Positions 1 through 64,000 of a stretch of DNA of 64,000 nucleotides are shown piece after piece. The DNA is from Conexibacter sp. SYSU D00693 (lineage in GTDB: Bacteria > Actinomycetota > Thermoleophilia > Solirubrobacterales > Solirubrobacteraceae), in assembly GCF_017084525.1 (NCBI RefSeq), contig NZ_CP070950.1, positions 4,092,001 to 4,156,000 on the forward strand, in the 5' to 3' direction. The position numbers and the translations under genes are program-made. The notes below the pieces were generated by a model. The model was not told the origin of the DNA. It saw only the letters and a program-made list of their open reading frames with translations, and did no database searches. How positions within the stretch are numbered: position 1 is the first letter of the stretch; each line of letters begins with the position of its first letter.

Positions 1-146
1 AGGCCGACGACGCTGAGCGCGCAGCCGGCAAGCAGGCCCAGCCAGCCGAGGACCATCAGCAAGGCGAACGGGACCGCGAGGACGGCGTGCATGACGCCAC
101 GCCCGCCGCGCTCGAGGCGTGCCGCGAACGGCACCGGCTCGGTCAC
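1..146 (-). CDS. Membrane protein, N-terminal fragment (putative sensor-domain type)
   Basis: Only the first 48 codons lie in the window; the gene runs off the left edge. It starts at GTG 146, and its GTGA overlaps the TGA stop of the upstream gene (143-145), so the two are translationally coupled. The visible peptide has a short polar start (VTEPVPFAARLERGG) and then one long hydrophobic segment from about residue 19 (MHAVLAVPFALMVLGWLGLL). This resembles the start of actinobacterial 'putative sensor' membrane domains that precede histidine kinases, which would suit a two-component or envelope-stress operon, but too little is visible to be firm. Any multi-pass membrane protein could look like this. 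Confidence 0.5.
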   Translation of the reverse strand, partial: MTEPVPFAARLERGGRGVMHAVLAVPFALLMVLGWLGLLAGCALSVVG

Positions 147-883
147 CGGCGGCCCGCCACCCGCACGTCGCCCGAGCCGCTCAGGACCTGGAGCTGGAAC
201 GGCGCGTCCTCGGCCAGCTCGAGGCCCTGCACCCGCCGCGAGCCACCGTCGCTGTCGGCGTCGACGCGGTAGCGGCCCGGCGGGACGATCGCCAGGACGT
301 CGCCGCTGCGCGAGCGCAGCTGCAGGCGCTCGGGCGGGCACGGCGTGCGCGCGTCGATGTCGCCGGACTCCGTGCGCGCCTCGAGCGTGAAGCCGCAGAA
401 GCGCGCGACGCGGATCGCGCCGGTGTCCGTGCGCAGCGCCGCCGAGCCCTGGTAGCCGGCGAGGTCGATGTCGCCCGCGAGCGTGCGCACGGTCACCGGG
501 ACGTTGTCGGGGACGACGAGCTGCCAGTCGGTCGCGCAGCGCAGCAGGACGCCCTCCGGGCATCGCGCGGAGAGGTGCAGGACGCCGCCGCGCAGCGTCC
601 GGCGCACCTCCGGCTCGCGGCCGAAGGCCGAGCGCTCGGTGCGCCGCACCGCCAGCGAGGGCGCCGCGCCGCCGCCGAGCACCGCGACGTCGCCGTCGCT
701 GACGTCGACCACGACGCCCTGCAGCGCGCCGCGGACCGTCGAGCGCACGACGACGTCCTCGCGCGAGGTGGCGTAGGCGACGGCGACGGCCGCGGCGACG
801 ACCCCGAGGATCGTCGCCGAGGCGACGACGAGCCGGCCCCAGGACGAGAGCCCACGGCCCGGGGACGACGCCCACCCACGCAC
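143..883 (-). CDS. Membrane-anchored DUF4097-like beta-repeat protein
   Basis: 246 residues. A short cytoplasmic N-terminus is followed by one membrane helix at about residues 18-40, then an extracytoplasmic region rich in short beta-type repeats with recurring glycine-aspartate turns (AGDIDLAGY, SGDIDART, RSGDVLAI, GSGDVRVAG). This pattern matches the DUF4097/adhesin-like beta-solenoid family, often found beside PspC, sensor kinase or PadR genes. Several cysteines (CPEG, CATD, CGF, CPPE) could form disulfides outside the cell. Its stop overlaps the GTG start of the next leftward gene, so it belongs to the same operon as the truncated membrane protein. The exact function of DUF4097 proteins is not established. 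Confidence 0.6.
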   Translation of the reverse strand: MRGWASSPGRGLSSWGRLVVASATILGVVAAAVAVAYATSREDVVVRSTVRGALQGVVVDVSDGDVAVLGGGAAPSLAVRRTERSAFGREPEVRRTLRGGVLHLSARCPEGVLLRCATDWQLVVPDNVPVTVRTLAGDIDLAGYQGSAALRTDTGAIRVARFCGFTLEARTESGDIDARTPCPPERLQLRSRSGDVLAIVPPGRYRVDADSDGGSRRVQGLELAEDAPFQLQVLSGSGDVRVAGRR

Positions 884-949
884 CGCGCCAGCGTACTGGG
901 AGGGTCAGCCGCGGCACGAAGGCGACACTGCGGGCCGGCGAGGGCGCCG

Positions 950-955
950 TAGAGT
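950..955 (+). promoter_or_regulatory. -10 box of a leaderless promoter for the MBL-fold gene
   Basis: TAGAGT ends 6 bases before the GTG at 962, with a CTGCGG -35-like element about 16 bases upstream. This spacing would place the transcription start at or next to the start codon. No Shine-Dalgarno sequence is visible. Confidence 0.5.
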
Positions 956-961
956 GCCCGC

Positions 962-1627
962 GTGCGCAAGCTGGCCGACGGCGTCCACCTGATCACCGGG
1001 CTGCCGCCCTACGCGATCAACGCGTACGTCCTCGAGGACGTCCTCGTCGACGCGATGACCAAGCGCGACGTCAAGCGCATCCTCAAGGCGCTGCGCGGCC
1101 ACCAGGTCAGCGCCCACGCGCTCACCCACGCGCACCCCGACCACCAGGGCGCGTCGCACGCCGTCTGCGAGCAGCTCGGCGTCCCCCTGTGGGTGGGGGA
1201 GGCCGACGCCGACGCCGCCGAGGACCCGCGCCTCATCGAGCAGCGCCAGCCCGACCACCCGATCAACCGCCTCTTCGCGAAGGTCATGACGGGCCCCGGC
1301 CACCCGGTCGACCGCCGCCTGCGCGAGGGCGACGACGTCGCCGGCTTCACCGTCCTCGAGGTCCCGGGCCACTCCGCCGGCCACGTCGCCCTCTTCCGCG
1401 AGCACGACCGCGTCCTCGTCGCCGGCGACGTCCTCAACGCCCAGCACCCGCTCCTCGGCTTCCCCCGCGGCCTGCGCGAGCCGCTGTCCTTCTTCACCCC
1501 GGACCCCGAGCGCAACCGCGCGTCGATCCGGCGCCTCGGTGAGCTCGAGCCGTCGCTGGTCCTCCTGGGCCACGGGCCGCCGTGGCGGGACACGCGCGCG
1601 TTCGTGGAGTTCTGCCGAGGGGTGTAG
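962..1627 (+). CDS. MBL-fold metallo-hydrolase
   Basis: 221 residues, start GTG. The metallo-beta-lactamase metal site is complete: HAHPDH at about residues 56-61, a second histidine in GHSAGH near 137-142, the bridging aspartate in VAGDVL near 157 and a C-terminal histidine in LGHGPP near 203. This is a soluble, probably dinuclear zinc or iron hydrolase of the broad glyoxalase II/lactonase-like group; no signal peptide is seen. The substrate cannot be read from sequence. The gene stands alone, with its own leaderless-type promoter, and a large hairpin repeat lies 9 bases after its stop and may act as its terminator. Confidence 0.85.
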   Translation: MRKLADGVHLITGLPPYAINAYVLEDVLVDAMTKRDVKRILKALRGHQVSAHALTHAHPDHQGASHAVCEQLGVPLWVGEADADAAEDPRLIEQRQPDHPINRLFAKVMTGPGHPVDRRLREGDDVAGFTVLEVPGHSAGHVALFREHDRVLVAGDVLNAQHPLLGFPRGLREPLSFFTPDPERNRASIRRLGELEPSLVLLGHGPPWRDTRAFVEFCRGV

Positions 1628-1635
1628 CGGTGGGG

Positions 1636-1680
1636 TGCGCGACGCCTCGTGCATGTCGTGCATGCACGAGGCGTCACGCA
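1636..1680 (+). repeat. Dispersed hairpin repeat, copy 1 (possible terminator)
   Basis: Arms of 20 bases (1636-1655 and 1661-1680, one mismatch) flank a 5-base loop. The core GACGCCTCGTGCATGT is shared with a second copy at 34054-34088. Both copies follow a gene's stop codon in the direction of transcription, and neither has a T-tract. The loop differs between copies while the stem is kept, so structure seems to matter. Confidence 0.7.
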
Positions 1681-1804
1681 GCTCCACCCGCGAGCGGCGC
1701 TCAACCCACACCACGCGACGACCCGGCGCGAACCAACAGGACTCGAACCCACCCACCCGGCCACTGTGGGGTTCCCCGCACTGGCCGGCGCCTCCCTGCG
1801 CCGG

Positions 1805-1846
1805 TAGGTTGGTCCTCGACCTCGGCACCCCGCTGTGACGAGGAGG
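1805..1846 (+). promoter_or_regulatory. Putative promoter and strong ribosome binding site before a tiny ORF
   Basis: TAGGTT (1805-1810) is a plausible -10 box; AGGAGG (1841-1846) sits 8 bases before ATG 1855. No convincing -35 was found. The 459 bases between the MBL gene and the 65-residue ORF otherwise hold only the hairpin repeat and the 24-codon ORF. Confidence 0.35.
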
Positions 1847-1854
1847 TCTCACCG

Positions 1855-1929
1855 ATGCGATCTCAGCTCCGCCTCCACACGACCACGCACCGTGCGCTTC
1901 CGCGCATGACGCGCGTCGTCGTCGCGTAG
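1855..1929 (+). CDS. 24-residue peptide (leader peptide or small protein)
   Basis: The peptide begins MRSQLRLHTTTHRALP and ends in RVVVA; it is basic and has a run of Thr and His. It is supported mainly by an ideal AGGAGG Shine-Dalgarno 8 bases upstream and by a TAGGTT -10-like box before that. A second small ORF starts 158 bases later, and a strong terminator closes the unit. It could be a regulatory leader peptide (the HTTTH run would make translation sensitive to His/Thr-tRNA supply) or a free-standing small protein. No homologue is recognised; a chance ORF is possible. Confidence 0.35.
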   Translation: MRSQLRLHTTTHRALPRMTRVVVA

Positions 1930-2086
1930 CCCGTCCGCACCGGCCTCGAACTGCACGAAGCCCGGGTCGCGGGCGATGCCCCGCCTCCCGGCCCTCGCAA
2001 GGCGCCGAGCCCGCCCTCACCGACGACGGCGGCTCCGGGTGGCGGCCCCTTCCCGTCTCCACCTCCGAGCCCGCGAGGAGCCCGCA

Positions 2087-2284
2087 GTGCACCTGACCAT
2101 CCACCAGCCGCTCGTCGACGACGCCGCCGCCCAGGCCATCCGCGCCGGCGCACGGACCCACGGCCAACCCCCGACCGGGCCCCAGCGCCCGGACCCGGGT
2201 CGCTGGCGCATGGCCGTCGCCCACGCGCTCGCCCTGGCTGCGCGCCGCGTCGACGGCGAGACGGCCCGCCGCGCGATCGCGTAG
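2087..2284 (+). CDS. Small hypothetical protein, 65 residues
   Basis: GTG start at 2087 is preceded by GAGGAG at 2075-2080 with a 6-base spacer; a longer reading from 1976 lacks a ribosome site and is arginine-rich out-of-frame-like sequence. The product has a polar, proline-rich middle (GQPPTGPQRPDPGRW) and an alanine-rich helical C-terminus (MAVAHALALAARR). No membrane segment or known motif is seen. It ends 16 bases before a perfect 12-bp terminator hairpin. Codon bias is compatible with coding, but function is unknown. Confidence 0.45.
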   Translation: MHLTIHQPLVDDAAAQAIRAGARTHGQPPTGPQRPDPGRWRMAVAHALALAARRVDGETARRAIA

Positions 2285-2300
2285 CGGGCCGCGAACGACC

Positions 2301-2328
2301 GAGGGCCCCGGCAACCGCCGGGGCCCTC
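2301..2328. terminator. Bidirectional terminator hairpin
   Basis: Perfect 12-bp GC-rich stem (2301-2312/2317-2328) with an AACC loop, lying between the rightward small ORF and the leftward glnN gene. No clear T-tract follows on either strand. Confidence 0.75.
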
Positions 2329-2361
2329 GTCGATGAGCACGGTCCGCAAGACCGTGAGCGT

Positions 2362-2377
2362 GGGGCCCGAAGGCCCC
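2362..2377 (-). terminator. Small hairpin after glnN
   Basis: GGGGCC / CGAA loop / GGCCCC, 8 bases beyond the glnN stop on the minus strand. It probably works together with the larger hairpin at 2301-2328. Confidence 0.45.
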
Positions 2378-2384
2378 GGTTGCC

Positions 2385-4544
<2,160 letters not shown>

Positions 4545-4554
4545 CGTGCGCTCA

Positions 4555-4560
4555 ACCCTA
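4555..4560 (-). promoter_or_regulatory. -10 box for glnN
   Basis: TAGGGT on the minus strand, 10 bases before the ATG at 4544; suggests a leaderless or nearly leaderless mRNA. Confidence 0.45.
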
Positions 4561-4697
4561 GACGCGGGCGCGCGATGCCTCCTTGTACCGCTGTCCAAAC
4601 CCCCCGAGCCCGGTTTCGCCACCGCGGAAGGGGGGCCTGTACCGGGTGGCGAGCGGACCCCGCCGATCTTCCGACATGCGGCGAATGACCCGGGCCC

Positions 4698-4721
4698 CGC
4701 CGCACCGGAGCATGTGCGGCG
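4698..4721 (+). promoter_or_regulatory. Hairpin just upstream of the amt ribosome site
   Basis: Perfect 8-bp stem CGCCGCAC/GTGCGGCG with an 8-base loop, directly before the strong AAGGAGG of amt. It may modulate amt translation or be a palindromic regulator site in the glnN-amt divergent region. No known nitrogen-regulator box was recognised in the rest of this 197-base gap. Confidence 0.35.
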
Positions 4722-4741
4722 CACACCCCGAAGGAGGACCA

Positions 4742-6216
<1,475 letters not shown>

Positions 6217-6220
<4 letters not shown>

Positions 6221-6585
6221 AGATGGTGATGGCGTACGTGCGCCACGAGGCGTTCGAGCCGATTCGCACGGAGCTCCTCGAGCTCGGGTTCCCGTCGCTG
6301 AGCATCAGCGAGGTCAAGGGCTCGGGCCGTCAGAAGGGCATCACCGAGCGCTACCGCGGGGCGGAGCTGACGAACTACCTCCGGCCCAAGGTGAAGATCG
6401 AGTGCGTGGTCGCTTCGGGTGACGTGCAGACGATCGTGGACACGATCCTGAAGCACGCCCGGACGGGTGCTGTCGGCGACGGGAAGGTCTTCGTGATGCC
6501 CGTCGAGGAGGCCTACCGCGTCCGCACCGGGGAGGCTGGGGAAGAGATCCTCCAGGCCCACCCGGGAGCGACCGCAGCGGCGTAG
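6217..6585 (+). CDS. glnK: PII signalling protein GlnK, lacking the uridylylation tyrosine
   Basis: 122 residues, overlapping amt by ATGA. PII proteins sense ATP/ADP and 2-oxoglutarate and bind partners through the T-loop. The B-loop is canonical (TGAVGDGKVFV) and is followed by the VEEAYRVRTGE signature; the T-loop reads GITERYRGAELTNYLRPKVKIE-like. Position 51, the uridylylated or adenylylated tyrosine in enteric and many actinobacterial PII proteins, is leucine here (E50-L51), while Tyr46 is kept. Covalent modification by GlnD at this residue is therefore impossible, so control is probably by ligand binding alone. Partners suggested by context are Amt and perhaps GlnN. Confidence 0.95.
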
Positions 6586-6592
6586 TCCAGTG

Positions 6593-7852
6593 ATGGGCGG
6601 AGCGGCGGAGCGGTCCGGGACGTCCTCCCGCCCCGCCGCCGCTCCGGCGGCGGGCGGGGCGGGCGCCCCGTCCGGCGCCGGTCTGGTGGCCTCCCTCCGG
6701 GAGGCCCATCTGGCCATGGTCGATGCAGTGCTGGGCGGCGATGGCCTCGGTCGCGTCGCCCGGCTCGCCGCCCGGTCGGCCTCGGGGGTGGTGGCCATCG
6801 TGGTCCCGCGCCTCGAGGCGGCCGTGGTGGAGGGCGAGGGCGCCCCGGAGGAGCTGCCCGACGCGGTGCGCCGCTACGTCGAGGACCGGGTGGCCGACCG
6901 GCCGGCGCGGGTCCCCGACCAGGTGGCCGCGGAGGCGCCGATCGCGTCCGGCGACGAGGTCGTCGGGGCGGTCCTGCTCCTGCACGGGCCCACCGAGCCC
7001 GGGCCGGAGGCGGCCGAGTTCCTCCACGTCGCGGCGGTCGCGTGCCTCACCGAGGTCGCGGTCGTCGAGGCCAAGGAGGAGGTCGAGCAGAACCTCCGCG
7101 GCTCGTTCCTCGAGGACCTGCGCGCGCGCACGGACCTCGAGCCGCGCGAGATCGTGCGCCGGGCCACGCGGCTGGGCTGCGACCTCTCGCGGGGCGCGGT
7201 CGCCCTGTGCGCCGAGCTCACCACGGACCGTCCCCGGCACGTCATCGCGACGATCGTCGGCGACGAGCCGGGGGCGCTGGCCGAGGCCATCGACGGCCGG
7301 GTGTACGCGCTGCTGCCGGCGGCCGGCGGGGACGACGCCCCCGAGCAGACGCTCGAGGGCGCCCGGCGGCTGGCCACGCGGCTGCGCCGCCACGGCACGG
7401 TGGGCGTCTCGTCCTTCTACGTCGACCCGGGGGAGTTCCACCGGGCCATCCAGGAGGCCGAGCTCGTCCTCGACGTGCTGCGCCAGGGCGAGGGCGGCGG
7501 GCTCGACGGCCTGGGCGACATCGGCTCGGGCACCTACCGGCTGCTGTTCCGCGTGCTGGCCTCGCACCCCGAGGAGGTGCGGTCCTTCTACGAGGACACC
7601 GTGGCGCCGATCGTGCGCTACGACGACCAGTACCGGACCGACCTGGTCGGGACGCTCGAGAGCTACCTCGACCAGAACTGCAACATGAACGCGACGGCGG
7701 CGGCGATCTACGCCCACCGCCACACGGTCGCCTACCGCCTCGAGCGGGTGAAGGAGCTCACGGGCCTGGACCCGATGCTCTCCGAGGACCGGGAGCGCCT
7801 GGGGCTCGGCCTCAAGGCCTACCGGATCATCGCGCCCCGCTTGCCGAAGTGA
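6593..7852 (+). CDS. PucR-family transcriptional regulator
   Basis: 419 residues from ATG 6593 (a GTG directly before it is an alternative). It begins 7 bases after the glnK stop, so it is the third gene of the amt operon. The C-terminal 60 residues form the PucR helix-turn-helix (SYLDQNCNMNATAAAIYAHR HTVAYRLERV, around 355-385), and the middle (about 170-290) resembles the GGDEF-like/CdaR domain of this family. The N-terminal 150 residues look like a degenerate GAF-type sensor. PucR relatives regulate purine, amino-acid or nitrogen catabolism; the position suggests a nitrogen regulator, possibly of this island. The ligand is unknown. Confidence 0.85.
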   Translation: MGGAAERSGTSSRPAAAPAAGGAGAPSGAGLVASLREAHLAMVDAVLGGDGLGRVARLAARSASGVVAIVVPRLEAAVVEGEGAPEELPDAVRRYVEDRVADRPARVPDQVAAEAPIASGDEVVGAVLLLHGPTEPGPEAAEFLHVAAVACLTEVAVVEAKEEVEQNLRGSFLEDLRARTDLEPREIVRRATRLGCDLSRGAVALCAELTTDRPRHVIATIVGDEPGALAEAIDGRVYALLPAAGGDDAPEQTLEGARRLATRLRRHGTVGVSSFYVDPGEFHRAIQEAELVLDVLRQGEGGGLDGLGDIGSGTYRLLFRVLASHPEEVRSFYEDTVAPIVRYDDQYRTDLVGTLESYLDQNCNMNATAAAIYAHRHTVAYRLERVKELTGLDPMLSEDRERLGLGLKAYRIIAPRLPK

Positions 7853-7856
7853 CACC

Positions 7857-7886
7857 GAACCCGCACCCCGGTCGGGGTGCGGGTTC
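7857..7886 (+). terminator. Terminator of the amt-glnK-pucR operon
   Basis: Perfect 13-bp stem (7857-7869/7874-7886) with a GGTC loop, 4 bases after the PucR stop codon; no T-tract. Confidence 0.8.
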
Positions 7887-7922
7887 AGGGTGTTCCCCGG
7901 TTCGCACGGAACCCCACGGACG

Positions 7923-7984
7923 TAGCTTCCCCAGCGCTGGACGAGCGTCCAGCACCCCGGGGCAGCGTCCAGCCTCGCTGGACG
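7923..7984 (+). promoter_or_regulatory. Promoter and 5'-terminal double hairpin of the first Ig/RTX gene
   Basis: TAGCTT (7923-7928) is a -10-like box. Seven bases later starts GCTGGAC-GAGC-GTCCAGC (7936-7953), followed by a second hairpin CGTCCAGC-CTC-GCTGGACG (7966-7984). The heptamer occurs four times, so alternative pairings are possible. The second paralogue has the same -10 to hairpin spacing and a covarying stem at 9579-9597. Confidence 0.55.
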
Positions 7985-8017
7985 TCGGGGACATCACGAA
8001 CTAGGGGTTTCACGCAC

Positions 8018-9214
8018 ATGCTCAACGACGTCCTGCGCGGCGCGCCCCGGCGCACCGCGCTCACGGGGGTGGCCGCCATCGGCGCGACCCTCGCCCTGGC
8101 CGCTCCGGCCCTCGCCGCGGCGCCCGGCACGCCGACGCTCAAGTCTGCCGACGACACCGGCACCGTCGACGGCCGCTACACCCAGGAGACCAGCCCGGAC
8201 TTCAGCGGCGCCCGCAACGGCGCCCCGACGGTCGTCGTCCAGTTCCGCGCCTGCAGCGGCGCGGACGCGGGGTCCTGCGTCGGCGGCTGGACGAACTACG
8301 ACACGCCGGGCGGCGCTCCGACGTACGACACGACGGCGACGAACAACACCGTCCTGCCGGCCGACGGCACCTACCAGTTCCGTGCCGTGAACGTGCCGTC
8401 CATGGAGACCAGCGGCTCCGTCCTGGTCACCGTCGACAACGTCGGCCCGACGACGAGCACGCCGAACATGGTCGCCGGCTCGGACACGGGCGTCTCCTCC
8501 TCGGACAACGTCACGGCCGACACGACGCCGACGTTCGACGGCACCACGAACGAGGTCGCCAACACCTTCCTCTACGTCGACACCTTCGGGCCCGACGACA
8601 GCGAGGGCGGCTACAGCGACGCGACCTACGACGTCACGCCGGGCTCGCTCAGCGTCGGCCAGCACGTCGCGCGGGCGCAGTCGGTCGACCGCGCCGGCAA
8701 CACCGGCCCGATGAGCGGCTCGCTGAACTTCGAGATCGCCTCGATCGGCTGCGACCAGGGTCCGGCCATGCTCGGCACCAACGGGGTGGACTTCTTCGTC
8801 CCGGGCGGCCCGAAGGACGAGCCGGACTTCCTGTCCACGAACGCGTCGCAGCGCTTCGAGGCGCTCGACGGCAACGACCGCCTCGAGGGCATCGGCGGTG
8901 GCGACTGCCTGCGCGGCGGTGACGACGACGACCAGCTCGACGGCGGCACCGGCTCCGACCGCCTCGAGGGTGGCTTCGGCGACGACGAGCTGCTCGGCGG
9001 CTCGAGCAGCGACCGCCTGTTCGGCGGCGCGGGCGACGACACGATCGACGCCGGCTCGGGCGACGACTACGTCATCGACGCCGGCTCGGGCAACGACGTC
9101 ATCGACAGCCGCGACGGCAACACCGAGACCGTGGACTGCGGCTCGGGCGCCTTCGACCGCGTCACGGCGGACGAGAGCGACAACCTCATCGACTGCGAGG
9201 ACGTCAAGCACTAG
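8018..9214 (+). CDS. Secreted Ig-like/RTX-type calcium-binding repeat protein, paralogue 1
   Basis: 398 residues from ATG 8018. A signal peptide (MLNDVLRGAPRRTALTG..., cleavage near ALAA) leads to two Ig-like domains (about 38-145 and 148-245), each with the TG.S..DN.T.DT.PTF.GT pattern seen in bacterial adhesins. From about 285 to 365 come glycine/aspartate nonapeptide repeats (GDDELLGG, GDDTIDAG, GNDVIDSR) of the hemolysin-type calcium-binding family, ending in the typical actinobacterial cap with paired cysteines (VDCGSGAFDRV...LIDCEDV). It is probably a surface or secreted calcium-stabilised adhesin. No anchor is visible. The next gene encodes an equal-length paralogue. The chosen start is supported by the matching paralogue start. 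Confidence 0.85.
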   Translation: MLNDVLRGAPRRTALTGVAAIGATLALAAPALAAAPGTPTLKSADDTGTVDGRYTQETSPDFSGARNGAPTVVVQFRACSGADAGSCVGGWTNYDTPGGAPTYDTTATNNTVLPADGTYQFRAVNVPSMETSGSVLVTVDNVGPTTSTPNMVAGSDTGVSSSDNVTADTTPTFDGTTNEVANTFLYVDTFGPDDSEGGYSDATYDVTPGSLSVGQHVARAQSVDRAGNTGPMSGSLNFEIASIGCDQGPAMLGTNGVDFFVPGGPKDEPDFLSTNASQRFEALDGNDRLEGIGGGDCLRGGDDDDQLDGGTGSDRLEGGFGDDELLGGSSSDRLFGGAGDDTIDAGSGDDYVIDAGSGNDVIDSRDGNTETVDCGSGAFDRVTADESDNLIDCEDVKH

Positions 9215-9243
9215 GCGCGACGCCCGACGCAGCGCCAGGACCG

Positions 9244-9271
9244 CGAAGGCCCGCCGACCGGCGGGCCTTCG
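9244..9271 (+). terminator. Terminator after the first Ig/RTX gene
   Basis: Perfect 12-bp stem CGAAGGCCCGCC/GGCGGGCCTTCG with a GACC loop, 29 bases after the stop. Confidence 0.8.
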
Positions 9272-9565
9272 TGCGTCCGACCGCCGGTCGTGGCGCCGCC
9301 ACACCGCTGGTCCGACCGGACCGGATGATCGAGCCCGACCAGTCCGAGCGGTCCTGCTTGATCGCGGCGCGAGCCGGCTGACGGCGCGCGGTCGTTCGGG
9401 CCTGCGGCGCACTGCGCATGGCCGCAGCACTCCGTCGCAGTTCGGAGGACCCCCCGACGGCGGGCCCTCCGTTCGTCCGCTCGCCGCACCGCGCGGGGGT
9501 GGGAAGGTCCCACCCGTTCGGGTGGTTGTGACGAACGTTCCTATCGCTCCGGGTGGTCCCTCGCG
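9272..9565. other. Non-coding gap with overlapping inverted repeats
   Basis: No credible ORF. It holds GGTCCG-AC-CGGACC (9309-9322) and two mutually exclusive hairpins: GGGTGGGA/TCCCACCC (9497-9504/9508-9515) and CCACCC/GGGTGG (9510-9515/9520-9525) that share the middle arm. They lie about 40-70 bases upstream of the likely -10 box of the next gene, so they are more likely DNA sites than leader RNA unless transcription starts earlier. Confidence 0.4.
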
Positions 9566-9597
9566 TACCCTCGCGAGCGCCGGACGTGGGGTCCGGC
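9566..9597 (+). promoter_or_regulatory. Promoter and 5'-terminal hairpin of the second Ig/RTX gene
   Basis: TACCCT (9566-9571) followed 7 bases later by GCCGGAC-GTGGG-GTCCGGC (9579-9597). Compared with the first paralogue (GCTGGAC/GTCCAGC), one T-A pair has become C-G, a compensatory change that supports a real RNA stem. Both leaders also share ACGAACTAG just before the ribosome site. Confidence 0.5.
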
Positions 9598-9669
9598 ACC
9601 CAGGGCACGCCGCCGGGTCCAGGCCCAGCGGCACAGGGGCACAACGAACTAGAGGGGATCGAGCAACCC

Positions 9670-10866
9670 ATGCTCAACGACCTGCTTCGCGGGCGCCATC
9701 GGCGCGCCGCGCTCACCGGGGTGGCGGCCATCAGCGCCACCCTCGCCATGGCCGCGCCGGCGCTGGCCGCCGCGCCTGGCACGCCGGACATGGTGTCGGC
9801 GTCCGACTCGGGCACCTCGAGCACCGACAACATCACGAACGCCACGTCCCCGAACTTCACCGGGACGCAGGCGGGCACCGTGGTCGTCGAGTACAAGGCG
9901 TGCCCCACCGGCAGCTGCAACGGCGGCTCGGGCTGGAACGGCTACGCCAACGCGCCGGGCTCGCCGACCTACTCCACCGCCGGCCAGACCAAGGCGGTCC
10001 TGACGCCGGACGGCCGGTACGCCATCAGCGCGCGCAACACGACGACCAACGAGCGCTCCAACAGCCTCATCGTCGTCATCGACACCACCGCGCCGACGGT
10101 CAGCACGCCGAACATGCTCAGCGCCGACGACACCGGCGTCAGCAGCTCGGACAACGTCACCACCGACACGTCGCCGCGCTTCACGGGCACGACGAGCGAG
10201 AACTCCCGGACCGAGCTGCTGATCGACGGCAGCGAGGACGACGAGGAGCTCACCTACCTCACCTCGAGCTACGGCACCCTCCTCGACATCTCCGCGGACA
10301 CGCTCTCGATCGGCTTCCACACCGCCCAGGCCCGCGCCTACGACGTGGCCGGCAACCTCGGCTACAGCGGCACGCTGCAGTTCGAGATCACGGTGGTCGG
10401 CTGCGACCAGGGCCCGGCGACGCTGGGCACCAGCGGCGTGGACTTCTTCGTCCCGGCGGCCCCGAAGGCCGAGCCGGACTTCGTGTCCACGAACGCCTCG
10501 CAGCGCTTCGAGGCCGGCGGCGGCAACGACCGCCTCGAGGGCATCGGCGGCAACGACTGCCTCCGCGGCCAGGACGATGACGACCAGATCGACGGCGGCT
10601 CGGGCAACGACCGCCTCGAGGGCGGCAGCGGCGACGACGAGATCGACGGCGGCTCCGGCGCCGATCGCATCTACGGCGGCAGCGGCGACGACGAGATCGA
10701 CGCGGGCTCCGGCGACGACGTCGTCATCGACGGCGGGTCGGGCAACGACACGATCGACAGCCGTGACGGCAACGCCGAGACCGTCGACTGCGACAGCGGT
10801 GCGTTCGACACCGTCATCGCCGACGAGTCCGACACGCTGATCGGCTGCGAGAACGTCAAGCTCTAG
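9670..10866 (+). CDS. Secreted Ig-like/RTX-type calcium-binding repeat protein, paralogue 2
   Basis: 398 residues, exactly the length of its upstream paralogue, with the same order: signal peptide (cleavage near ALAA), two Ig-like domains (TGVSSSDNVTTDTSPRF.GT), a conserved linker (VGCDQGPATLGTSGVDFF) and RTX-like repeats from about 285 (GNDRLEGG, GDDEIDGG, GADRIYGG). The repeat block is more regular than in paralogue 1, with a recurring GGSG linker. The C-terminal cysteine cap is kept (VDCDSGAF...LIGCENV). The pair most likely arose by tandem duplication and has diverged strongly in the Ig domains while the linker and cap are nearly unchanged. Likely an extracellular calcium-dependent adhesin. 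Confidence 0.85.
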   Translation: MLNDLLRGRHRRAALTGVAAISATLAMAAPALAAAPGTPDMVSASDSGTSSTDNITNATSPNFTGTQAGTVVVEYKACPTGSCNGGSGWNGYANAPGSPTYSTAGQTKAVLTPDGRYAISARNTTTNERSNSLIVVIDTTAPTVSTPNMLSADDTGVSSSDNVTTDTSPRFTGTTSENSRTELLIDGSEDDEELTYLTSSYGTLLDISADTLSIGFHTAQARAYDVAGNLGYSGTLQFEITVVGCDQGPATLGTSGVDFFVPAAPKAEPDFVSTNASQRFEAGGGNDRLEGIGGNDCLRGQDDDDQIDGGSGNDRLEGGSGDDEIDGGSGADRIYGGSGDDEIDAGSGDDVVIDGGSGNDTIDSRDGNAETVDCDSGAFDTVIADESDTLIGCENVKL

Positions 10867-10887
10867 CCGCCCAGCGCACCGACGTCC

Positions 10888-10917
10888 CCGAGGGCCCGCC
10901 GCACGGCGGGCCCTCGG
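10888..10917 (+). terminator. Terminator after the second Ig/RTX gene
   Basis: Perfect 13-bp stem CCGAGGGCCCGCC/GGCGGGCCCTCGG with a GCAC loop, 21 bases after the stop; also faces the leftward gene ending at 10935. Confidence 0.8.
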
Positions 10918-10934
10918 TCGTTCCCGGAGCAGCG

Positions 10935-11378
10935 CTAGCGCCGAGCGCGGTGCAGGCCGAGCAGCTGCAGGTCGGCGAACGCCAGGACGGCAGCGGCCTG
11001 GAGCGCGACGAAGACCGTCCCGAGGCCGGTCGGCGAGCCCCACTGGAACACCGCGAGCGCCGCGGAGTCCACGACCCACAGCAGGTTGACCGCGACGACG
11101 GCGCGCGCCGCGCCGGTCGAGATCCGGCCCGCCGCGGTGCCGGTGCCCACGCGCCACACGGCGGCGGCGAAGGCGACCAGGACGGCGCCGACGGCGGCGA
11201 GGACGGCGGTGGGCAGGCCGAGCGGCTCGTCGAGCGCGGGCGACGCGACGGCGAGGGCGGCGCCCAGGGCGCCGGACGCCGCCGCGTCGAGCTGGAGCGC
11301 CCGGCGCAGCAGGGCGTCGGAGGCGGCGGTGGGGGTGCGCGCCGCGGTCGTGGTGGTCGGGACCTCGATCGTGCTCAT
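10935..11378 (-). CDS. Four-helix integral membrane protein
   Basis: 147 residues with a polar, threonine-rich N-terminus (MSTIEVPTTTTAARTPTA) and four hydrophobic helices (around 35-55, 58-80, 90-110, 118-140). It resembles the SPW/DoxX-size small actinobacterial membrane proteins of unknown function with helix-capping acidic residues (DAAASG, VVDSAALAVF). It is divergent from the XRE regulator at 11467, separated by 88 bases, a layout that often means the regulator controls this gene. No catalytic motif is visible. Confidence 0.65.
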   Translation of the reverse strand: MSTIEVPTTTTAARTPTAASDALLRRALQLDAAASGALGAALAVASPALDEPLGLPTAVLAAVGAVLVAFAAAVWRVGTGTAAGRISTGAARAVVAVNLLWVVDSAALAVFQWGSPTGLGTVFVALQAAAVLAFADLQLLGLHRARR

Positions 11379-11452
11379 GGCCGGCAGCGTGCAGCGGGGG
11401 CGTCGTGGTGTCGATGACCTCCGGGGTCATGGCGGACGTGCGCGGGGGCGAC

Positions 11453-11458
11453 TAGCGT
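11453..11458 (+). promoter_or_regulatory. -10 box for the XRE regulator
   Basis: TAGCGT, 8 bases before ATG 11467; leaderless arrangement. Confidence 0.45.
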
Positions 11459-11466
11459 CGCGGCCC

Positions 11467-12282
11467 ATGAGCGCCACCGCCGCCGCCGTCGCCCAGCCCG
11501 GCCGCCCCCCGGTGGGCCAGCTCCTGCGCGCCTGGCGCGAGCGCCGGCGCCTGAGCCAGATGGACCTGGCGCTCGAGGCCGCGGTCTCCACCCGCCACCT
11601 GAGCTTCGTCGAGACGGGACGGTCCAAGCCGAGCCGCGAGATGGTGCTCCACCTCGCCGAGCACCTCGACCTGCGCCTGCGTGACCGCAACGAGCTGCTG
11701 CTCGCCGCGGGCTACGCGCCCGTCTACGGCGAGGCGGGGCTCGACGCGCCGCAGATGGCCCCGGTCCGCGAGGCCGTGCGCCGCGTGCTCGCCGCGCACG
11801 AGCCGTTCCCCGCGGTGGCCGTCGACCGTGGCTGGGACGTCGTGGAGACCAACGCGAGCGTCGCGATCTTCCTGGAGGGCATCGCGCCCCCGCTCGCCCA
11901 GCCGCCGCTCAACGCGCTGCGCCTGACCCTGCACCCCGACGGCATGGCGCCGCGCATCGCCAACCTCGGCGAGTGGCGCGCGCACCTCCTGGGTCGCCTG
12001 CGCCGCCACGTCGCCCTCACCGCCGACGAGGGGCTGGCCGCGTTGCACGCCGAGCTCGCCGCCTACCCGTGCGACGACCCCGAGCCCGAGGTCGACCTGC
12101 CGGGCCCCGCGGACGTCGCCGTCCCGTTGCGCCTGCGCCACCCGGAGGGCGAGCTCGCCTTCCTCTCGACGGTCTCGGTCTTCGGGACGCCGCTCGACGT
12201 CACCGTCTCCGAGCTGGCGATCGAGTCGTTCTTCCCGCTCGACGAGCACACCGCCGCGGTCCTGCGCGCCGCGGTCGGCTGA
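11467..12282 (+). CDS. XRE-family regulator with MmyB-like ligand domain
   Basis: 271 residues from ATG 11467. The N-terminal helix-turn-helix (about 18-75: LRAWRERRRLSQMDLALEAA, then STRHLSFVETGRSKPSREMV) is a textbook XRE/Cro fold with the S-x-x-T-G-R turn. Residues 90-265 match the MmyB-like transcription regulator ligand-binding domain, a PAS-like fold (FPAVAVDRGWDVVETNAS, and the terminal FFPLDEHTAAVL). Members are thought to bind small hydrophobic ligands such as fatty acids. The adjacent divergent membrane protein is a candidate target. It meets the leftward gene tail to tail with no gap at 12282/12283. Confidence 0.88.
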   Translation: MSATAAAVAQPGRPPVGQLLRAWRERRRLSQMDLALEAAVSTRHLSFVETGRSKPSREMVLHLAEHLDLRLRDRNELLLAAGYAPVYGEAGLDAPQMAPVREAVRRVLAAHEPFPAVAVDRGWDVVETNASVAIFLEGIAPPLAQPPLNALRLTLHPDGMAPRIANLGEWRAHLLGRLRRHVALTADEGLAALHAELAAYPCDDPEPEVDLPGPADVAVPLRLRHPEGELAFLSTVSVFGTPLDVTVSELAIESFFPLDEHTAAVLRAAVG

Positions 12283-13125
12283 TCAGGCCACGGCGAAGCC
12301 GGGGCCGGGCTGCGGCCCGGTGAGGCGCACGGCGGCGCTGCGCATCGCGCGGCGCAGGATCGCCGGCCCCTCGCGACGGGCACAGCGCGAGGGCGTGGCC
12401 GCGGCGGCGTCGATGAGGACCCGGACCACCACCCACGGCCGGGTGCCCGGAAGCGCCTTGGGCGCCCGGAGGACCCGCACGGCGCGGGTCGCGGTCCGCA
12501 CCTCGCGCGGGCGCGCGCGGGACGCCGTGGCGTCGACGCCGACGGTCATCGCGCAGCCCTGCACGCGACCGCGGAACGTCCCGACCGCGGGCGTGCCGGC
12601 CATCGCGCCGTGGACCTGGTCGAACGCGTCGGGCAGGTCCACCGCCACCGCCGCCCGCCTGCTGATGCCCGGCCCGACGTCCGGGAGGCGCAGCCCGCCG
12701 TCGAAGTCCGGCGCCACGCGGACGGGCGACTCGACGGTGCGGCGCAGGACCGCCGGTCGGCCGGCCATCGTCGCGGTCAGCGTGACGCGCAGGCGCACGG
12801 CGGCGCGCAGCGTCCGGGCCCCGTCCTGCACCGCGCGCCGGTGGGCGGCGCGAAAGCGGATGACGAGGTCCGGCCGGGCCTCGACGGTGTGCCGTGTCGC
12901 GGCGGTCGTGCCGGCCCGCACGCGGCCGTCGACGAGGAGCTCGGCGACCGCCTCGACCCGTCCCTCGCCCGGCAGCTGCACCGCGAGCCGGACCTCGGGC
13001 GACAGGCGGGGGACCTGCGGGAAGCTCGCCCCCAGCGCCGCCTCATCGGCGGGCGACTGCCCCTGTGCCGCGACGGCGAGCAGCGCCAGCGCCACCATGA
13101 CGATGCCGGTGAGGCGCGCGAGCAC
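12283..13125 (-). CDS. Secreted hypothetical protein
   Basis: 280 residues, GTG start at 13125. It has an N-terminal signal peptide (MLARLTGIVMVALALLAVAA, cleavage before QGQSPADE). The mature part is arginine-rich with beta-strand-like alternation and repeated xxVRLRVTL or RTATRAVRVLR stretches; two cysteines occur (GCAMTV, SRCARRE). No family is recognised. It is directly downstream of the SDR gene (4-base gap) and could be co-transcribed with it. Out-of-frame readings overlap heavily here because of the composition, but this frame has a signal peptide and the expected third-position GC, so it is taken as real. Confidence 0.6.
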   Translation of the reverse strand: MLARLTGIVMVALALLAVAAQGQSPADEAALGASFPQVPRLSPEVRLAVQLPGEGRVEAVAELLVDGRVRAGTTAATRHTVEARPDLVIRFRAAHRRAVQDGARTLRAAVRLRVTLTATMAGRPAVLRRTVESPVRVAPDFDGGLRLPDVGPGISRRAAVAVDLPDAFDQVHGAMAGTPAVGTFRGRVQGCAMTVGVDATASRARPREVRTATRAVRVLRAPKALPGTRPWVVVRVLIDAAAATPSRCARREGPAILRRAMRSAAVRLTGPQPGPGFAVA

Positions 13126-13129
13126 GGGG

Positions 13130-13960
13130 CTAGTCTGCCGGAGGCGCGCCGGGCCCGAGCGCGCGGTGCTCGTAGCTGCGCCGGGCCGCCGGGTCGCCCT
13201 GGGCGAGCTGGTCGGGCACGACGGCGCGGTGCAGGGCGTCGGCGGCGGCGCGGGGGAGGACGGCGCGGAGCTTCGTGAGCACGCCCACCGCCGGCGGCAC
13301 GTGGACCTCGAAGCGCGGCTTGTCCAGGACGCCGTGCACGGCCTTGGCGACCGCCTCGGGCGTGAGGCGCCGGGCGGCGGGGCCGGAGCTCGTGCCGGCG
13401 GCCAGCGCGGTCTCGACGACGCCGGGCATGACGACGCTGACCTCGACGCCGCTGCCGCGCAGCTCCTCGCGCACCGCCGAGCAGTAGCCGAGGACCGCGT
13501 GCTTGGTGGCGGCGTACGTCGCCTCGCCGGGCGGCGTGACCTTCGACGCGGCCGAGGCCATCGCGATGAGGTGGCCGTGGCCGCGCGAGAGCATCCGCGG
13601 CGCCGCGACCTTCATCCCCAGCAGGACGCCGTGGAGGTTCACGTCGACCTGGCGGCGGGCGACCTCGTCGGGCTCGTCCTCGAAGCGCCCGACCCACATG
13701 ACGCCAGCGTTGGCGACGAGGACGTCGACCGGGCCGAGGCGCTCGTCCACCGCGTCGAGGAAGGCGACGTAGGACGCGCGCGACGTGACGTCGAGCTCGA
13801 GGCCCAGCGCGTCACGACCCGCGTCGGCCGCCGCCTGCCGGGCGAGCTCGCCGTCGAGGTCGCCCACCGCGACCCGGTGTCCCGCGCGCGCGAGGCGCAG
13901 CGCGATCGCGGCGCCGATGCCCCGGCCACCGCCGGTGACGGCGACGACCCGTCCCGCCAT
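13130..13960 (-). CDS. Short-chain dehydrogenase/reductase
   Basis: 276 residues from ATG 13960 (MAGRVVAVTGG). The classical SDR motifs are intact: nucleotide loop GGGRGIG at 10-16, the DVT/D acidic residue in ELDVTS near 57, NAG at 84-86, and the catalytic Ser136, Tyr149 and Lys153 (YAATK). The Asp-rich GDLDGE after strand 2 suggests NAD rather than NADP preference. After residue 195 comes the SDR substrate loop, and the tail resembles long-chain alcohol/ketone SDRs. Substrate is unknown. It lies between a lipoprotein gene (upstream, 13-base gap) and a secreted protein, all leftward, so a three-gene operon is likely. Confidence 0.9.
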   Translation of the reverse strand: MAGRVVAVTGGGRGIGAAIALRLARAGHRVAVGDLDGELARQAAADAGRDALGLELDVTSRASYVAFLDAVDERLGPVDVLVANAGVMWVGRFEDEPDEVARRQVDVNLHGVLLGMKVAAPRMLSRGHGHLIAMASAASKVTPPGEATYAATKHAVLGYCSAVREELRGSGVEVSVVMPGVVETALAAGTSSGPAARRLTPEAVAKAVHGVLDKPRFEVHVPPAVGVLTKLRAVLPRAAADALHRAVVPDQLAQGDPAARRSYEHRALGPGAPPAD

Positions 13961-13973
13961 CTGCGGCTCCGGC

Positions 13974-14573
13974 CTACTCGCCGTCGACGGACCCGCGGAC
14001 GACCTCGCCGGTCTCCGGGTCCACGCGCGAGGCGGGCGGCTCGTCGGCGACCTGCACCGTGAAGGCGCCGGACGGCTCACGCCCGCCGGCGTCCTCGGCG
14101 CGCGCCTTGCCGTCCAGGCCGGCGGCGACCTTCCACGAGACCTTGTGCGTGCCGGCGCGCACGGGCGTCAGCCGCCAGCGGAACGTCTTGGTCTGGCCCG
14201 CCTCGACGCGGCCGAGCGCCCAGGTGCCGGTGTAGGCGGTCACGCCGCCCCGCGGGCCCTGGTCGACGATCCACACCGGCCGCTCGGGGTCGGCGAGGTC
14301 GGGCTGCTTAGAGCGGTCCGAGAGGCCGTCGACCGTCACGGCGACGTTCGGCAGCGCCTCCTGGCCCGTGTTGCGCACGGCGATCTGCAGCTCCTCGCCG
14401 CGCGCCAGCGCCTGACGCTCGGCGAACTCCGCATCGACGCTGACGGGGAACGTGCCGCGCGGCTCGTCCTCGTCCTGGCGCTCGCCGCCACCGCAGCCGG
14501 CGGCCGCGAGGGCTGCCCCCGCGACCAGTGCGCACGCGCCCGCGCGCGCAGTCCACGTCCTCGCCCGCTCCAT
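13974..14573 (-). CDS. Lipoprotein with a DUF11-like/CARDB-type beta domain
   Basis: 199 residues from ATG 14573. The signal peptide ends in a lipobox with the lipidated cysteine at 27 (LAAAGCGGG). The mature protein has an acidic start, then an Ig-like beta domain with the pattern RNTGQEALPNVAVTVDGLS and WRLTPVRAGTHKVSWKVAAG, as in CARDB or NEW3-type extracellular domains. It would be attached to the outer face of the membrane. A TACGTT -10-like box sits 9 bases upstream. It is divergent from the MlaE permease operon and heads the SDR-containing leftward unit. Specific role unknown. Confidence 0.7.
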   Translation of the reverse strand: MERARTWTARAGACALVAGAALAAAGCGGGERQDEDEPRGTFPVSVDAEFAERQALARGEELQIAVRNTGQEALPNVAVTVDGLSDRSKQPDLADPERPVWIVDQGPRGGVTAYTGTWALGRVEAGQTKTFRWRLTPVRAGTHKVSWKVAAGLDGKARAEDAGGREPSGAFTVQVADEPPASRVDPETGEVVRGSVDGE

Positions 14574-14636
14574 CCTGGCGGCGAACGTACCAGACCACCT
14601 TCCGGCGGACCGCGGGTTGAGCTGGGATGTTCCAGC

Positions 14637-14666
14637 TTGCTCGCCGTCTTCGCGTATGCGTAGACT
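14637..14666 (+). promoter_or_regulatory. SigA-type promoter of the MlaE-Mkl-RND operon
   Basis: TTGCTC (14637-14642), 18-base spacer, TAGACT (14661-14666). The first gene starts at GTG 14727, so the mRNA would have a leader of about 55 bases with GAGGAGAGAG as ribosome site. Confidence 0.55.
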
Positions 14667-14726
14667 CGCCGCCGTCGGTCTCCGTGCAGGGAGCGCGCGG
14701 GCCGAGGGTCGAGGAGAGAGAGCCAA

Positions 14727-15533
14727 GTGGTCCGCAGCGTCGCCGATCGGGCATTCCTGCCCACCAAGAACGTCCTCGAAGAGGTCGGCGACATGATGAT
14801 CCTGACGGGGAAGACCATCGTGTCGGCCCTGCGGCCGCCGTACCCGTACGGCGGGGAGTTCGTCTCGCAGTTCCTCTTCGCGCTGCGGCTCTGCTGGTTC
14901 CCGCTGCTCGTCTCGACCGTCGCCTTCGGCTACGGCGCGCCCGGCCTGCAGGCCGCGAACTTCCTCGTGCTCTTCGGCGCGCTGGACCGCCTGGGCGGCT
15001 TCTTCGTCCTCGCCTCGATCCGCGAGTTCGCGCCGTTCGTGACGGCGATCATCATGGCCGGCGTCGCCGGCACCGCCATCACCGCGGACCTCGGCGCGCG
15101 CAAGATCCGCGAGGAGCTGGACGCGCTGCAGGTGCTCGGCGTCGACCCGGTCAAGAACCTCGTCGTGCCGCGCTTCCTCGCGCTCATGCTCCTGACCGGG
15201 CTCTTCGACATCTACGCGCTGATCTTCGGCATCTTCGGCGGCGTCCTCGCGACGCTCGTCAACGGCGCGCCGCTCGGCCCGTTCTGGGCCACGTTCTTCA
15301 CGAACGCCTCGACGACGGACCTCTGGGGGTCGGTCCTCAAGTGCACCTTGTTCGGCGCGATCATCGCGATCGTCTGCTGCTACAAGGGCATGACCGCCTC
15401 GGGCGGCGCCGAGGGCGTCGGCCGGGCCGTCAACCAGGCGGTCGTCATCGCGTTCCTCGGCGTCTTCGCGTTCAACTACGTGTTCACGCAGACGCTGCTG
15501 GCCACCCACCCCGAGATCACGGTGATCCGCTGA
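14727..15533 (+). CDS. MlaE/YrbE-family lipid ABC transporter permease, first subunit
   Basis: 268 residues from GTG 14727. MlaE/YrbE family permease, with five hydrophobic segments, the family signature around 100-150 (REFAPFVTAIIMAGVAGTAI, then ADLGARKIREELDALQVLGV) and the C-terminal CCYKGMTASGGAEGVGRAVN. Such permeases form the membrane core of Mce/Mla lipid transporters, with an ATPase of the MlaF/Mkl type and usually MCE-domain proteins that carry the lipid. The second permease and the ATPase follow, but no MCE gene is in the window. Lipid or sterol transport is therefore a family-level inference. Confidence 0.92.
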   Translation: MVRSVADRAFLPTKNVLEEVGDMMILTGKTIVSALRPPYPYGGEFVSQFLFALRLCWFPLLVSTVAFGYGAPGLQAANFLVLFGALDRLGGFFVLASIREFAPFVTAIIMAGVAGTAITADLGARKIREELDALQVLGVDPVKNLVVPRFLALMLLTGLFDIYALIFGIFGGVLATLVNGAPLGPFWATFFTNASTTDLWGSVLKCTLFGAIIAIVCCYKGMTASGGAEGVGRAVNQAVVIAFLGVFAFNYVFTQTLLATHPEITVIR

Positions 15534-15564
15534 TGGCGGGCACGCCCCACGGGAGGACCCGCTA

Positions 15565-16365
15565 GTGGGCGCCTCCTGGCTCGCGGTCCCGCGTGAGTGG
15601 ATCGCCTCGCTCGGCGAGATCTCGAAGTTCGCCGCGCGCGTCGCGGGCGCCGTCTACGGCCTGCGCGTCTTCCGCTTCTTCGGCGAGGCGCTGCGCCAGT
15701 GCGGGATCCTGATCCTCTCCTCGACGATCGTCATCTGGGGCCTGGTGTTCATCATCGGCCTCCAGTGCGGCATCGAGGGCGCGTACTTCTCGCGCGCGGT
15801 CGGCGCGCCGGCCAACGCCGGCGTCTTCGCCGCCTGGTGCGACCTGCGCGAGCTGGTGCCCTACGCCTTCGGCTACATGATGGCCGCGAAGGTCGGCACC
15901 GGCATCGTGGCCGAGCTCGGCTCCATGCGCATCTCGGACGAGATCGACGCGCTGGAGGTCATGGGCATCAACTCCATGATCTTCCTCTGCGCCACCCGCC
16001 TGCTGGCGTCGTGGCTCGTGCTGCCGTTCATGTACATCGCCGCCGTCGGCGCCGGCTTCCTGGCGAGCTACCTCGCCGTGGTCGAGCAGATCGGCGAGGT
16101 GTCATCCGGTGGCTACTTCCTGATCTTCTGGATGTTCCAGAACCCGCCAGACCTGCTCTACAGCCTCATCAAGGGCATGGTCATGGCCACCTTCATCGTG
16201 CTCGTCGGCTGCTACTACGGCTACAACGCCAGCGGTGGTCCGGTCGGCGTGGGCACGGCGACGGCGAAGTCGATGGTCCTCAACATCGTGCTCGTGCACC
16301 TCATCGGGATGCTCGGCACGCAGGTCTTCTGGGGCGCGAACCCACGCGCACCGATCGGAGGGTAA
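15565..16365 (+). CDS. MlaE/YrbE-family lipid ABC transporter permease, second subunit
   Basis: 266 residues from GTG 15565, 31 bases after the first permease. It has the same fold and signatures (RELVPYAFGYMMAAKVGTGI, SMRISDEIDALEVMGINS, YYGYNASGGPVGVGTATAKS) but differs clearly from the first subunit, as in actinobacterial YrbEA/YrbEB pairs that form a heterodimer. Two unusual cysteines occur in the first helix region (LQCGIE, AWCDLRE). The ATPase gene starts 7 bases after its stop, so the three are one operon. Confidence 0.92.
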   Translation: MGASWLAVPREWIASLGEISKFAARVAGAVYGLRVFRFFGEALRQCGILILSSTIVIWGLVFIIGLQCGIEGAYFSRAVGAPANAGVFAAWCDLRELVPYAFGYMMAAKVGTGIVAELGSMRISDEIDALEVMGINSMIFLCATRLLASWLVLPFMYIAAVGAGFLASYLAVVEQIGEVSSGGYFLIFWMFQNPPDLLYSLIKGMVMATFIVLVGCYYGYNASGGPVGVGTATAKSMVLNIVLVHLIGMLGTQVFWGANPRAPIGG

Positions 16366-16372
16366 GTACGAG

Positions 16373-17566
16373 ATGCCGCGGATCCCGCGTAGGAGCAAGG
16401 ACGAGGACGAGCGCGAGCCCGAGGGCCGCGAGGACTACGTCGACGGCGACGCGGTCGCCGACGACGAGGTCCCGACGGGCGCTGACGAGGCGGTCACCGC
16501 CGAGCAGCACGCCGTCGCCGACGACCCCGTCGAGGCGCCGGCCGCCGAGGAGCGCACCGAGGTGCGCCGCTCGACGTGGGACGAGCCCGACGAGGGCGAC
16601 GCCGTCCCGTTCGCCGACGAGGACGAGCAGCCCACGCGCGTCCAGGAGCCCGTCGCCGCGGGCGCCCGCGACGCCGACGGCCGCGGCAAGGCCGACCGCG
16701 TCCGCGTCGTGCAGGAGAACCCGGGGGCCGACGACGACGAGTACCGGTGGCACACCGGCCTCGTCCGCCCGACCGGCATGCCGGATGCGGTCGAGTTCGT
16801 CGACGTGCACAAGGCGTTCGGGCGCAACAAGATCCTGCGCGGCCTGAACATGGGCCTGCCCGAGGGCAAGATCTCGATGATCCTGGGGCCGTCGGGCACG
16901 GGCAAGTCGGTGTGCATCAAGCACATGGTCGGCCTGCTGTACCCCGACGAGGGCGACATCCTCGTCCACGGTGAGTCGGTGCCGAACATGGTCGACGACG
17001 ACCTGTTCGAGATGCGCAAGAAGTTCGGGGTCCTGTTCCAGGACGGTGCGCTGTTCGGGTCGATGAACCTGCTGGACAACGTCGCGTTCCCGCTGCGCCA
17101 GCACACCGACAAGGGCGAGGAGGAGATCCTCTCGATCGTCCGCCGGCGCCTGGAGGAGGTCGGCCTGGGCCACTCCGAGGACAAGTTCCCCAACGAGCTG
17201 TCGGGCGGCATGCGCAAGCGCGCCGGCTTCGCCCGCGCGCTGGTGCTCGAGCCCGACATCGTCCTCTTCGACGAGCCCGACTCCGGCCTGGACCCGGTGC
17301 GCACGGCGCTGCTGGGCGAGCTGATCCAGGAGATCCACGAGGACGTGATGGGCGACGCCGAGGAGCAGGGCAAGCCCCACCTCCCCGCGTTCTGCCTGAT
17401 CACCCACGACATCATGACCGCGCGCCGCGTGGCCGAGCACATCTCGGTGCTGTGGAAGGGCCGCATCGTGGAGTCGGGGCCGGCGGAGGAGCTCTTCAAC
17501 TCCGACAACGCCTTCGTGCGGCAGTTCCTGTCGGGCGAGTCGCAGGGCCCGCTGGGCATGGAGTAG
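16373..17566 (+). CDS. Mkl/MlaF-type ATPase with a long acidic N-terminal extension
   Basis: 397 residues from ATG 16373. Residues 1-135 are an extremely acidic, disordered-looking extension (Asp/Glu-rich, with AVADDEV and TRVQEPVAAG). The ABC domain follows from about 138: Walker A GPSGTGKS near 172, signature LSGGM near 276, Walker B IVLFDEPDSGLDP near 296 and the H-loop ITHD. The closest known families are MlaF and mycobacterial Mkl (MceG), which energise MlaE-type permeases. The acidic extension is not part of the usual fold and may dock partners or keep the protein soluble. It is the third gene of the lipid-transport operon. Confidence 0.93.
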   Translation: MPRIPRRSKDEDEREPEGREDYVDGDAVADDEVPTGADEAVTAEQHAVADDPVEAPAAEERTEVRRSTWDEPDEGDAVPFADEDEQPTRVQEPVAAGARDADGRGKADRVRVVQENPGADDDEYRWHTGLVRPTGMPDAVEFVDVHKAFGRNKILRGLNMGLPEGKISMILGPSGTGKSVCIKHMVGLLYPDEGDILVHGESVPNMVDDDLFEMRKKFGVLFQDGALFGSMNLLDNVAFPLRQHTDKGEEEILSIVRRRLEEVGLGHSEDKFPNELSGGMRKRAGFARALVLEPDIVLFDEPDSGLDPVRTALLGELIQEIHEDVMGDAEEQGKPHLPAFCLITHDIMTARRVAEHISVLWKGRIVESGPAEELFNSDNAFVRQFLSGESQGPLGME

Positions 17567-17611
17567 GCGGCGCAGCGCGCCGCTGCGCGGCGCTACCGTC
17601 GCCGCCACCAC

Positions 17612-20600
17612 GTGAAGGGCCTCGAACGCATCCTCACCGCCGTGATGGGGGCGGCGGCGCGCCGTCCCCTGGCCGTCGGCCTCGCCGTCGGCCTGCTCGC
17701 CGCGGCGGGCGCCGCGCTGGCGCTGCTGCGCCTCGAGCCGTCGGCCGCCACCGAGCAGTTCGTGGGCAGGGGCACCGAGAGCGCCCAAGCCACCGAGCGC
17801 CACCGCCAGGCCTTCGGCGAGGACGCCGTCTTCCTCCTGGTCAAGGGCGACCTGACGAAGCTCGTCCTCACCGACGACCTCCAGCGGCTGCTGCGCCTCG
17901 AGGGGTGCATCGCCGGCAACAAGCCCGACACGGTCAAGGACGAGACGCTCCCGGGCGGCGCGAACGGGCCGTGCGCGCAGTTCGCGCGCACGAAGCCGGC
18001 GAAGGTCGTCTTCGGGCCGGGGACGTTCCTCAACCAGTCCGTCGAGCAGATCACGACGCAGTTCACGGCGCGCACGCAGCAGGCCCAGCAGCAGGCGCAG
18101 GCCGCGGGGCAGGCCGCCTACGACCAGGCGCGCAAGCAGGGCCGCTCGACCGCCGAGGCGCGCCGCATCCAGCAGCAGGCCTCCGAGGCGGTGCAGGGCC
18201 AGTTCTTCCAGCAGCTCCTGCAGCTCGGCGTCCGCTACGGCATCACCGGCGTGCCGCGGCTCAACGACCCGCAGTTCGTCTCCCAGCTCGTCTTCGACGC
18301 GACCAAGCCGGCAGGGACGCCGAAGGCGCGCTTCGCCTACCTCTTCCCGAACCGGGACTCGGCGATGGTGCAGGTGCGGATGAAGCCGGGGCTCACCGAG
18401 GCCCAGCGCACGCACGCCATCGAGCAGGTCCGCGCCGCCGCGCGGCTGCCCGACTTCCAGCCGCGCAACGGCGGGCGCTACGTCGTCACCGGCGCGCCCG
18501 TCGTCGTCGCCGACCTGACGGGGTCCATCAGCTCGTCGATCTTGGTCCTGCTGCTCGTCGCCGTCGGCGTCATGGCGCTCACGCTCTCGCTCGTCTTCAA
18601 GGCGCGCCTGCGGCTGCTGCCGCTCGGCGTGGCGCTCGCCGCGACGGCGCTGACCTTCGGCGGCCTGTCGCTCGTCGGCGCGTCGCTGACGATGGCGTCG
18701 ATCGGCGTGCTGCCCGTGCTGATCGGCCTCGCGGTCGACTACGCGATCCAGCTGCAGTCGCGCATCCAGGAGCGGCGGGTGGGGTCCGTGCGCCGCGCGG
18801 TGGACCAGACCGCGCGCGACGGCGCGCCGACCGTCGCCGTCGCGGCGGCCGCCACGGGCGCCGGCTTCCTCGTGATGCTGCTGTCCCCGGTGCCGATGGT
18901 CCGCGGCTTCGGCCTGCTGCTCGTCGCCGGCATCGCGCTGGCCTTCGTCTGCGCGCTGAGCCTCGGCGTCGCGGTCCTGGCCGGTGCGCTCGAGGGCTGG
19001 GGCACGCGCCGGCGGCGGCGTGTGCCGCGCCCGCTGCGCGACGCCGGCGCCATCGCGCGCGACGCCGCGCGCGACGCCGGCCAGATCGTCCGCGGCTCGC
19101 GGCCCGGCCGCGCCGTGGCGCGCGGGCTCACGCGGCACGGCGAGCTCGAGGCGGCGCCGGCGATGGGGCCCGACGCGACCCGGACGCTGCCGCGCCGCTC
19201 GCTCGCGGCGGTGCTCGACGCGCTGCCGCTGGCCGCCGTCGCCTGGGCCCTGGCCGGGCCCGCGGGCTGGTCGGTGTTCGCCACCGTCGTCGCCGTCCTC
19301 GCGGCCGCCGCCCTGCTGCACGGCGTGCTGGCCGGTGGCTGGGGCTGGACGCCCGGCAAGCTCCTGCTCGGGCTGCGCCTGGTCGACCGCCGCGGCCGGC
19401 CGCCCGGCATCGCCGCCGCCCTGGTGCGTGGCCTGACCGCGCCGGCGGACGCCGTCGCCGGCCTGCGCGCCGCACACCGCTCGCCGTGGCGCCAGCGGCT
19501 GGGGGACCAGGTCGCGGGGACCCTCGTCGTGCGTCGCACCCGCCTCGCGCCGGCCACGGGCGCCGCGGGCGCGCCGCCGCGCCCGTGGGCGCTGCTCACG
19601 GGCGGCGGGCTCACCGCCCTGGCGCCGACGTCGCGGCCGCGGCTCGTCCTCGGCGTCGCCGCGGCGGTCGCCGTGCTCGGCTGGGGCCTGGACACCCAGC
19701 AGCGGGTGGAGAGCGACATCCTCAAGCTCGTCCCGCAGGACCTCCCGGCCCTCGGCGACCTCGTCGACCTCCAGGACTCGACCGGCGTGGGCGGCGAGGT
19801 CGACGTCGTGGTGCGCTCGGACCGGCTGACCGAGCCCGAGACGGTGCGGTGGATGGTCAGCTACCAGGACCGGCTGCTCAAGCGCTTCGGCTACAGCGCC
19901 GAGCGCGGGTGCGGGCGCGCGGAGGTCTGCCCGGCGTTCTCGCTGCCGGACCTCTTCCGCGACGAGAGCGCCTCCTCCTCCAAGGAGGCGATCGAGGAGC
20001 TCCTCGACCTCGTCCCGGCGTACTTCTCCCAGGGCGTCATCACGCAGGACCGCAGGACCGCGACGCTCGCCTTCGGCATCAAGCTCATGCCGCTCGAGCG
20101 CCAGAAGGAGGTCATCGACGCGATGCGCGACGGCCTCGACGACCCCCCGGACGGCGTGACCGCGGAGGTGGCCGGGCTCAACGTCCTGGCCGCGGACGCC
20201 AACGACGCGATCGCCTCGCCGTGGTGGCGGGCTCTGAGCCTCGTCGTCGGGCTGCTGGCGGTCCTCGCCGTGCTGCTGGCCGCCTTCCGCGACCGCCGTC
20301 GCGCGCTGGTGCCGCTCGTGCCGATCGCCCTGGCGACGGGCTGGTCGGGGCTCGTGCTGTTCGCGCTGCGGGTGGAGCTCAACCCGATGTCGGTGACGAT
20401 GGGCGCGCTGGTCATCGCGATCTCGACCGAGTTCAGCGTCCTGCTCAGCGAGCGCTACCGCCGCGAGCGCCTGGACGGCCGGCCCGCGCGCGAGGCGCTC
20501 GAGCGCACGTACCGCTCGACCGGCGCCGCGGTGCTGGCCTCCGGCGCGACGGCCGTCGCCGGCTTCGCCGTCCTCGTGGCCAGCGACATCACGATGCTGC

Positions 20601-20794
20601 GCGACTTCGGCGCGGTGACGGTCGTCAACCTCGCGGTCTCGCTGCTCGGCGTGCTCGTCGTGCTGCCGTCCGTGCTGCTGCTGGCCGAGGCCCGCGAGGG
20701 CCATGCGCCCGCCGGCCCGCGGATGCGCCTGCCCCGCCCGTCGCTCGGGCGCCCCCGGCTGCGCCGGCGCCGCCCCGCGGCGGAGGCCGCGTGA
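17612..20794 (+). CDS. RND/MMPL-type transporter with an embedded RDD domain
   Basis: 1060 residues from GTG 17612. Two MMPL/RND halves are visible: an N-terminal helix, a periplasmic-type domain with a Gln/Ala-rich coiled segment (about 150-200), and helices near 305-465 with the sterol-sensing-like signature (LPVLIGLAVDYAIQLQSRIQ); then from about 690 a second half ending in the helices MGALVIAISTEFSVLLSERY. Between them, at about 528-643, sits an RDD domain (VLDALPLAAVAWAL, TPGKLLLGLRLVDRRGRPPG, GDQVAGTLVV). RDD inside an RND protein is unusual. RND/MMPL proteins move lipids or hydrophobic compounds; the MlaE-Mkl genes upstream suggest the same here. Its TGA overlaps the next start. Confidence 0.85.
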   Translation: MKGLERILTAVMGAAARRPLAVGLAVGLLAAAGAALALLRLEPSAATEQFVGRGTESAQATERHRQAFGEDAVFLLVKGDLTKLVLTDDLQRLLRLEGCIAGNKPDTVKDETLPGGANGPCAQFARTKPAKVVFGPGTFLNQSVEQITTQFTARTQQAQQQAQAAGQAAYDQARKQGRSTAEARRIQQQASEAVQGQFFQQLLQLGVRYGITGVPRLNDPQFVSQLVFDATKPAGTPKARFAYLFPNRDSAMVQVRMKPGLTEAQRTHAIEQVRAAARLPDFQPRNGGRYVVTGAPVVVADLTGSISSSILVLLLVAVGVMALTLSLVFKARLRLLPLGVALAATALTFGGLSLVGASLTMASIGVLPVLIGLAVDYAIQLQSRIQERRVGSVRRAVDQTARDGAPTVAVAAAATGAGFLVMLLSPVPMVRGFGLLLVAGIALAFVCALSLGVAVLAGALEGWGTRRRRRVPRPLRDAGAIARDAARDAGQIVRGSRPGRAVARGLTRHGELEAAPAMGPDATRTLPRRSLAAVLDALPLAAVAWALAGPAGWSVFATVVAVLAAAALLHGVLAGGWGWTPGKLLLGLRLVDRRGRPPGIAAALVRGLTAPADAVAGLRAAHRSPWRQRLGDQVAGTLVVRRTRLAPATGAAGAPPRPWALLTGGGLTALAPTSRPRLVLGVAAAVAVLGWGLDTQQRVESDILKLVPQDLPALGDLVDLQDSTGVGGEVDVVVRSDRLTEPETVRWMVSYQDRLLKRFGYSAERGCGRAEVCPAFSLPDLFRDESASSSKEAIEELLDLVPAYFSQGVITQDRRTATLAFGIKLMPLERQKEVIDAMRDGLDDPPDGVTAEVAGLNVLAADANDAIASPWWRALSLVVGLLAVLAVLLAAFRDRRRALVPLVPIALATGWSGLVLFALRVELNPMSVTMGALVIAISTEFSVLLSERYRRERLDGRPAREALERTYRSTGAAVLASGATAVAGFAVLVASDITMLRDFGAVTVVNLAVSLLGVLVVLPSVLLLAEAREGHAPAGPRMRLPRPSLGRPRLRRRRPAAEAA

Positions 20795-21531
20795 GCGGGC
20801 CACTCGACTTCCACGACGACGACGAGGCGGCGCGCGCCCGCCGCGAGCGCCTGGCACGTCGCGAGGACCCCGACCAGCGCGCACAGCGCGTCGAAGGCCG
20901 CTCGCCGCGGCCCGCGGCGCGCCCGCCGCAACGACGGACGTGGCGCACCCCCATCGCCCTGCTGGCCATCGCCGGCCTGCTCGTCGCCATCTCGCTCAGC
21001 GCCTTGCGCAACGACGGGCGCACGCCGGGGCCGTCCGTCGGCGACCGGCTGCCGCCGTTCGCCGCCCCGCTGGCGGTGTCGCGGCTCGAGGGTGCGGTGA
21101 ACCTGCGCCGCAGCACCGAGGCCGGCGACGGCCCGCTGGCCTGCGACGTCCGCGGCGCCGACAAGGTCAACGTCTGCGAGCTCTACGAGCGGGGCCCGGT
21201 CGTCCTGACGTTCTTCACCACCGGCGGCGACCGCTGCGTGCGCCAGCTCGACGTCGTCGACCGGGTCGCCGCGCGCCACCCCGAGGTCGAGTTCGCCGCG
21301 ATCGCCCTGGCCGGCGAGCGCGCCGAGGTGCGCGACGTCGTGCGCCGCCACCGCTGGCGCTTCCCCGTGGGCCACGACGAGGAGGGGCTGCTGGCCAGCG
21401 TCTACGGCGTCGCGGTCTGCCCTCAGATCACCTTCGCGCGGCGCGGCGGCGCGGTGGTCGACACGAACGTCGGCGACCTCGACGCCCGCGGCCTGGACGC
21501 GCTGGTGCGCCAGCTGGAGCGCCGGGGGTGA
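20791..21531 (+). CDS. Membrane-anchored thioredoxin-like (TlpA/AhpC-type) protein without CxxC
   Basis: 246 residues from GTG 20791, GTGA overlap with the RND gene. An acidic/arginine-rich cytoplasmic head (1-50) is followed by one membrane helix (about 54-72) and an outward thioredoxin-fold domain of the redoxin/TlpA type. The usual W-C-x-x-C-K active site is replaced by FFTTGGDRCVRQL, which keeps only one cysteine. Another cysteine precedes the cis-proline (VAVCPQITF) and two lie in an N-terminal insertion (ACDVRG, NVCELY). It may act as a peroxiredoxin-like or chaperone module for the RND partner rather than as a classical disulfide reductase. Confidence 0.75.
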   Translation: MSGPLDFHDDDEAARARRERLARREDPDQRAQRVEGRSPRPAARPPQRRTWRTPIALLAIAGLLVAISLSALRNDGRTPGPSVGDRLPPFAAPLAVSRLEGAVNLRRSTEAGDGPLACDVRGADKVNVCELYERGPVVLTFFTTGGDRCVRQLDVVDRVAARHPEVEFAAIALAGERAEVRDVVRRHRWRFPVGHDEEGLLASVYGVAVCPQITFARRGGAVVDTNVGDLDARGLDALVRQLERRG

Positions 21532-22172
21532 CCGTCGAGGCCGAGCCGCACCGCGCGCTGGTGGACCCGGAGGTCCGCGCGGAGCTGCCCGGCCTCGAGC
21601 TCTGGACGCTGGCGGCGCGAGGCGCCGACGGCCGCAGCACGCGCGCGCTGCGCGCCAGGCTCAAGGAGCTCGCCGGGCGCTGGACCGGCGCGCGGGCGAT
21701 CGCCGTCCGCTCGCAGCCCGTCGCCCACGCCTACCGCGTCGCGTTCCGCCAGCTCGGCCTGGACCCCGACGAGGAGCGCCCGCCGCTCGAGGCGGCGGTC
21801 CTCCGGCGCCTGGAGAAGGGCGGCTTCCCGTCGCGCGGTCGGCTGCGCGACGCGCTCCTGCTCGCACTGCTGGACACCGGCGTGGGCGTCTGGACGCTCG
21901 ACGCCGCGGCCGTCGAGGGCGAGCTCGCGCTGCGCCAGGCGCGCCACGGCGAGCGGCTGGGGGAGGGCGAGCTCGCGCCCGACCTCCCGGAGGGCCGGCT
22001 CGTCGTCGCCGACGACCGCGGCCCGGCGGCCGTCCTCTTCGGCCGTGTCGCGGACGACCGCGTCCCGACGCAGGAGACCGAGGGCGTCGTGCTCTTCGCC
22101 GTGCGCGTCGAGGGCGTCCCCGAGCTCCACGTCGAGGAGGCGCTCTTCCGCGCCGCCGACGACCTCGCATGA
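21528..22172 (+). CDS. B3/B4 tRNA-binding domain protein
   Basis: 214 residues from GTG 21528, overlapping the preceding stop (GTGA). It matches the stand-alone B3/B4 domain family derived from the editing region of phenylalanyl-tRNA synthetase beta: LVDPEVRAELPGLELW at the start, YRVAFRQLGLDPDEERPPLE, LRRLEKGGFPSRGRLRDALL, and LPEGRLVVADDRG near 160. Stand-alone members are proposed to hydrolyse mischarged tRNA or bind amino acids; direct evidence is limited. It appears to be carried in the operon by translational coupling and has no obvious link to lipid transport. Confidence 0.85.
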   Translation: MTVEAEPHRALVDPEVRAELPGLELWTLAARGADGRSTRALRARLKELAGRWTGARAIAVRSQPVAHAYRVAFRQLGLDPDEERPPLEAAVLRRLEKGGFPSRGRLRDALLLALLDTGVGVWTLDAAAVEGELALRQARHGERLGEGELAPDLPEGRLVVADDRGPAAVLFGRVADDRVPTQETEGVVLFAVRVEGVPELHVEEALFRAADDLA

Positions 22173-22201
22173 CGGGCTACACTCGGCGCGCAGGAGAGGA
22201 C

Positions 22202-22673
22202 GTGGCCGCGATCGAGCACCACAGCACCGTCCCGACGGCGCCGGCCGTCGACACCCCGCAGGGCCTGCGGGCCGCGCGGCGGAGCCTGCTCGACCAGGTG
22301 GCGCGGCTCGAGCGCCAGCTCGCGCACGCCGTCGTCTCCGGCTTCCCGCGCACGCCCGTCGACCACGCCGTCCCCGGGACCGGCGGGCCGCACCTGCAGA
22401 CCCTCGGCGAGCTCGAGGCGCTGCGCGACCGGCTGGCCGAGCGCCTGCGCGGCGCCCGCGCCGAGCTGCACGCCGCCGCCGTCCGCCACGCCGAGGCCCA
22501 GCGGCGCCTCGAGGCGATGCTGGCCGAGCCGCGCGCCCACCGCTTCGAGCAGGTCACCCGCGAGGACCTCGGCATGCCGGGCTGCGGCGCCTACCAGGTG
22601 CGCCCGAAGCTCGGGCTCGTCGGGATGCTCGCCGGCTGGTGGCACGTCAAGCTCTCCAGCGGCTGCCCGTTAG
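22202..22673 (+). pseudogene. Coiled-coil small protein gene with a probable 3' frameshift
   Basis: Start GTG 22202 has AGGAGAGG just upstream; an ATG at 22169 (ATGA overlap with the previous gene) is the alternative. The product has an Ala/Arg/Glu-rich helical hairpin (LLDQVARLERQLAHAVV ... LGELEALRDRLAERLRGA) and a conserved-looking tail (RPKLGLVGMLAGWWHVKLSS). The open frame then continues to 23080 in sequence typical of an unused frame and overlaps the next gene, while a TAG in the +1 frame at 22671-22673 would end the protein cleanly if one base of CCC (22666-22668) were absent. I read this as a one-base insertion, either genuine or a sequencing error. Function unknown. Confidence 0.5.
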
Positions 22674-22704
22674 GCCGCTCGGCGCAGCCGTCGCGCGCGC
22701 CGCC

Positions 22705-22710
22705 TAGCAT
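22705..22710 (+). promoter_or_regulatory. -10 box for the four-helix membrane protein
   Basis: TAGCAT, 9 bases before ATG 22720, inside the unlikely C-terminal extension of the preceding ORF; supports that ORF ending near 22673. Confidence 0.4.
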
Positions 22711-22719
22711 CACCGCTCC

Positions 22720-23205
22720 ATGGGAAAGCGCAGCCGCAAGCGCGGCGCCCCGGGCGAGCCGCGGCCCGCGGCCGTCGCCGCCACCACCGCCCCGCGCAGC
22801 GCCCCCAGGGCGCCGTCGCGCCGGGCCAAGCTCGACGAGGCCCCGAAGGCGCCGTGGTCGCCGTTCCCGCTCACCGAGCTGTGCATCCTCATCGCGCTCG
22901 TCCTGCTCGTGGTGGGCTTCCTGCAGGACGGCGACGGCCGGGCGCGCATCATCCTGGCCGGCGTCGGGCTGCTCACGCTGGCGGCCGGCGAGCTGGCGGT
23001 GCGCGAGCACTTCGCGGGCTACCGCTCGCACACGTCGTTGCTGGCGGCGATCTGCGGCGTGGTCGTCGCCCTGCCGCTGAACCTCGTCGGCGGCATCCCG
23101 CGCTACGCCGTCCTCGCGGTGGGCATCGCGGTGTTCGCCGGCGCCTTCGGGCTGCTGCGCAGCGCGTTCATGGCCCGCTCCGGCGGCCTGGGGTTCCGCG
23201 CATGA
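22720..23205 (+). CDS. Four-helix membrane protein with basic N-terminus
   Basis: 161 residues. The first 45 residues are basic and alanine/proline-rich (MGKRSRKRGAPGEPR...), a likely cytoplasmic tail. Four membrane helices follow (around 50-68, 74-90, 102-120, 126-146), with polar turns QDGDGRAR and REHFAGYRSH. The C-terminal MARSGGLGFRA is short. It resembles small actinobacterial membrane proteins of unknown function. Its stop overlaps the glyoxalase-like gene by ATGA, so the two are co-translated. Confidence 0.7.
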   Translation: MGKRSRKRGAPGEPRPAAVAATTAPRSAPRAPSRRAKLDEAPKAPWSPFPLTELCILIALVLLVVGFLQDGDGRARIILAGVGLLTLAAGELAVREHFAGYRSHTSLLAAICGVVVALPLNLVGGIPRYAVLAVGIAVFAGAFGLLRSAFMARSGGLGFRA

Positions 23206-23636
23206 GCATGTGGGGCGAGCGCCAGGACGAGCCGCAGCGCATGCGGCTGCTCGGCCTGCACCACGTGACGGCGATCGTCGCGGACCTCGACCGGACCGTC
23301 GCCTTCTACCGCGACGTGCTCGGACTGAGCCTCGTGCAGGAGGGCGCCAACGACGACGACCCCGACGCGCGCCACTTCTGGTTCGGCGACGCGCAGGGCA
23401 CGCCCGGGACGCTGGTCTCCTTCATGGAGTACCCGTCCATGGACGAGGGCCGCGAGGGCCGGGGCGCCACGCACCACTTCGCCTTCGCCGTGGGGTCCGC
23501 GGCGGAGCTCGACGCCTGGCGCGACTGGCTGCGCTCGCGCGACGTCCCGTGCTCGGAGGTCTTCGAGCGCGGGCGCTTCCGGTCGATCTACTTCCGCGAC
23601 CCCGACGGCCACCTGCTCGAGGTCGCGACGCGCTAG
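23202..23636 (+). CDS. VOC-superfamily (glyoxalase/dioxygenase-like) protein
   Basis: 144 residues from ATG 23202 (a second ATG follows at 23208). It has the paired beta-alpha-beta-beta-beta modules of the VOC fold. Metal ligand candidates are His in LLGLHHVTAIV, His in GATHHFAFAV and Glu in the terminal GHLLEVAT motif (YFRDPDGHLLEV), so a metal-dependent glyoxalase I or ring-cleavage-type activity is possible. The family covers glyoxalases, extradiol dioxygenases and resistance proteins, and the substrate is not predictable. It is the last gene of the rightward run, closed by a strong terminator. Confidence 0.88.
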   Translation: MSMWGERQDEPQRMRLLGLHHVTAIVADLDRTVAFYRDVLGLSLVQEGANDDDPDARHFWFGDAQGTPGTLVSFMEYPSMDEGREGRGATHHFAFAVGSAAELDAWRDWLRSRDVPCSEVFERGRFRSIYFRDPDGHLLEVATR

Positions 23637-23644
23637 GGCCGAGT

Positions 23645-23682
23645 GGCCGGCGCGGCGGCGGGGGTGCTCCGCCGCGCCGGCC
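23645..23682. terminator. Bidirectional terminator
   Basis: Perfect 14-bp stem (23645-23658/23669-23682) with a 10-base loop between two converging genes. Confidence 0.8.
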
Positions 23683-23719
23683 GTGCAGGCCTCAGGTGCT
23701 CCGAGGCCGCGAGATCGAG

Positions 23720-24091
23720 CTACGCGAAGGCCGGGGCGAACACCGGCTGGGCGGCGCGCAGGACCTCGGCCCCCGCACCGTCCTCCAGCAGCGCGGCCAC
23801 GGCCTCGCGCTGGCGGTCGGTCATGGTGCCGACCGTCTTCGTCTCCGACATCGGGATGCACGAGAGGAACTTGCGGACCCGCGTCGACCCCCACCGGCGC
23901 TGCGCGCACAGGAGCTCGGCGATGGTCATGCTCGCCGCCTCCCACGGGTTGTCGCGGATCACCTCGGCGGCGTTGACCTCCCCGTCCGAGACCCGTCGCT
24001 TGAGCTCGGCCCGGGCGAGGCGCACCTCGTTGGCCCGGGCGAGCGCGCGCAGGTGCTGCGGCGCAGGGGCGATCGTCGCTGCGTCGTTCAT
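23720..24091 (-). CDS. mihF: Actinobacterial-type integration host factor
   Basis: 123 residues from ATG 24091, with GGGAGGA 3 bases upstream. The region from about 16 to 95 matches mIHF: LARANEVRLARAELKRRVSD, a long helix, then MTIAELLCAQRRWGSTRVRKFL, the H2TH-like DNA-binding segment. It is a nucleoid-associated protein needed for site-specific integration and chromosome organisation in mycobacteria and streptomycetes. Compared with the usual 105 residues, it has an extended C-terminus (VLRAAQPVFAPAFA) and a linker WEAASM. It faces a 340-base upstream gap, as is common for highly expressed nucleoid genes. Confidence 0.9.
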   Translation of the reverse strand: MNDAATIAPAPQHLRALARANEVRLARAELKRRVSDGEVNAAEVIRDNPWEAASMTIAELLCAQRRWGSTRVRKFLSCIPMSETKTVGTMTDRQREAVAALLEDGAGAEVLRAAQPVFAPAFA

Positions 24092-24431
24092 CAGTCCTCC
24101 CTGGTGGCCCTCCCTCAAGGGACACCGAACTTCGAGTGTGTGCGTGCCGCGCGCAGGCGAGGTCGTCGAGTCGGCCGTCCTGCCTCCCCGACCGGCTCCG
24201 TCGCGTCCTCCCACGCTCCGCCGGGCCGGTCCGGGATGGCCCACTCGCCGCGCCGCCTCCGACGCGTCGGCGAAGCTACGCGAGCGCCTGCTCGCCGGTC
24301 AACCTGTGAAGAGGAGCAACATCCGCTCAGAGCGGTGTTTTCGTCGAGAGGCTGTCCTTGTGCGAGAACCGACGAGGACGAACGGCGGCCGACCCGCTAT
24401 GGAGGGTGCGCCGAGCGGTTGAGAGGGGGCG
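24092..24431. other. Intergenic region between divergent mihF and a rightward gene
   Basis: No ORF with a ribosome site. It is locally less GC-rich and contains a 5-bp mini-hairpin CCGCT-CAG-AGCGG followed by TGTTTT (24323-24341), perhaps an incidental terminator-like element. The mihF leader (24092-24160) carries GGGAGG repeats. No clear -35/-10 pair was recognised. Confidence 0.3.
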
Positions 24432-25157
24432 GTGCCGGACACCCGCGAGGCCATGGCGAGTGCAGCGAGCTCCTCCTCCTCGGGCACCGCGGGCGGGCGT
24501 CCCAACCCCCTGCGCAGCGGCGGCTACCCGTGGATGCACATCGGTGCGGTCCTGCTGGTCGTCGCGATCATCGTGGCGATCACGCAGATCGGCGGGGGCA
24601 ACGACGGGGAGACGAGCGACCGCGCCAAGGCCTCGGCCCCGGCCAACCTCCCGCAGGCCCAGCCGCAGGGCTCCGCCGCGCGTGAGGCGCAGGGCGGCGC
24701 GTCGTCGGGCGGGGGCTCGCGCGGCGTGGGCGTCGACGCCTTCCTGCGCGCCGGCCGCACCGACCTCCTGCCCGTCCCCGCGGCCGGGCTCGCGTCCCTC
24801 GCCGGCGACGACGTCGGCGGGACGCGGATGGTCGTCGTCGACGTGGTGGACGGCGCCGGCTTCTTCGTCGGGCGCCGCGCCCGCGACGCCGAGCGGCTGT
24901 TCGTGCAGGCCGACGCCGCCGACTTCTCCTACCGCCCGAAGGTCGGCGACCGCGTCGGCGTCGAGGGCACCGTCCGTGCCGCCCGGGGCGACGTCGCCGG
25001 GCTCACCGGCTCCCGGGCCACCCGCGTGCGCGAGCAGGGCGGCTTCGTCGCCGCGGCGTCGGTCATCCCCGAGGGCCGTCAGGCCGGCGGCGAGGGCGGG
25101 GCGGCCAACGAGGGCGACGCGGGCTCCCAGGTCGGGACGTACGGCGGCGGCCAGTAG
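24432..25157 (+). CDS. Membrane-anchored protein with an OB-like extracytoplasmic domain
   Basis: 241 residues from GTG 24432 (ATG 24453 is an alternative). Serine/glycine-rich start, one membrane helix around 35-55 (MHIGAVLLVVAIIVAITQI), then a low-complexity linker and a globular domain (about 95-205) whose strands (RMVVVDVVDGAGFFVGRRA, YRPKVGDRVGVEGTVRAA) resemble an OB-fold such as those in NfeD or DUF5666. The C-terminus is glycine-rich and disordered (GGEGGAANEGD). Single-pass type II topology is expected. Function unknown; it is divergent from mihF. Confidence 0.65.
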   Translation: MPDTREAMASAASSSSSGTAGGRPNPLRSGGYPWMHIGAVLLVVAIIVAITQIGGGNDGETSDRAKASAPANLPQAQPQGSAAREAQGGASSGGGSRGVGVDAFLRAGRTDLLPVPAAGLASLAGDDVGGTRMVVVDVVDGAGFFVGRRARDAERLFVQADAADFSYRPKVGDRVGVEGTVRAARGDVAGLTGSRATRVREQGGFVAAASVIPEGRQAGGEGGAANEGDAGSQVGTYGGGQ

Positions 25158-25184
25158 GGCCCCGCGGGCCCCGCGTCCCCGGTC

Positions 25185-26441
25185 CTAGGAGGCCGGCCCG
25201 GGCAGCGGCCCGTGCTCGGCCTCGAACGCCGCCTTCACGCGGCTGAAGGCGTCCAGCGCCCGGTCGAGCGTCGTGGCGTCGTGGGTCGCCATGACGCTCG
25301 TGCGCAGCAGCGCGCCGCCGGGCGGCACGGCGGGGTGCAGCGCCGTGTTGACGAAGACGCCCTCGTCGTAGAGCGCCTTCCACAGCAGCGCGCACTTCCA
25401 GTCGTCCTCGACGAGCACGGGGACGATCGGGGTCGGGATCCCCGAGCCGTCCTCGACGACCTTGAAGCCCCGCTCGTGCAGGCCGTCGCGCAGGTAGCGG
25501 GCGTTCTCGCCGAGCTGGGCCAGCAGCGGCGGCCCGTCCTCGGAGCGCAGGACCCGCAGCGCCGCCAGCGCCGCGCCCACGGCGGCCGGCACCGACGAGG
25601 CGGTGAAGAGGAAGGCGCGGGAGGAGATCCGCAGGTACTCGATGACCTCGGCGCTGCCCGCGACGAACCCGCCGCAGGAGGCCAGCGACTTCGAGAACGT
25701 CCCCATCCGCAGGTCGACGCGGTCCTCGACGCCCAGCAGCTCGCTCGCGCCGGCGCCGCGCGCGCCCAGGACGCCCGCGCCGTGGGCCTCGTCGACCATC
25801 AGGCGCGCGCCGTAGGCCTGGCAGAGGTCGGCGACCTCCGGCAGCGGCGCGACGTCGCCCTCCATGGAGAAGACGCCGTCGACCACGACCAGGACGCCGC
25901 CACCGTCCCCGGCGGCGCGCTCGAGCGCCCGCTCCAGCTTGTCCAGGCGGTTGTGGCGGAAGGGGCGCAGCTTGGCCCGGGACAGCAGGCAGCCGTCGAG
26001 GATCGAGGCGTGGTCGCCCGAGTCGGCGATGACGGTGTCGCCGGGCGCGAGGATCGTGCCGAGCGTCCCGACGTTGGCCTGGTGGCCGGTGGTGAAGACG
26101 ATCGCGTCCTCGGTGCCCATCCACTCGGCGATCTCGCGCTCGAGGTCGAGGTGCAGCGGCGTCGTGCCGTTGAGCAGGCGCGAGCCCGTCAGGCCGGTCC
26201 CGTAGGCCTCGAGCGCGTCGCGCGCGCCCTGCATGACGCGCTCGTCGGCGGTGAGGCCGAGGTAGTTGTTCGAGCCGAGCATCACGCGCTCGGCGCCCTC
26301 CATCTCGACCACGGGCGCGGCGGGGGAGGTCATCGGGCGGAAGTACGGGATCACGTCCGCCTCGCGAGCGGCGGCGAGGATCTCGGCGCGCTCGTGCCCC
26401 CGGACCTTGGCGAAGACGTCGACGGCAGCCTGCTGGGTCAC
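25185..26441 (-). CDS. Alpha-oxoamine synthase, serine palmitoyltransferase-like
   Basis: 418 residues from GTG 26441. It is a PLP-dependent alpha-oxoamine synthase (AONS/KBL/ALAS/SPT family): GTGLTGSRLLNGTTPLHLDL near 100, SGDHASILDG, DGVFSMEGDVAPLPE, VDEAHGAG and the PLP-lysine motif MGTFSKSLASCGG (Lys about 246). The MGTFSKSLAS.GGF.AG...I.YLR..SR.F.FTAS block is closest in my recollection to Bacteroidetes serine palmitoyltransferases. Such enzymes condense serine with palmitoyl-CoA or ACP to 3-ketosphinganine. The next-door divergent genes encode an N-acyltransferase and an FA2H-like hydroxylase, which fits ceramide synthesis. Glycine C-acetyltransferase or biotin AONS are alternatives; no biotin gene is near. 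Confidence 0.75.
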   Translation of the reverse strand: MTQQAAVDVFAKVRGHERAEILAAAREADVIPYFRPMTSPAAPVVEMEGAERVMLGSNNYLGLTADERVMQGARDALEAYGTGLTGSRLLNGTTPLHLDLEREIAEWMGTEDAIVFTTGHQANVGTLGTILAPGDTVIADSGDHASILDGCLLSRAKLRPFRHNRLDKLERALERAAGDGGGVLVVVDGVFSMEGDVAPLPEVADLCQAYGARLMVDEAHGAGVLGARGAGASELLGVEDRVDLRMGTFSKSLASCGGFVAGSAEVIEYLRISSRAFLFTASSVPAAVGAALAALRVLRSEDGPPLLAQLGENARYLRDGLHERGFKVVEDGSGIPTPIVPVLVEDDWKCALLWKALYDEGVFVNTALHPAVPPGGALLRTSVMATHDATTLDRALDAFSRVKAAFEAEHGPLPGPAS

Positions 26442-26449
26442 AACGCCTG

Positions 26450-26459
26450 ATCGTAGGGT
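26450..26459. promoter_or_regulatory. Overlapping divergent -10 boxes of the ceramide-like locus
   Basis: Minus strand TACGAT (26450-26455) is 8 bases from GTG 26441; plus strand TAGGGT (26454-26459) is 9 bases from ATG 26469. The boxes overlap by two bases, so the divergent promoters would be mutually exclusive and leaderless. Confidence 0.5.
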
Positions 26460-26468
26460 GTGGCGCCG

Positions 26469-27602
26469 ATGACGCTGACCGTCGAGCCCGTCACGGACGG
26501 CGCGGGGCTCCGCGCCTTCGTCGACCTGCCCTTCCGGCTGCACGCCGGCACGCCGTGGGTCCCGCCCCTGCGCCTGGAGCGCTACCTCTTCCTCTCCAAG
26601 CGCACGAACCGCTGGTTCGAGCACGCCGACGCGCGGCTCTTCCTGGCCAAGCGCGACGGCCGGGTCGTGGGCCGCATCAGCGCGCAGGTCGACCACGCGT
26701 TCTGGGAGCACCACGGCGAGCGCTGGGGCAACTTCGGGTTCCTCGAGCTCGAGGACGCGCCCGACGTCGCGCCCGCGCTGCTCGACGCCGCCGAGGCGTG
26801 GCTGCGGGCCAAGGGCGCCGACCGCATGAACGGCCCCTTCGACTTCACGATGAACGACGAGGCCGGCCTGCTGATCGAGGGCTTCGAGCTCGAGCCGATG
26901 ATCAAGCAGCCCTGGCACCCGCCCTACTACCGGACCCGCCTGGAGGAGGCGGGGATGGAGAAGGCGATCGACCTGTGGATGTGGGCCCTGCGCGTCGACG
27001 AGCGCGACAAGGTCATGCCGATCCTCCCCGAGCTCGCCGAGAAGTGCGCGAAGGACCACGGGGTGCGCATCCGCAAGATGTCGCGCCGGCGGCTGCGCGA
27101 GGACCTCGACCTCTTCGGCGAGACCTACAACCAGGCGTGGGCGCGCAACTGGGGCTTCGTGCCCTACGGCGAGGGCGACCTCGACCAGTACGCCCAGGAG
27201 CTCCAGCTCGTCTTCGACCGCAACTGGTTCATGGTCGCCGAGAGCCCCGAGGGCGAGGCCGTCGGCATCGCCATCACGGTGCCCGACGTCAACCAGGTCC
27301 TGCGCCGGATGGGCGGCCGGCTGCTGCCCTTCGGCTGGTGGCACTTCCTCAACAAGGCCCGGTACATGGACCGCGTGCGCGTCGGCTTCCTCGGGGTCAA
27401 GCCCGAGTGGCAGCACACGGGCGTCGCGGCGCTCCTGTTCATGGAGCACTACGACATGGCGGCGTCCACCCCGCAGAAGTGGGGCGAGGAGGGCTGGATC
27501 CTCGAGACCAACAAGGCCATGAACCGCGGCATGGAGGCGATGGGCGGCAAGGTCGTCAAGCGCTACCGCGTCTTCGAGCGGCGGTTCGGGACCTCGTCTT
27601 AG
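26469..27602 (+). CDS. N-acyltransferase, bacterial ceramide synthase-like (GNAT fold)
   Basis: 377 residues from ATG 26469; GTG 26460 is in frame upstream but lies within the -10 region. The sequence follows the large two-lobed GNAT-like family (YghO type): LPFRLHAGTPWVPPLRLER, GRVVGRISAQVDHAFWEHHG, GPFDFTMNDEAGLLIEGFE and the C-terminal RVGFLGVKPEWQHTGVAALL acyl-CoA-binding loop. Members encoded beside serine palmitoyltransferase genes include Caulobacter bCerS, which N-acylates the sphingoid base. The divergent SPT-like gene 27 bp away makes that role plausible here. A general acyltransferase role cannot be excluded. Confidence 0.75.
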   Translation: MTLTVEPVTDGAGLRAFVDLPFRLHAGTPWVPPLRLERYLFLSKRTNRWFEHADARLFLAKRDGRVVGRISAQVDHAFWEHHGERWGNFGFLELEDAPDVAPALLDAAEAWLRAKGADRMNGPFDFTMNDEAGLLIEGFELEPMIKQPWHPPYYRTRLEEAGMEKAIDLWMWALRVDERDKVMPILPELAEKCAKDHGVRIRKMSRRRLREDLDLFGETYNQAWARNWGFVPYGEGDLDQYAQELQLVFDRNWFMVAESPEGEAVGIAITVPDVNQVLRRMGGRLLPFGWWHFLNKARYMDRVRVGFLGVKPEWQHTGVAALLFMEHYDMAASTPQKWGEEGWILETNKAMNRGMEAMGGKVVKRYRVFERRFGTSS

Positions 27603-27608
27603 GGCCCC

Positions 27609-27637
27609 CTGACGGCGTCGCAGCGGCGCGGTAGATT
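27609..27637 (+). promoter_or_regulatory. Promoter of the FA2H-like gene
   Basis: CTGACG (27609-27614), 17-base spacer, TAGATT (27632-27637); ATG 27645 would be at about +1. The gene can therefore be expressed apart from the upstream acyltransferase. Confidence 0.5.
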
Positions 27638-27644
27638 CCTTCGC

Positions 27645-28286
27645 ATGAACCGGTCCGAGCAGCTCAAGGCCTCACCGCCGATGTTCCGCTCGCCGTGGCT
27701 GGACCGCTTCACCCGGGTGCACCCGGTGGTCCCGGTCCTGCTGTTCCTGCCCGCGATCGCCGTGCTCGCGGTGACCGGCGCCGGTCGCGTCGGCACGGGC
27801 GAGGCGCTCGCCTGGGCGGCGGGGGGCTACGTCTTCTGGACGCTGACGGAGTACTGGCTGCACCGCGCGGTCTTCCACTTCGAGCCCGAGCAGGGCATCG
27901 GGGCGCGCCTGCACTGGATGATCCACGGTGTCCACCACGACCACCCGAACGACCCCCTGCGGCTGGTGATGCCGCCGTCGGCGTCTGTCCCGCTGGCGCT
28001 GGGCTTCCTGGGGCTCTTCTGGGCGGTCCTCGGCTACGACGTCGCGCTGGCGTTCGGCGCCGGGTTCCTGGGCGGCTACCTGCTCTACGACATGCTCCAC
28101 TTCCACGTGCACCACCACACGCCGCGCACGGCGATGGGGCGCAAGCTGCGCGAGTGGCACATGCGCCACCACTTCCAGGACGACGAGCGGGCCTTCGGGA
28201 TCAGCGCGCCGTACTGGGACTGGGTGTTCGGGACCCCGCCCCGGTCGGGCGGCAACCGCCAGCTGGACGAGCAGCAGCCGGCCTAG
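27645..28286 (+). CDS. Fatty acid 2-hydroxylase-like (FA2H/sterol desaturase superfamily)
   Basis: 213 residues, four hydrophobic helices and the complete histidine-box set of di-iron membrane hydroxylases: LTEYWLHRAVFHFEP near 68, LHWMIHGVHHDHPNDPLRLV near 89, DMLHFHVHHHTP near 148 and EWHMRHHFQDDERAFGIS near 170. The LRLVMPP and FGIS..YWD segments are shared with eukaryotic FA2H/Scs7, which 2-hydroxylates the N-acyl chain of sphingolipids. Placement downstream of an SPT-like/bCerS-like pair supports that role. The family also contains carotenoid beta-hydroxylases (shorter) and other lipid hydroxylases, so substrate needs care. Confidence 0.85.
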   Translation: MNRSEQLKASPPMFRSPWLDRFTRVHPVVPVLLFLPAIAVLAVTGAGRVGTGEALAWAAGGYVFWTLTEYWLHRAVFHFEPEQGIGARLHWMIHGVHHDHPNDPLRLVMPPSASVPLALGFLGLFWAVLGYDVALAFGAGFLGGYLLYDMLHFHVHHHTPRTAMGRKLREWHMRHHFQDDERAFGISAPYWDWVFGTPPRSGGNRQLDEQQPA

Positions 28287-28352
28287 CGCGTCCGGTCCGA
28301 CCGCGGCATCAGCGCCTGCGTCCGTCAGGCCGATGTGCCAGGGTGCTTGGCG

Positions 28353-28658
28353 GTGAGCGACGCGCAGGAAGAGCCCGAGGTCGTCGACGCGGAGGTCGTG
28401 CCGCTGCGGCGCGTCCCGGCCGTCGCCGAGCCCGCGCCCGAGCGCTCGCGCGCGCTCCTGCCCACCGCGCCCGTCGCCGTCCAGGCCGCGGCCGTGGCGG
28501 CCACCGGCTTCGTCGCGGGCGCCGCGACGCTCGCCGTCGCGAGGCGCGTCAGCGCCCGCCGCTCGGCCAAGGTCGCGCCCCGCCGGCGCACCGCGGGCGG
28601 CCTGCCCGTGCTGGCCAGCCGGTCCTTCCTCGTCGACGTCCACCTGCTGGACCGGTGA
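28353..28658 (+). CDS. Small membrane protein
   Basis: 101 residues from GTG 28353 (a start 18 bases earlier is possible). Acidic N-terminus (VSDAQEEPEVVDAEVVPLRR), one alanine/valine-rich membrane segment around 50-70 and a basic C-terminus (ARRVSARRSAKVAPRRRTA). No family recognised. Its TGA overlaps the start of the AlkA-like gene (GTGA), so it is translationally coupled to it. Confidence 0.55.
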   Translation: MSDAQEEPEVVDAEVVPLRRVPAVAEPAPERSRALLPTAPVAVQAAAVAATGFVAGAATLAVARRVSARRSAKVAPRRRTAGGLPVLASRSFLVDVHLLDR

Positions 28659-29677
28659 GCGCCGTGCCGGCGCCCGCCGCGGTGGCGGGCGTCGAGGTCC
28701 GGCGGGAGGTCGTCCCGCCGTGGCCGTTCCGCCTGCCGCGCGGGGGGATGGACGGCGTGCTGCGCCGCCACGGCCAGGTGCTCGAGCGGCTGCTGCACGT
28801 CGACGGCGAGCCCGCGGTGGTGCGGGTGGCCCAGCCCTCGGCGACGCGCGTCGTCCTCGGGGCCCGCGCCGCGCGCGAGGACCTCGCCGAGGAGGCGATC
28901 GCGCGCATGCGCTTCGCCCTGGGCGTCGACGACGACCTGCGCCCGTTCCACGACCGCTTCCGCGACGACCCGCTGATCGGCGCGTCGGTCCGCCGCCGGC
29001 CGTGGTTGCGCATCCGCCGCCGGCCCGAGCCGTTCGAGGCGCTGGCCTGGGCGGTGACCGAGCAGCTCATCGAGACGGTGCGGGCGTTCGCGATCCAGCG
29101 GCGCATCGTGCGCGCGCTGGGCCCCACGGCGCTGGGCTGGGACGGCGCGACGGTGCTGCGCGACGTGCCGTCGCCGGCGGCGATCGCGGGCTGCGCGCCG
29201 GCGCTCCTGGAGTCCTTCGACCTCGCGGCGAGCCGGTCGCTCGCGCTGTGCCGCGCCGCGCGCGAGGTGGCTCGCGGGCGCGTGGACCTCCGCGATCCCG
29301 ACCACGAGCGCGGCTGGCGGCGGCTCACGGCGATCCCTGGGATCGGCCAGTGGACCGTCGACGTCCTGGCCCTGCACGGGCAGGGCCGGCTCGACGTCAT
29401 CCCCGCCGGGGACCTGGGCTACCTCAAGTGGATCGGTCGGGTGCAGTCCGGCGGGGACCCGAAGGCGGTGGGCGAGGAGGCCGACGTCCGCGCGCTCTTC
29501 GCCCGCTACGACGGCTGGGCCGGCCTCGCCGGAGCCCACGCCCTGGTGGACGCGAGCCCGGCGGCCAACGTCTCGGCCGGGCCTCAGATCCCGCCCCCGG
29601 GCAGGAACTCGTTGGTCAGCGCGGTCGGCTCGGCGGGTCGGTCGAGCAGGTCGTTGTCGAGCATCCAGCGCCCGTAG
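28655..29677 (+). CDS. DNA-3-methyladenine glycosylase, AlkA-type
   Basis: 340 residues from GTG 28655. The C-terminal half is an HhH-GPD base-excision glycosylase: EALAWAVTEQLIETVRAFAI, the hairpin TAIPGIGQWTVDVLALHG and the catalytic aspartate in IPAGDLGYLKW (about 252). AlkA removes alkylated purines such as 3-methyladenine from DNA. The N-terminal 100 residues match the AlkA_N beta domain. The reading frame ends at 29677, after passing 94 bases into the opposite-strand thiY gene; the last 30 residues (after AGAHALVDASP) look non-conserved, so the natural C-terminus may be a tail-to-tail overlap. Confidence 0.88.
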   Translation: MSAVPAPAAVAGVEVRREVVPPWPFRLPRGGMDGVLRRHGQVLERLLHVDGEPAVVRVAQPSATRVVLGARAAREDLAEEAIARMRFALGVDDDLRPFHDRFRDDPLIGASVRRRPWLRIRRRPEPFEALAWAVTEQLIETVRAFAIQRRIVRALGPTALGWDGATVLRDVPSPAAIAGCAPALLESFDLAASRSLALCRAAREVARGRVDLRDPDHERGWRRLTAIPGIGQWTVDVLALHGQGRLDVIPAGDLGYLKWIGRVQSGGDPKAVGEEADVRALFARYDGWAGLAGAHALVDASPAANVSAGPQIPPPGRNSLVSAVGSAGRSSRSLSSIQRP

Positions 29678-30597
29678 CGCTCCCAGGCCACCGGGTCCTG
29701 CCAGCCCCATGGGCGCTGGTCGTCCTCGGGGAAGAAGAGCGGGACGGTGCGCCTGACCTGCTCCTCGACGACGTCGCGCTCGAGGTCGGGCTCGGCGTCC
29801 ACCAGCGCGTCCACGCCGACGGCGGGGTCGTCCTGCAGGCGCTCGTGGCCACGGGCGAGCCCCTGGAGCATGCGTCGCACGAGCTTGCCGCGGTCGCGGA
29901 CGGTCGTGGTCGAGGCGACGATGACGAGCTCGTCGTACTCGGGCACGCCGACCTCCTCGAGGCGGATGACCTGCGGGTCGCGCTTGCGGCGATCGAGCTC
30001 GACGCCCTCGACGTTCCAGAACGCGCCGAGCGTCGCGTCGACCTTCTTGGAGAGCATCGCCGGGACGAGGTTGAAGCCGACGTTGACCGTCTCCACATCG
30101 CTCGAGGGGATGTCCGCCTCGCGCAGGATCGTCCTGAGGTACGCGTCCTGGTAGGGGATGCCGGCGGTGCCGACGCGCTTGCCGCGCAGGTCCTCGACGC
30201 GCTTGACGCCCGAGCCCTTGACGGACATGAGCGACGTGAGCGGCTTCTGGACCAGCGCGCCGACGGCGGCGACGGGCAGCCCCTTGTCGCGGGCGAGCAG
30301 GACCTCGGGCTCGTAGGAGATGGCGAAGTCGACCTTGCCGGCGGCCACGAGCTTGAGCGGCGCGGCGGGGTCCGACGGCGTCTGCAGCCGGAGGTCGACG
30401 CCGGCGCGGCGCAGGTCGCCCGCGGCCCTCGCGGCGTAGATCCCCGCGTGGTCGGCGTTGGGCAGGTAGTCGAGCATGAGCGTCGCGCGCTCGGCGGGCG
30501 GCGGCGCCTCGGTGCCCGAGGCCTCCTTCTTCTCGCCGCAGGCGCTCAGGCCGAGGGCGGCGACGGCGGCCAGCGCGGCGGTCAGGGTCCGGGTCAT
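29584..30597 (-). CDS. thiY: ThiY-like thiamine-precursor substrate-binding lipoprotein
   Basis: 337 residues from ATG 30597, overlapping the permease stop by ATGA. Signal peptide with lipobox LGLSAC. It belongs to the NMT1/THI5-like ABC substrate-binding proteins: LDYLPNADHAGIYAARAAGDL near 42, YEPEVLLARDKGLPVAAVGA, GKRVGTAGIPYQDAYLR. ThiY binds N-formyl-4-amino-5-aminomethyl-2-methylpyrimidine, a thiamine breakdown product that is salvaged into HMP. The TPP riboswitch before the operon confirms the thiamine link; without it taurine or nitrate transporters would be alternatives. Its 3' end overlaps the AlkA gene on the other strand. Confidence 0.88.
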   Translation of the reverse strand: MTRTLTAALAAVAALGLSACGEKKEASGTEAPPPAERATLMLDYLPNADHAGIYAARAAGDLRRAGVDLRLQTPSDPAAPLKLVAAGKVDFAISYEPEVLLARDKGLPVAAVGALVQKPLTSLMSVKGSGVKRVEDLRGKRVGTAGIPYQDAYLRTILREADIPSSDVETVNVGFNLVPAMLSKKVDATLGAFWNVEGVELDRRKRDPQVIRLEEVGVPEYDELVIVASTTTVRDRGKLVRRMLQGLARGHERLQDDPAVGVDALVDAEPDLERDVVEEQVRRTVPLFFPEDDQRPWGWQDPVAWERYGRWMLDNDLLDRPAEPTALTNEFLPGGGI

Positions 30598-31358
30598 CGG
30601 GGCAGGGGGTCCTTCCGGGGTCGGTTCCAGGGGGCGAGCCGGCGCTCGGCGAGGCCGAGCAGGGCGAAGCAGAGGACGGCGAGGGCGGCGAGCAGGACGA
30701 CCGCGGCCCACGCACGGGCGGTCTCGAGCTGGGGGATGGACTGCAGGAGCTGGTTGCCCAGCCCCTCGCTGGACCCCGCGTACTCGGCGAAGACGGCGGC
30801 GATGCCGCCGATGGCGACGGCGATCCGGGCGCCGCTCAGCGCCGCGGGCAGGGCGGCGGGCAGCTCGGCGAAGCGGAACGTCTGCCAGCGGCTGGCGCCG
30901 AGGGTGCGCAGCAGCTTGCGCTGCTCGGCGTCGACGCGGGCGAGGCCGTCGAGCGTCGTGACGACGATGGGGAAGAAGCAGACGAGCGCGACGATCAGGA
31001 GCTTCGGCAGCATCCCGAAGCCGAACCAGGCGGCGAGCAGGGGCGCGATGGTGACGATCGGGATCGCCTGGGTCCCGACGGCCAGCGGGTAGAGCGCGGC
31101 ACGCAGGACGGCGCTGAAGTGCATGGCGATCGCGAGCGCGAGGGCGGCGGCGATGGCCAGCAGCAGGCCGAGGACGACCTCCTGGCCGGTGACGAGGAGG
31201 TCGTCCCAGAGCAGGCCGCGGTCGGTCCACAGCGCCTCGGCGACGGCGCTCGGCGCGGGGAGGATGAACTCGTCGAGCGAGCCGAGCTGGGCGTAGAGCT
31301 CCCAGGCGCCGACGAGGAGCGCGACGAGGACGAGCGGGGCGATGCCCCGGACGGTCAC
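30594..31358 (-). CDS. thiX: ABC transporter permease (ThiX-type)
   Basis: 254 residues from GTG 31358, with AGGTGGGG just upstream. Six-helix BPD-type permease of the NitT/TauT family with the cytoplasmic EAA loop (KLLRTLGASRWQTFRFAELP AALPAALSGARIAV). It would form the membrane channel of the thiamine-precursor importer with ThiZ and ThiY. Start and stop both overlap the flanking genes by four bases (GTGA and ATGA), so all three subunits are translationally coupled in one operon. Confidence 0.9.
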   Translation of the reverse strand: MTVRGIAPLVLVALLVGAWELYAQLGSLDEFILPAPSAVAEALWTDRGLLWDDLLVTGQEVVLGLLLAIAAALALAIAMHFSAVLRAALYPLAVGTQAIPIVTIAPLLAAWFGFGMLPKLLIVALVCFFPIVVTTLDGLARVDAEQRKLLRTLGASRWQTFRFAELPAALPAALSGARIAVAIGGIAAVFAEYAGSSEGLGNQLLQSIPQLETARAWAAVVLLAALAVLCFALLGLAERRLAPWNRPRKDPLPR

Positions 31359-32113
31359 GCCCCACCTCCGCGCAGGGCGTCCAGCGCGAGGGCGCGGACG
31401 GCGACGACGTCCTGGCCGGTGGGGTGCCTGGGCCGCGCGCCGGGGACGGGCAGCTCGGCGACGACGCGGCCGGGGCGGGCGGAGAGGACGACGATGCGGT
31501 CGGCGAGGACCGCGGCCTCCTCGACGTCGTGGGTGACCAGCAGGACGGTGCGCGGCTCGCGCGCCAGCACGCCGGCCAGCCAGGCCTGGGCGTCGGCCCG
31601 GGTGATGGCGTCCAGCGCGCCGAAGGGCTCGTCGAGGCAGAGGACGGGCGCGCCGGACAGCAGGGTGCGCGCGACGGCGACCCGCTGGCGCATGCCGCCG
31701 CTGAGCTCGTGCGGGCGGGCGCGCTCGAAGCCGGCCAGGCCGAGCTCGGCCATCACGGGGTGGGCCTGGGCGCGGGCGGCGTCGCGCTTGGCGCCCTGCA
31801 GGCGCAGGGGCAGGGCGGCGTTGTCCAGCGCGTCCATCCACGGCAGCAGCAGGTCGCGCTGGGGCATGAGCACGGCGCGGGCGGCGCGGACCGTCCCGGC
31901 GTCGGGCTCCTGCAGGCCGCAGACGAGCTCGAGCAGCGTCGACTTGCCGCTGCCGCTGGGGCCGACGACGGCGACCACCTCGCGGGGCGCCGCGTGCAGG
32001 GACAGGCCGGCGAGCGCCTGCGTCGCGCCGAAGCTGCGGGCGACGCCGTCGAGCGCCACGCCCTCTTCGCTGTCGCGAGGCCCGCCCGTGGGGGCCTGCA
32101 CCCTGGTCGCCAT
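31355..32113 (-). CDS. thiZ: ABC transporter ATPase (ThiZ-type)
   Basis: 252 residues. The start is ATG 32113 rather than ATG 32131, because the latter lies inside the conserved core of the TPP riboswitch and the riboswitch's own GGAGGGAG is the ribosome site of 32113. Walker A GPSGSGKST near 50, Q-loop LMPQRD, signature LSGGMRQRV and Walker B VLCLDEPFGALD are complete. The family is that of SsuB/TauB-type importers. First gene of the thiZXY operon, so translational gating by thiamine pyrophosphate would reduce all three subunits. Confidence 0.92.
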   Translation of the reverse strand: MATRVQAPTGGPRDSEEGVALDGVARSFGATQALAGLSLHAAPREVVAVVGPSGSGKSTLLELVCGLQEPDAGTVRAARAVLMPQRDLLLPWMDALDNAALPLRLQGAKRDAARAQAHPVMAELGLAGFERARPHELSGGMRQRVAVARTLLSGAPVLCLDEPFGALDAITRADAQAWLAGVLAREPRTVLLVTHDVEEAAVLADRIVVLSARPGRVVAELPVPGARPRHPTGQDVVAVRALALDALRGGGA

Positions 32114-32232
32114 CACTCCCTCCGCGCGCATTACCGCACAGGTTCCGAGGGTCGGCGCCGGAGCTGCTGGGCGCCCTCTCAGCCGGCGTCCGCCAGCCCC
32201 CCTGTCTCGTCGAGTCGTCCTCCTGGACCCTA
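32114..32232 (-). promoter_or_regulatory. TPP (THI-box) riboswitch with its promoter
   Basis: Minus strand: a TAGGGT -10 box (32227-32232) just after the ggt stop, then the TPP aptamer at about 32206-32115. The landmarks are GGGGGGCTGGCG at the start, the conserved GGCTGAGAGGGC, GACCCTCGGAACCTG, and GGTAATGCGCGCGGAGGGAG at the 3' end. The terminal GGAGGGAG is both the closing helix and the Shine-Dalgarno of thiZ, so TPP binding should hide the ribosome site, the usual actinobacterial mode. No terminator stem with T-tract is seen. Confidence 0.92.
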
Positions 32233-32233
32233 C

Positions 32234-33958
32234 CTACCGCGCCCCGGGGAGGCCGAGCGCGCCGTCGTCCGTGCGCGGGTCGGCGGCCGCGACCCACGTG
32301 CGCCGCCCCGCGTCCCAGCCCGCGGCGTTGACCCGCGGGCGGTTGGCGTAGGGGCCGAGCTGGGTGAGCCTGTGGCCGCGGCGCTGGAGGTCGGCGAGGA
32401 CGTCGTCGGTGACGCGGCCGTCCTCGATCTCGAGCGTGCCGGGCGCGGCGTCCCAGCGGGCGGCGTCCAGCGCCTGGTCGAGCGGGAGGCCGAACTCCAG
32501 CATGCCGAGGACGACGTTCAGGACGCCGCCGGGGATGCGGGCGCCGCCGGCGCCGCCGACCACGAGGACCGGGCGGCCGTCGCGCACGACGATGGTCGGG
32601 CTCATCGAGGACCGCGGCCGCTTGCCGGCGGCGGGCTCGTTCGCGGTGCCTGGGCCGGAGAAGTCGGTCATCTCGTTGTTGAGCAGGAAGCCGGTGCCGG
32701 GGGCCACCACGGCGCTGCCGAACTCCTGCTCGATCGTGCAGGTGAGCGCGACGGCGGCGCCGCGGCGGTCGACGACCGAGAGGTGGGTCGTCGAGCCCTC
32801 GAGCTTGAGGTCGACGCCGGCGCGGCGCTGGGCGCCGGCGACGCTGCCCGGCCCGTAGCTCTTGGCCCGCGTCGGGTCGACCTCCGTGCGGCGGGCCAGG
32901 CCGTAGGCGGGGTTCGTGAGCGCCGCCGTGGGCTGCGGGACGAAGGCCGGGTCGGCGACGTAGGCGCCGCGGTCGGCGAAGGCGATCTTCTGCGCCTCGG
33001 CGACGAGGTGGATCGTGGGGGCCGAGAGGCGGCCGGCGCCGGCGAGGTCGTCGTTGCGCAGGACGTTGAGCGCCTCGACGAGCGCGATGCCGCCCGAGGT
33101 GGGCGGGCCCATGGCGAAGACGTCCGCGCCGCCGTAGGAGCCGCGGACCGGCGCGCGCCAGACCGGCTCGTAGGCCGCGAGGTCCTTCAGCGTGAGCAGG
33201 CCGGGATCGGCGGTCGTGCGCGGGGCGCGCATGTCGCGGACGATGCGCTTGGCGATCGTCCCGCGGTAGAAGGCGCGCGCGCCGCCGCGCATGATCCGGC
33301 GGTAGGTCGCGGCGAGCTCCGGGTTGCGGAAGGTCGAGCCGGCCGCGGGCGGCTGGCCGCCGGGCAGCCAGAGCTGGGCGGAGGCGGGGAAGAGGGCCAG
33401 GCGCTTGGCGCTCTGCTGCGCGGCCGCGTTGAGCGACTTCGGGACGCGGAAGCCGCGCCGCGCCAGCCGCTCGGCCTCGGACATCGCCCGGCGCAGGCTG
33501 ATCGTGCCGTGGCGCTCGAGCAGCGCGTCCATGCCGGCGACGACGCCCGGCACCCCGACCGTCGTGTGCCCCGTGAACTCGGTGTGCGGCCCCCGGAACT
33601 GGAAGACGCCCGGCGTGAACGCCGCGGGCGCGGTCTCGCGGAAGTCGAGCGTCTCGACCTTGCCCTCGGCGGTGCGCACCACGGCGAAGCCACCTCCGCC
33701 GATCCCGCAGCTCTGCGGCCGCGCGACGCCCAGGGCGAACACCGTCGCCGCCGCGGCGTCCACCGCGTTGCCGTGCGCCTGGAGGACGGCTCGCCCCACG
33801 CGCGCCGCCGCGTAGGACTCGGTCGCCACGACCCCACCGGGCCCGGCCTTCGCCTCCCGGAACGCCGCGCCCTGCTGCGCGGCGGCCGGGCTCGGGACGG
33901 CGATCGCCCCCGCGAGCGCCAGGCTCGCGACGGCGACGGGCAGCGACGGGCGGTGCAT
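32234..33958 (-). CDS. ggt: Gamma-glutamyltransferase
   Basis: 574 residues from ATG 33958, with a signal peptide (cleavage near PAAAQQG). Family hallmarks are SCGIGGGGFAVV near 83, the T-T-H-x-S autoprocessing site EGSTTHLSVVD (Thr about 390, nucleophile of the mature small subunit), and GGAGGARIPGGVLNVVLGML near 485. GGTs hydrolyse or transfer the gamma-glutamyl group of glutathione and related peptides outside the cytoplasm; self-cleavage gives large and small subunits. As actinobacteria usually use mycothiol, the natural donor may be poly-gamma-glutamyl or mycothiol-related compounds. Alone, with a palindrome and a hairpin repeat upstream. Confidence 0.93.
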   Translation of the reverse strand: MHRPSLPVAVASLALAGAIAVPSPAAAQQGAAFREAKAGPGGVVATESYAAARVGRAVLQAHGNAVDAAAATVFALGVARPQSCGIGGGGFAVVRTAEGKVETLDFRETAPAAFTPGVFQFRGPHTEFTGHTTVGVPGVVAGMDALLERHGTISLRRAMSEAERLARRGFRVPKSLNAAAQQSAKRLALFPASAQLWLPGGQPPAAGSTFRNPELAATYRRIMRGGARAFYRGTIAKRIVRDMRAPRTTADPGLLTLKDLAAYEPVWRAPVRGSYGGADVFAMGPPTSGGIALVEALNVLRNDDLAGAGRLSAPTIHLVAEAQKIAFADRGAYVADPAFVPQPTAALTNPAYGLARRTEVDPTRAKSYGPGSVAGAQRRAGVDLKLEGSTTHLSVVDRRGAAVALTCTIEQEFGSAVVAPGTGFLLNNEMTDFSGPGTANEPAAGKRPRSSMSPTIVVRDGRPVLVVGGAGGARIPGGVLNVVLGMLEFGLPLDQALDAARWDAAPGTLEIEDGRVTDDVLADLQRRGHRLTQLGPYANRPRVNAAGWDAGRRTWVAAADPRTDDGALGLPGAR

Positions 33959-34013
33959 GGCCGCCCGTTACCCGCGGCGGCGGCGGTTGACGCTGGCGCG
34001 CCGCGCCGTCCGA

Positions 34014-34033
34014 GCGTCGTCGATCGACGACGC
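34014..34033. promoter_or_regulatory. Perfect 20-bp palindrome upstream of ggt
   Basis: GCGTCGTCGATCGACGACGC reads the same on both strands; it lies 56-75 bases upstream of the ggt start and could be a regulator site. Confidence 0.4.
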
Positions 34034-34053
34034 GCGGCGGCCGACATCCGGAA

Positions 34054-34088
34054 GACGGCTCGTGCATGTCCCACATGCACGAGGCGTC
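34054..34088 (-). repeat. Dispersed hairpin repeat, copy 2 (possible terminator)
   Basis: 16-base arms (34054-34069 and 34073-34088, one mismatch) around a CCC loop; 33 of 37 bases align to copy 1 at 1636-1680 in the same orientation on the top strand. It follows the VWA gene stop (34128) by about 40 bases on the minus strand. Confidence 0.7.
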
Positions 34089-34127
34089 ACCCAGCATCCG
34101 AGGCCGCCCGCGAACCGCTCGAGCCGG

Positions 34128-35522
34128 CTAGTGGACGACCGGGCGCGTGAGCGTCTTGACGAAGTCCTCGAGGTGCTGGGTGGTCCAGCACTCGAAGGCC
34201 TCGCAGTGCTGCTCGTAGGCCTTGATGACCGAGTCGCCGTAGTTCCAGTAGAGCTTGGGCTCGGGGTTGAGCCAGATCGTGCGCCCGGCCTTCTCGGCGA
34301 TGGAGGCGAAGACGTCGGCGGCGGGGTCGCGGCCGTTGGTCCGCGCGTCACCCATGACGATCACGGTGGCGCGGGGGTGCAGCTCGTCCTCGACCTGCTC
34401 GCGGAACTCGCGCCAGACGCGGCCGTAGTCCGTGTAGCCCGAGACGTCGGCGACGCCCGCGTCGCGCGAGATCGCCAGCGAGACCGCCTTGAAGTCGCGC
34501 TCCTTCTCGAAGACGTCGGTGACCTCGCTGATGCGCTCGATGAAGACGAACGAGCGCATCTTGCGAAACGCGTCGTGCAGCGCGTGCAGCACGCTCAGGA
34601 AGAAGACCGAGGCGCTCGTCACCGACGTCGAGACGTCGCACAGGACGAAGACCTCGGGCCGCCGCGGCCGGACCGGGCGCTCCTTGATGACGACCGGCAC
34701 GCCGCCGAACTCGAGCGACGCGCGCATCGTCTTGCGCATGTCGACGGTGGTCCGGCGCTTGTGCCCGCGCTGCTCCTGGCCCTGGGTCTTGAGCCGGCGC
34801 TTCATCTGCGCGACGACCCGGTGCACCGCCGCGAGGTCCTGCAGCGGACCGGACGGCAGCGCGCGGTCGAGCTCGTTGAGCGGCCGGGACGGCGGCAGGG
34901 CCTCCGTGCGCTCGATCTGCGCCCGCTCGAGCTCCTGGCGCAGGAGCTGCTCGAAGCGGCGGATGCCCTCCCGCGGCAGGCCCTCGCGCCGCGCGTCCTC
35001 CTGGGGCAGGTCCGGCTGGGGCTCGGCGCGCAGCTCGAGCGAGCGGCGGATGCGCTGGACGTCCACGCCGATGACGCCGCTGCCCGTGCCCTGGCGCCCG
35101 AAGGCCGCGATCGCGAGCCGCGCGAGGTCGCGCATGGCCGACTCGTCACCCGCCGCGACCGCCTCGGCGATCATCCGCCGCAGCTCGTCCATGTCGAGCT
35201 GGTCGGCGCCCTCCACGTCGACGCCGCCGCCCTCCTTGACGCCCTCCTCGATCGCCGCCAGCTCGGCGGCGCGGAAGAAGAAGCGGTCGAAGACGAGCTC
35301 GAAGATCCGGCGCGACTCGGGTGACTTGGCCAACGTCGCCGCCAGCGCCTCGCGGAAGTCCGTCCGTGACGTCCACGACACGTGCTCGAGGGCCGCGAAT
35401 GCGTCGAGCAGCTCGCTCGTGCCCAGCGCGACGCCCTCGGTGCGCAGCTCGTCGCCGAAGCGCAGCACCTCGCCGGCCATCCCGCCGGTCCGGCGGCTGT
35501 GGGCGGGAGGGACCGGGGGCAC
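34128..35522 (-). CDS. CoxE-like von Willebrand factor A protein
   Basis: 464 residues from GTG 35522, which has AGGGGG 5 bases upstream (overlapping the MoxR stop context); ATG 35480 is an alternative. CoxE-type VWA domain with the MIDAS motif DVSTSVTS near 292, followed by SGYTDYGRVWREF and a second metal-site region VIVMGDARTNGRD near 385. The N-terminal 200 residues are helical and Arg/Glu-rich. Members pair with MoxR AAA+ ATPases to insert or activate metal cofactors, as with CO dehydrogenase. Here the MoxR ATPase is directly upstream (9-base gap) but no target enzyme is in the window. Confidence 0.88.
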   Translation of the reverse strand: MPPVPPAHSRRTGGMAGEVLRFGDELRTEGVALGTSELLDAFAALEHVSWTSRTDFREALAATLAKSPESRRIFELVFDRFFFRAAELAAIEEGVKEGGGVDVEGADQLDMDELRRMIAEAVAAGDESAMRDLARLAIAAFGRQGTGSGVIGVDVQRIRRSLELRAEPQPDLPQEDARREGLPREGIRRFEQLLRQELERAQIERTEALPPSRPLNELDRALPSGPLQDLAAVHRVVAQMKRRLKTQGQEQRGHKRRTTVDMRKTMRASLEFGGVPVVIKERPVRPRRPEVFVLCDVSTSVTSASVFFLSVLHALHDAFRKMRSFVFIERISEVTDVFEKERDFKAVSLAISRDAGVADVSGYTDYGRVWREFREQVEDELHPRATVIVMGDARTNGRDPAADVFASIAEKAGRTIWLNPEPKLYWNYGDSVIKAYEQHCEAFECWTTQHLEDFVKTLTRPVVH

Positions 35523-35531
35523 GGCGACCCC

Positions 35532-36419
<888 letters not shown>

Positions 36420-36446
36420 GTGGAGCGGCGAAGTCTACGAGTCGCA

Positions 36447-36452
36447 TACCCT
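36447..36452 (+). promoter_or_regulatory. -10-like box before a small membrane ORF
   Basis: TACCCT, 8 bases before TTG 36461, within the divergent region with moxR. Confidence 0.35.
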
Positions 36453-36460
36453 CGTCGACC

Positions 36461-36691
36461 TTGCCCCTCGCCGCTTCGGACCTCCCGGCTGCGCCGGTGC
36501 TGGCCCTCATGGTGATGGGGGTCGTCGTCGCCGTCGTGGGCCACGCCACCAAGGACCGCCGCCTGCAGGGCCTCGGCATCGGCCTGCTGTTCCTGGCGAC
36601 GCTGCTCATGGTCGTCCTCGGCTACCTCGCCTACCAGGGCGACCAGGCCGACCCGCGGCCGGCCAACGACCCGCGGACGCCGGACTTCTGA
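36461..36691 (+). CDS. Small two-helix membrane protein
   Basis: 76 residues from TTG 36461 (GTG 36497 or ATG 36509 are alternatives). Two hydrophobic segments, around 11-27 (PVLALMVMGVVVAVVGHA) and 38-58 (GIGLLFLATLLMVVLGYLAY), are separated by KDRRLQG; the C-terminus is acidic/proline-rich. No family. Divergent from moxR with only 41 bases between starts. Confidence 0.5.
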   Translation: MPLAASDLPAAPVLALMVMGVVVAVVGHATKDRRLQGLGIGLLFLATLLMVVLGYLAYQGDQADPRPANDPRTPDF

Positions 36692-36722
36692 GAAGCCCGG
36701 CGCCCGCGGTCGCACAGCTCGC

Positions 36723-37196
36723 CTAGCGGCGGCCGACCGTCGTCTCGCGGCTGCCGGCGGTCGCGTCGATGCCGGTCTCCTGCGCGCCGCGCGCGAAGCG
36801 CCGCTCACGGCCCGAGCGGTCGGCCGGGCCGACGTCCTCGCCGTGCGTCCAGCGCGTGGCCAGCGACGACAGCACGAAGCCCAGGCCGACGACGACCGAC
36901 CAGATGGTCGGGCCGGACTCGTCGCTGTAGCCGAGCAGGAAGGGGCAGAGGATCAGCACGACGCCGAGCCCGAGGTCGGCCATCATGTGGACCGGCAGCG
37001 GGATCAGGTTGACGATCGACAGCCGCCAGTTGGTCGTCATGCCCACGAGCAGGACGAGGACGCCCGCGCCGATGGCCACGGCGGTCGCCGAGTCCACGTC
37101 GCTGAAGCCGAAGAGGAAGGGCGAGAGGATGAGCAGGAGCGCCAGGAAGGGCTCCATCATCGCGTGGACGCCCAGGGGGATTGGTCCGTTGCGCAT
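36723..37196 (-). CDS. SPW-repeat membrane protein
   Basis: 157 residues from ATG 37196. Four helices organised as two SPW repeats: LILSPFLFGFSD near 23 and LILCPFLLGYSD near 82 replace the usual SPWVLGF, with W changed to F. Each repeat ends in a second helix. The C-terminal 40 residues are Arg/Gly/Thr-rich. SPW proteins are found in actinobacteria and proteobacteria; their function is unknown. It ends before the small rightward membrane gene, facing it tail to tail. Confidence 0.75.
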   Translation of the reverse strand: MRNGPIPLGVHAMMEPFLALLLILSPFLFGFSDVDSATAVAIGAGVLVLLVGMTTNWRLSIVNLIPLPVHMMADLGLGVVLILCPFLLGYSDESGPTIWSVVVGLGFVLSSLATRWTHGEDVGPADRSGRERRFARGAQETGIDATAGSRETTVGRR

Positions 37197-37205
37197 GCCG
37201 TCGGG

Positions 37206-38540
37206 CTACCCGGCCCGGCGACGCTCAGCCCCGCTGTATGCGCCCGGATCACCGGCCCCGCGACGCTCGGGCGGGCTGGACGCGTCGCCCAGCCGCGGCG
37301 CCGACGTCCAGCGCACCGGGCCGCCGTCGGGACGGCGCAGGAAGCCGGGGATCGTCGAGCGCGCCGAGGCCGCCGCCATGAGCACCCAGTACACGAGCGG
37401 GTAGATCGGCATCCACAGCGCATAGCGGCGCACGCCCGGGTCGTAGCGGCCGTCGAGCCACATGCCCAGCGCGATCTGCACGACGAGCACCGACGCGAGC
37501 ACCATGCCCCAGAAGTTCGGGACCGGGTTCGCGCCGAGGGTGTAGGCGCCCCAGGCGTACGCCGGCAGCCACACGACCACCGCGACGACGAACGACAGCG
37601 CCCAGACCGACGAGAGCACCGCCTCGACGTACACCGGCCACAGCCGCCGCTTGCGCCAGTCGCCGAAGAGCCCGCTGTGGCGGCGCAGCACCTGGCCGAG
37701 CCCCGTCCCCCAGCGCGTGCGCTGCTTCCACCAGGTGCCGAGGGTCTCGGGCACCTGCATGCCGAACACCGCCCGCGGCTCGTAGCGCACGTCCGAGAAC
37801 GTCGCCTGCAGCTCCCAGGCCAGGGCGATGTCCTCCGTGGCCATGTCGGCCGGGAAGCGCCCGGCGCGCTCGATCGCGCTGCGCCGCAGGGCGGTGGAGA
37901 TGCCCGAGAAGGTCATGAGCCGGCCCCACGTCGCCTGCGCGCGGCGCAGGACCGAGACCGTGGCGGTGAACTCGATCGCCTGGAGCTTGCCCAGGAGCGT
38001 CGTGGTGTTCAGCACGCGCGGGTTGCCGGTGACGGCGGCGAGCCGCGGGACCTTCACGAAGTGGGGGACCATCCAGCGCAGGACGTCGGGCCGGGGCTGG
38101 CCGTCGGCATCGACCATGAGGACGATCTCGCCGCGCAGCAGCGGCAGCGCGTCGTTGAGCGCCATCGCCTTGCCCTCGTTGCGCTCCTTGTGCACCAGGC
38201 GGATGCGCCCGTCGCGGGCGTAGGGGCGCAGGACCTCGGCCGTGCGGTCGCGCGAGCCGTCGTCGACGACGACCACCTCGAAGGCCGGCCAGTCCAGGGC
38301 GAGCAGCCGCTCGACGGTCTTGCCGATCAGCGCCTCCTCGTCGTGCGCCGCGACCAGCACGGAGACGAACGGGTGGTGGTCGAGCTCGTAGAACCCGTCG
38401 TCGTGGCGCTCGCGGTGGCGCCAGAACACGAGGCTCCCGACGATCCAGTACAGCGCGGTGACCACCGGGTACCAGGCGAGGAAGGCCATCAGCGCCAGGT
38501 AGGGCGGCTGGTCGACGATGCCCAGCAGGAGGTCCTTCAC
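37206..38540 (-). CDS. Family 2 membrane glycosyltransferase, PgaC/poly-GlcNAc synthase-like
   Basis: 444 residues from GTG 38540, which overlaps the upstream gene's stop. N-terminal helices (about 5-40), then a processive GT2 domain: substrate motif VVVVDDGSRDRT near 96, VDADGQPRP (DAD) near 145, TEDIALAWEL (catalytic ED) near 237 and QRTRW near 275 (WWKQRTRWGTGLGQ). After that come three to four membrane helices (about 305-400). This is the layout of poly-beta-1,6-N-acetylglucosamine, hyaluronan or cellulose synthases. No PgaA/PgaB homologue is in view. It probably makes a secreted or envelope polysaccharide with the two-helix partner encoded upstream. Confidence 0.88.
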   Translation of the reverse strand: MKDLLLGIVDQPPYLALMAFLAWYPVVTALYWIVGSLVFWRHRERHDDGFYELDHHPFVSVLVAAHDEEALIGKTVERLLALDWPAFEVVVVDDGSRDRTAEVLRPYARDGRIRLVHKERNEGKAMALNDALPLLRGEIVLMVDADGQPRPDVLRWMVPHFVKVPRLAAVTGNPRVLNTTTLLGKLQAIEFTATVSVLRRAQATWGRLMTFSGISTALRRSAIERAGRFPADMATEDIALAWELQATFSDVRYEPRAVFGMQVPETLGTWWKQRTRWGTGLGQVLRRHSGLFGDWRKRRLWPVYVEAVLSSVWALSFVVAVVVWLPAYAWGAYTLGANPVPNFWGMVLASVLVVQIALGMWLDGRYDPGVRRYALWMPIYPLVYWVLMAAASARSTIPGFLRRPDGGPVRWTSAPRLGDASSPPERRGAGDPGAYSGAERRRAG

Positions 38541-39091
38541 GCCGCGACCGCCTCGCCGTCGGCGTGCGCCGTGGCCTCGGCGACCTCGTAGACCTTCACG
38601 CCGTCGGTGCCCGGCTGCTCCTCGAGGCGCACGCGGATCTCGCCGACGTGGTCGCGCACGCCCTCGGCGGCGCGCACCGACCGGCCGACCCAGTCGCGGT
38701 CGAAGGCGACCTCGACGACCATCGGGCTCGTGCGCCGGTGCCGGCGGCGGTAGATGCTGCGGTTCCACGCCACCCAGCCCGGGGTGAAGGCGGCGAACAG
38801 CGCCAGCACGCCGAGGAGCCCGACCAGCGGCGGCCACCAGTGCGACGGCACGTGGCCGTCCAGCTCCCAGACCCACAGCGCGCCGAGCACGAGCCACGAG
38901 GCGCCGCCGACGACGGCGTGGCGGATGCGGCCCGCGGCGGTCGAGCGCGACTCCGCGCCGGTGCCCACCTCGCGGCCGGTGGGCTGGCGCGCGCCGGCGC
39001 CGGCCCAGGGCCGCCCGGGACCGCGGCGCTCCACACCGTCCCACCCGGGGTCCGGCGATGTCGCGGCCGGAGCGCGGGGCGGGACGGTCAT
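38537..39091 (-). CDS. Two-helix membrane protein paired with the glycosyltransferase (PgaD-position)
   Basis: 184 residues from ATG 39091. A disordered proline/glycine-rich head (1-55) is followed by two membrane helices (around 60-78, WLVLGALWVWELDGH, and 86-108) and a folded basic cytoplasmic tail (RDWVGRSVRAAEGVRDHVGEI, VKVYEVAEA). Position and topology correspond to PgaD/IcaD, the small partner of poly-GlcNAc synthase, but no sequence motif of that family is clear. Its GTGA overlap with the glycosyltransferase gene implies the two products act together. Confidence 0.6.
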   Translation of the reverse strand: MTVPPRAPAATSPDPGWDGVERRGPGRPWAGAGARQPTGREVGTGAESRSTAAGRIRHAVVGGASWLVLGALWVWELDGHVPSHWWPPLVGLLGVLALFAAFTPGWVAWNRSIYRRRHRRTSPMVVEVAFDRDWVGRSVRAAEGVRDHVGEIRVRLEEQPGTDGVKVYEVAEATAHADGEAVAA

Positions 39092-39189
39092 CGAGGGCTC
39101 ATCGGCCGTCCGGCGCTCGCAGCTGAGCGACCAGGCGCAGATGGGACCACGACGCGGACGCGCGTCCGAGTCGAGCGGGGGCGCTCGTG

Positions 39190-39195
39190 TAGCGT
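39190..39195 (+). promoter_or_regulatory. -10 box of the acyl-CoA synthetase
   Basis: TAGCGT, 6 bases before ATG 39202, leaderless arrangement. Confidence 0.5.
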
Positions 39196-39201
39196 CGCGC
39201 C

Positions 39202-40767
39202 ATGTCGGCCACCCGCAGCTACGACGACGTCCGCGCGGCCTGGGAGTGGCGCGTGCCCGCGCGCTACAACATCGCCGCCGACGTCTGCGACAAGCACCCG
39301 CGCGACAAGCCCGCGATGCTCTGGGAGCGCCACGACGGCGCCCGCCGCGACCTCGTCTGGGGCGAGCTGCAGGACCTCGCCAACCAGGCCGCGCACGTCC
39401 TGCGCGACCACGGCGTGGCCAAGGGCGACCGCGTCGCGGTGGTCCTGCCGCCGACGCCCGAGACCGCCGCGGTCTTCCTCGGCACGTGGAAGCTGGGGGC
39501 GATCCTGCTCTCGATGTCGGTCCTCTACGGCGACGACGGCCTCCGCCACCGGGTCAGGGACAGCCGTCCCAAGGTCCTCGTCACCGACCGTGCCAACGCA
39601 CCGCGCTTCGCCGAGCACGCCGACGTCGAGCTGCTCGTCCTCGACGACGGCCTGCTCGATGGCGCGCCCACCGACCACGTGTGCGAGGACACGAGCGCCG
39701 ACGACCCGGCCCAGCTCTACTACACGTCCGGCACGACCGGCCTGGCGAAGGGCATCCTGCACGCCCACCGCTACGTCATCGCCCACAACGAGTTCGAGCT
39801 CTGCCACGAGGTGCAGGACGGCGAGCGCTTCCACGGCATGGGCGAGTGGGCGTGGGCGGCCGGCATCTCGCCGCTGCTCGGGCCGTGGCGCCTGGGCGCG
39901 CTCCAGTGCGTCCTGCAGCGCCAGGGCGGCTTCGACCCCCACCAGCAGCTGGACTTCCTCAGCCGCCACGAGGTCACGAACGTCTTCACGACGCCGACCG
40001 CGATGCGCTCGATGATGGCCATCGCCGACGCGGGCACCCGCTACCCCGCGCGCTTCCGCCGCGTCTGCAGCGCCGGCGAGCCGCTGAACCCCGAGGCGAT
40101 CCGCTGGTTCCGCCAGCAGTACGGCCTGACGGTCCTCGACTACTACGGGATGACCGAGAGCTACCCGATGGTCGCCAACTTCCCGTGGCAGGACGTGCGC
40201 GAGGGCTCGATGGGCAAGCCCGTGCCTGGCTGGGACGTGCGGATCCTCGACGAGGACGAGCGCGAGGTCCCCCGCGGCGAGCGCGGCGAGATCTGCCTGC
40301 GCGCGCACTCCAACCCGCACTGGCCGCTGGGCTACTGGGGGCTGCCCGACAAGACCGAGGAGGACTTCGGCGGTCCGTGGTTCCACACCGGCGACGCCGC
40401 CAAGCAGGACGAGGACGGCTACGTCTGGTACGACGGCCGCTACGACGACGTGATCATCTCGGCGGGCTACCGGATCGGCCCGTTCGAGGTGGAGTCGGCC
40501 TGCCTCGAGCACCCCGCGGTGCGCGAGGCGGCGGCGGTCGCCTCGCCCGACGAGCGGCGCGGCTCGATCGTCAAGGCGTTCATCGTCCTGGCCGACGGCC
40601 ACGTGCCCTCCGACGAGCTCGGCGACGAGATCATGGCCTCGGTGCGCGACCGGCTCAGCGCCTATGCGTACCCGCGCCGGGTCGAGTTCGTGGACGAGCT
40701 GCCCAAGACGCTCACGGGCAAGATCCGCCGGATCGAGCTGCGCGAGCGCGAGCGCGCCACCGGCTGA
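39202..40767 (+). CDS. Acyl-CoA synthetase (AMP-forming)
   Basis: 521 residues from ATG 39202. ANL-superfamily enzyme with the phosphate-binding loop YYTSGTTGLAKG near 173-184, YYGMTES near 313, the hinge/C-terminal motif WFHTGDAAKQDEDGYVWYDG then YDDVIISAGYRIGP near 393-425, and the catalytic lysine LTGKIRR near 507. The GYWG/NPHW region and overall length resemble medium-chain (ACSM-like) acyl-CoA synthetases. It activates carboxylic acids via acyl-adenylates for beta-oxidation or lipid synthesis, consistent with acyl-CoA dehydrogenase genes elsewhere in the window. Exact chain length is not predictable. Confidence 0.9.
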   Translation: MSATRSYDDVRAAWEWRVPARYNIAADVCDKHPRDKPAMLWERHDGARRDLVWGELQDLANQAAHVLRDHGVAKGDRVAVVLPPTPETAAVFLGTWKLGAILLSMSVLYGDDGLRHRVRDSRPKVLVTDRANAPRFAEHADVELLVLDDGLLDGAPTDHVCEDTSADDPAQLYYTSGTTGLAKGILHAHRYVIAHNEFELCHEVQDGERFHGMGEWAWAAGISPLLGPWRLGALQCVLQRQGGFDPHQQLDFLSRHEVTNVFTTPTAMRSMMAIADAGTRYPARFRRVCSAGEPLNPEAIRWFRQQYGLTVLDYYGMTESYPMVANFPWQDVREGSMGKPVPGWDVRILDEDEREVPRGERGEICLRAHSNPHWPLGYWGLPDKTEEDFGGPWFHTGDAAKQDEDGYVWYDGRYDDVIISAGYRIGPFEVESACLEHPAVREAAAVASPDERRGSIVKAFIVLADGHVPSDELGDEIMASVRDRLSAYAYPRRVEFVDELPKTLTGKIRRIELRERERATG

Positions 40768-40793
40768 CCGGCGGACGGTCGTCTGACTGCCGT

Positions 40794-40820
40794 TCAACGT
40801 CCGTGGACGACCGCCGATCT
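40794..40820 (+). promoter_or_regulatory. Sigma-28 (FliA/SigD)-type promoter for the chemoreceptor
   Basis: TCAA (40794-40797), exactly 15 bases, then GCCGATCT (40813-40820). This is close to the flagellar sigma-28 consensus TAAA-N15-GCCGATAA. It lies 38 bases before the methyl-accepting protein start at 40859. Confidence 0.65.
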
Positions 40821-40858
40821 CCCCGGAGGTCCGTCCACCCCAAGGCCACGGAGGCCTC

Positions 40859-43072
40859 ATGTCGTTCCCCCTGCCGCGTGCCCCGCGCGGCGTCCCCCAG
40901 CCGCGGTCCCTGCGCGGCAAGCTCGTCGCCGTCCTCGTCCCGCTCGTCGTCCTCGGCGTCGGGGTCATGACGCTGCTGGCCGTCCGCAGCGCGACCGCCG
41001 CCCAGGAGCAGAGCGCCCGCCGCGAGCTCGTCCAGCAGGCCACGGCCATCGCCAACCACATCGACGCCGACGCGGCGCGCGCCGCCAGCGTCGCCCGGAC
41101 GCTCGCCGACGCGGTCGAGGGCTCCGGCCTCTCGCGCACCGGCGCCATCGACGTGCTGCGCCGCACGCTGCGCGCCAACGAGGAGCTGGCCGGCGTCTCG
41201 TACACCTTCGAGCCGGGGCAGGCCGGCGGCCCCGACGCCGCCTTCGCCGGCACCCCCGGTGCCATGGAGGGCGGGCGCTTCGGCCCGTACGCCAACCGGC
41301 TGGAGGGCGACGAGGCGCTCGACCCGATCGTCGACCCCGACACGCAGGAGTACTACGCGCTCCCCAAGCGCACCAAGCGCGAGCTCGTCACCGAGCCGGT
41401 CCTCTACGACGGCGCGCTGATGACGACCTACGCGACCCCGATCCTCCGCGACGGGCGCTTCGCCGGCGTCGCCGCGGCGGACATCGTCCTGGACACGCTG
41501 CAGGCCGAGGTGGCCCGCCAGCGCGTGCTCGACTCCGGCTACGCGATGGCCGTCTCCCGCGGCGGCAAGCTCCTGGCCGGTCCGGACAAGCGCGTCCTGG
41601 GCAAGGCGACGCTCGACCAGGTCGCCCGCCAGGCCGGCATGACCGGTGCGGGCCAGATCCTGGCGGCCCTGCGCGGCGGGAAGGCCGGCGCGGTCGAGGA
41701 CACGACCAGCGAGGGCGAGGACCTGACCGTCGCCTGGGCGCCGGTGCAGACCGGCGGTGTCGGCGTGCTCGTCGTCGCTCCGAGCGACGAGGTGCTCGCC
41801 GCGGCCCACGAGCTGCGCACGACGCTGCTCGTCGCCGGGCTCCTCCTCGTCCTGCTCGTCGCCGGCGCCGTCGTGCTCGTCGCCCGCCGGCTCACCGCGC
41901 CGCTGGCCGGCTTCGTCGCCCGCCTGCGGTCGCTGTCGCGCGAGGACGTCCCGGCCCTGCAGGCCGGGCTCGAGGCGATGGCCGCCGGTGACCTCACCGT
42001 GGGCGCCGCCGCCACGACGGAGCCCTCGGGCCACCGCAGCGCCGACGAGGTCGGCCAGGCGGCGGAGGCCCTCGACGAGCTCGTGGCCAGCACCCGGGCG
42101 TCGGTCGAGGCCTACGACGGCACCCGCGTCCGGCTGGCCGAGACGCTGGGCGGCGTGCGCACGAGCGCCGGTCACGTGGCGCAGGCCTCGGGCGAGATGG
42201 CCCGCAGCTCCGAGGACGCCGGGCGCGCGATCGGCGAGATCGCCCACGCGGTGACCGACGTCGCCGCGGGCGCCGAGAAGCAGGTGCGCATGGTCGACAG
42301 CGCGCGATCGCTGTCCGAGGAGGTTGGCTCGCGCGTGCAGCAGAGCGCGGCCGCCGCCCAGGAGACCGCCGCGGCCGCCGAGCGCGCCCGCCAGGTCGCC
42401 CGCGACGGCGTCGTCGCCGCCGCGCAGGTCAGCGACGCGATGGACGCGGTGCGCTCCTCGACCGAGGCGGTCCGCGACGTCATGTCGGGGCTGGCCGGGC
42501 GGTCCGAGCGCATCGGCGGGATCGTGGAGACGATCACCGACATCTCCTCCCAGACCAACCTCCTCGCGCTGAACGCCGCGATCGAGGCGGCCCGGGCCGG
42601 CGAGCAGGGCCGCGGGTTCGCGGTCGTCGCCGACGAGGTCCGCAAGCTCGCCGAGGGCTCGGAGGCGGCCGCCGGTTCGATCGCCCAGCTCATCGACGAG
42701 ATCCAGGCCGAGACGCAGCGCGCCGTCGACGCCGTCGCCGAGGGCGCGCAGCGCACCCAGGCGAGCTCCGGGACCGTGGACGAGGCGCGCGCCGCCTTCG
42801 AGACGATCGGGGCGGCGGTCGACGAGGTCACGGCGCGCATCGCCGAGATCGCCGAGATGGCGTCCGACGTGGCGCGCGGCGCCGAGGCGGTGCAGGGCGA
42901 GGTCGCGGAGATCGCCGCCGTCGCGGAGCAGTCCTCGGCCTCCACGGAGGAGGTCTCCGCCTCGACCGAGCAGACGTCGGCCTCCTCGCAGCAGGTCGCC
43001 GCGTCCGCGCAGCAGCTGGCCCGCACCGCGGAGGAGCTCGAGCGCCTCGTGGGGGCCTTCCGGGTGGGCTAG
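40859..43072 (+). CDS. Methyl-accepting chemotaxis protein with Cache sensor
   Basis: 737 residues from ATG 40859. First membrane helix at about 22-45, an extracytoplasmic dCache-like sensor (about 48-310; [50 protein letters not shown]), second helix near 318-340, HAMP-like linker, then a long MCP signalling coiled coil whose hairpin tip is intact ([40 protein letters not shown], near 575-615). The Cache ligand motif is not identifiable. It should signal to CheA/CheW, and the sigma-28-type promoter upstream indicates a flagellated organism, although no flagellar or che genes are in the window. Confidence 0.93.
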
Positions 43073-43112
43073 GCCTGGCCCGGCGGTCGGTCTGACCGCG
43101 GACGCCGGTGGG

Positions 43113-43118
43113 TAGAGG
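43113..43118 (+). promoter_or_regulatory. -10-like box of acyl-CoA dehydrogenase (43126)
   Basis: TAGAGG, 7 bases before ATG 43126; matches five or six of the bases of the recurring TAGNNT pattern of this window. Confidence 0.35.
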
Positions 43119-43125
43119 ACGGCGC

Positions 43126-44865
43126 ATGCCGTCCTCCGCCACCGCCGCCGCGTCGTTCACCAAGGCCCTCGCGCTCGGCGAGATCCACGAGGAGCTCGTC
43201 TTCCCGTACCCGCTGGCCGACGAGGCCGAGGCCCAGAAGGTCCGCCGGCTCATCTCCGACTTCCGCGAGTACGCGGCCGCGAACGTCGACTCGCGGCGCA
43301 TCGACGAGACGGGGACGATCGAGGACCAGGTCTTCCGCGACCTGGGCGACATCGGCGTCATGGGCCTCTACGTCGACGAGCGCTACGGCGGCCAGGGCCT
43401 GTCCCAGACCGGCTACGCGCGGGTCTTCGAGGCGATCGGCCAGGTCGACGGGTCGCTGACGATCGCGCTGGGCGTCCACCAGTCCATCGGGCTCAAGGCG
43501 ATCCACCTCGTCGGCACCGACGAGCAGAAGGAGCGCTTCCTGCCGGACCTGGCCACGGGCCGCAAGCTCGCCGGCTTCGCGCTCACCGAGCCCAACGCGG
43601 GCAGCGACGCCTACGACATCGAGACCCGCGCGGTGCAGCAGCCCGACGGCTCGTGGCTGCTCAACGGCGAGAAGCGCTGGATCGGCAACGGCTGTCGCGG
43701 CGACGTCCTGACGGTCTTCGCCCGCTGCGAGCTGCCCGACGGCAAGGACTCGCACATCGCGCTCCTGGTCGAGAAGGGGATGGAGGGCTTCGACCAGACC
43801 GGCCCGCGCTACGAGACCATGGGCCTCAAGGGCAACCACCTCTGCCCGGTGCGCTTCAACGACGTGCGGGTGCCGCCCGAGAACGTCCTCGGCGAGCCGG
43901 GCGACGGCTTCCGGATCGCCATGCAGGTGCTCAACAACGGCCGCATCGGCCTGGGCACCGGCTCCGTCGGCCTGGCCAAGCGGCTCCTGGACCTCTCGAT
44001 CGACCACGTCACGACGCGCCGGCAGTTCGGCAAGGCGATCGGCGACTTCGACATGGTCGAGGACAAGATCGGCTGGATGGTCAGCCATCTCTTCGCGCTC
44101 GAGTCGATGGCCTACCTCACCACGGGCCTGATCGACCAGGGCATCGAGGACTACTCCGTCGAGTCGGCGATCTGCAAGGTCGTCGGGACCGAGTACGTCT
44201 GGTACCAGGCCAACCGCTCGCTCCAGCTCGCGGGCGGGCTGGGCTACATGCGCGACCAGCCCTACGAGCAGATCCTGCGCGACATCCGGATCTTCCCGAT
44301 CTTCGAGGGCGCCAACGACGTCCTGCGCTCGTACATCGCGCTCACGGCGCTCAAGCCGCTGGGGGAGGAGCTCTCCGACCTCGGCGACCTGCACCTCACC
44401 GACCCGATCGGCACGCTGGGCTCGCTCGGCTCCTACGCGCTGGGCCGGGTGCGCCGCGAGGTGATGCCCGACTCGATCACCCGCGCGCACCCCGAGCTCG
44501 GCGACCTCGCCTCGAAGGTCGGCGACCAGGTCAAGCACCTGCGCGGCGCCGGCGAGGGGCTCCTGCGCCGCCACGGCCGGGCGATCGTCGACCAGGGCAT
44601 GAGCCACAAGCGCTACAGCGAGGCGCTCTCCGACGTCCTGGCCCAGGTCGCGGTCCTGTCCCGGGTGACCTCGATCTTCGAGGACCAGGGCGTCGAGGCC
44701 TCAGGCCAGGAGCGCTTCATCGCCGAGACGTTCTGCCGGCGCGCCGCCGGGCGCGTCGAGGCCACCCTGGACCGCCTCGAGCGCAACGACGACGCGCGCA
44801 TGCACTCCATCGCGCGCCTCGCCTACAAGCGCGGCGCGTACGGCTACGCCCTCTTCGAGGACTAG
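43126..44865 (+). CDS. Acyl-CoA dehydrogenase, long (VLCAD/ACAD9-like)
   Basis: 579 residues from ATG 43126 (a start 18 bases upstream would add only MGRGRR). Core acyl-CoA dehydrogenase fold with GYGG-type GLYVDERYGGQGLS near 83, ALTEPNAGSDAYD near 150, NGEKRWIGNG near 180 and the catalytic-base loop FPIFEGAND (Glu about 394). An extra C-terminal domain of about 150 residues (ALSDVLAQVAVLSRVTS, helical) is characteristic of the VLCAD/ACAD9 branch. It oxidises a long-chain acyl-CoA to the trans-2-enoyl form, passing electrons to ETF. Its TAG overlaps the stop of the convergent gene (CTAG). Confidence 0.9.
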   Translation: MPSSATAAASFTKALALGEIHEELVFPYPLADEAEAQKVRRLISDFREYAAANVDSRRIDETGTIEDQVFRDLGDIGVMGLYVDERYGGQGLSQTGYARVFEAIGQVDGSLTIALGVHQSIGLKAIHLVGTDEQKERFLPDLATGRKLAGFALTEPNAGSDAYDIETRAVQQPDGSWLLNGEKRWIGNGCRGDVLTVFARCELPDGKDSHIALLVEKGMEGFDQTGPRYETMGLKGNHLCPVRFNDVRVPPENVLGEPGDGFRIAMQVLNNGRIGLGTGSVGLAKRLLDLSIDHVTTRRQFGKAIGDFDMVEDKIGWMVSHLFALESMAYLTTGLIDQGIEDYSVESAICKVVGTEYVWYQANRSLQLAGGLGYMRDQPYEQILRDIRIFPIFEGANDVLRSYIALTALKPLGEELSDLGDLHLTDPIGTLGSLGSYALGRVRREVMPDSITRAHPELGDLASKVGDQVKHLRGAGEGLLRRHGRAIVDQGMSHKRYSEALSDVLAQVAVLSRVTSIFEDQGVEASGQERFIAETFCRRAAGRVEATLDRLERNDDARMHSIARLAYKRGAYGYALFED

Positions 44866-45560
44866 ACCCGCGGCGGGCGCTCCGGGCCCCCGCGCTCGGG
44901 CTCGTCGCCCAGGCCGACGACCTGGCGCTGGCGCTCGGGCTCGATCGCCTCGGGGTCGCGGGTGAAGCGGCCCGTGCGCTGCGCGCCGGCGTGCTCCTGC
45001 TCCGGCAGGACCGTGGTGGCCGGCTCGTCGCGGGTCGTCCGGACGTCGCGATCGTGGTGCACGTGGGCGTCGTGGTCGCGGTGCGCGTGGAGCTCGTGGT
45101 CGCGCTTGCCCTTCGTGCGCGGCATCAGGACGTTGACGAGCAGGACGGCGGCGGCGATGCCCAGGCCGAGCTTCGTCCAGCCGTTGGCGGCGGCGAGTCC
45201 GAGCACGTCCTCACCGTCGATGACGGCGATGACGGTGGCGGCGGCGAGCGCCAGGCCCACGACGAGCGACATCGTCTTGGCCAGCAGGTGCTGGGCGGCG
45301 CCGAAGAGCAGCAGGCCGCCCGCCGCGATGCACAGCCAGTTCGTCCAGCCGTTGACCTCCGGGCCGAGCCACGACTCGCCCTGTGCGGTGCCGTCGGGGA
45401 AGGCCGCCGAGAAGTCGGGGAACGTCGAGTTCGTGAGCAGGCCGGTGAGGCCGTAGGCGAGCAGGACGGAGCCGACGAGCAGCGCCGGCCCCTTGGCCAG
45501 CGAGACGCCGGTGCGGGCGTCGCTCGTGTCGGTGTGACGGCGGCGGAAGGGGGACCTCAT
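44862..45560 (-). CDS. DUF4383-like four-helix membrane protein with histidine-rich tail
   Basis: 232 residues from ATG 45560 (GGAGAGAGG upstream). Four membrane helices at about 27-45, 70-88 (NWLCIAAGGLLLFGAAQH), 95-113 and 122-138 resemble the DUF4383 fold. After them comes a long hydrophilic tail with a striking His/Asp cluster (HELHAHRDHDAHVHHDRD) that could bind metal ions, then an acidic, disordered end (GDEPERGGPERPPRV). No catalytic motif. Function unknown; the tail is a candidate metal-binding site. Confidence 0.6.
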   Translation of the reverse strand: MRSPFRRRHTDTSDARTGVSLAKGPALLVGSVLLAYGLTGLLTNSTFPDFSAAFPDGTAQGESWLGPEVNGWTNWLCIAAGGLLLFGAAQHLLAKTMSLVVGLALAAATVIAVIDGEDVLGLAAANGWTKLGLGIAAAVLLVNVLMPRTKGKRDHELHAHRDHDAHVHHDRDVRTTRDEPATTVLPEQEHAGAQRTGRFTRDPEAIEPERQRQVVGLGDEPERGGPERPPRV

Positions 45561-45616
45561 GTCTGCCTCTCTCCTCGGGACGACGGGGTGTGCCGCAGGG
45601 GTTCCCGCCCCGCCGC

Positions 45617-45636
45617 GCGCCATTCGCGGATGGCGC
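45617..45636 (-). terminator. Hairpin after the 45645 gene
   Basis: 7-bp stem GCGCCAT/ATGGCGC with a TCGCGG loop, 9 bases beyond the stop of the leftward 45645-46412 gene; no T-tract. Confidence 0.4.
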
Positions 45637-45644
45637 AGACGCCG

Positions 45645-46412
45645 CTACGAGTCGTCGAACGAGAGCTGGTCGCCGCCGTCGACCGTCGGGCGGCGCACGG
45701 CGCGCGTCGGCGCCTCGTCGGGTCCGAGCGTGCGGGTCGGCAGCTCGTCGGGCGGCGCGGGCGTGGTCGGCGCCTCGTCGCCCGGCATGCGCATCGTCGG
45801 CGGCTCGGCGGGCGCCGGGACGTCGTCGAAGGCGCGGCGGTCGGTGCGCCGGCGCGGCGGGCGCGGCTCGCGGCGCTCGGCGGAAGGGCCGGTGGCGCGC
45901 GGCCGCCGGGGACCGCCCTCCACCCAGTCGCCCTCGGCCGCCGGCAGCGGCGGCTCGGGCACGTGGTCGCGGCGCATGCGGACCCCGGCGTAGGCGAGCA
46001 GCGCGCCCGCGAGGAAGGTCACGAAGATCCCCCAGCTCACGCCGGTCTCGGTGGCGATGCCGCTCACCGGGTCGGCGTCGGGCTGGTCGAACTGGCGCCA
46101 GAAGACCAGGAGACAGACCCAGATGCCCGCGGCGGCGATGACCGTCCCGTCGCCGCCCGGGAGGTGGAAGGCCTTTCGCTGCTCGCGTGCCCACAGCAGG
46201 TACAGGACCGCGAGGGCCACGAGCAGGACGGCGGCCTCGACGAACGAGAAGACCTGGAAGGCGTTGAGCGTGTCGTCGAGCTTCACCGGCTCGCGCGCCC
46301 GGGGGTCGAAGCCCACCGCGCTGCGCGAGTACCACGGCAGGAACATCGTCACGAACAGGGCGAGGCACGCGGCCGCGGCGAGGCGGCGGTGCTGGACGGC
46401 GGACCGGCTCAC
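45645..46412 (-). CDS. Five-helix membrane protein with a proline/arginine-rich tail
   Basis: 255 residues from GTG 46412, overlapping the EVE-domain gene stop (GTGA). Helices near 10-27, 60-78, 92-108 and 125-145 are followed by a tail rich in Pro, Arg, Asp and Thr with a repeated PTR/PDEAPT pattern (PTMRMPGDEAPTTPAPPDELPTRT), probably cytoplasmic and phosphorylatable. No family recognised. Co-translated with the EVE gene, so possibly a partner, but the pairing may be incidental. Confidence 0.6.
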   Translation of the reverse strand: MSRSAVQHRRLAAAACLALFVTMFLPWYSRSAVGFDPRAREPVKLDDTLNAFQVFSFVEAAVLLVALAVLYLLWAREQRKAFHLPGGDGTVIAAAGIWVCLLVFWRQFDQPDADPVSGIATETGVSWGIFVTFLAGALLAYAGVRMRRDHVPEPPLPAAEGDWVEGGPRRPRATGPSAERREPRPPRRRTDRRAFDDVPAPAEPPTMRMPGDEAPTTPAPPDELPTRTLGPDEAPTRAVRRPTVDGGDQLSFDDS

Positions 46413-46858
46413 GCGCCGCGCATCGCCTGCAGGAGGCGCTCGGCGTCGGCGTCGGACACGGTGCGCAGCTGGCCCTGGAAGGCGAGCTTCCAGTGCTCGG
46501 GCGGCCACTTGCGGATGTGCTCGAGGTCATCCTTGACCACCGCGGCGTCGACCCAGGCGTCCTCGTCGAGCACGACCTCCGGCTCGGTGGGGAAGCGCCA
46601 CGGGTACGGGTCGGGCGCGCCCGGCTTGCCCGGCCACACGGGCGTGCGGTCCTCGAACATCTCGCCGGCGATGCGCACGGAGCCGCCGAAGCGCCCGACC
46701 TTCGTGAGGTAGAAGACGATCCGGTCGCCGGGCTCCATCTGCAGCGCCTGGTTGCGCCGGCGCTCCTTCATCCCGATGAGGCGGAAGCCGTGGGCGCGCG
46801 TCGCCGCGAAGTTCTCCGGTGAGCCGGTGAGGACCCAGGTCGTCGCTGCCTCGGGCAT
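46409..46858 (-). CDS. EVE-domain (PUA-like) protein
   Basis: 149 residues from ATG 46858. Motifs of the EVE family are visible: WVLTGSPENFAATRAHGFRLIGMKERRRNQA near the N-terminus, GDRIVFYLTKVGRFGGSV near 45 and FPTEPEVVLDEDAWVDAA near 85. EVE domains belong to the PUA superfamily and are thought to bind modified or methylated bases in DNA or RNA. A TAGACT -10 box lies 10 bases upstream, so it heads the leftward unit with the membrane protein 45645-46412. Confidence 0.85.
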   Translation of the reverse strand: MPEAATTWVLTGSPENFAATRAHGFRLIGMKERRRNQALQMEPGDRIVFYLTKVGRFGGSVRIAGEMFEDRTPVWPGKPGAPDPYPWRFPTEPEVVLDEDAWVDAAVVKDDLEHIRKWPPEHWKLAFQGQLRTVSDADAERLLQAMRGA

Positions 46859-46868
46859 CCGAGGCCGG

Positions 46869-46874
46869 AGTCTA
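46869..46874 (-). promoter_or_regulatory. -10 box of the EVE-domain gene
   Basis: TAGACT on the minus strand, 10 bases before ATG 46858. Confidence 0.45.
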
Positions 46875-47228
46875 GGCGGGTCCGTCGACGGGGATGTCCT
46901 CGAGCCGTGGCCCGGCGTCGCCCGGCGCCGGTCCCGGTCCGGCGTGGTCCTCGATGCGCTGCACCCACCAGTCCACGAGCGCCCGCACGAGCAGCAGCAG
47001 CTGGCGGATGACCTCGCGCAGCTGCTCCTGGAGGTCGGGCGGGACGAGGTCGCGCAGCGCCTGCAGCAGGGCCGCCAGCGCCTGCACCTCGCGCGTGGCC
47101 TCGGCGTGGTCCTCGGGCGTCGCCCAGCCCTGCGGCGGGACGCCCTCGGCGATGAGCTTCTCCGCCGCCGCCTGCGTCGCGCGCACGCGCTCGCGCAGCT
47201 GGTCGAGCGGGTCGTCCTCGTCGGTCAC
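46872..47228 (-). CDS. Small helical protein downstream of an ArsA-like ATPase
   Basis: 118 residues from GTG 47228, with GTGA overlap of the ATPase stop. Acidic head (VTDEDDPLDQLRERV), a long amphipathic helical run with heptad-like hydrophobics (EKLIAEGVPPQGW ... VQALAALLQALRDLV ... VIRQLLLLVRALVDWWVQRI) and a proline-rich tail. No transmembrane segment is certain, but the Leu-rich VIRQLLLLVRALVDWW could associate with membranes. It is always coupled with the ATPase here and so is a likely partner or substrate. No family recognised. Confidence 0.6.
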   Translation of the reverse strand: MTDEDDPLDQLRERVRATQAAAEKLIAEGVPPQGWATPEDHAEATREVQALAALLQALRDLVPPDLQEQLREVIRQLLLLVRALVDWWVQRIEDHAGPGPAPGDAGPRLEDIPVDGPA

Positions 47229-48340
47229 GCGGTGGCGGGCAGGCGGTCGAAGGTCACGGTGAGGGCCCCGTCGTCGAAGCGGGCGCCGGCGGGACGGTAG
47301 TCCTCGAGCGCCGGTGGCAGGGACAGGGTCCGCTTGTGCCCGGCGACGCGCACCACCAAGTCCGTCCCGTGGCGCTTGAGCGAGATCTCGTCCTGGCGGG
47401 CGAAGGGCAGCGCGAGGCGGAGGGTCGCGCGCTCGGGCCCGACCTCGAGGCTCTGGCCCTCGCCGCGGTGCAGCACGGCGGCGGGGTCGCGCTCGCCGAA
47501 GACCGCCTCGGCGAGGGCGTCGAGGCCGGCGTCGCCGCGCGGCTGGGCGGCCAGCCACGGGACCTCCAGGACCGGCGCGGGGGCGAAGGAGGCCCGCGCG
47601 GCCGCCAGCCCCTCGCGCTGGCGCGCGCGCAGGTCGTCGAACAGCGGGCCGGCGTCGTCGCCGAGCACGCGGTTGACGACCAGCGCGTCGCACAGGACGC
47701 CGTGGAGGCTGAGCGACGTCGAGGCGTCGCGCGCCTCGTCCACCGCCTCGGGATCGGCCGTCGTGACGAGCCGGACGCTGGCGCGGTCGTGGTCGCCCAG
47801 CACCTCGTTCATGGCGATGAGGTCGCGGACCAGCCGCTGGGCGGCGTGCAGCACCGGTCCCTGCCGGGGCGCCAGGCGCGCCAGCCACCAGCGGGTCTGG
47901 TCGGGCAGCGCCAGCAGCCGCAGCGCCGCGCCGGTCGGCGGCCCGTCGACGACGACGACGTCGAAGTCGCGCCCGTCGTGGTGGCGCTTGAGGACCAGCA
48001 GCGCGAAGAGCGCGTCGAAGCCGGGGGGCGCGGTGAGCTCCTCGGCGCTCACCGGCGGGACGCCGCGGGCCGCCAGCAGCGCCTCGAGCCACCGGGCACC
48101 GGCCCAGCGGCGCTCGAGCTCCTCCTGCGCGCGGACCTCCTGGACCCACAGCAGGTCGCCGGCCTGCTGCGGGTCGGGGCCTGGCTCCTGCCCGAGCGCG
48201 GGGCCGATCCCGTGGGACGGGTCGGCTCCCAGCAACAGGGTCCGGTGGCCGGCGGCGGCGCAGCGGCGCGCGGTGGCCGCGGCGACCGCGGTGCGGCCGG
48301 CTCCGCCCTTGCCCGTGTGGAGGATGGTCCGCGGCGCCAC
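47225..48340 (-). CDS. ArsA/Get3-family ATPase with altered P-loop
   Basis: 371 residues from GTG 48340. N-terminal SIMIBI-class P-loop domain with GKGGAGRT at 10-17: the signature lysine is present (K11) but the Walker A lysine is arginine (R16). VVVVDGPPTGAALRLLALPD near 125 and the switch region support the ArsA family; a central substrate-loop and a C-terminal beta-sandwich (about 310-370, GTDLVVRVAGHKRTLSLP) resembling the HSP20-like domain of ArsA homologues follow. No arsenite-binding cysteine motif or arsenic genes are present. Such proteins may handle tail-anchored or metal-containing partners; function is unassigned. Confidence 0.8.
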   Translation of the reverse strand: MAPRTILHTGKGGAGRTAVAAATARRCAAAGHRTLLLGADPSHGIGPALGQEPGPDPQQAGDLLWVQEVRAQEELERRWAGARWLEALLAARGVPPVSAEELTAPPGFDALFALLVLKRHHDGRDFDVVVVDGPPTGAALRLLALPDQTRWWLARLAPRQGPVLHAAQRLVRDLIAMNEVLGDHDRASVRLVTTADPEAVDEARDASTSLSLHGVLCDALVVNRVLGDDAGPLFDDLRARQREGLAAARASFAPAPVLEVPWLAAQPRGDAGLDALAEAVFGERDPAAVLHRGEGQSLEVGPERATLRLALPFARQDEISLKRHGTDLVVRVAGHKRTLSLPPALEDYRPAGARFDDGALTVTFDRLPATA

Positions 48341-48370
48341 TGGGCGCCTGACCCTACGCGGCCGCGCGGG

Positions 48371-49531
48371 CTACCGCTTGACGCGCAGCGCGCCGCCGGC
48401 CCGCACCGCGCTGCCGTCCGCGCCCGTCGCCCGCAGCTGGACGCGGACACGGTCCAGCGAGCGCCGCAGCGCCAGGCGCACGGTGCGCGTTCCGTCCAGG
48501 CGGCTGATGCGCGCCTTGGCCAGGACGACGGTGCGCCCGCCGGCCCTGCGCACGAGCGAGACGGTCACGCCCCGCACGGCGCGCGAGGCGGTGACCGGCA
48601 GCAGCAGGCCGCGGCGGTCGCGCTTGGCCGCGGCGAAGCTCAGCCGCGCGCGGGCGGCCACGGGCGCCGTCGCGGCGCCGCCACCCGTGGTCGTGGTGGA
48701 CGTCTGGGCGGTCGTCGGCACGCCGGCGGTCGCTCGGGGCTCGCGGCTGACGACCCAGTCGAAGAGCTGGCGGTCCCCCACACGGCTGTAGACGCCGTAC
48801 TGGGTCGGGAAGCCGCAGCCGAAGCCGAAGGAGACGATGCCGACCTGGACGCGGCGGCCGTCGGCGCCCGTGACGGTCAGCGGCCCGCCCGAGTCGCCCT
48901 GGCAGGAGTCCTTGCCGCCCATCGCCTCGCCGGCGCAGACCATCGTCGCCGCGTCGTAGCCGAAGGCCGAGTTGCTCGCGCACTCCCGGTCCGAGCGGAT
49001 GGGCACGTCGACCTCCTGGAGGTCGTTCGTCGCGCCGGAGGTGAAGAGGATGAGCGAGGCGTTGGCGCCCCAGCCGGTGACCGTCGCGCGCCTGCCGGGC
49101 GCCCACAGCGCGCGCTGCGTGACCGGGTCGGCCAGCGCGATCGGCGCGCCGGTCCTCACGGGACGGGCGAGGCGCACGAGCGCCACGTCGTTGCGCTGGG
49201 CCTCGTCGTCGTAGCCCTCGTGGACGAGGACGTCGCTGGCGGGGACGACCTCGCCGCCGGGGCCCTCGAGCTGGCGGCGGCCGACGACGAACGAGAGGCG
49301 GCCAGGGGCGGTGGGGGCGCCGCCCTCGCCGGTGGTGACGCAGTGCGCCGCGGTCATCACGCGGTCGGGGGCGACGAGGGAGCCGCCGCAGATGAAGCGG
49401 CCGTCCTGCAGCAGGCCCACCATGTGGGGCACGTCGCTGCCGACGCGGTGGCCGCCCACGACCGCGTCGGCCGCCGAGGGGGCGGCGAGCAGGCTCAGGA
49501 GGGCGAGTGCGGCGATCGTCCGTGCGCGCAT
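48371..49531 (-). CDS. Secreted trypsin-like serine protease
   Basis: 386 residues from ATG 49531. A signal peptide (cleavage near ADAVVGG) leads to an S1 (chymotrypsin-fold) domain: the mature N-terminus VVGGHRVG, catalytic His63 (TAAHC), Asp115 (NDVALVRL) and Ser214 (GDSGGP), with Asp208 six residues before the serine, predicting cleavage after Arg/Lys. Paired cysteines support disulfides. The last about 120 residues form a separate beta domain (RARLSFAAAKRD ... RRSLDRVRVQL) linked by a Thr-rich segment (TTAQTSTTTTGGG), possibly for surface attachment or processing. Expected to be extracellular. Confidence 0.93.
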   Translation of the reverse strand: MRARTIAALALLSLLAAPSAADAVVGGHRVGSDVPHMVGLLQDGRFICGGSLVAPDRVMTAAHCVTTGEGGAPTAPGRLSFVVGRRQLEGPGGEVVPASDVLVHEGYDDEAQRNDVALVRLARPVRTGAPIALADPVTQRALWAPGRRATVTGWGANASLILFTSGATNDLQEVDVPIRSDRECASNSAFGYDAATMVCAGEAMGGKDSCQGDSGGPLTVTGADGRRVQVGIVSFGFGCGFPTQYGVYSRVGDRQLFDWVVSREPRATAGVPTTAQTSTTTTGGGAATAPVAARARLSFAAAKRDRRGLLLPVTASRAVRGVTVSLVRRAGGRTVVLAKARISRLDGTRTVRLALRRSLDRVRVQLRATGADGSAVRAGGALRVKR

Positions 49532-49616
49532 CGTCGGCAGCAACGATGACGGCTGCCCGATCTGGCGGCGCCGATGGACCGGAACCCGGCGCGTGTCCGC
49601 TGCCGGTCAGCGCGGC

Positions 49617-51254
49617 TCAGCGCTTGGGTGCGACGCGCACGACGCGCTGGACCGCTCCGGCGTTGCCCGCCAGGTCGACCGCCCGCAGCCGGACGGTCAG
49701 CGGCCCGGCCTTCGACGGGCGCAGCCCGATCGCGCGCTGGCCGCCGCCGAGGCGCAGGGTGCGGGCCTCGACGACCCGTCCGCCGCGCAGGACGGTGATC
49801 GAGACCGTCGAGACCTTCGACAGCGAGAAGCGCAGCTTGCCGGTCACGGCCTCGCGCAGGCGCGTCGTGCGCAGCTCGAGCTCGGGCTTCTCGCGCAGGT
49901 AGCCGGTGAACCGGGTGGCCGTGTCGCAGTACAGCGCCGGGTCGGGGACCTCGGGCCGCGGGCCCGTGGGCGCGACCCCGCCCGTGTCCGGCGTGCCGGC
50001 CTCCGGGACCGCCGGCTGGCGGTCGCGGACGTCCGTGAGGCGCTGGCACAGACCGCGCAGGAAGTCGCGCACGAGCGTGTGGTAGCCGAGGTCGGACTCA
50101 CGCGAGGTCGAGTACATCGACCACGCGCCGGTGTCGTAGCGCGGCAGCGCACGGCGCAGCTCGCGCTCGCCCTGCTCGAAGAGCGCGCGGCCCTCGGCGT
50201 CGTTGGCCAGGCGGGCGAAGTCCAGCAGGCCGTTGAGCGCCTGGACGAACGCGTTGAGGACCCGGAGCTTCGGCAGCGACGAGTAGATGAGGTAGTGCGC
50301 GCCGGCGTCGGTGGTGATGCGCACGCCCTGCGGCGGGGCGGTGCGGAAGATCCCCATCGCCGACCGGGCGACCTCGAAGTACCGCGGCTCGCGCAGCCGG
50401 ATCGCCGCGCGGCTGTAGGCCTGCATCGCCGTGCCCTGGGCCATCGCGCTGGCCCAGGGCGGGCGGCCGCCGTCGAAGGGGAAGAGGTACTCCCACGCGA
50501 TGCCGCCGGCGCGCTGGGCGGCCAGCGGCGCGGCCTCGTCCAGGAGCTGGCGCAGCTCGGGGTCGTGCTCGGTGGACTGGAAGAGGCCGTTGGCCTTGCC
50601 GAAGGTCCCGAGCCACTGGATCTGCAGGCCGTGGCCGGGGTAGTGCTGCCAGACCAGGCGCGAGCCGGCGAACGAGACGCGGCGCCCGGCGGCGAGCAGC
50701 GGCCCGCCGCCCCACCAGGCGCGGTTTCGCTCGAGCGTGAGGAACAGCGCGGGGGCGCGCGAGGCGGTCAGCCGCCCGCTCGCCGCGACGTCCTGCGTCG
50801 TGCGGATCACCGAGCCGAGCGCGGTCCGCCGCGCCCCGCGCAGCCGGCGCCACGTGCGCCTGGCGTCGTCGAAGGCCGTGCGCCAGCGGTCGTGGTGGGC
50901 CTGGTCGATCGCCTGGGCGTCCAGCAGCCGCCGCAGCTCGCCCGGGACGGTCTTGCGCGCCGCGGCGACCGCGCCGGCGTGCGGGGCCCGGGCGGGCGCG
51001 AGCGCGCCCGCCGGTACGTCGACGGGGCTCGCCGGCGGCAGGTAGGGGTCCTCGCGCGTGACCGCCCGCCCGTCGCGCTCGAGGACGGTGATCGGCGAGG
51101 CACTCGCGGGCCCGGACAGCCCGGCAAGCACGACGACGGTGGAAAGTGCCAGGCACTTTCCACATCGCCCGAGGACGGCGGGAAGCGGCGTGGCGCGCAA
51201 GAGCCCGATGCTACGGTCGCCCTCCGCTGCCCCGCGCAGCCCCCGTTGCACCAC
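49617..51254 (-). CDS. D-glucuronyl C5-epimerase-like secreted protein
   Basis: 545 residues from GTG 51254; other starts near 51200 would shorten it by about 17 residues. N-terminal signal sequence (LALSTVVVLAGLSGPASA). The central 200-470 region matches the glucuronyl C5-epimerase C-terminal alpha/alpha domain: YPGHGLQIQWLGTFGKANGL, FPFDGGRPPWASAMAQGTAM, YLIYSSLPKLRVLNAFVQAL, DTGAWSMYSTS and DLGYHTLVRDFL. A C-terminal Ig-like domain (about 470-545) follows. The family epimerises D-glucuronate to L-iduronate in heparan-like polymers in animals; bacterial homologues are probably active on exopolysaccharide. Its signal-peptide coding contains a perfect palindrome (51139-51163). Confidence 0.8.
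   Translation of the reverse strand: MVQRGLRGAAEGDRSIGLLRATPLPAVLGRCGKCLALSTVVVLAGLSGPASASPITVLERDGRAVTREDPYLPPASPVDVPAGALAPARAPHAGAVAAARKTVPGELRRLLDAQAIDQAHHDRWRTAFDDARRTWRRLRGARRTALGSVIRTTQDVAASGRLTASRAPALFLTLERNRAWWGGGPLLAAGRRVSFAGSRLVWQHYPGHGLQIQWLGTFGKANGLFQSTEHDPELRQLLDEAAPLAAQRAGGIAWEYLFPFDGGRPPWASAMAQGTAMQAYSRAAIRLREPRYFEVARSAMGIFRTAPPQGVRITTDAGAHYLIYSSLPKLRVLNAFVQALNGLLDFARLANDAEGRALFEQGERELRRALPRYDTGAWSMYSTSRESDLGYHTLVRDFLRGLCQRLTDVRDRQPAVPEAGTPDTGGVAPTGPRPEVPDPALYCDTATRFTGYLREKPELELRTTRLREAVTGKLRFSLSKVSTVSITVLRGGRVVEARTLRLGGGQRAIGLRPSKAGPLTVRLRAVDLAGNAGAVQRVVRVAPKR
51139..51163. repeat. Perfect palindrome inside the signal-peptide coding region
   Basis: GTGGAAAGTGCC and GGCACTTTCCAC, 12-base arms with a single central base. 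It encodes KCLALS of the epimerase signal peptide. Length and perfection are far above chance, and the locally AT-richer words differ from the rest of the window. Confidence 0.6.
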
Positions 51255-51274
51255 CCTCGGAGAGCCGTCCCCAC

Positions 51275-52384
51275 GTGCCCGACCGCCGCCTCGCCCGCCT
51301 GCTCCTGCTGATCTGCGCCGTCCTGCTGCCGGCCGGCCTGCTCGCCTCCTGCGGTGGGGACGACGAGCGCGACTCGAGCCCGCGCGGCGTCCTGGAGGGC
51401 GCCTTCGGCGAGGGCACGTCGCTCAAGAGCGGCCGGCTGGGCCTCGCGCTCGACCTCGACCTGCAGGGCCTCCAGGGCCTGTCGGGCCCGATCAAGCTCA
51501 AGCTCGACGGGCCGTTCCAGTCCCAGGGCGGCGGCAAGCTGCCGGACTTCGACCTCGACCTCGACATCACCGCGGGCGGCGACACGTTCACCGCGGGCGC
51601 CACGTCCACGGGCGAGAAGGGCTACGTCACGCTCCAGGGCCAGGCGTTCGACCTCGGCGACCAGCTCTACCGCCAGTTCCGCGACGGCTACGAGCAGGCC
51701 AACAAGGAGGCCGACGGCGGCAAGGGCGACAGCGCCGACGGGCCGACGTTCGAGTCGCTCGGCATCAAGCCGCTGACCTGGCTGCGCGACCCCGCGGGCG
51801 CCGGCGAGCAGCAGATCGGCGGGACGGCCACCAACCACGTCCGCGCGCGGGTCGACGTGCCCAAGCTGCTCGAGGACGTCAGCCGGCTGCTCGACAGGGC
51901 CGAGGGGCTCGAGCTCGAGGGCGCCGGCAAGGTGCCGGGCGGCCTGACCGCCGAGCAGCGCCGGGACATCGCCCGCTCGGTCAAGAGCGCGCAGGTCGAC
52001 GTCTGGGCCGGCAAGGACGACGGCGCCCTGCGCCGCATGGCGGTCGACGTCGACGTCGCGGTGCCCGACGACGCGCGCGAGGGCGTCGGCGGCCTGCAGT
52101 CCGGCCGCATCGCCTTCACGTTCTCGGTCCGCGACCTCAACGAGGAGCAGACCGTCCGCGCGCCCACCGGTGCCCGGCCGTTCTCCGAGCTCCAGGCCGC
52201 GCTGGGCGGTGCGCTCGGGGCCACGGGCGCGACGGGCTCGTCCGCGGGCGGCGGCACCACGACCGCGCCGGGCACCGGCGCGGGCGGCGGCGGCGCGGCC
52301 GACGCGCCCAAGGCGTACCTCGACTGCCTCGCGAAGGCCGGTCAGGACGTCGAGAAGATCCAGGGCTGCGGCCGCTTCCTCTAG
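51275..52384 (+). CDS. Lipoprotein (LppX/LprG-like size and fold)
   Basis: 369 residues from GTG 51275. Signal peptide with lipobox LLASC (Cys26) followed by an acidic, glycine-rich stretch. The mature region has long alternating strands (LKSGRLGLALDLDLQGLQG, FDLDLDITAGGDTFTAGA) and an amphipathic helical part, as in the LppX/LprG lipid-binding lipoproteins of actinobacteria, which have a U-shaped hydrophobic pocket; the similarity is structural impression only. The C-terminal 60 residues are Thr/Gly/Ala-rich, then a helix with two cysteines (YLDCLAKAG, IQGCGRF). Divergent from the epimerase gene with only 20 bases between starts. Confidence 0.65.
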   Translation: MPDRRLARLLLLICAVLLPAGLLASCGGDDERDSSPRGVLEGAFGEGTSLKSGRLGLALDLDLQGLQGLSGPIKLKLDGPFQSQGGGKLPDFDLDLDITAGGDTFTAGATSTGEKGYVTLQGQAFDLGDQLYRQFRDGYEQANKEADGGKGDSADGPTFESLGIKPLTWLRDPAGAGEQQIGGTATNHVRARVDVPKLLEDVSRLLDRAEGLELEGAGKVPGGLTAEQRRDIARSVKSAQVDVWAGKDDGALRRMAVDVDVAVPDDAREGVGGLQSGRIAFTFSVRDLNEEQTVRAPTGARPFSELQAALGGALGATGATGSSAGGGTTTAPGTGAGGGGAADAPKAYLDCLAKAGQDVEKIQGCGRFL

Positions 52385-52440
52385 CGGCCCGACGGCACCC
52401 GCCGCCCGCCGCCCCGGAGGCGCCTCGGGGCGTCGGGCCG
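52385..52440 (+). terminator. Long hairpin after the lipoprotein gene
   Basis: CGGCCCGACG (52385-52394) pairs with CGTCGGGCCG (52431-52440); an inner GCCCCGGAGG/CCTCGGGGC imperfect stem lies between. Starts right at the TAG. Confidence 0.55.
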
Positions 52441-52446
52441 TAAGGT
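52441..52446 (+). promoter_or_regulatory. -10-like box of the caxA-terC unit
   Basis: TAAGGT, 12 bases before ATG 52459; weak support. Confidence 0.3.
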
Positions 52447-52458
52447 CCTGGGCACCGG

Positions 52459-53574
52459 ATGGCGATGCGGCGCTTCCTCCTGAGCAGCCAGGGCTGGCCC
52501 TACCTGCTCGTCCCGTTCATCCCCATCGCCATCGCGGTGGAGCTCGCGCACGCCGACCCGGTGCTCGTCTTCTTCGCCGCGGCGGCGGGCGTCATCCCGA
52601 CCGCCGCGCTCATGGGCCGCGCCACGGAGGAGCTCGCCGCGAAGTCCGGCCCCGGCATCGGCGGCTTCCTCAACGTGACCTTCGGCAACGCGCCGGAGAT
52701 CATCATCGCCCTCTTCGCGCTCAACGCCGGCCTGCACGAGGTCGTCAAGGCCTCGCTGGTCGGCTCCATGCTCGGCAACCTGCTGCTCGTCCTCGGCGCC
52801 GCCATGTTCATCGGCGGCCTGGGCCGCGACCGCCAGCGCTTCGACCCGACCGCCGCCGGCGCGCAGATGACGATGCTGCTGCTGGCCTCGGTGGCGCTCG
52901 TGATGCCGGCGCTCTTCGAGCTCATCGAGGGCCGGGGCCTGCCGCTGCCCGGCACCGAGCGCATCGACTACGACTCGACGGTCGAGCACCTGTCGCTCGC
53001 GGTCGCCTTCGTCCTGCTGCTGAGCTACGGCGCCGGCCTGGTCTTCTCGCTCAAGACCCACCGCACGCTCTTCAACCCGCCGCACGCCGAGGACGAGGAG
53101 GAGCACGCGGGCAGCTGGTCCGTGCGCACCGCCGTCCTCGCGCTCGCCGGCGCCGGCGTCGCCGTCGGCGTCATGTCCGAGGTCCTGGTCGGCTCGATCA
53201 CCGAGGCCTCGGAGTCCATCGGCCTGTCGGAGTTCTTCGTCGGCGTGATCGTCGTCGCGATCGTCGGCAACGCCGCCGAGCACTGGGTCGCGGTGCTCGT
53301 CGCGCGCAAGGACAAGATGGACCTCGCCGTCAACATCTCCATCGGCTCGAGCGCACAGATCGCGCTCTTCGCCGCGCCGGTCCTCGTGCTCGCCTCGTTC
53401 TTCCTCGGGCCCCATCCCATGGCCCTGGTGTTCAACGGGTTCGAGCTCGGGGCGATCCTGCTCGCGATGCTCATCGCCAACCACGTGACCCACGAGGGTG
53501 AGTCGCACTGGTTCGAGGGCGTCCAGCTCCTCGCCGTCTACGCCGTCCTCGCCATCGCCTTCTTCGCCGCATGA
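52459..53574 (+). CDS. Calcium/cation:proton antiporter (CaxA/VCX1-like)
   Basis: 371 residues from ATG 52459. Two inverted halves of five to six helices carry the CaCA alpha repeats: alpha-1 GGFLNVTFGNAPEIIIALF (Asn-Ala-Pro-Glu near 79) and alpha-2 VVAIVGNAAEHWVAVLV (near 275). An acidic loop between the halves (AEDEEEHAG) is typical. It exports calcium or another divalent cation in exchange for protons. The terC gene overlaps its stop by ATGA, so a shared divalent-cation role is likely. No riboswitch was recognised before it. Confidence 0.92.
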   Translation: MAMRRFLLSSQGWPYLLVPFIPIAIAVELAHADPVLVFFAAAAGVIPTAALMGRATEELAAKSGPGIGGFLNVTFGNAPEIIIALFALNAGLHEVVKASLVGSMLGNLLLVLGAAMFIGGLGRDRQRFDPTAAGAQMTMLLLASVALVMPALFELIEGRGLPLPGTERIDYDSTVEHLSLAVAFVLLLSYGAGLVFSLKTHRTLFNPPHAEDEEEHAGSWSVRTAVLALAGAGVAVGVMSEVLVGSITEASESIGLSEFFVGVIVVAIVGNAAEHWVAVLVARKDKMDLAVNISIGSSAQIALFAAPVLVLASFFLGPHPMALVFNGFELGAILLAMLIANHVTHEGESHWFEGVQLLAVYAVLAIAFFAA

Positions 53575-54518
53575 CCCCCATCGCCAACGTCACCAGCCCC
53601 TTCGCCCTGGGTGGCCTCGTCTTCGTGGTCATCCTCCTGCTGCTCGTCGACCTCCTCTTCTTCGCGCGCGGACGGCACCCGTCGTTCCGCGAGGCGGCGA
53701 TCTGGTCGGTCGGCTGGCTCGTGCTCAGCCTGCTCATGGCGTTCGTCGTCCTGGCGCTCGACGACTCGAGCGGCGCGGTCGAGTACACGACCGTCTACCT
53801 CATCGAGCGCACGCTCTCGCTCGACAACCTCTTCGTCTTCCTGCTGCTGTTCGGGTACTTCGCGGTCCCCGAGGAGCACCGGACGAAGCTCCTGTTCTGG
53901 GGCATCGTGCTCGCGCTCGTCCTGCGCGGTCTGGCGATCCTCGTCGGCGTCGAGCTCATCGACCGCTTCCACTGGGTCCTCTACGTCCTGGGCGCGACGC
54001 TGCTCGTCCTGGCCTACCGCATGCTGCGCGGCGGCCACGAGGACGTCGACCCGGAGAAGAACCTCGTCGTCCGGCTGACCAAGCGGGTCTTCCCGGTCAC
54101 GACGACGCACGCGGGCGGCTCGTTCTTCGTCCACGAGGACGGCAAGCGCAAGGCGACGCCGGTCTTCCTGGCCTTCGTCTCCCTCGGCGCGGCGGACATC
54201 GCCTTCGCGGTCGACTCGATCCCGGCGGCGTTCGCGATCTCCGAGGACGCGTTCGTGATCTGGACCGCCAACGCGTTCGCGCTGATGGGCCTGCGCGCGC
54301 TGTTCGTCCTGGTCGAGGAGCTCATCAAGCGCTTCCGCTACCTGGACGCGACGCTCGCGATCGTCCTGGCCCTCGTCGGCTTGAAGATCCTGCTCGAGGA
54401 CGTCATCCACCTGTCGCCGGCGGCGTCGCTGGCGATGGTGGCGGTCTGCTTCGCCGCCGGCATCAGCGCGTCGCTGCTGGCCGACAAGCGCGACGGCGGG
54501 AGCGCCCCCGCGCACTAG
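53571..54518 (+). CDS. terC: TerC/Alx-family membrane protein (manganese export candidate)
   Basis: 315 residues, nine helices. The two conserved acidic membrane motifs are present: ERTLSLDNLFVFLLLF near 80 and GAADIAFAVDSIPAAF near 205. TerC/Alx/MeeY proteins export manganese, and were first linked to tellurite resistance; no ter operon is here. The ATGA overlap with the CaxA gene indicates co-translation. A charged cytoplasmic segment (RRVFPVTTTHAG...ED) separates the halves. Its TAG lies in the loop of the terminator hairpin. Confidence 0.92.
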   Translation: MTPIANVTSPFALGGLVFVVILLLLVDLLFFARGRHPSFREAAIWSVGWLVLSLLMAFVVLALDDSSGAVEYTTVYLIERTLSLDNLFVFLLLFGYFAVPEEHRTKLLFWGIVLALVLRGLAILVGVELIDRFHWVLYVLGATLLVLAYRMLRGGHEDVDPEKNLVVRLTKRVFPVTTTHAGGSFFVHEDGKRKATPVFLAFVSLGAADIAFAVDSIPAAFAISEDAFVIWTANAFALMGLRALFVLVEELIKRFRYLDATLAIVLALVGLKILLEDVIHLSPAASLAMVAVCFAAGISASLLADKRDGGSAPAH

Positions 54519-54532
54519 GCGCGGGGGCTCCC
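54498..54532 (+). terminator. Terminator whose loop contains the terC stop codon
   Basis: Imperfect stem GGGAG-C-GCCCCCGCGC / GCGCGGGGGC-TCCC (54498-54513/54519-54532) around ACTAG; the stop is 54516-54518. It is bidirectional with the convergent MFS gene. Confidence 0.75.
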
Positions 54533-54540
54533 GTGGGGGG

Positions 54541-55989
54541 CTAGGCGAACTCGAGGACGGCGGCCTCGGCCGGCGGCGCGGCCGGGACCTTCGGCGCGCG
54601 GATCGCCACCGCGGCGACGAGCAGCGCCAGGACCGCGAAGCCGGTGCCGGCCACCAGGGCGCTGGACATGCCGTCGGCCAGGACCTCGGGCGCCGGGGCC
54701 ACCTCGGCGCGCGCGGCGCCGTCGGGCATCGCGGTGCCGTAGACCGTCACGAGGATGGCGAGGCCCAGCGTGCCGCCGAGCTGCTGCACGGCCTGCAGCA
54801 GGCCGCCGACCGCGCCCGAGTCCTCGTCGCGCACCCCGGCGAGGATCACCGCGCTGAGCGGCATGAAGCTCAGCCCGGCGCCGAGGCCGAAGAGCGCCAG
54901 CGGCCCGGCGAGCGCGGTCAGGTAGGACGAGTCCGCCTCGACCTGGGTCAGCCAGCCCATCCCGGCCGCGATCAGCACGAGGCCGGCCAGCACGAAGGGC
55001 TTGGCGCCGAAGCGCGGCAGCCACAGCGGCACGAGCTGGCCGACGGCGAACAGCATCGCGGTGAGCGGGAGGAACGCCAGGCCGGTGGTCAGCGCGCTGT
55101 AGCCGAGCGCCTGCTGGAGGAACTGGCTCAGGAAGAAGAACATCCCGAACAGCGTCGCCGGCAGCAGGAGCATCGCCAGGTAGCCGCCCGGCGCGTTGGG
55201 CTCGCGCAGCAGGCGCAGCGGCAGCAGCGGCTGGCCGGTGCGCGACTCGTGGACGACGAACGCGGCGAGGACGGCGGCGGCCGCGGCGAAGATGACGTGC
55301 GCGGTCGTGTCGCCCCAGCCGGACTCGGCGACGCGGATGAAGCCGTAGACCAGGGCGCCCATGCCGAGCGTCGAGCTCAGCGCGCCGAGCACGTCGAAGC
55401 GCCCGGTCTGGCGCGGGGCCTCGGCGATGAAGCGGGGCGCCATCGCCATGACCAGCACGCCGATCGGGACGTTGATGGCCAGCACCCAGCGCCAGGACGC
55501 CCAGCTCGTGAGCATCCCGCCGAGGATCAGGCCGATCGAGCCGCCGGCGGCGGAGACGGCGGTGAAGACGCCGAGCGCGCGGTTGCGGGGCGCGCCGGCC
55601 TCGAAGTTCGTCATGAGCAGCGCGAGGACGCTCGGCGCGGCGACGGCGGCGCCCACGCCCTGCAGCGCGCGGGCGGCGAGCAGCAGCCCGCCGGAGGTCG
55701 CGATCGCGCCGAGCAGCGAGGCGGCGGTGAAGAGGCCGACGCCGGCGACGAGCACGCGGCGGCGCCCGAGGACGTCGCCGATGCGCCCGCCGAGGAGCAG
55801 CAGGCCGCCGAAGGCGAGGGTGTAGCCGTTGAGGACCCACGAGAGCGTCGTGGGGGAGAAGCCGAGGTCCTGCTGGATGTCGGGCAGCGCGACGTTCACC
55901 ACCGTCGCGTCGAGCACGACCATGAGCTGGACGGTGACGATGACGGCGAGGGCGATGCCGGCGTGGTGCCTGCGGGGCTGCGGTGGCAC
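54541..55989 (-). CDS. DHA2-family multidrug MFS transporter
   Basis: 482 residues from GTG 55989, with AAGGAGG 4 bases upstream. Fourteen predicted helices of the EmrB/QacA (DHA2) drug:proton antiporter type: MVVLDATVVNVALPDI (motif D1) near 24, GGRIGDVLGRRRVLV (motif A) near 67 and GGSIGLILGGML (motif C) near 150. It is divergent from a TetR gene 133 bases away, with repeated operator-like elements between them, so it is almost certainly repressed by that TetR and induced by a drug or lipophilic compound. Substrate unknown. Confidence 0.92.
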   Translation of the reverse strand: MPPQPRRHHAGIALAVIVTVQLMVVLDATVVNVALPDIQQDLGFSPTTLSWVLNGYTLAFGGLLLLGGRIGDVLGRRRVLVAGVGLFTAASLLGAIATSGGLLLAARALQGVGAAVAAPSVLALLMTNFEAGAPRNRALGVFTAVSAAGGSIGLILGGMLTSWASWRWVLAINVPIGVLVMAMAPRFIAEAPRQTGRFDVLGALSSTLGMGALVYGFIRVAESGWGDTTAHVIFAAAAAVLAAFVVHESRTGQPLLPLRLLREPNAPGGYLAMLLLPATLFGMFFFLSQFLQQALGYSALTTGLAFLPLTAMLFAVGQLVPLWLPRFGAKPFVLAGLVLIAAGMGWLTQVEADSSYLTALAGPLALFGLGAGLSFMPLSAVILAGVRDEDSGAVGGLLQAVQQLGGTLGLAILVTVYGTAMPDGAARAEVAPAPEVLADGMSSALVAGTGFAVLALLVAAVAIRAPKVPAAPPAEAAVLEFA

Positions 55990-56018
55990 GGGGCCTCCTT
56001 GCGTGGCGGAGTCTCGAG

Positions 56019-56101
56019 AAACGGGGACTGTCCCCGCTTGTGAGGCACGCTAGCATATGTGGAGGCGGTCCCCGGTTTGTACCGGAGACGGTCCCCGGTT
56101 T
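56019..56101. promoter_or_regulatory. Operator cluster between the MFS and TetR genes
   Basis: A palindrome CGGGGAC-T-GTCCCCG (56022-56036) and two direct copies of CGGTCCCCGGTTT (56066-56078 and 56089-56101, 23-base period). All contain the same AAACSGGGAC-like core. CTGTCC (56028-56033)-17-TAGCAT (56051-56056) is a plausible tetR promoter overlapping the first site; a minus-strand TAGCGT (56047-56052) may serve the MFS gene. Confidence 0.6.
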
Positions 56102-56122
56102 CCAGGAGGTCTGTCCCGAGCC

Positions 56123-56704
56123 ATGGCCGATCTGCAGTCCCCCGCCGCTGAGCGCCCGCTCCGCGCCGACGCGCGGCGCAACCGCGACGCGCTGCTCGCC
56201 GCCGCCCGCGAGGCCTTCGCCACCGAGGGCATCGACGCGTCGCTCGACGACATCGCCCGCAGCGCCGGCGTCGGCTCCGGCACGCTCTACCGCCACTTCC
56301 CGACCCGCGAGTCGCTCGTCGACGCCGCGTTCCGAGACTCCGTCGAGGGGCTCGCGACGAAGGCCGAGGCGCTCCTGCAGGAGGACGACGCGGGGGAGGC
56401 GCTGGTCACCTGGCTCGTCGCGCTGCTCGAGCACGTCACGACCTTCCACGGCCTCGCGAGCCGGCTCGTCGTCTGCGTCAGCGACGCCAGCTCGCCGCTG
56501 CACGACGCCTGCCGGACCATGGACGGCGCGATGAACGCCCTGGCCGACCGCGCCACCGCCCAGGGCGCGCTGCGCGAGGGCGTCGACGTCTCGGACCTCG
56601 GGACGCTCGTCCACGGCATCGCCCTCGCGGCCGAGCGTCGCACCGAGGACCCCGAGCTGGCGCGCCGCCTGCTGCGCATGGCCCTCGACGGGCTGCGCGC
56701 CTAG
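56123..56704 (+). CDS. TetR-family repressor
   Basis: 193 residues from ATG 56123. N-terminal TetR helix-turn-helix at about 30-65 (LDDIARSAGVGSGTLYRHFPTRESLVDAAF), with the canonical GTLYRHFPT recognition end. The C-terminal ligand/dimer domain is divergent. The neighbour is a DHA2 efflux pump transcribed the other way, and the shared 133-bp control region holds three similar operator-like sites, so it most likely represses both genes. The ligand is unknown. Confidence 0.92.
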   Translation: MADLQSPAAERPLRADARRNRDALLAAAREAFATEGIDASLDDIARSAGVGSGTLYRHFPTRESLVDAAFRDSVEGLATKAEALLQEDDAGEALVTWLVALLEHVTTFHGLASRLVVCVSDASSPLHDACRTMDGAMNALADRATAQGALREGVDVSDLGTLVHGIALAAERRTEDPELARRLLRMALDGLRA

Positions 56705-56748
56705 CGACCGCCGCCCTCAAGGCGCCGGTCCGCCTGCCGACCACGCAG

Positions 56749-57123
56749 GTGATGGACGTCCGCGCCGTGATGGCCGCCTCGGGCACCACGCCGACCACCG
56801 AGTCGGACGCCAAGGCGACCCGCAAGCTCCAGCCGATCAAGGGCCACGAGTTCTCCAAGGTCCTCGAGGGCGCCCAGAAGGGCCACTACGTCAACCGCTC
56901 GGGCAACGCCCGCGACGGCGAGACCTTCCAGCGCGTCCACCGCGACGGCCGGCTCTTCCACGTCTACGGCGAGGGCAAGGAGCGCACGGTCGTGGAGCTC
57001 AAGACCGCCCAGACCGGCACCGACGCCCCGGGCGGCACGTCCGCGCCGTCGTCGACCACCAGGACGTCCGAGTCGTCGAAGCCGACGACGACGACCACCG
57101 GCGGCACCACGGCCAAGGGCTAG
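56749..57123 (+). CDS. Hypothetical soluble protein with Thr/Ser-rich tail
   Basis: 124 residues from GTG 56749 (ATG 56752 is equally possible). The middle (about 28-85) looks folded: IKGHEFSKVLEGAQKGHYVNRSGNARDG, then FQRVHRDGRLFHVYGEGKERTVVEL. The C-terminal 35 residues are Ser/Thr/Pro-rich and disordered. The conserved-looking EFSKVLEG...GRYVNRSGNARDG type segment suggests a real family, but I do not recognise it. No signal peptide. Confidence 0.55.
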   Translation: MMDVRAVMAASGTTPTTESDAKATRKLQPIKGHEFSKVLEGAQKGHYVNRSGNARDGETFQRVHRDGRLFHVYGEGKERTVVELKTAQTGTDAPGGTSAPSSTTRTSESSKPTTTTTGGTTAKG

Positions 57124-57159
57124 CCGGGCTCCGCGGGGCCCGCTCCAAACGGCATCGAG

Positions 57160-57196
57160 TGGCGGATTCTCAGGCTGGAGAGCGGAAGATCCGCCA
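57160..57196. terminator. Possible terminator between convergent genes
   Basis: TGGCGGAT and ATCCGCCA, 8-bp stem with a 21-base loop, between 57123 and 57241. Confidence 0.35.
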
Positions 57197-57240
57197 ACGG
57201 ATGGTCCGGAGGGTGCGCTCAGGACGGCCCAGGACCGGGC

Positions 57241-57669
57241 TCAGCCCGCGCCCACGTCCCGCAGCCGCCGCGCCACCTCGGCCTCCACGTCCAGCGGCGC
57301 CTTGCCCTGCCGGACGAGCCGCCGGTTGCGCGACTCGACCAGCTCGCGGATCTCCAGCAGGAGCTCGCGGTCGACCGCCGGGCGGGTCAGGGCGGCCAGC
57401 TCGGCCTCGACGTCGATCGGCGCCTCGCCGCGGGCCACGCGGCGGCGGTTGCGGGCCTCGAGCATCTGCCGGACCTCGGCGTCGCGCTCGGCGATCGCGG
57501 CGGCGCCCGTCACGGCCGGACGCAACGGCACGTCGGAGCCGTCGCGCAGGCTCAGCCCGCCCTTGCCGATCTGGTCGTAGACCTCGTCGCGCTTGGCGAA
57601 GGCCCACAGCGCCAGGACCGCCGCGACGCCCGTCACGCCGACCACGACCCAGAAGAACGCCTCCTCCAT
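57241..57669 (-). CDS. Single-pass membrane protein with a tandem SHOCT-like repeat
   Basis: 142 residues from ATG 57669. One N-terminal helix (about 3-25), a short linker, then two copies of a roughly 30-residue unit: EVRQMLEARNRRRVARGEAP IDVEAELAAL (about 65-94) and EIRELVESRNRRLVRQGKAP LDVEAEVARRL (about 106-136). Each repeat ends in a (I/L)DVEAE(L/V) motif. Such duplicated helical repeats are common in actinobacterial proteins of unknown function and resemble SHOCT-type domains. Orientation: cytoplasmic C-terminus likely. Confidence 0.6.
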   Translation of the reverse strand: MEEAFFWVVVGVTGVAAVLALWAFAKRDEVYDQIGKGGLSLRDGSDVPLRPAVTGAAAIAERDAEVRQMLEARNRRRVARGEAPIDVEAELAALTRPAVDRELLLEIRELVESRNRRLVRQGKAPLDVEAEVARRLRDVGAG

Positions 57670-57703
57670 CCGGCCGATGGTCGCACCACGCCCGAATACG
57701 GGC

Positions 57704-57741
57704 TACCATCCGCGTCATCCGGTCGTTGACTGACGAGTCAA
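57704..57741 (+). promoter_or_regulatory. Promoter and operator-like palindrome of acyl-CoA dehydrogenase 57791
   Basis: TACCAT (57704-57709) is a possible -10 box. TTGACT-GACG-AGTCAA (57726-57731, 57736-57741) is a perfect 6-bp inverted repeat downstream, as expected for an FadR/TetR-type repressor site that blocks transcription. It resembles the TGA...TCA form of Gram-positive beta-oxidation repressor operators. Confidence 0.45.
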
Positions 57742-57790
57742 TCGCCTCGGTCGGACCGGGTCTCAACCTCTCTTCCCTAGGAGCACGAAC

Positions 57791-58957
57791 GTGGTCGACT
57801 TCACGCTGACCGACGAGCAGAAGAACCTGCGCGAGCTTGCACACGACTTCGCGGAGAAGGAGATCCGTCCGGTCGCGTGGGAGTTCGACAAGGACGGCAC
57901 CTGGCCGCAGAAGATCATCGAGAAGGCCCACGAGGTCGGCCTGATGAACACGCACGCGCCCGAGCAGTACGGCGGGCCGGGCCTCGGCTACCTCGACGGC
58001 TGCATCATCGAGGAGGAGCTCGCCTGGGGCTGCTCCGGCATCCAGACCTCCCTCGGCGCCAACGGCCTGGCCTCCGCGCCCGTCGCCCTCGGCGGCTCCG
58101 ACGAGGTCCAGCGCGAGTTCTTCGGCGAGCTGACCGCCGAGCCGAAGCTCGCCTCGTTCTGCCTCACCGAGCCGGGCGCCGGCTCCGACGTCTCGTCGAT
58201 GCGCACGACGGCCACGCGCAAGGGCGACAAGTTCGTCCTCAACGGCCAGAAGTGCTTCATCACCAACGGCACCTACGCCGACTGGTACACGGTCTACGCC
58301 AAGACCGACAAGGACGCCGGCCACCGCGGCATCTCCGCCTTCCTCGTGCGTCGTGATGACACGGTCATCATCGACAAGAAGGAGGACAAGATGGGTCAGC
58401 GCGCCTCCAACACGGCGACGGTGACCTTCAACGACACCGAGGTCGACGCCAAGTACCTCCTCGGCGAGGAGAACAAGGGCTTCAAGCTCGCGATGATGAC
58501 CCTCGACCGCACCCGTCCGGGCGTCGCCGCCATGGCGACCGGCATCGCGCGCGCGGCGATGGAGTTCGCCATCGACTACTCGAAGGAGCGCGTGCAGTTC
58601 GGCGTGCCGATCGCCATGCACCAGGCGATCCAGTTCATCATCGCCGACATGGCCACGAAGGTGCACCTCGCGCGCCTGGCCACCTGGAACTCGGCCGTCC
58701 TGCTCGACCAGGGGTCGCGCAACACGATCGAGTCCTCGCACGCCAAGCGCTTCGCCGCGGACACCGCGATGGAGGTCGCCACCGAGGCCGTCCAGGTCTA
58801 CGGCGGCTACGGCTTCATCAAGGAGTACCCCGTCGAGAAGCTGATGCGTGACGCGAAGATCATGCAGCTCTACGAGGGCACGTCGCAGATCCAGCGCCTC
58901 GTCATCGCGCGCGAGACGCTCCTGCCGCGCCGCGCCGAGTCGACGGTCGCCGCCTAG
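57791..58957 (+). CDS. Acyl-CoA dehydrogenase
   Basis: 388 residues from GTG 57791, with AGGAG 8 bases upstream. Short-chain-type acyl-CoA dehydrogenase: ALEGRG-like LTEPGAGSDVSSMRTTA near 130, NGQKCFITNG near 160, RVQFGVPIAMHQAIQFIIAD near 265, and the active-site base Glu about 362 in MQLYEGTSQIQR. It catalyses FAD-dependent alpha,beta-desaturation of acyl-CoA, with electrons to ETF. A perfect palindrome in its leader suggests repression by a fatty-acid-responsive regulator. The stop CTAG is shared with the convergent aldo/keto reductase gene. Confidence 0.94.
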   Translation: MVDFTLTDEQKNLRELAHDFAEKEIRPVAWEFDKDGTWPQKIIEKAHEVGLMNTHAPEQYGGPGLGYLDGCIIEEELAWGCSGIQTSLGANGLASAPVALGGSDEVQREFFGELTAEPKLASFCLTEPGAGSDVSSMRTTATRKGDKFVLNGQKCFITNGTYADWYTVYAKTDKDAGHRGISAFLVRRDDTVIIDKKEDKMGQRASNTATVTFNDTEVDAKYLLGEENKGFKLAMMTLDRTRPGVAAMATGIARAAMEFAIDYSKERVQFGVPIAMHQAIQFIIADMATKVHLARLATWNSAVLLDQGSRNTIESSHAKRFAADTAMEVATEAVQVYGGYGFIKEYPVEKLMRDAKIMQLYEGTSQIQRLVIARETLLPRRAESTVAA

Positions 58958-59877
58958 CGCAGCCGTTCCAGCTCGCCGGCGCTGAGCTCGAGCTCGGCGC
59001 CGGCGAGCAGGTCGCGCAGCTGGTCGGTGCGCGTCGCGCTGGCGATCGCCGCCGTGACGCCCTCCTGTGCGACGACCCACGCGACCGCGACGGCCGCCGG
59101 CGTCACGCCGCGCGCCGTCGCGATCTCGCGCAGCGCCTCGACGGTCGCCCACGCGGCGTCGTCGTCCTCGAAGCGGGAGACCGCGCCCGCCCGCGCGCCC
59201 TGGTGGGCCTCGCCGCGGGTGTACTTGCCGGTGAGGAACCCGCCGGCCAGCGCCGCGTAGGGCGCCACGCCGAGGCGCTCCTCCACGGCCAGGCGCTGCA
59301 GCTCGCCCTCGAACTCCCCACGGGCGACCAGCGAGTACGGCGGCTGCAGGACGGTCGGCCGCGTCAGGCCCTCGCGGTCGCAGATCGCCAGCGCCTCGCG
59401 CACCCGCCCGGGCGCGTAGTTCGACAGCCCGAGGTGCGCGGCGCCGCCGTCGCGCACGACCGCGTCGAGCGCCCGCAGGGTCTCCTCGAGCGGCGTCGAC
59501 GGGTCGTCCTTGTGGGCGTAGAGGAGGTCGACGCGCTCGACGCCCAGGCGCTCGAGGCAGGCGGCCGCGCTGCGCCGGACGTGGTCGGCGCCCAGCCCGC
59601 CCTGCCAGCCGACCTTCGTGGCGAGCAGGACGGCCCCGCGGCGTCCGCGATCGCGCATCCACGCGCCGATCAGCCGCTCGGACTCGCCGCCCTCGTGGCC
59701 CGGCACCCACGACGAGTACGCGTCGGCGGTGTCGACGAGCCCAGCGCCGCCCGTCGCGTCGGCGAACAGGTCGAGGACGTCGAAGGCCTGCTCGCCGTCG
59801 ACCGTCCAGCCGAAGACGTTGCCGCCCAGGCAGAGCGGGTGGACCTCGAGGCCGGTGCTGCCGAGTGCGCGTCGCAT
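58954..59877 (-). CDS. Aldo/keto reductase
   Basis: 307 residues from ATG 59877 (TAGCGT -10 box 7 bases upstream). The AKR tetrad is intact: Asp49 (DTADAY), Tyr54, Lys88 (ATKVG) and His122 (LYAHKDDP). The (beta/alpha)8 barrel and the absence of an N-terminal signal indicate a cytoplasmic NADPH-dependent reductase of the YhdN/Tas-like type, acting on aldehydes or ketones of unknown identity. It is divergent from the PadR-type regulator at 59923 by 45 bases, which could control it. Confidence 0.92.
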   Translation of the reverse strand: MRRALGSTGLEVHPLCLGGNVFGWTVDGEQAFDVLDLFADATGGAGLVDTADAYSSWVPGHEGGESERLIGAWMRDRGRRGAVLLATKVGWQGGLGADHVRRSAAACLERLGVERVDLLYAHKDDPSTPLEETLRALDAVVRDGGAAHLGLSNYAPGRVREALAICDREGLTRPTVLQPPYSLVARGEFEGELQRLAVEERLGVAPYAALAGGFLTGKYTRGEAHQGARAGAVSRFEDDDAAWATVEALREIATARGVTPAAVAVAWVVAQEGVTAAIASATRTDQLRDLLAGAELELSAGELERLR

Positions 59878-59884
59878 GCGCTCG

Positions 59885-59890
59885 ACGCTA
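59885..59890 (-). promoter_or_regulatory. -10 box of the aldo/keto reductase
   Basis: TAGCGT on the minus strand, 7 bases before ATG 59877. Confidence 0.45.
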
Positions 59891-59922
59891 GCCACGCGGG
59901 TGGCCTGCCATCCTCTGACGCC

Positions 59923-60372
59923 GTGTCGACGTCCAGGCGCACCCAGGAGGCGGTAGCGGAGGCCGCCCCGCTGGAGCGCGCCGGGGAGGCCGTCGGCCGC
60001 GCGGCGCCGGGACCGGGGTCGGGCGACCCCCTCGTCGGCGAGCTGCGCCGGGCGGGGCTGGTCCCGCTGCTCGTCCTGCACTTCCTCGAGGGCGGCCCGT
60101 CCTACGGCGGGGCGCTGATGGAGCGCGTCGCGACGCTCACCGGCGGCCTCGTCGCCGTGAACCCGAACACGATGTACCCGCTGCTGCGCCGCCTCGAGGG
60201 CGAGGGCCTGGTGGCGGGGGAGTGGGAGCACCCCGAGCGCCGGTCGCGGCGCTTCTACCGGATCACCGAGGCGGGCTCCGCCGAGCGCGCGCGGCTGGCC
60301 GAGGCGCTGGCGCCGCGGCTGCGCGTGACCGCCCAGGCGCTGCAGGCGATCGACGCGGAGCTCGGCGGCTGA
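59923..60372 (+). CDS. PadR-family regulator
   Basis: 149 residues from GTG 59923. The winged helix of the PadR family is clear: LVPLLVLHFLEGGPSYGGALMERVATL (about 46-72), NPNTMYPLLRRLEGEGLVAGEW (about 79-100) and RRFYRITEAGSAERARL. The short C-terminal helix makes this a subfamily s2-like PadR dimer. Its stop overlaps the SRPBCC gene by TGATG, so the two form one unit. In such pairs the downstream protein often is a ligand-binding partner or the repressed gene. PadR ligands are often phenolic acids or drugs. Confidence 0.88.
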   Translation: MSTSRRTQEAVAEAAPLERAGEAVGRAAPGPGSGDPLVGELRRAGLVPLLVLHFLEGGPSYGGALMERVATLTGGLVAVNPNTMYPLLRRLEGEGLVAGEWEHPERRSRRFYRITEAGSAERARLAEALAPRLRVTAQALQAIDAELGG

Positions 60373-60836
60373 TGGGCCGCGTGCGCGCGAGCATCGACGT
60401 CCCGGGCCGCCCCTTCGACGCCGAGGCGCTCTGGTACGACACCGCCCGCTGGCCGACGTTCGTCGACGGACTGCACCACGTCGCCCGTCAGGACGCGGGC
60501 TGGCCCCGCGAGGTCGGTGCGCGTGTCGTCTGGGACTCGACCCCCGGCGGGCGCGGGCGCGTCGTCGAGGTCGTCGAGGCCTTCGAGCAGCGCACGGGGC
60601 AGACGGCGTTCGTGGAGGACGAGCACGTCCGCGGCACGCAGCGCGTCGCCTTCACCGCCCTGGACGGCGACCGCACGCGCGTCGAGATCGCCTTCGAGTA
60701 CACGATCAAGCGCCGCGGCGGATGGACGCCGCTGGTTGACATGGTGTTCGTCCGCCGGCCCTTCCGCGAGGCGCTCGAACGGACGTTGACGCGCTTCGCC
60801 AGGGAGCTGCGGGCAGACCGCGACCTCCTCGCCTGA
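60372..60836 (+). CDS. SRPBCC-fold polyketide cyclase/ligand-binding-like protein
   Basis: 154 residues from ATG 60372, translationally coupled to the PadR gene. It shows the START/Bet v 1-like SRPBCC pattern: strand 1 RASIDVPGRPFDAEALWYDTARWPTFVDGLHH, then repeated strands ARVVWDSTPGGRG and DRTRVEIAFEYTI, and a long C-terminal helix (PFREALERTLTRFARELRAD). These proteins form a hydrophobic cavity that binds lipids or aromatic compounds; no catalytic residue is identifiable. Pairing with a PadR regulator hints that it binds the same class of ligand. Confidence 0.8.
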   Translation: MGRVRASIDVPGRPFDAEALWYDTARWPTFVDGLHHVARQDAGWPREVGARVVWDSTPGGRGRVVEVVEAFEQRTGQTAFVEDEHVRGTQRVAFTALDGDRTRVEIAFEYTIKRRGGWTPLVDMVFVRRPFREALERTLTRFARELRADRDLLA

Positions 60837-60841
60837 AGCCC

Positions 60842-60847
60842 TACTGT
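60842..60847 (+). promoter_or_regulatory. -10 box of the HAD-ECH fusion
   Basis: TACTGT, 8 bases before ATG 60856; leaderless arrangement. Confidence 0.4.
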
Positions 60848-60855
60848 GCCCGCCC

Positions 60856-62859
<2,004 letters not shown>

Positions 62860-62864
62860 CGCTC

Positions 62865-62870
62865 TACGCT
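62865..62870 (+). promoter_or_regulatory. -10 box of the sirtuin gene
   Basis: TACGCT, 8 bases before ATG 62879, directly after the HAD-ECH stop. Confidence 0.4.
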
Positions 62871-62878
62871 GAGAGCCG

Positions 62879-63631
62879 ATGACGCCCGCGACGACCGACC
62901 GCGTCCAGCAGCTCGCCTCGCTCATCCGCGAGGCGGAGTCGGTCGTCGCGCTCACGGGCGCCGGGATCTCCGTGCCCTCGGGGATCCCGGACTTCCGCTC
63001 GCCCGGCACCGGGCTGTGGGAGGGCGTGAACCCGATGGAGGTCGCGCACATCGACGCGTGGCGGGCCGACCCCCGGCGCTTCTGGGAGTTCTACGGCCAG
63101 CGCTTCGCCTCGCTCGAGGGCAAGGAGCCCAACGGCGCGCACCGCGTGCTCGTCGAGCTCGAGCGCCGCGGGAGGCTCGACGGCGTCGTCACGCAGAACA
63201 TCGACCGCCTGCACCGCCTGGCCGGGTCCGCGAACCTCGTCGAGGTCCACGGGACGATCGACACGTCCTCGTGCCTGTCCTGTGGTGCGCGCTTCCCGCT
63301 GGACGAGGTCCGCGCGCGCCTGGCCGCGACCGGCCTGCCGGCCTGCGACTGCGGCGAGCCGCTCAAGCCCGACGTCGTCCTCTTCGGCGAGTTCCTGCCC
63401 GACGGCGCGCTCGAGCAGGCCTACGCGCTGGCGGGGACGGCCGACGTCCTGCTCTGCATCGGGTCCTCGCTGGAGGTCCACCCGATCGCCCAGTTGCCGG
63501 GGGTCACGAAGACCAACGGCGGCGAGGTCGCGATCGTCACCCGGGGCCCGACGCCCTGGGACCGCCACGCCGCGGTGAAGCTCGACGGCGACGTCGTCGG
63601 CGAGCTCGAGGCGCTGCTCGCGGCGCTGTGA
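62879..63631 (+). CDS. Sir2-family NAD-dependent protein deacylase
   Basis: 250 residues from ATG 62879. NAD-binding TGAGIS at 26-31 and GIPDFRSP, catalytic histidine in VEVHGTID (about 124), zinc cysteines in SCLSCG and ACDCG (four cysteines in two pairs), and GSSLEVHPIAQLPG near 200 are all present. Class U/M-type bacterial sirtuin that removes acetyl or other acyl groups from lysines, often regulating acyl-CoA synthetases, which suits the neighbouring lipid genes. It follows the HAD-ECH gene with a 19-base gap. Confidence 0.95.
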   Translation: MTPATTDRVQQLASLIREAESVVALTGAGISVPSGIPDFRSPGTGLWEGVNPMEVAHIDAWRADPRRFWEFYGQRFASLEGKEPNGAHRVLVELERRGRLDGVVTQNIDRLHRLAGSANLVEVHGTIDTSSCLSCGARFPLDEVRARLAATGLPACDCGEPLKPDVVLFGEFLPDGALEQAYALAGTADVLLCIGSSLEVHPIAQLPGVTKTNGGEVAIVTRGPTPWDRHAAVKLDGDVVGELEALLAAL

Positions 63632-63634
63632 GCG

Positions 63635-64000
63635 CTAGCTGATCCGCCGGGTCACGCGCCCGTGCGCGTCGCCCTGGAACGCGCCCTTGCCGTCCTTGAA
63701 GTAGACCATCCAGCTCGGGCCCTGCAGCGGCAGGTCCATGAGCACGAGGTAGTCCACCCGCGTGGTCGGCACCCGGAGGCGTCCGGCGGCGCTGCGCGTC
63801 AGCCGGTAGGGCGCCGCGGGGTCGATCGACGCGAACGGCACGGTCTCGAGCGCGCCGGTCGCGGGCGACTCGGAGTCCACCTTCGCGGCCGCGCCGGCGC
63901 CGGCGACCGACACGTGGCGCAGGGTGTCGCCCCGCACGAGCTGCGCGTTGATCCGGTCGGGGGCGAGGCGGATGAGGCGGACCTTGCCGTGGGCCTGCAG
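63635..64000 (-). CDS. C-terminal fragment of a beta-rich protein
   Basis: 121 codons are visible; the gene begins beyond the right edge, and the GTG at 63937 is internal (the frame continues to 64000 as LQAHGKVRLIRLAPDRINAQ). The tail has beta-sandwich features (RLRVPTTRVDYLVLMDLPLQ, PSWMVYFKDGKGAFQGDAHG), often seen as extracytoplasmic domains. No family can be assigned from this part. It ends tail to tail with the sirtuin gene, 4 bases apart. Confidence 0.6.
   Translation of the reverse strand: MQAHGKVRLIRLAPDRINAQLVRGDTLRHVSVAGAGAAAKVDSESPATGALETVPFASIDPAAPYRLTRSAAGRLRVPTTRVDYLVLMDLPLQGPSWMVYFKDGKGAFQGDAHGRVTRRIS

What the first reader, a model, noticed from the sequence alone, without database searches (positions are those of the whole stretch)
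19195..19540. RDD domain inserted between the two halves of an RND transporter
Residues about 528-643 of the 1060-residue transporter read as an RDD membrane domain (DALPLAAVAWAL, TPGKLLLGLRLVDRRG, GDQVAGTLVV), in the cytoplasmic/membrane boundary between MMPL halves. RDD domains are normally separate proteins of unknown or Na+/H+-linked function; I know of no standard RND architecture that includes one. It could regulate, dimerise or couple the pump to the MlaE complex.
Basis: seen in the sequence. Interest (0 to 1): 0.6.

Follow-up and report, generated by a model that had tools for sequence, protein, structure and literature searches.

The report
RDD domain inside a lipid-pump gene
One actinobacterium carries a lipid-pump gene with a second, unrelated membrane domain (RDD) inserted cleanly between its two halves; no other sampled relative has it, so it is a real but so far single-lineage rearrangement whose function is unproven.

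Summary
Window 17612-20794 (+) is one open frame of 1060 aa: an MMPL/RND pump (Pfam E 4.5e-51) with an RDD domain (PF06271, 41.7 bits, cut-off 24.1) at residues 526-608, extended to about 640 by a local profile. It is not a frame error. Relatives align straight across a clean insert of about 155 residues in the cytoplasmic linker. None of 52 other distinct homologues read carries it, and insert searches of 399 class and 396 phylum genomes found no other frame of pump size: a singleton on present evidence.

The RDD keeps its diagnostic Arg, Asp, TxGK and Asp residues, but its third membrane helix is the least hydrophobic and shortest of 59 RDD domains. That leaves two helices, so both ends stay cytoplasmic and pump topology is preserved.

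The pump is the last gene of a conserved mce-type operon (MlaE-MlaE-MlaF-Mce A-F-MMPL). Here the six Mce genes are gone from this locus, while six permease-less Mce hexads of the same type lie elsewhere in the genome. RDD in mce operons has precedent (mycobacterial Mas1B).

Best reading: a lineage-specific docking or regulatory module on an Mce-linked lipid pump, probably not an antiporter. Function untested.

The parts
17612..20794 (+). MMPL-RDD-MMPL fusion pump gene, 1060 aa
17612..19144 (+). first RND half (residues 1-511): TM1-TM6, porter loop, and the conserved charged linker start (RDAGQIVRGSRPGRAVARG)
   Evidence: Pfam, AlphaFold2 helices with pLDDT mostly 75-93, linker alignment
19145..19612 (+). 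insert absent from all homologues read, residues 512-667 (about 155 aa)
19187..19531 (+). RDD domain, residues 526-640, with R529, D536, TPGK 580-583, R606, D632 kept
19202..19258 (+). RDD transmembrane helix 1 (residues 531-549)
   Evidence: hydropathy
19274..19330 (+). RDD transmembrane helix 2 (residues 555-573)
   Evidence: hydropathy
19430..19504 (+). segment corresponding to RDD helix 3 (residues 607-631), degenerate: best 17-residue mean hydropathy 0.22 against 1.81 +/- 0.46 in 58 other RDD domains
19613..20791 (+). second RND half (residues 668-1060): TM7-TM12 and porter loop
14727..15533 (+). MlaE/YrbE permease 1, start of the syntenic operon
   Evidence: whole-genome PF02405 scan, synteny
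15565..16365 (+). MlaE/YrbE permease 2
   Evidence: Pfam 4.8e-54
16340..17566 (+). MlaF-type ABC ATPase with N-terminal extension
   Evidence: Pfam 6.4e-27, synteny
17567..17611 (.). 45-base gap where six mce genes (about 9 kb) sit in most relatives examined
20803..21531 (+). redoxin-like gene, syntenic downstream neighbour

Best explanation
The gene encodes an MmpL/HAE3-like RND lipid pump belonging to an mce-type lipid transport operon. In this lineage a complete RDD domain from a stand-alone RDD gene was inserted into the long, variable cytoplasmic linker joining the two RND halves (shown by comparison). The domain then lost its third membrane helix, leaving a two-helix hairpin with both ends in the cytoplasm, so TM7-TM12 keep their orientation (sequence shown, topology inferred). 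It most likely works as an accessory membrane module whose conserved cytoplasm-facing polar face docks a partner or senses a ligand, and so tethers or gates the pump next to its MlaE-MlaE-MlaF partners (inferred). It is unlikely to transport ions itself.
For: RDD above the Pfam cut-off within one coherent frame. Clean insert of about 155 aa in a linker of otherwise 15-129 aa, absent from 52 other distinct homologues. Diagnostic R, D, R, D invariant with the 58 other RDD domains; helix 3 the least hydrophobic and shortest of 59. Uncharged turn between the two helices and strongly positive flanks fit a hairpin with both ends inside. Nearest RDD relatives are stand-alone proteins. Pump linked to MlaE, MlaE and MlaF, with synteny across the family. 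Precedents: RDD in mycobacterial mce operons as two helices, in-out and out-in (PMC1810536); RDD proposed to hold a conserved intramembrane site facing the cytoplasm (PMC12419801); RDD protein SppI binds and inhibits the membrane protease SppA (PMC7568657). The linker tolerates a hydrophobic hairpin in another genome too (L154).
Against: Only one genome has it, so selection on the fused form cannot be measured. The RDD branch is the longest in the tree (2.33 against a median of 0.5), which would also fit relaxed constraint. AlphaFold2 gave no confident structure for the insert (pLDDT under 50 at 488-668; mean 52 alone), so no docking face is shown. RDD genes elsewhere in this family are not near MlaE genes (positions), so Mce partnership is not general. 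No experiment.
Confidence: 0.5

Rival explanations
1. Neutral or decaying insertion: the RDD was captured in a tolerant linker, does nothing for the pump and is drifting.
For: Singleton; longest RDD branch and degenerate helix 3; the linker is long and variable in the family (15-129 aa).
Against: The family-invariant residues (R529, D536, G582, R606, D632) and the AGTxVV tail survive at about 30-40% overall identity, which drift alone would tend to remove; frame and codon bias intact.
Confidence: 0.27
2. The RDD acts as a Na+(K+)/H+ antiporter or ion sensor that couples a second ion gradient to the pump.
For: One RDD protein from Halobacillus andaensis has antiport activity (PMC5996927); RND pumps run on ion gradients (general knowledge).
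Against: Helix 3 of that three-helix protein has no hydrophobic counterpart here. Four residues were essential there; the position equivalent to D158 (four after the conserved Asp) is Gly636 here if no gap intervenes (inference, not aligned). B. subtilis SppI shares all six residues, yet deleting or overexpressing it changed no salt or pH resistance (PMC7568657).
Confidence: 0.06
3. The RDD is a homo-oligomerisation module that sets the pump's stoichiometry.
For: It sits at the cytoplasmic face; the model's best structural matches include an MmpL5/MmpS5 complex with C3 symmetry.
Against: No structural or sequence evidence for self-association; no RDD structure in the PDB copy by sequence.
Confidence: 0.1
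4. Assembly or frame artefact joining two pump halves and a separate RDD gene.
For: Singleton in one assembly.
Against: Single-contig genome, one open frame, uniform codon bias, and homologues align as one protein on both sides of the insert.
Confidence: 0.02

Closest known systems
MMPL/RND pumps of the HAE3 type (TIGR00921) and MmpL3/4/5, HpnN
   Same: Two-half RND fold; TIGR00921 is the best family model (308 bits); the Foldseek list is led by MmpL5, MmpL4 and MmpL3
   Different: Below the TIGR00921 curated cut-off (308.4 against 351.9); carries an RDD in the central linker, which none of these entries is described as having
RDD family (PF06271), e.g. H. andaensis RDD, B. subtilis SppI
   Same: Signature Arg, Asp, Asp and TxGK motif kept
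   Different: Embedded in the middle of a pump instead of stand-alone or terminal; helix 3 degenerate
Mas1B of the mycobacterial mce1 operon (RDD plus Mas domain)
   Same: RDD linked to an mce system; two helices in-out and out-in called the RDD part (PMC1810536)
   Different: There RDD precedes an extracellular Mas domain; here it lies inside an RND pump; no sequence comparison with Mas1B was made
VanZ-RDD fusions (PMC12419801)
   Same: RDD fused to another integral membrane domain linked to lipid chemistry
   Different: Different partner; not described as an insertion between two halves of a transporter

Membership tests
RDD family PF06271 | profile match above curated cut-off | tested here: met
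   41.7 bits against 24.1; 46.9 in genome scan
RDD family PF06271 | Arg at start of helix 1, Asp in helix 1, Asp near C-terminus | tested here: met
   R529, D536, D632 align with columns invariant in 59 domains
RDD family PF06271 | three transmembrane segments | tested here: not met
   third segment hydropathy 0.22 over its best 17 residues against 1.81 +/- 0.46, minimum 0.91, in 58 others; so a derived RDD homologue by sequence, not a canonical member
RDD as Na+/H+ antiporter (H. andaensis type) | antiport activity | not testable with these tools
   needs an assay; helix 3 loss argues against
MMPL family PF03176 | two RND halves above cut-off | tested here: met
   174.2 bits, two stretches; AlphaFold2 model matches MmpL4/5/3
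HAE3 subfamily TIGR00921 | score above curated cut-off 351.9 | tested here: not met
   308.4 bits; resembles HAE3 but not filed as a member
HpnN hopanoid transporter (NF052374) | score above equivalog cut-off | tested here: not met
   73.1 bits against 1100
mce-type operon | MlaE pair plus six Mce genes at one locus | tested here: not met
   MlaE pair and MlaF present, no MlaD-domain gene in the window; seven relatives have the full set

The most novel reading that the evidence does not exclude
The window's MlaE-MlaE-MlaF-MMPL set is a shared permease, ATPase and pump core for six unlinked Mce hexads scattered in this genome, and the RDD inserted in the pump is an adaptor that lets one core work with several hexads.
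Probability: 0.1. Interest if true: 0.65.

Novelty: new variant of a known kind. Interest (0 to 1): 0.4.

Why it matters
RDD domains are very common and poorly understood. A natural fusion inside a lipid pump gives a concrete partner and topology to test, and adds to the mycobacterial Mas1B case linking RDD to mce lipid transport. The reduction from three helices to two is a clear example of how a membrane domain can be made to fit inside another membrane protein. As a singleton it is a lead, not a rule.

Tried and rejected
Frame error or fused neighbouring genes: rejected by frame, codon bias and alignment. Recent copy of this genome's other RDD gene (C1:44208): rejected, it sits in a different part of the tree. 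Fusion widespread: not found; long-frame RDD hits elsewhere were read and show no MMPL, and long-frame pump homologues were read and show no RDD. General RDD-mce neighbourhood in the family: not seen by comparing positions; one RDD in G188 lies about 14 kb from its MlaE genes and was not pursued. Structure of the insert: AlphaFold2 uninformative because no allowed alignment covers it; viral contig scans for relatives found none. PDB search for RDD: only chance nanobody hits. Whole-protein searches over many genomes failed on the server and were replaced by part-protein searches. One search was spoiled by an out-of-frame query and is replaced.

Full report
OBSERVATION. The gene at 17612-20794 (+) is a single frame of 1060 codons. 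Pfam recognises MMPL over both halves (4.5e-51) and RDD at residues 526-608 (1.8e-10, 41.7 bits, cut-off 24.1). A profile built here from RDD domains of the same class extends the match to residue 633, i.e. essentially the whole domain. G+C at third codon positions is 0.97-1.00 before, in and after the domain, so it is not a frame slip.

DISTRIBUTION. The closest homologues found in named genomes are Solirubrobacterales and related assemblies, 835-943 aa long where complete and without the domain. In the same genus (seven genomes) the intact homologues are in frames of 896-923 codons and lack it. Homologues are present in 185 of 232 genomes of the order. I read the linkers of 53 distinct proteins: lengths 15-129 aa in all but the window's (211), with an RDD only in the window's protein. 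All listed homologues with frames of 990 codons or more were read and contain no RDD. Searches with the insert alone over 399 class genomes and 396 phylum genomes found only other RDD proteins, none in a frame of pump size with MMPL; the longest RDD frames were fetched and have no MMPL. These are samples of the held species, and in the larger genomes only the best 8 or 11 candidates were scored, so 'singleton' means in this sample.

ANATOMY. The alignment puts a clean insert of about 155 residues after RAVARGLTRHGEL and before TALAPTSRPRLVLG. The preceding amphipathic, positive linker element (family pattern LRGAGELV) is kept. Within the insert, R529, D536, TPGK580-583, R606 and D632 match columns that are invariant or nearly so in 59 RDD domains. 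The segment between R606 and D632, which in other RDD proteins forms the third helix (three segments reported for the H. andaensis protein, PMC5996927), is the shortest (25 residues, others 28-38) and least hydrophobic (0.22 against 1.81 +/- 0.46, minimum 0.91) of the set. With two helices, an uncharged turn between them and positive flanks, both ends should be cytoplasmic. A three-helix RDD would invert the second half of the pump; this inference follows from RND topology and the positive-inside rule. Another homologue (L154) carries an unrelated two-helix hydrophobic hairpin in the same linker, so the site tolerates even-numbered insertions.

ORIGIN. In a tree of 59 RDD domains the insert groups, with moderate support (80/84) and on the longest branch, with stand-alone RDD proteins of another family of the order (L080, L086, L095), which lie in unrelated gene neighbourhoods. 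It is not a recent copy of the genome's other RDD gene.

CONTEXT. In seven relatives examined the order is MlaE-MlaE-MlaF-Mce genes-MMPL-redoxin, with conserved genes downstream wherever the fetched stretch reaches. In the window the Mce genes are missing and MlaF is 45 bases from the pump. One other genome (G007) also lacks them there and has a different, regulator-like gene in the gap, without an RDD in its pump. The sixth Mce protein of G008 is 87% and 75% identical to its counterparts in two congeners but at most 50% to anything in this genome. This genome holds 91 MlaD domains and 20 MlaE genes, i.e. 10 pairs. From the positions, nine hexads adjoin an MlaE pair, six do not, one MlaE pair (the window's) has no hexad, and one MlaD gene is alone. 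The six permease-less hexads keep A-F order and are closer to the lost hexad (34-50%) than the two permease-linked hexads examined in full (26-34%); no MlaE, MMPL or close MlaF lies in their fetched flanks. A shared core is therefore plausible but untested. A precedent for alternative Mce subunits on one permease is MSMEG_6540 beside Mce1A (PMC10517005).

MECHANISM. Shown: insertion, retained RDD signature, degenerate third helix, operon linkage. Inferred: hairpin topology; role as a docking or sensing module on the cytoplasmic side of the pump. Support from elsewhere: RDD in mycobacterial Mas1B (PMC1810536), proposed cytoplasm-facing intramembrane site (PMC12419801), complex formation and inhibition by SppI (PMC7568657, where inhibition involves its C-terminal domain). 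AlphaFold2 modelled the pump halves well but not the insert (under 50), so no interface can be claimed.

VERDICT. Real, clean, apparently new architecture, built from two known families; single lineage; function open. Interest moderate.

Noticed in passing
G000 C1 (window genome); window 14727-17566; L164, L165, L188-L191: The genome holds 91 MlaD domains (15 hexads plus one single) but only 10 MlaE pairs; six hexads have no permease nearby, and the window's MlaE-MlaE-MlaF set has no hexad. Those six are the hexads most similar to the one lost from this locus, suggesting one shared core.
   Followed up: partly
L162 4801-6144 (G007 C81): In another genome of the family the Mce genes between MlaF and the pump are also absent, with one MerR-like gene (by eye) in their place.
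   Followed up: partly
L154 (G453 C7), linker of the pump homologue: A different two-helix hydrophobic hairpin sits in the same inter-half linker, without RDD motifs.
   Followed up: no
L017, L021, L027 and G053 C64, G072 C360: Several genomes of the family carry runs of two to four adjacent RDD genes.
   Followed up: no
window 7877-9214 and 9553-10866: Two adjacent similar genes, each with bacterial Ig-like (Big_13) and RTX calcium-binding repeat matches.
   Followed up: no
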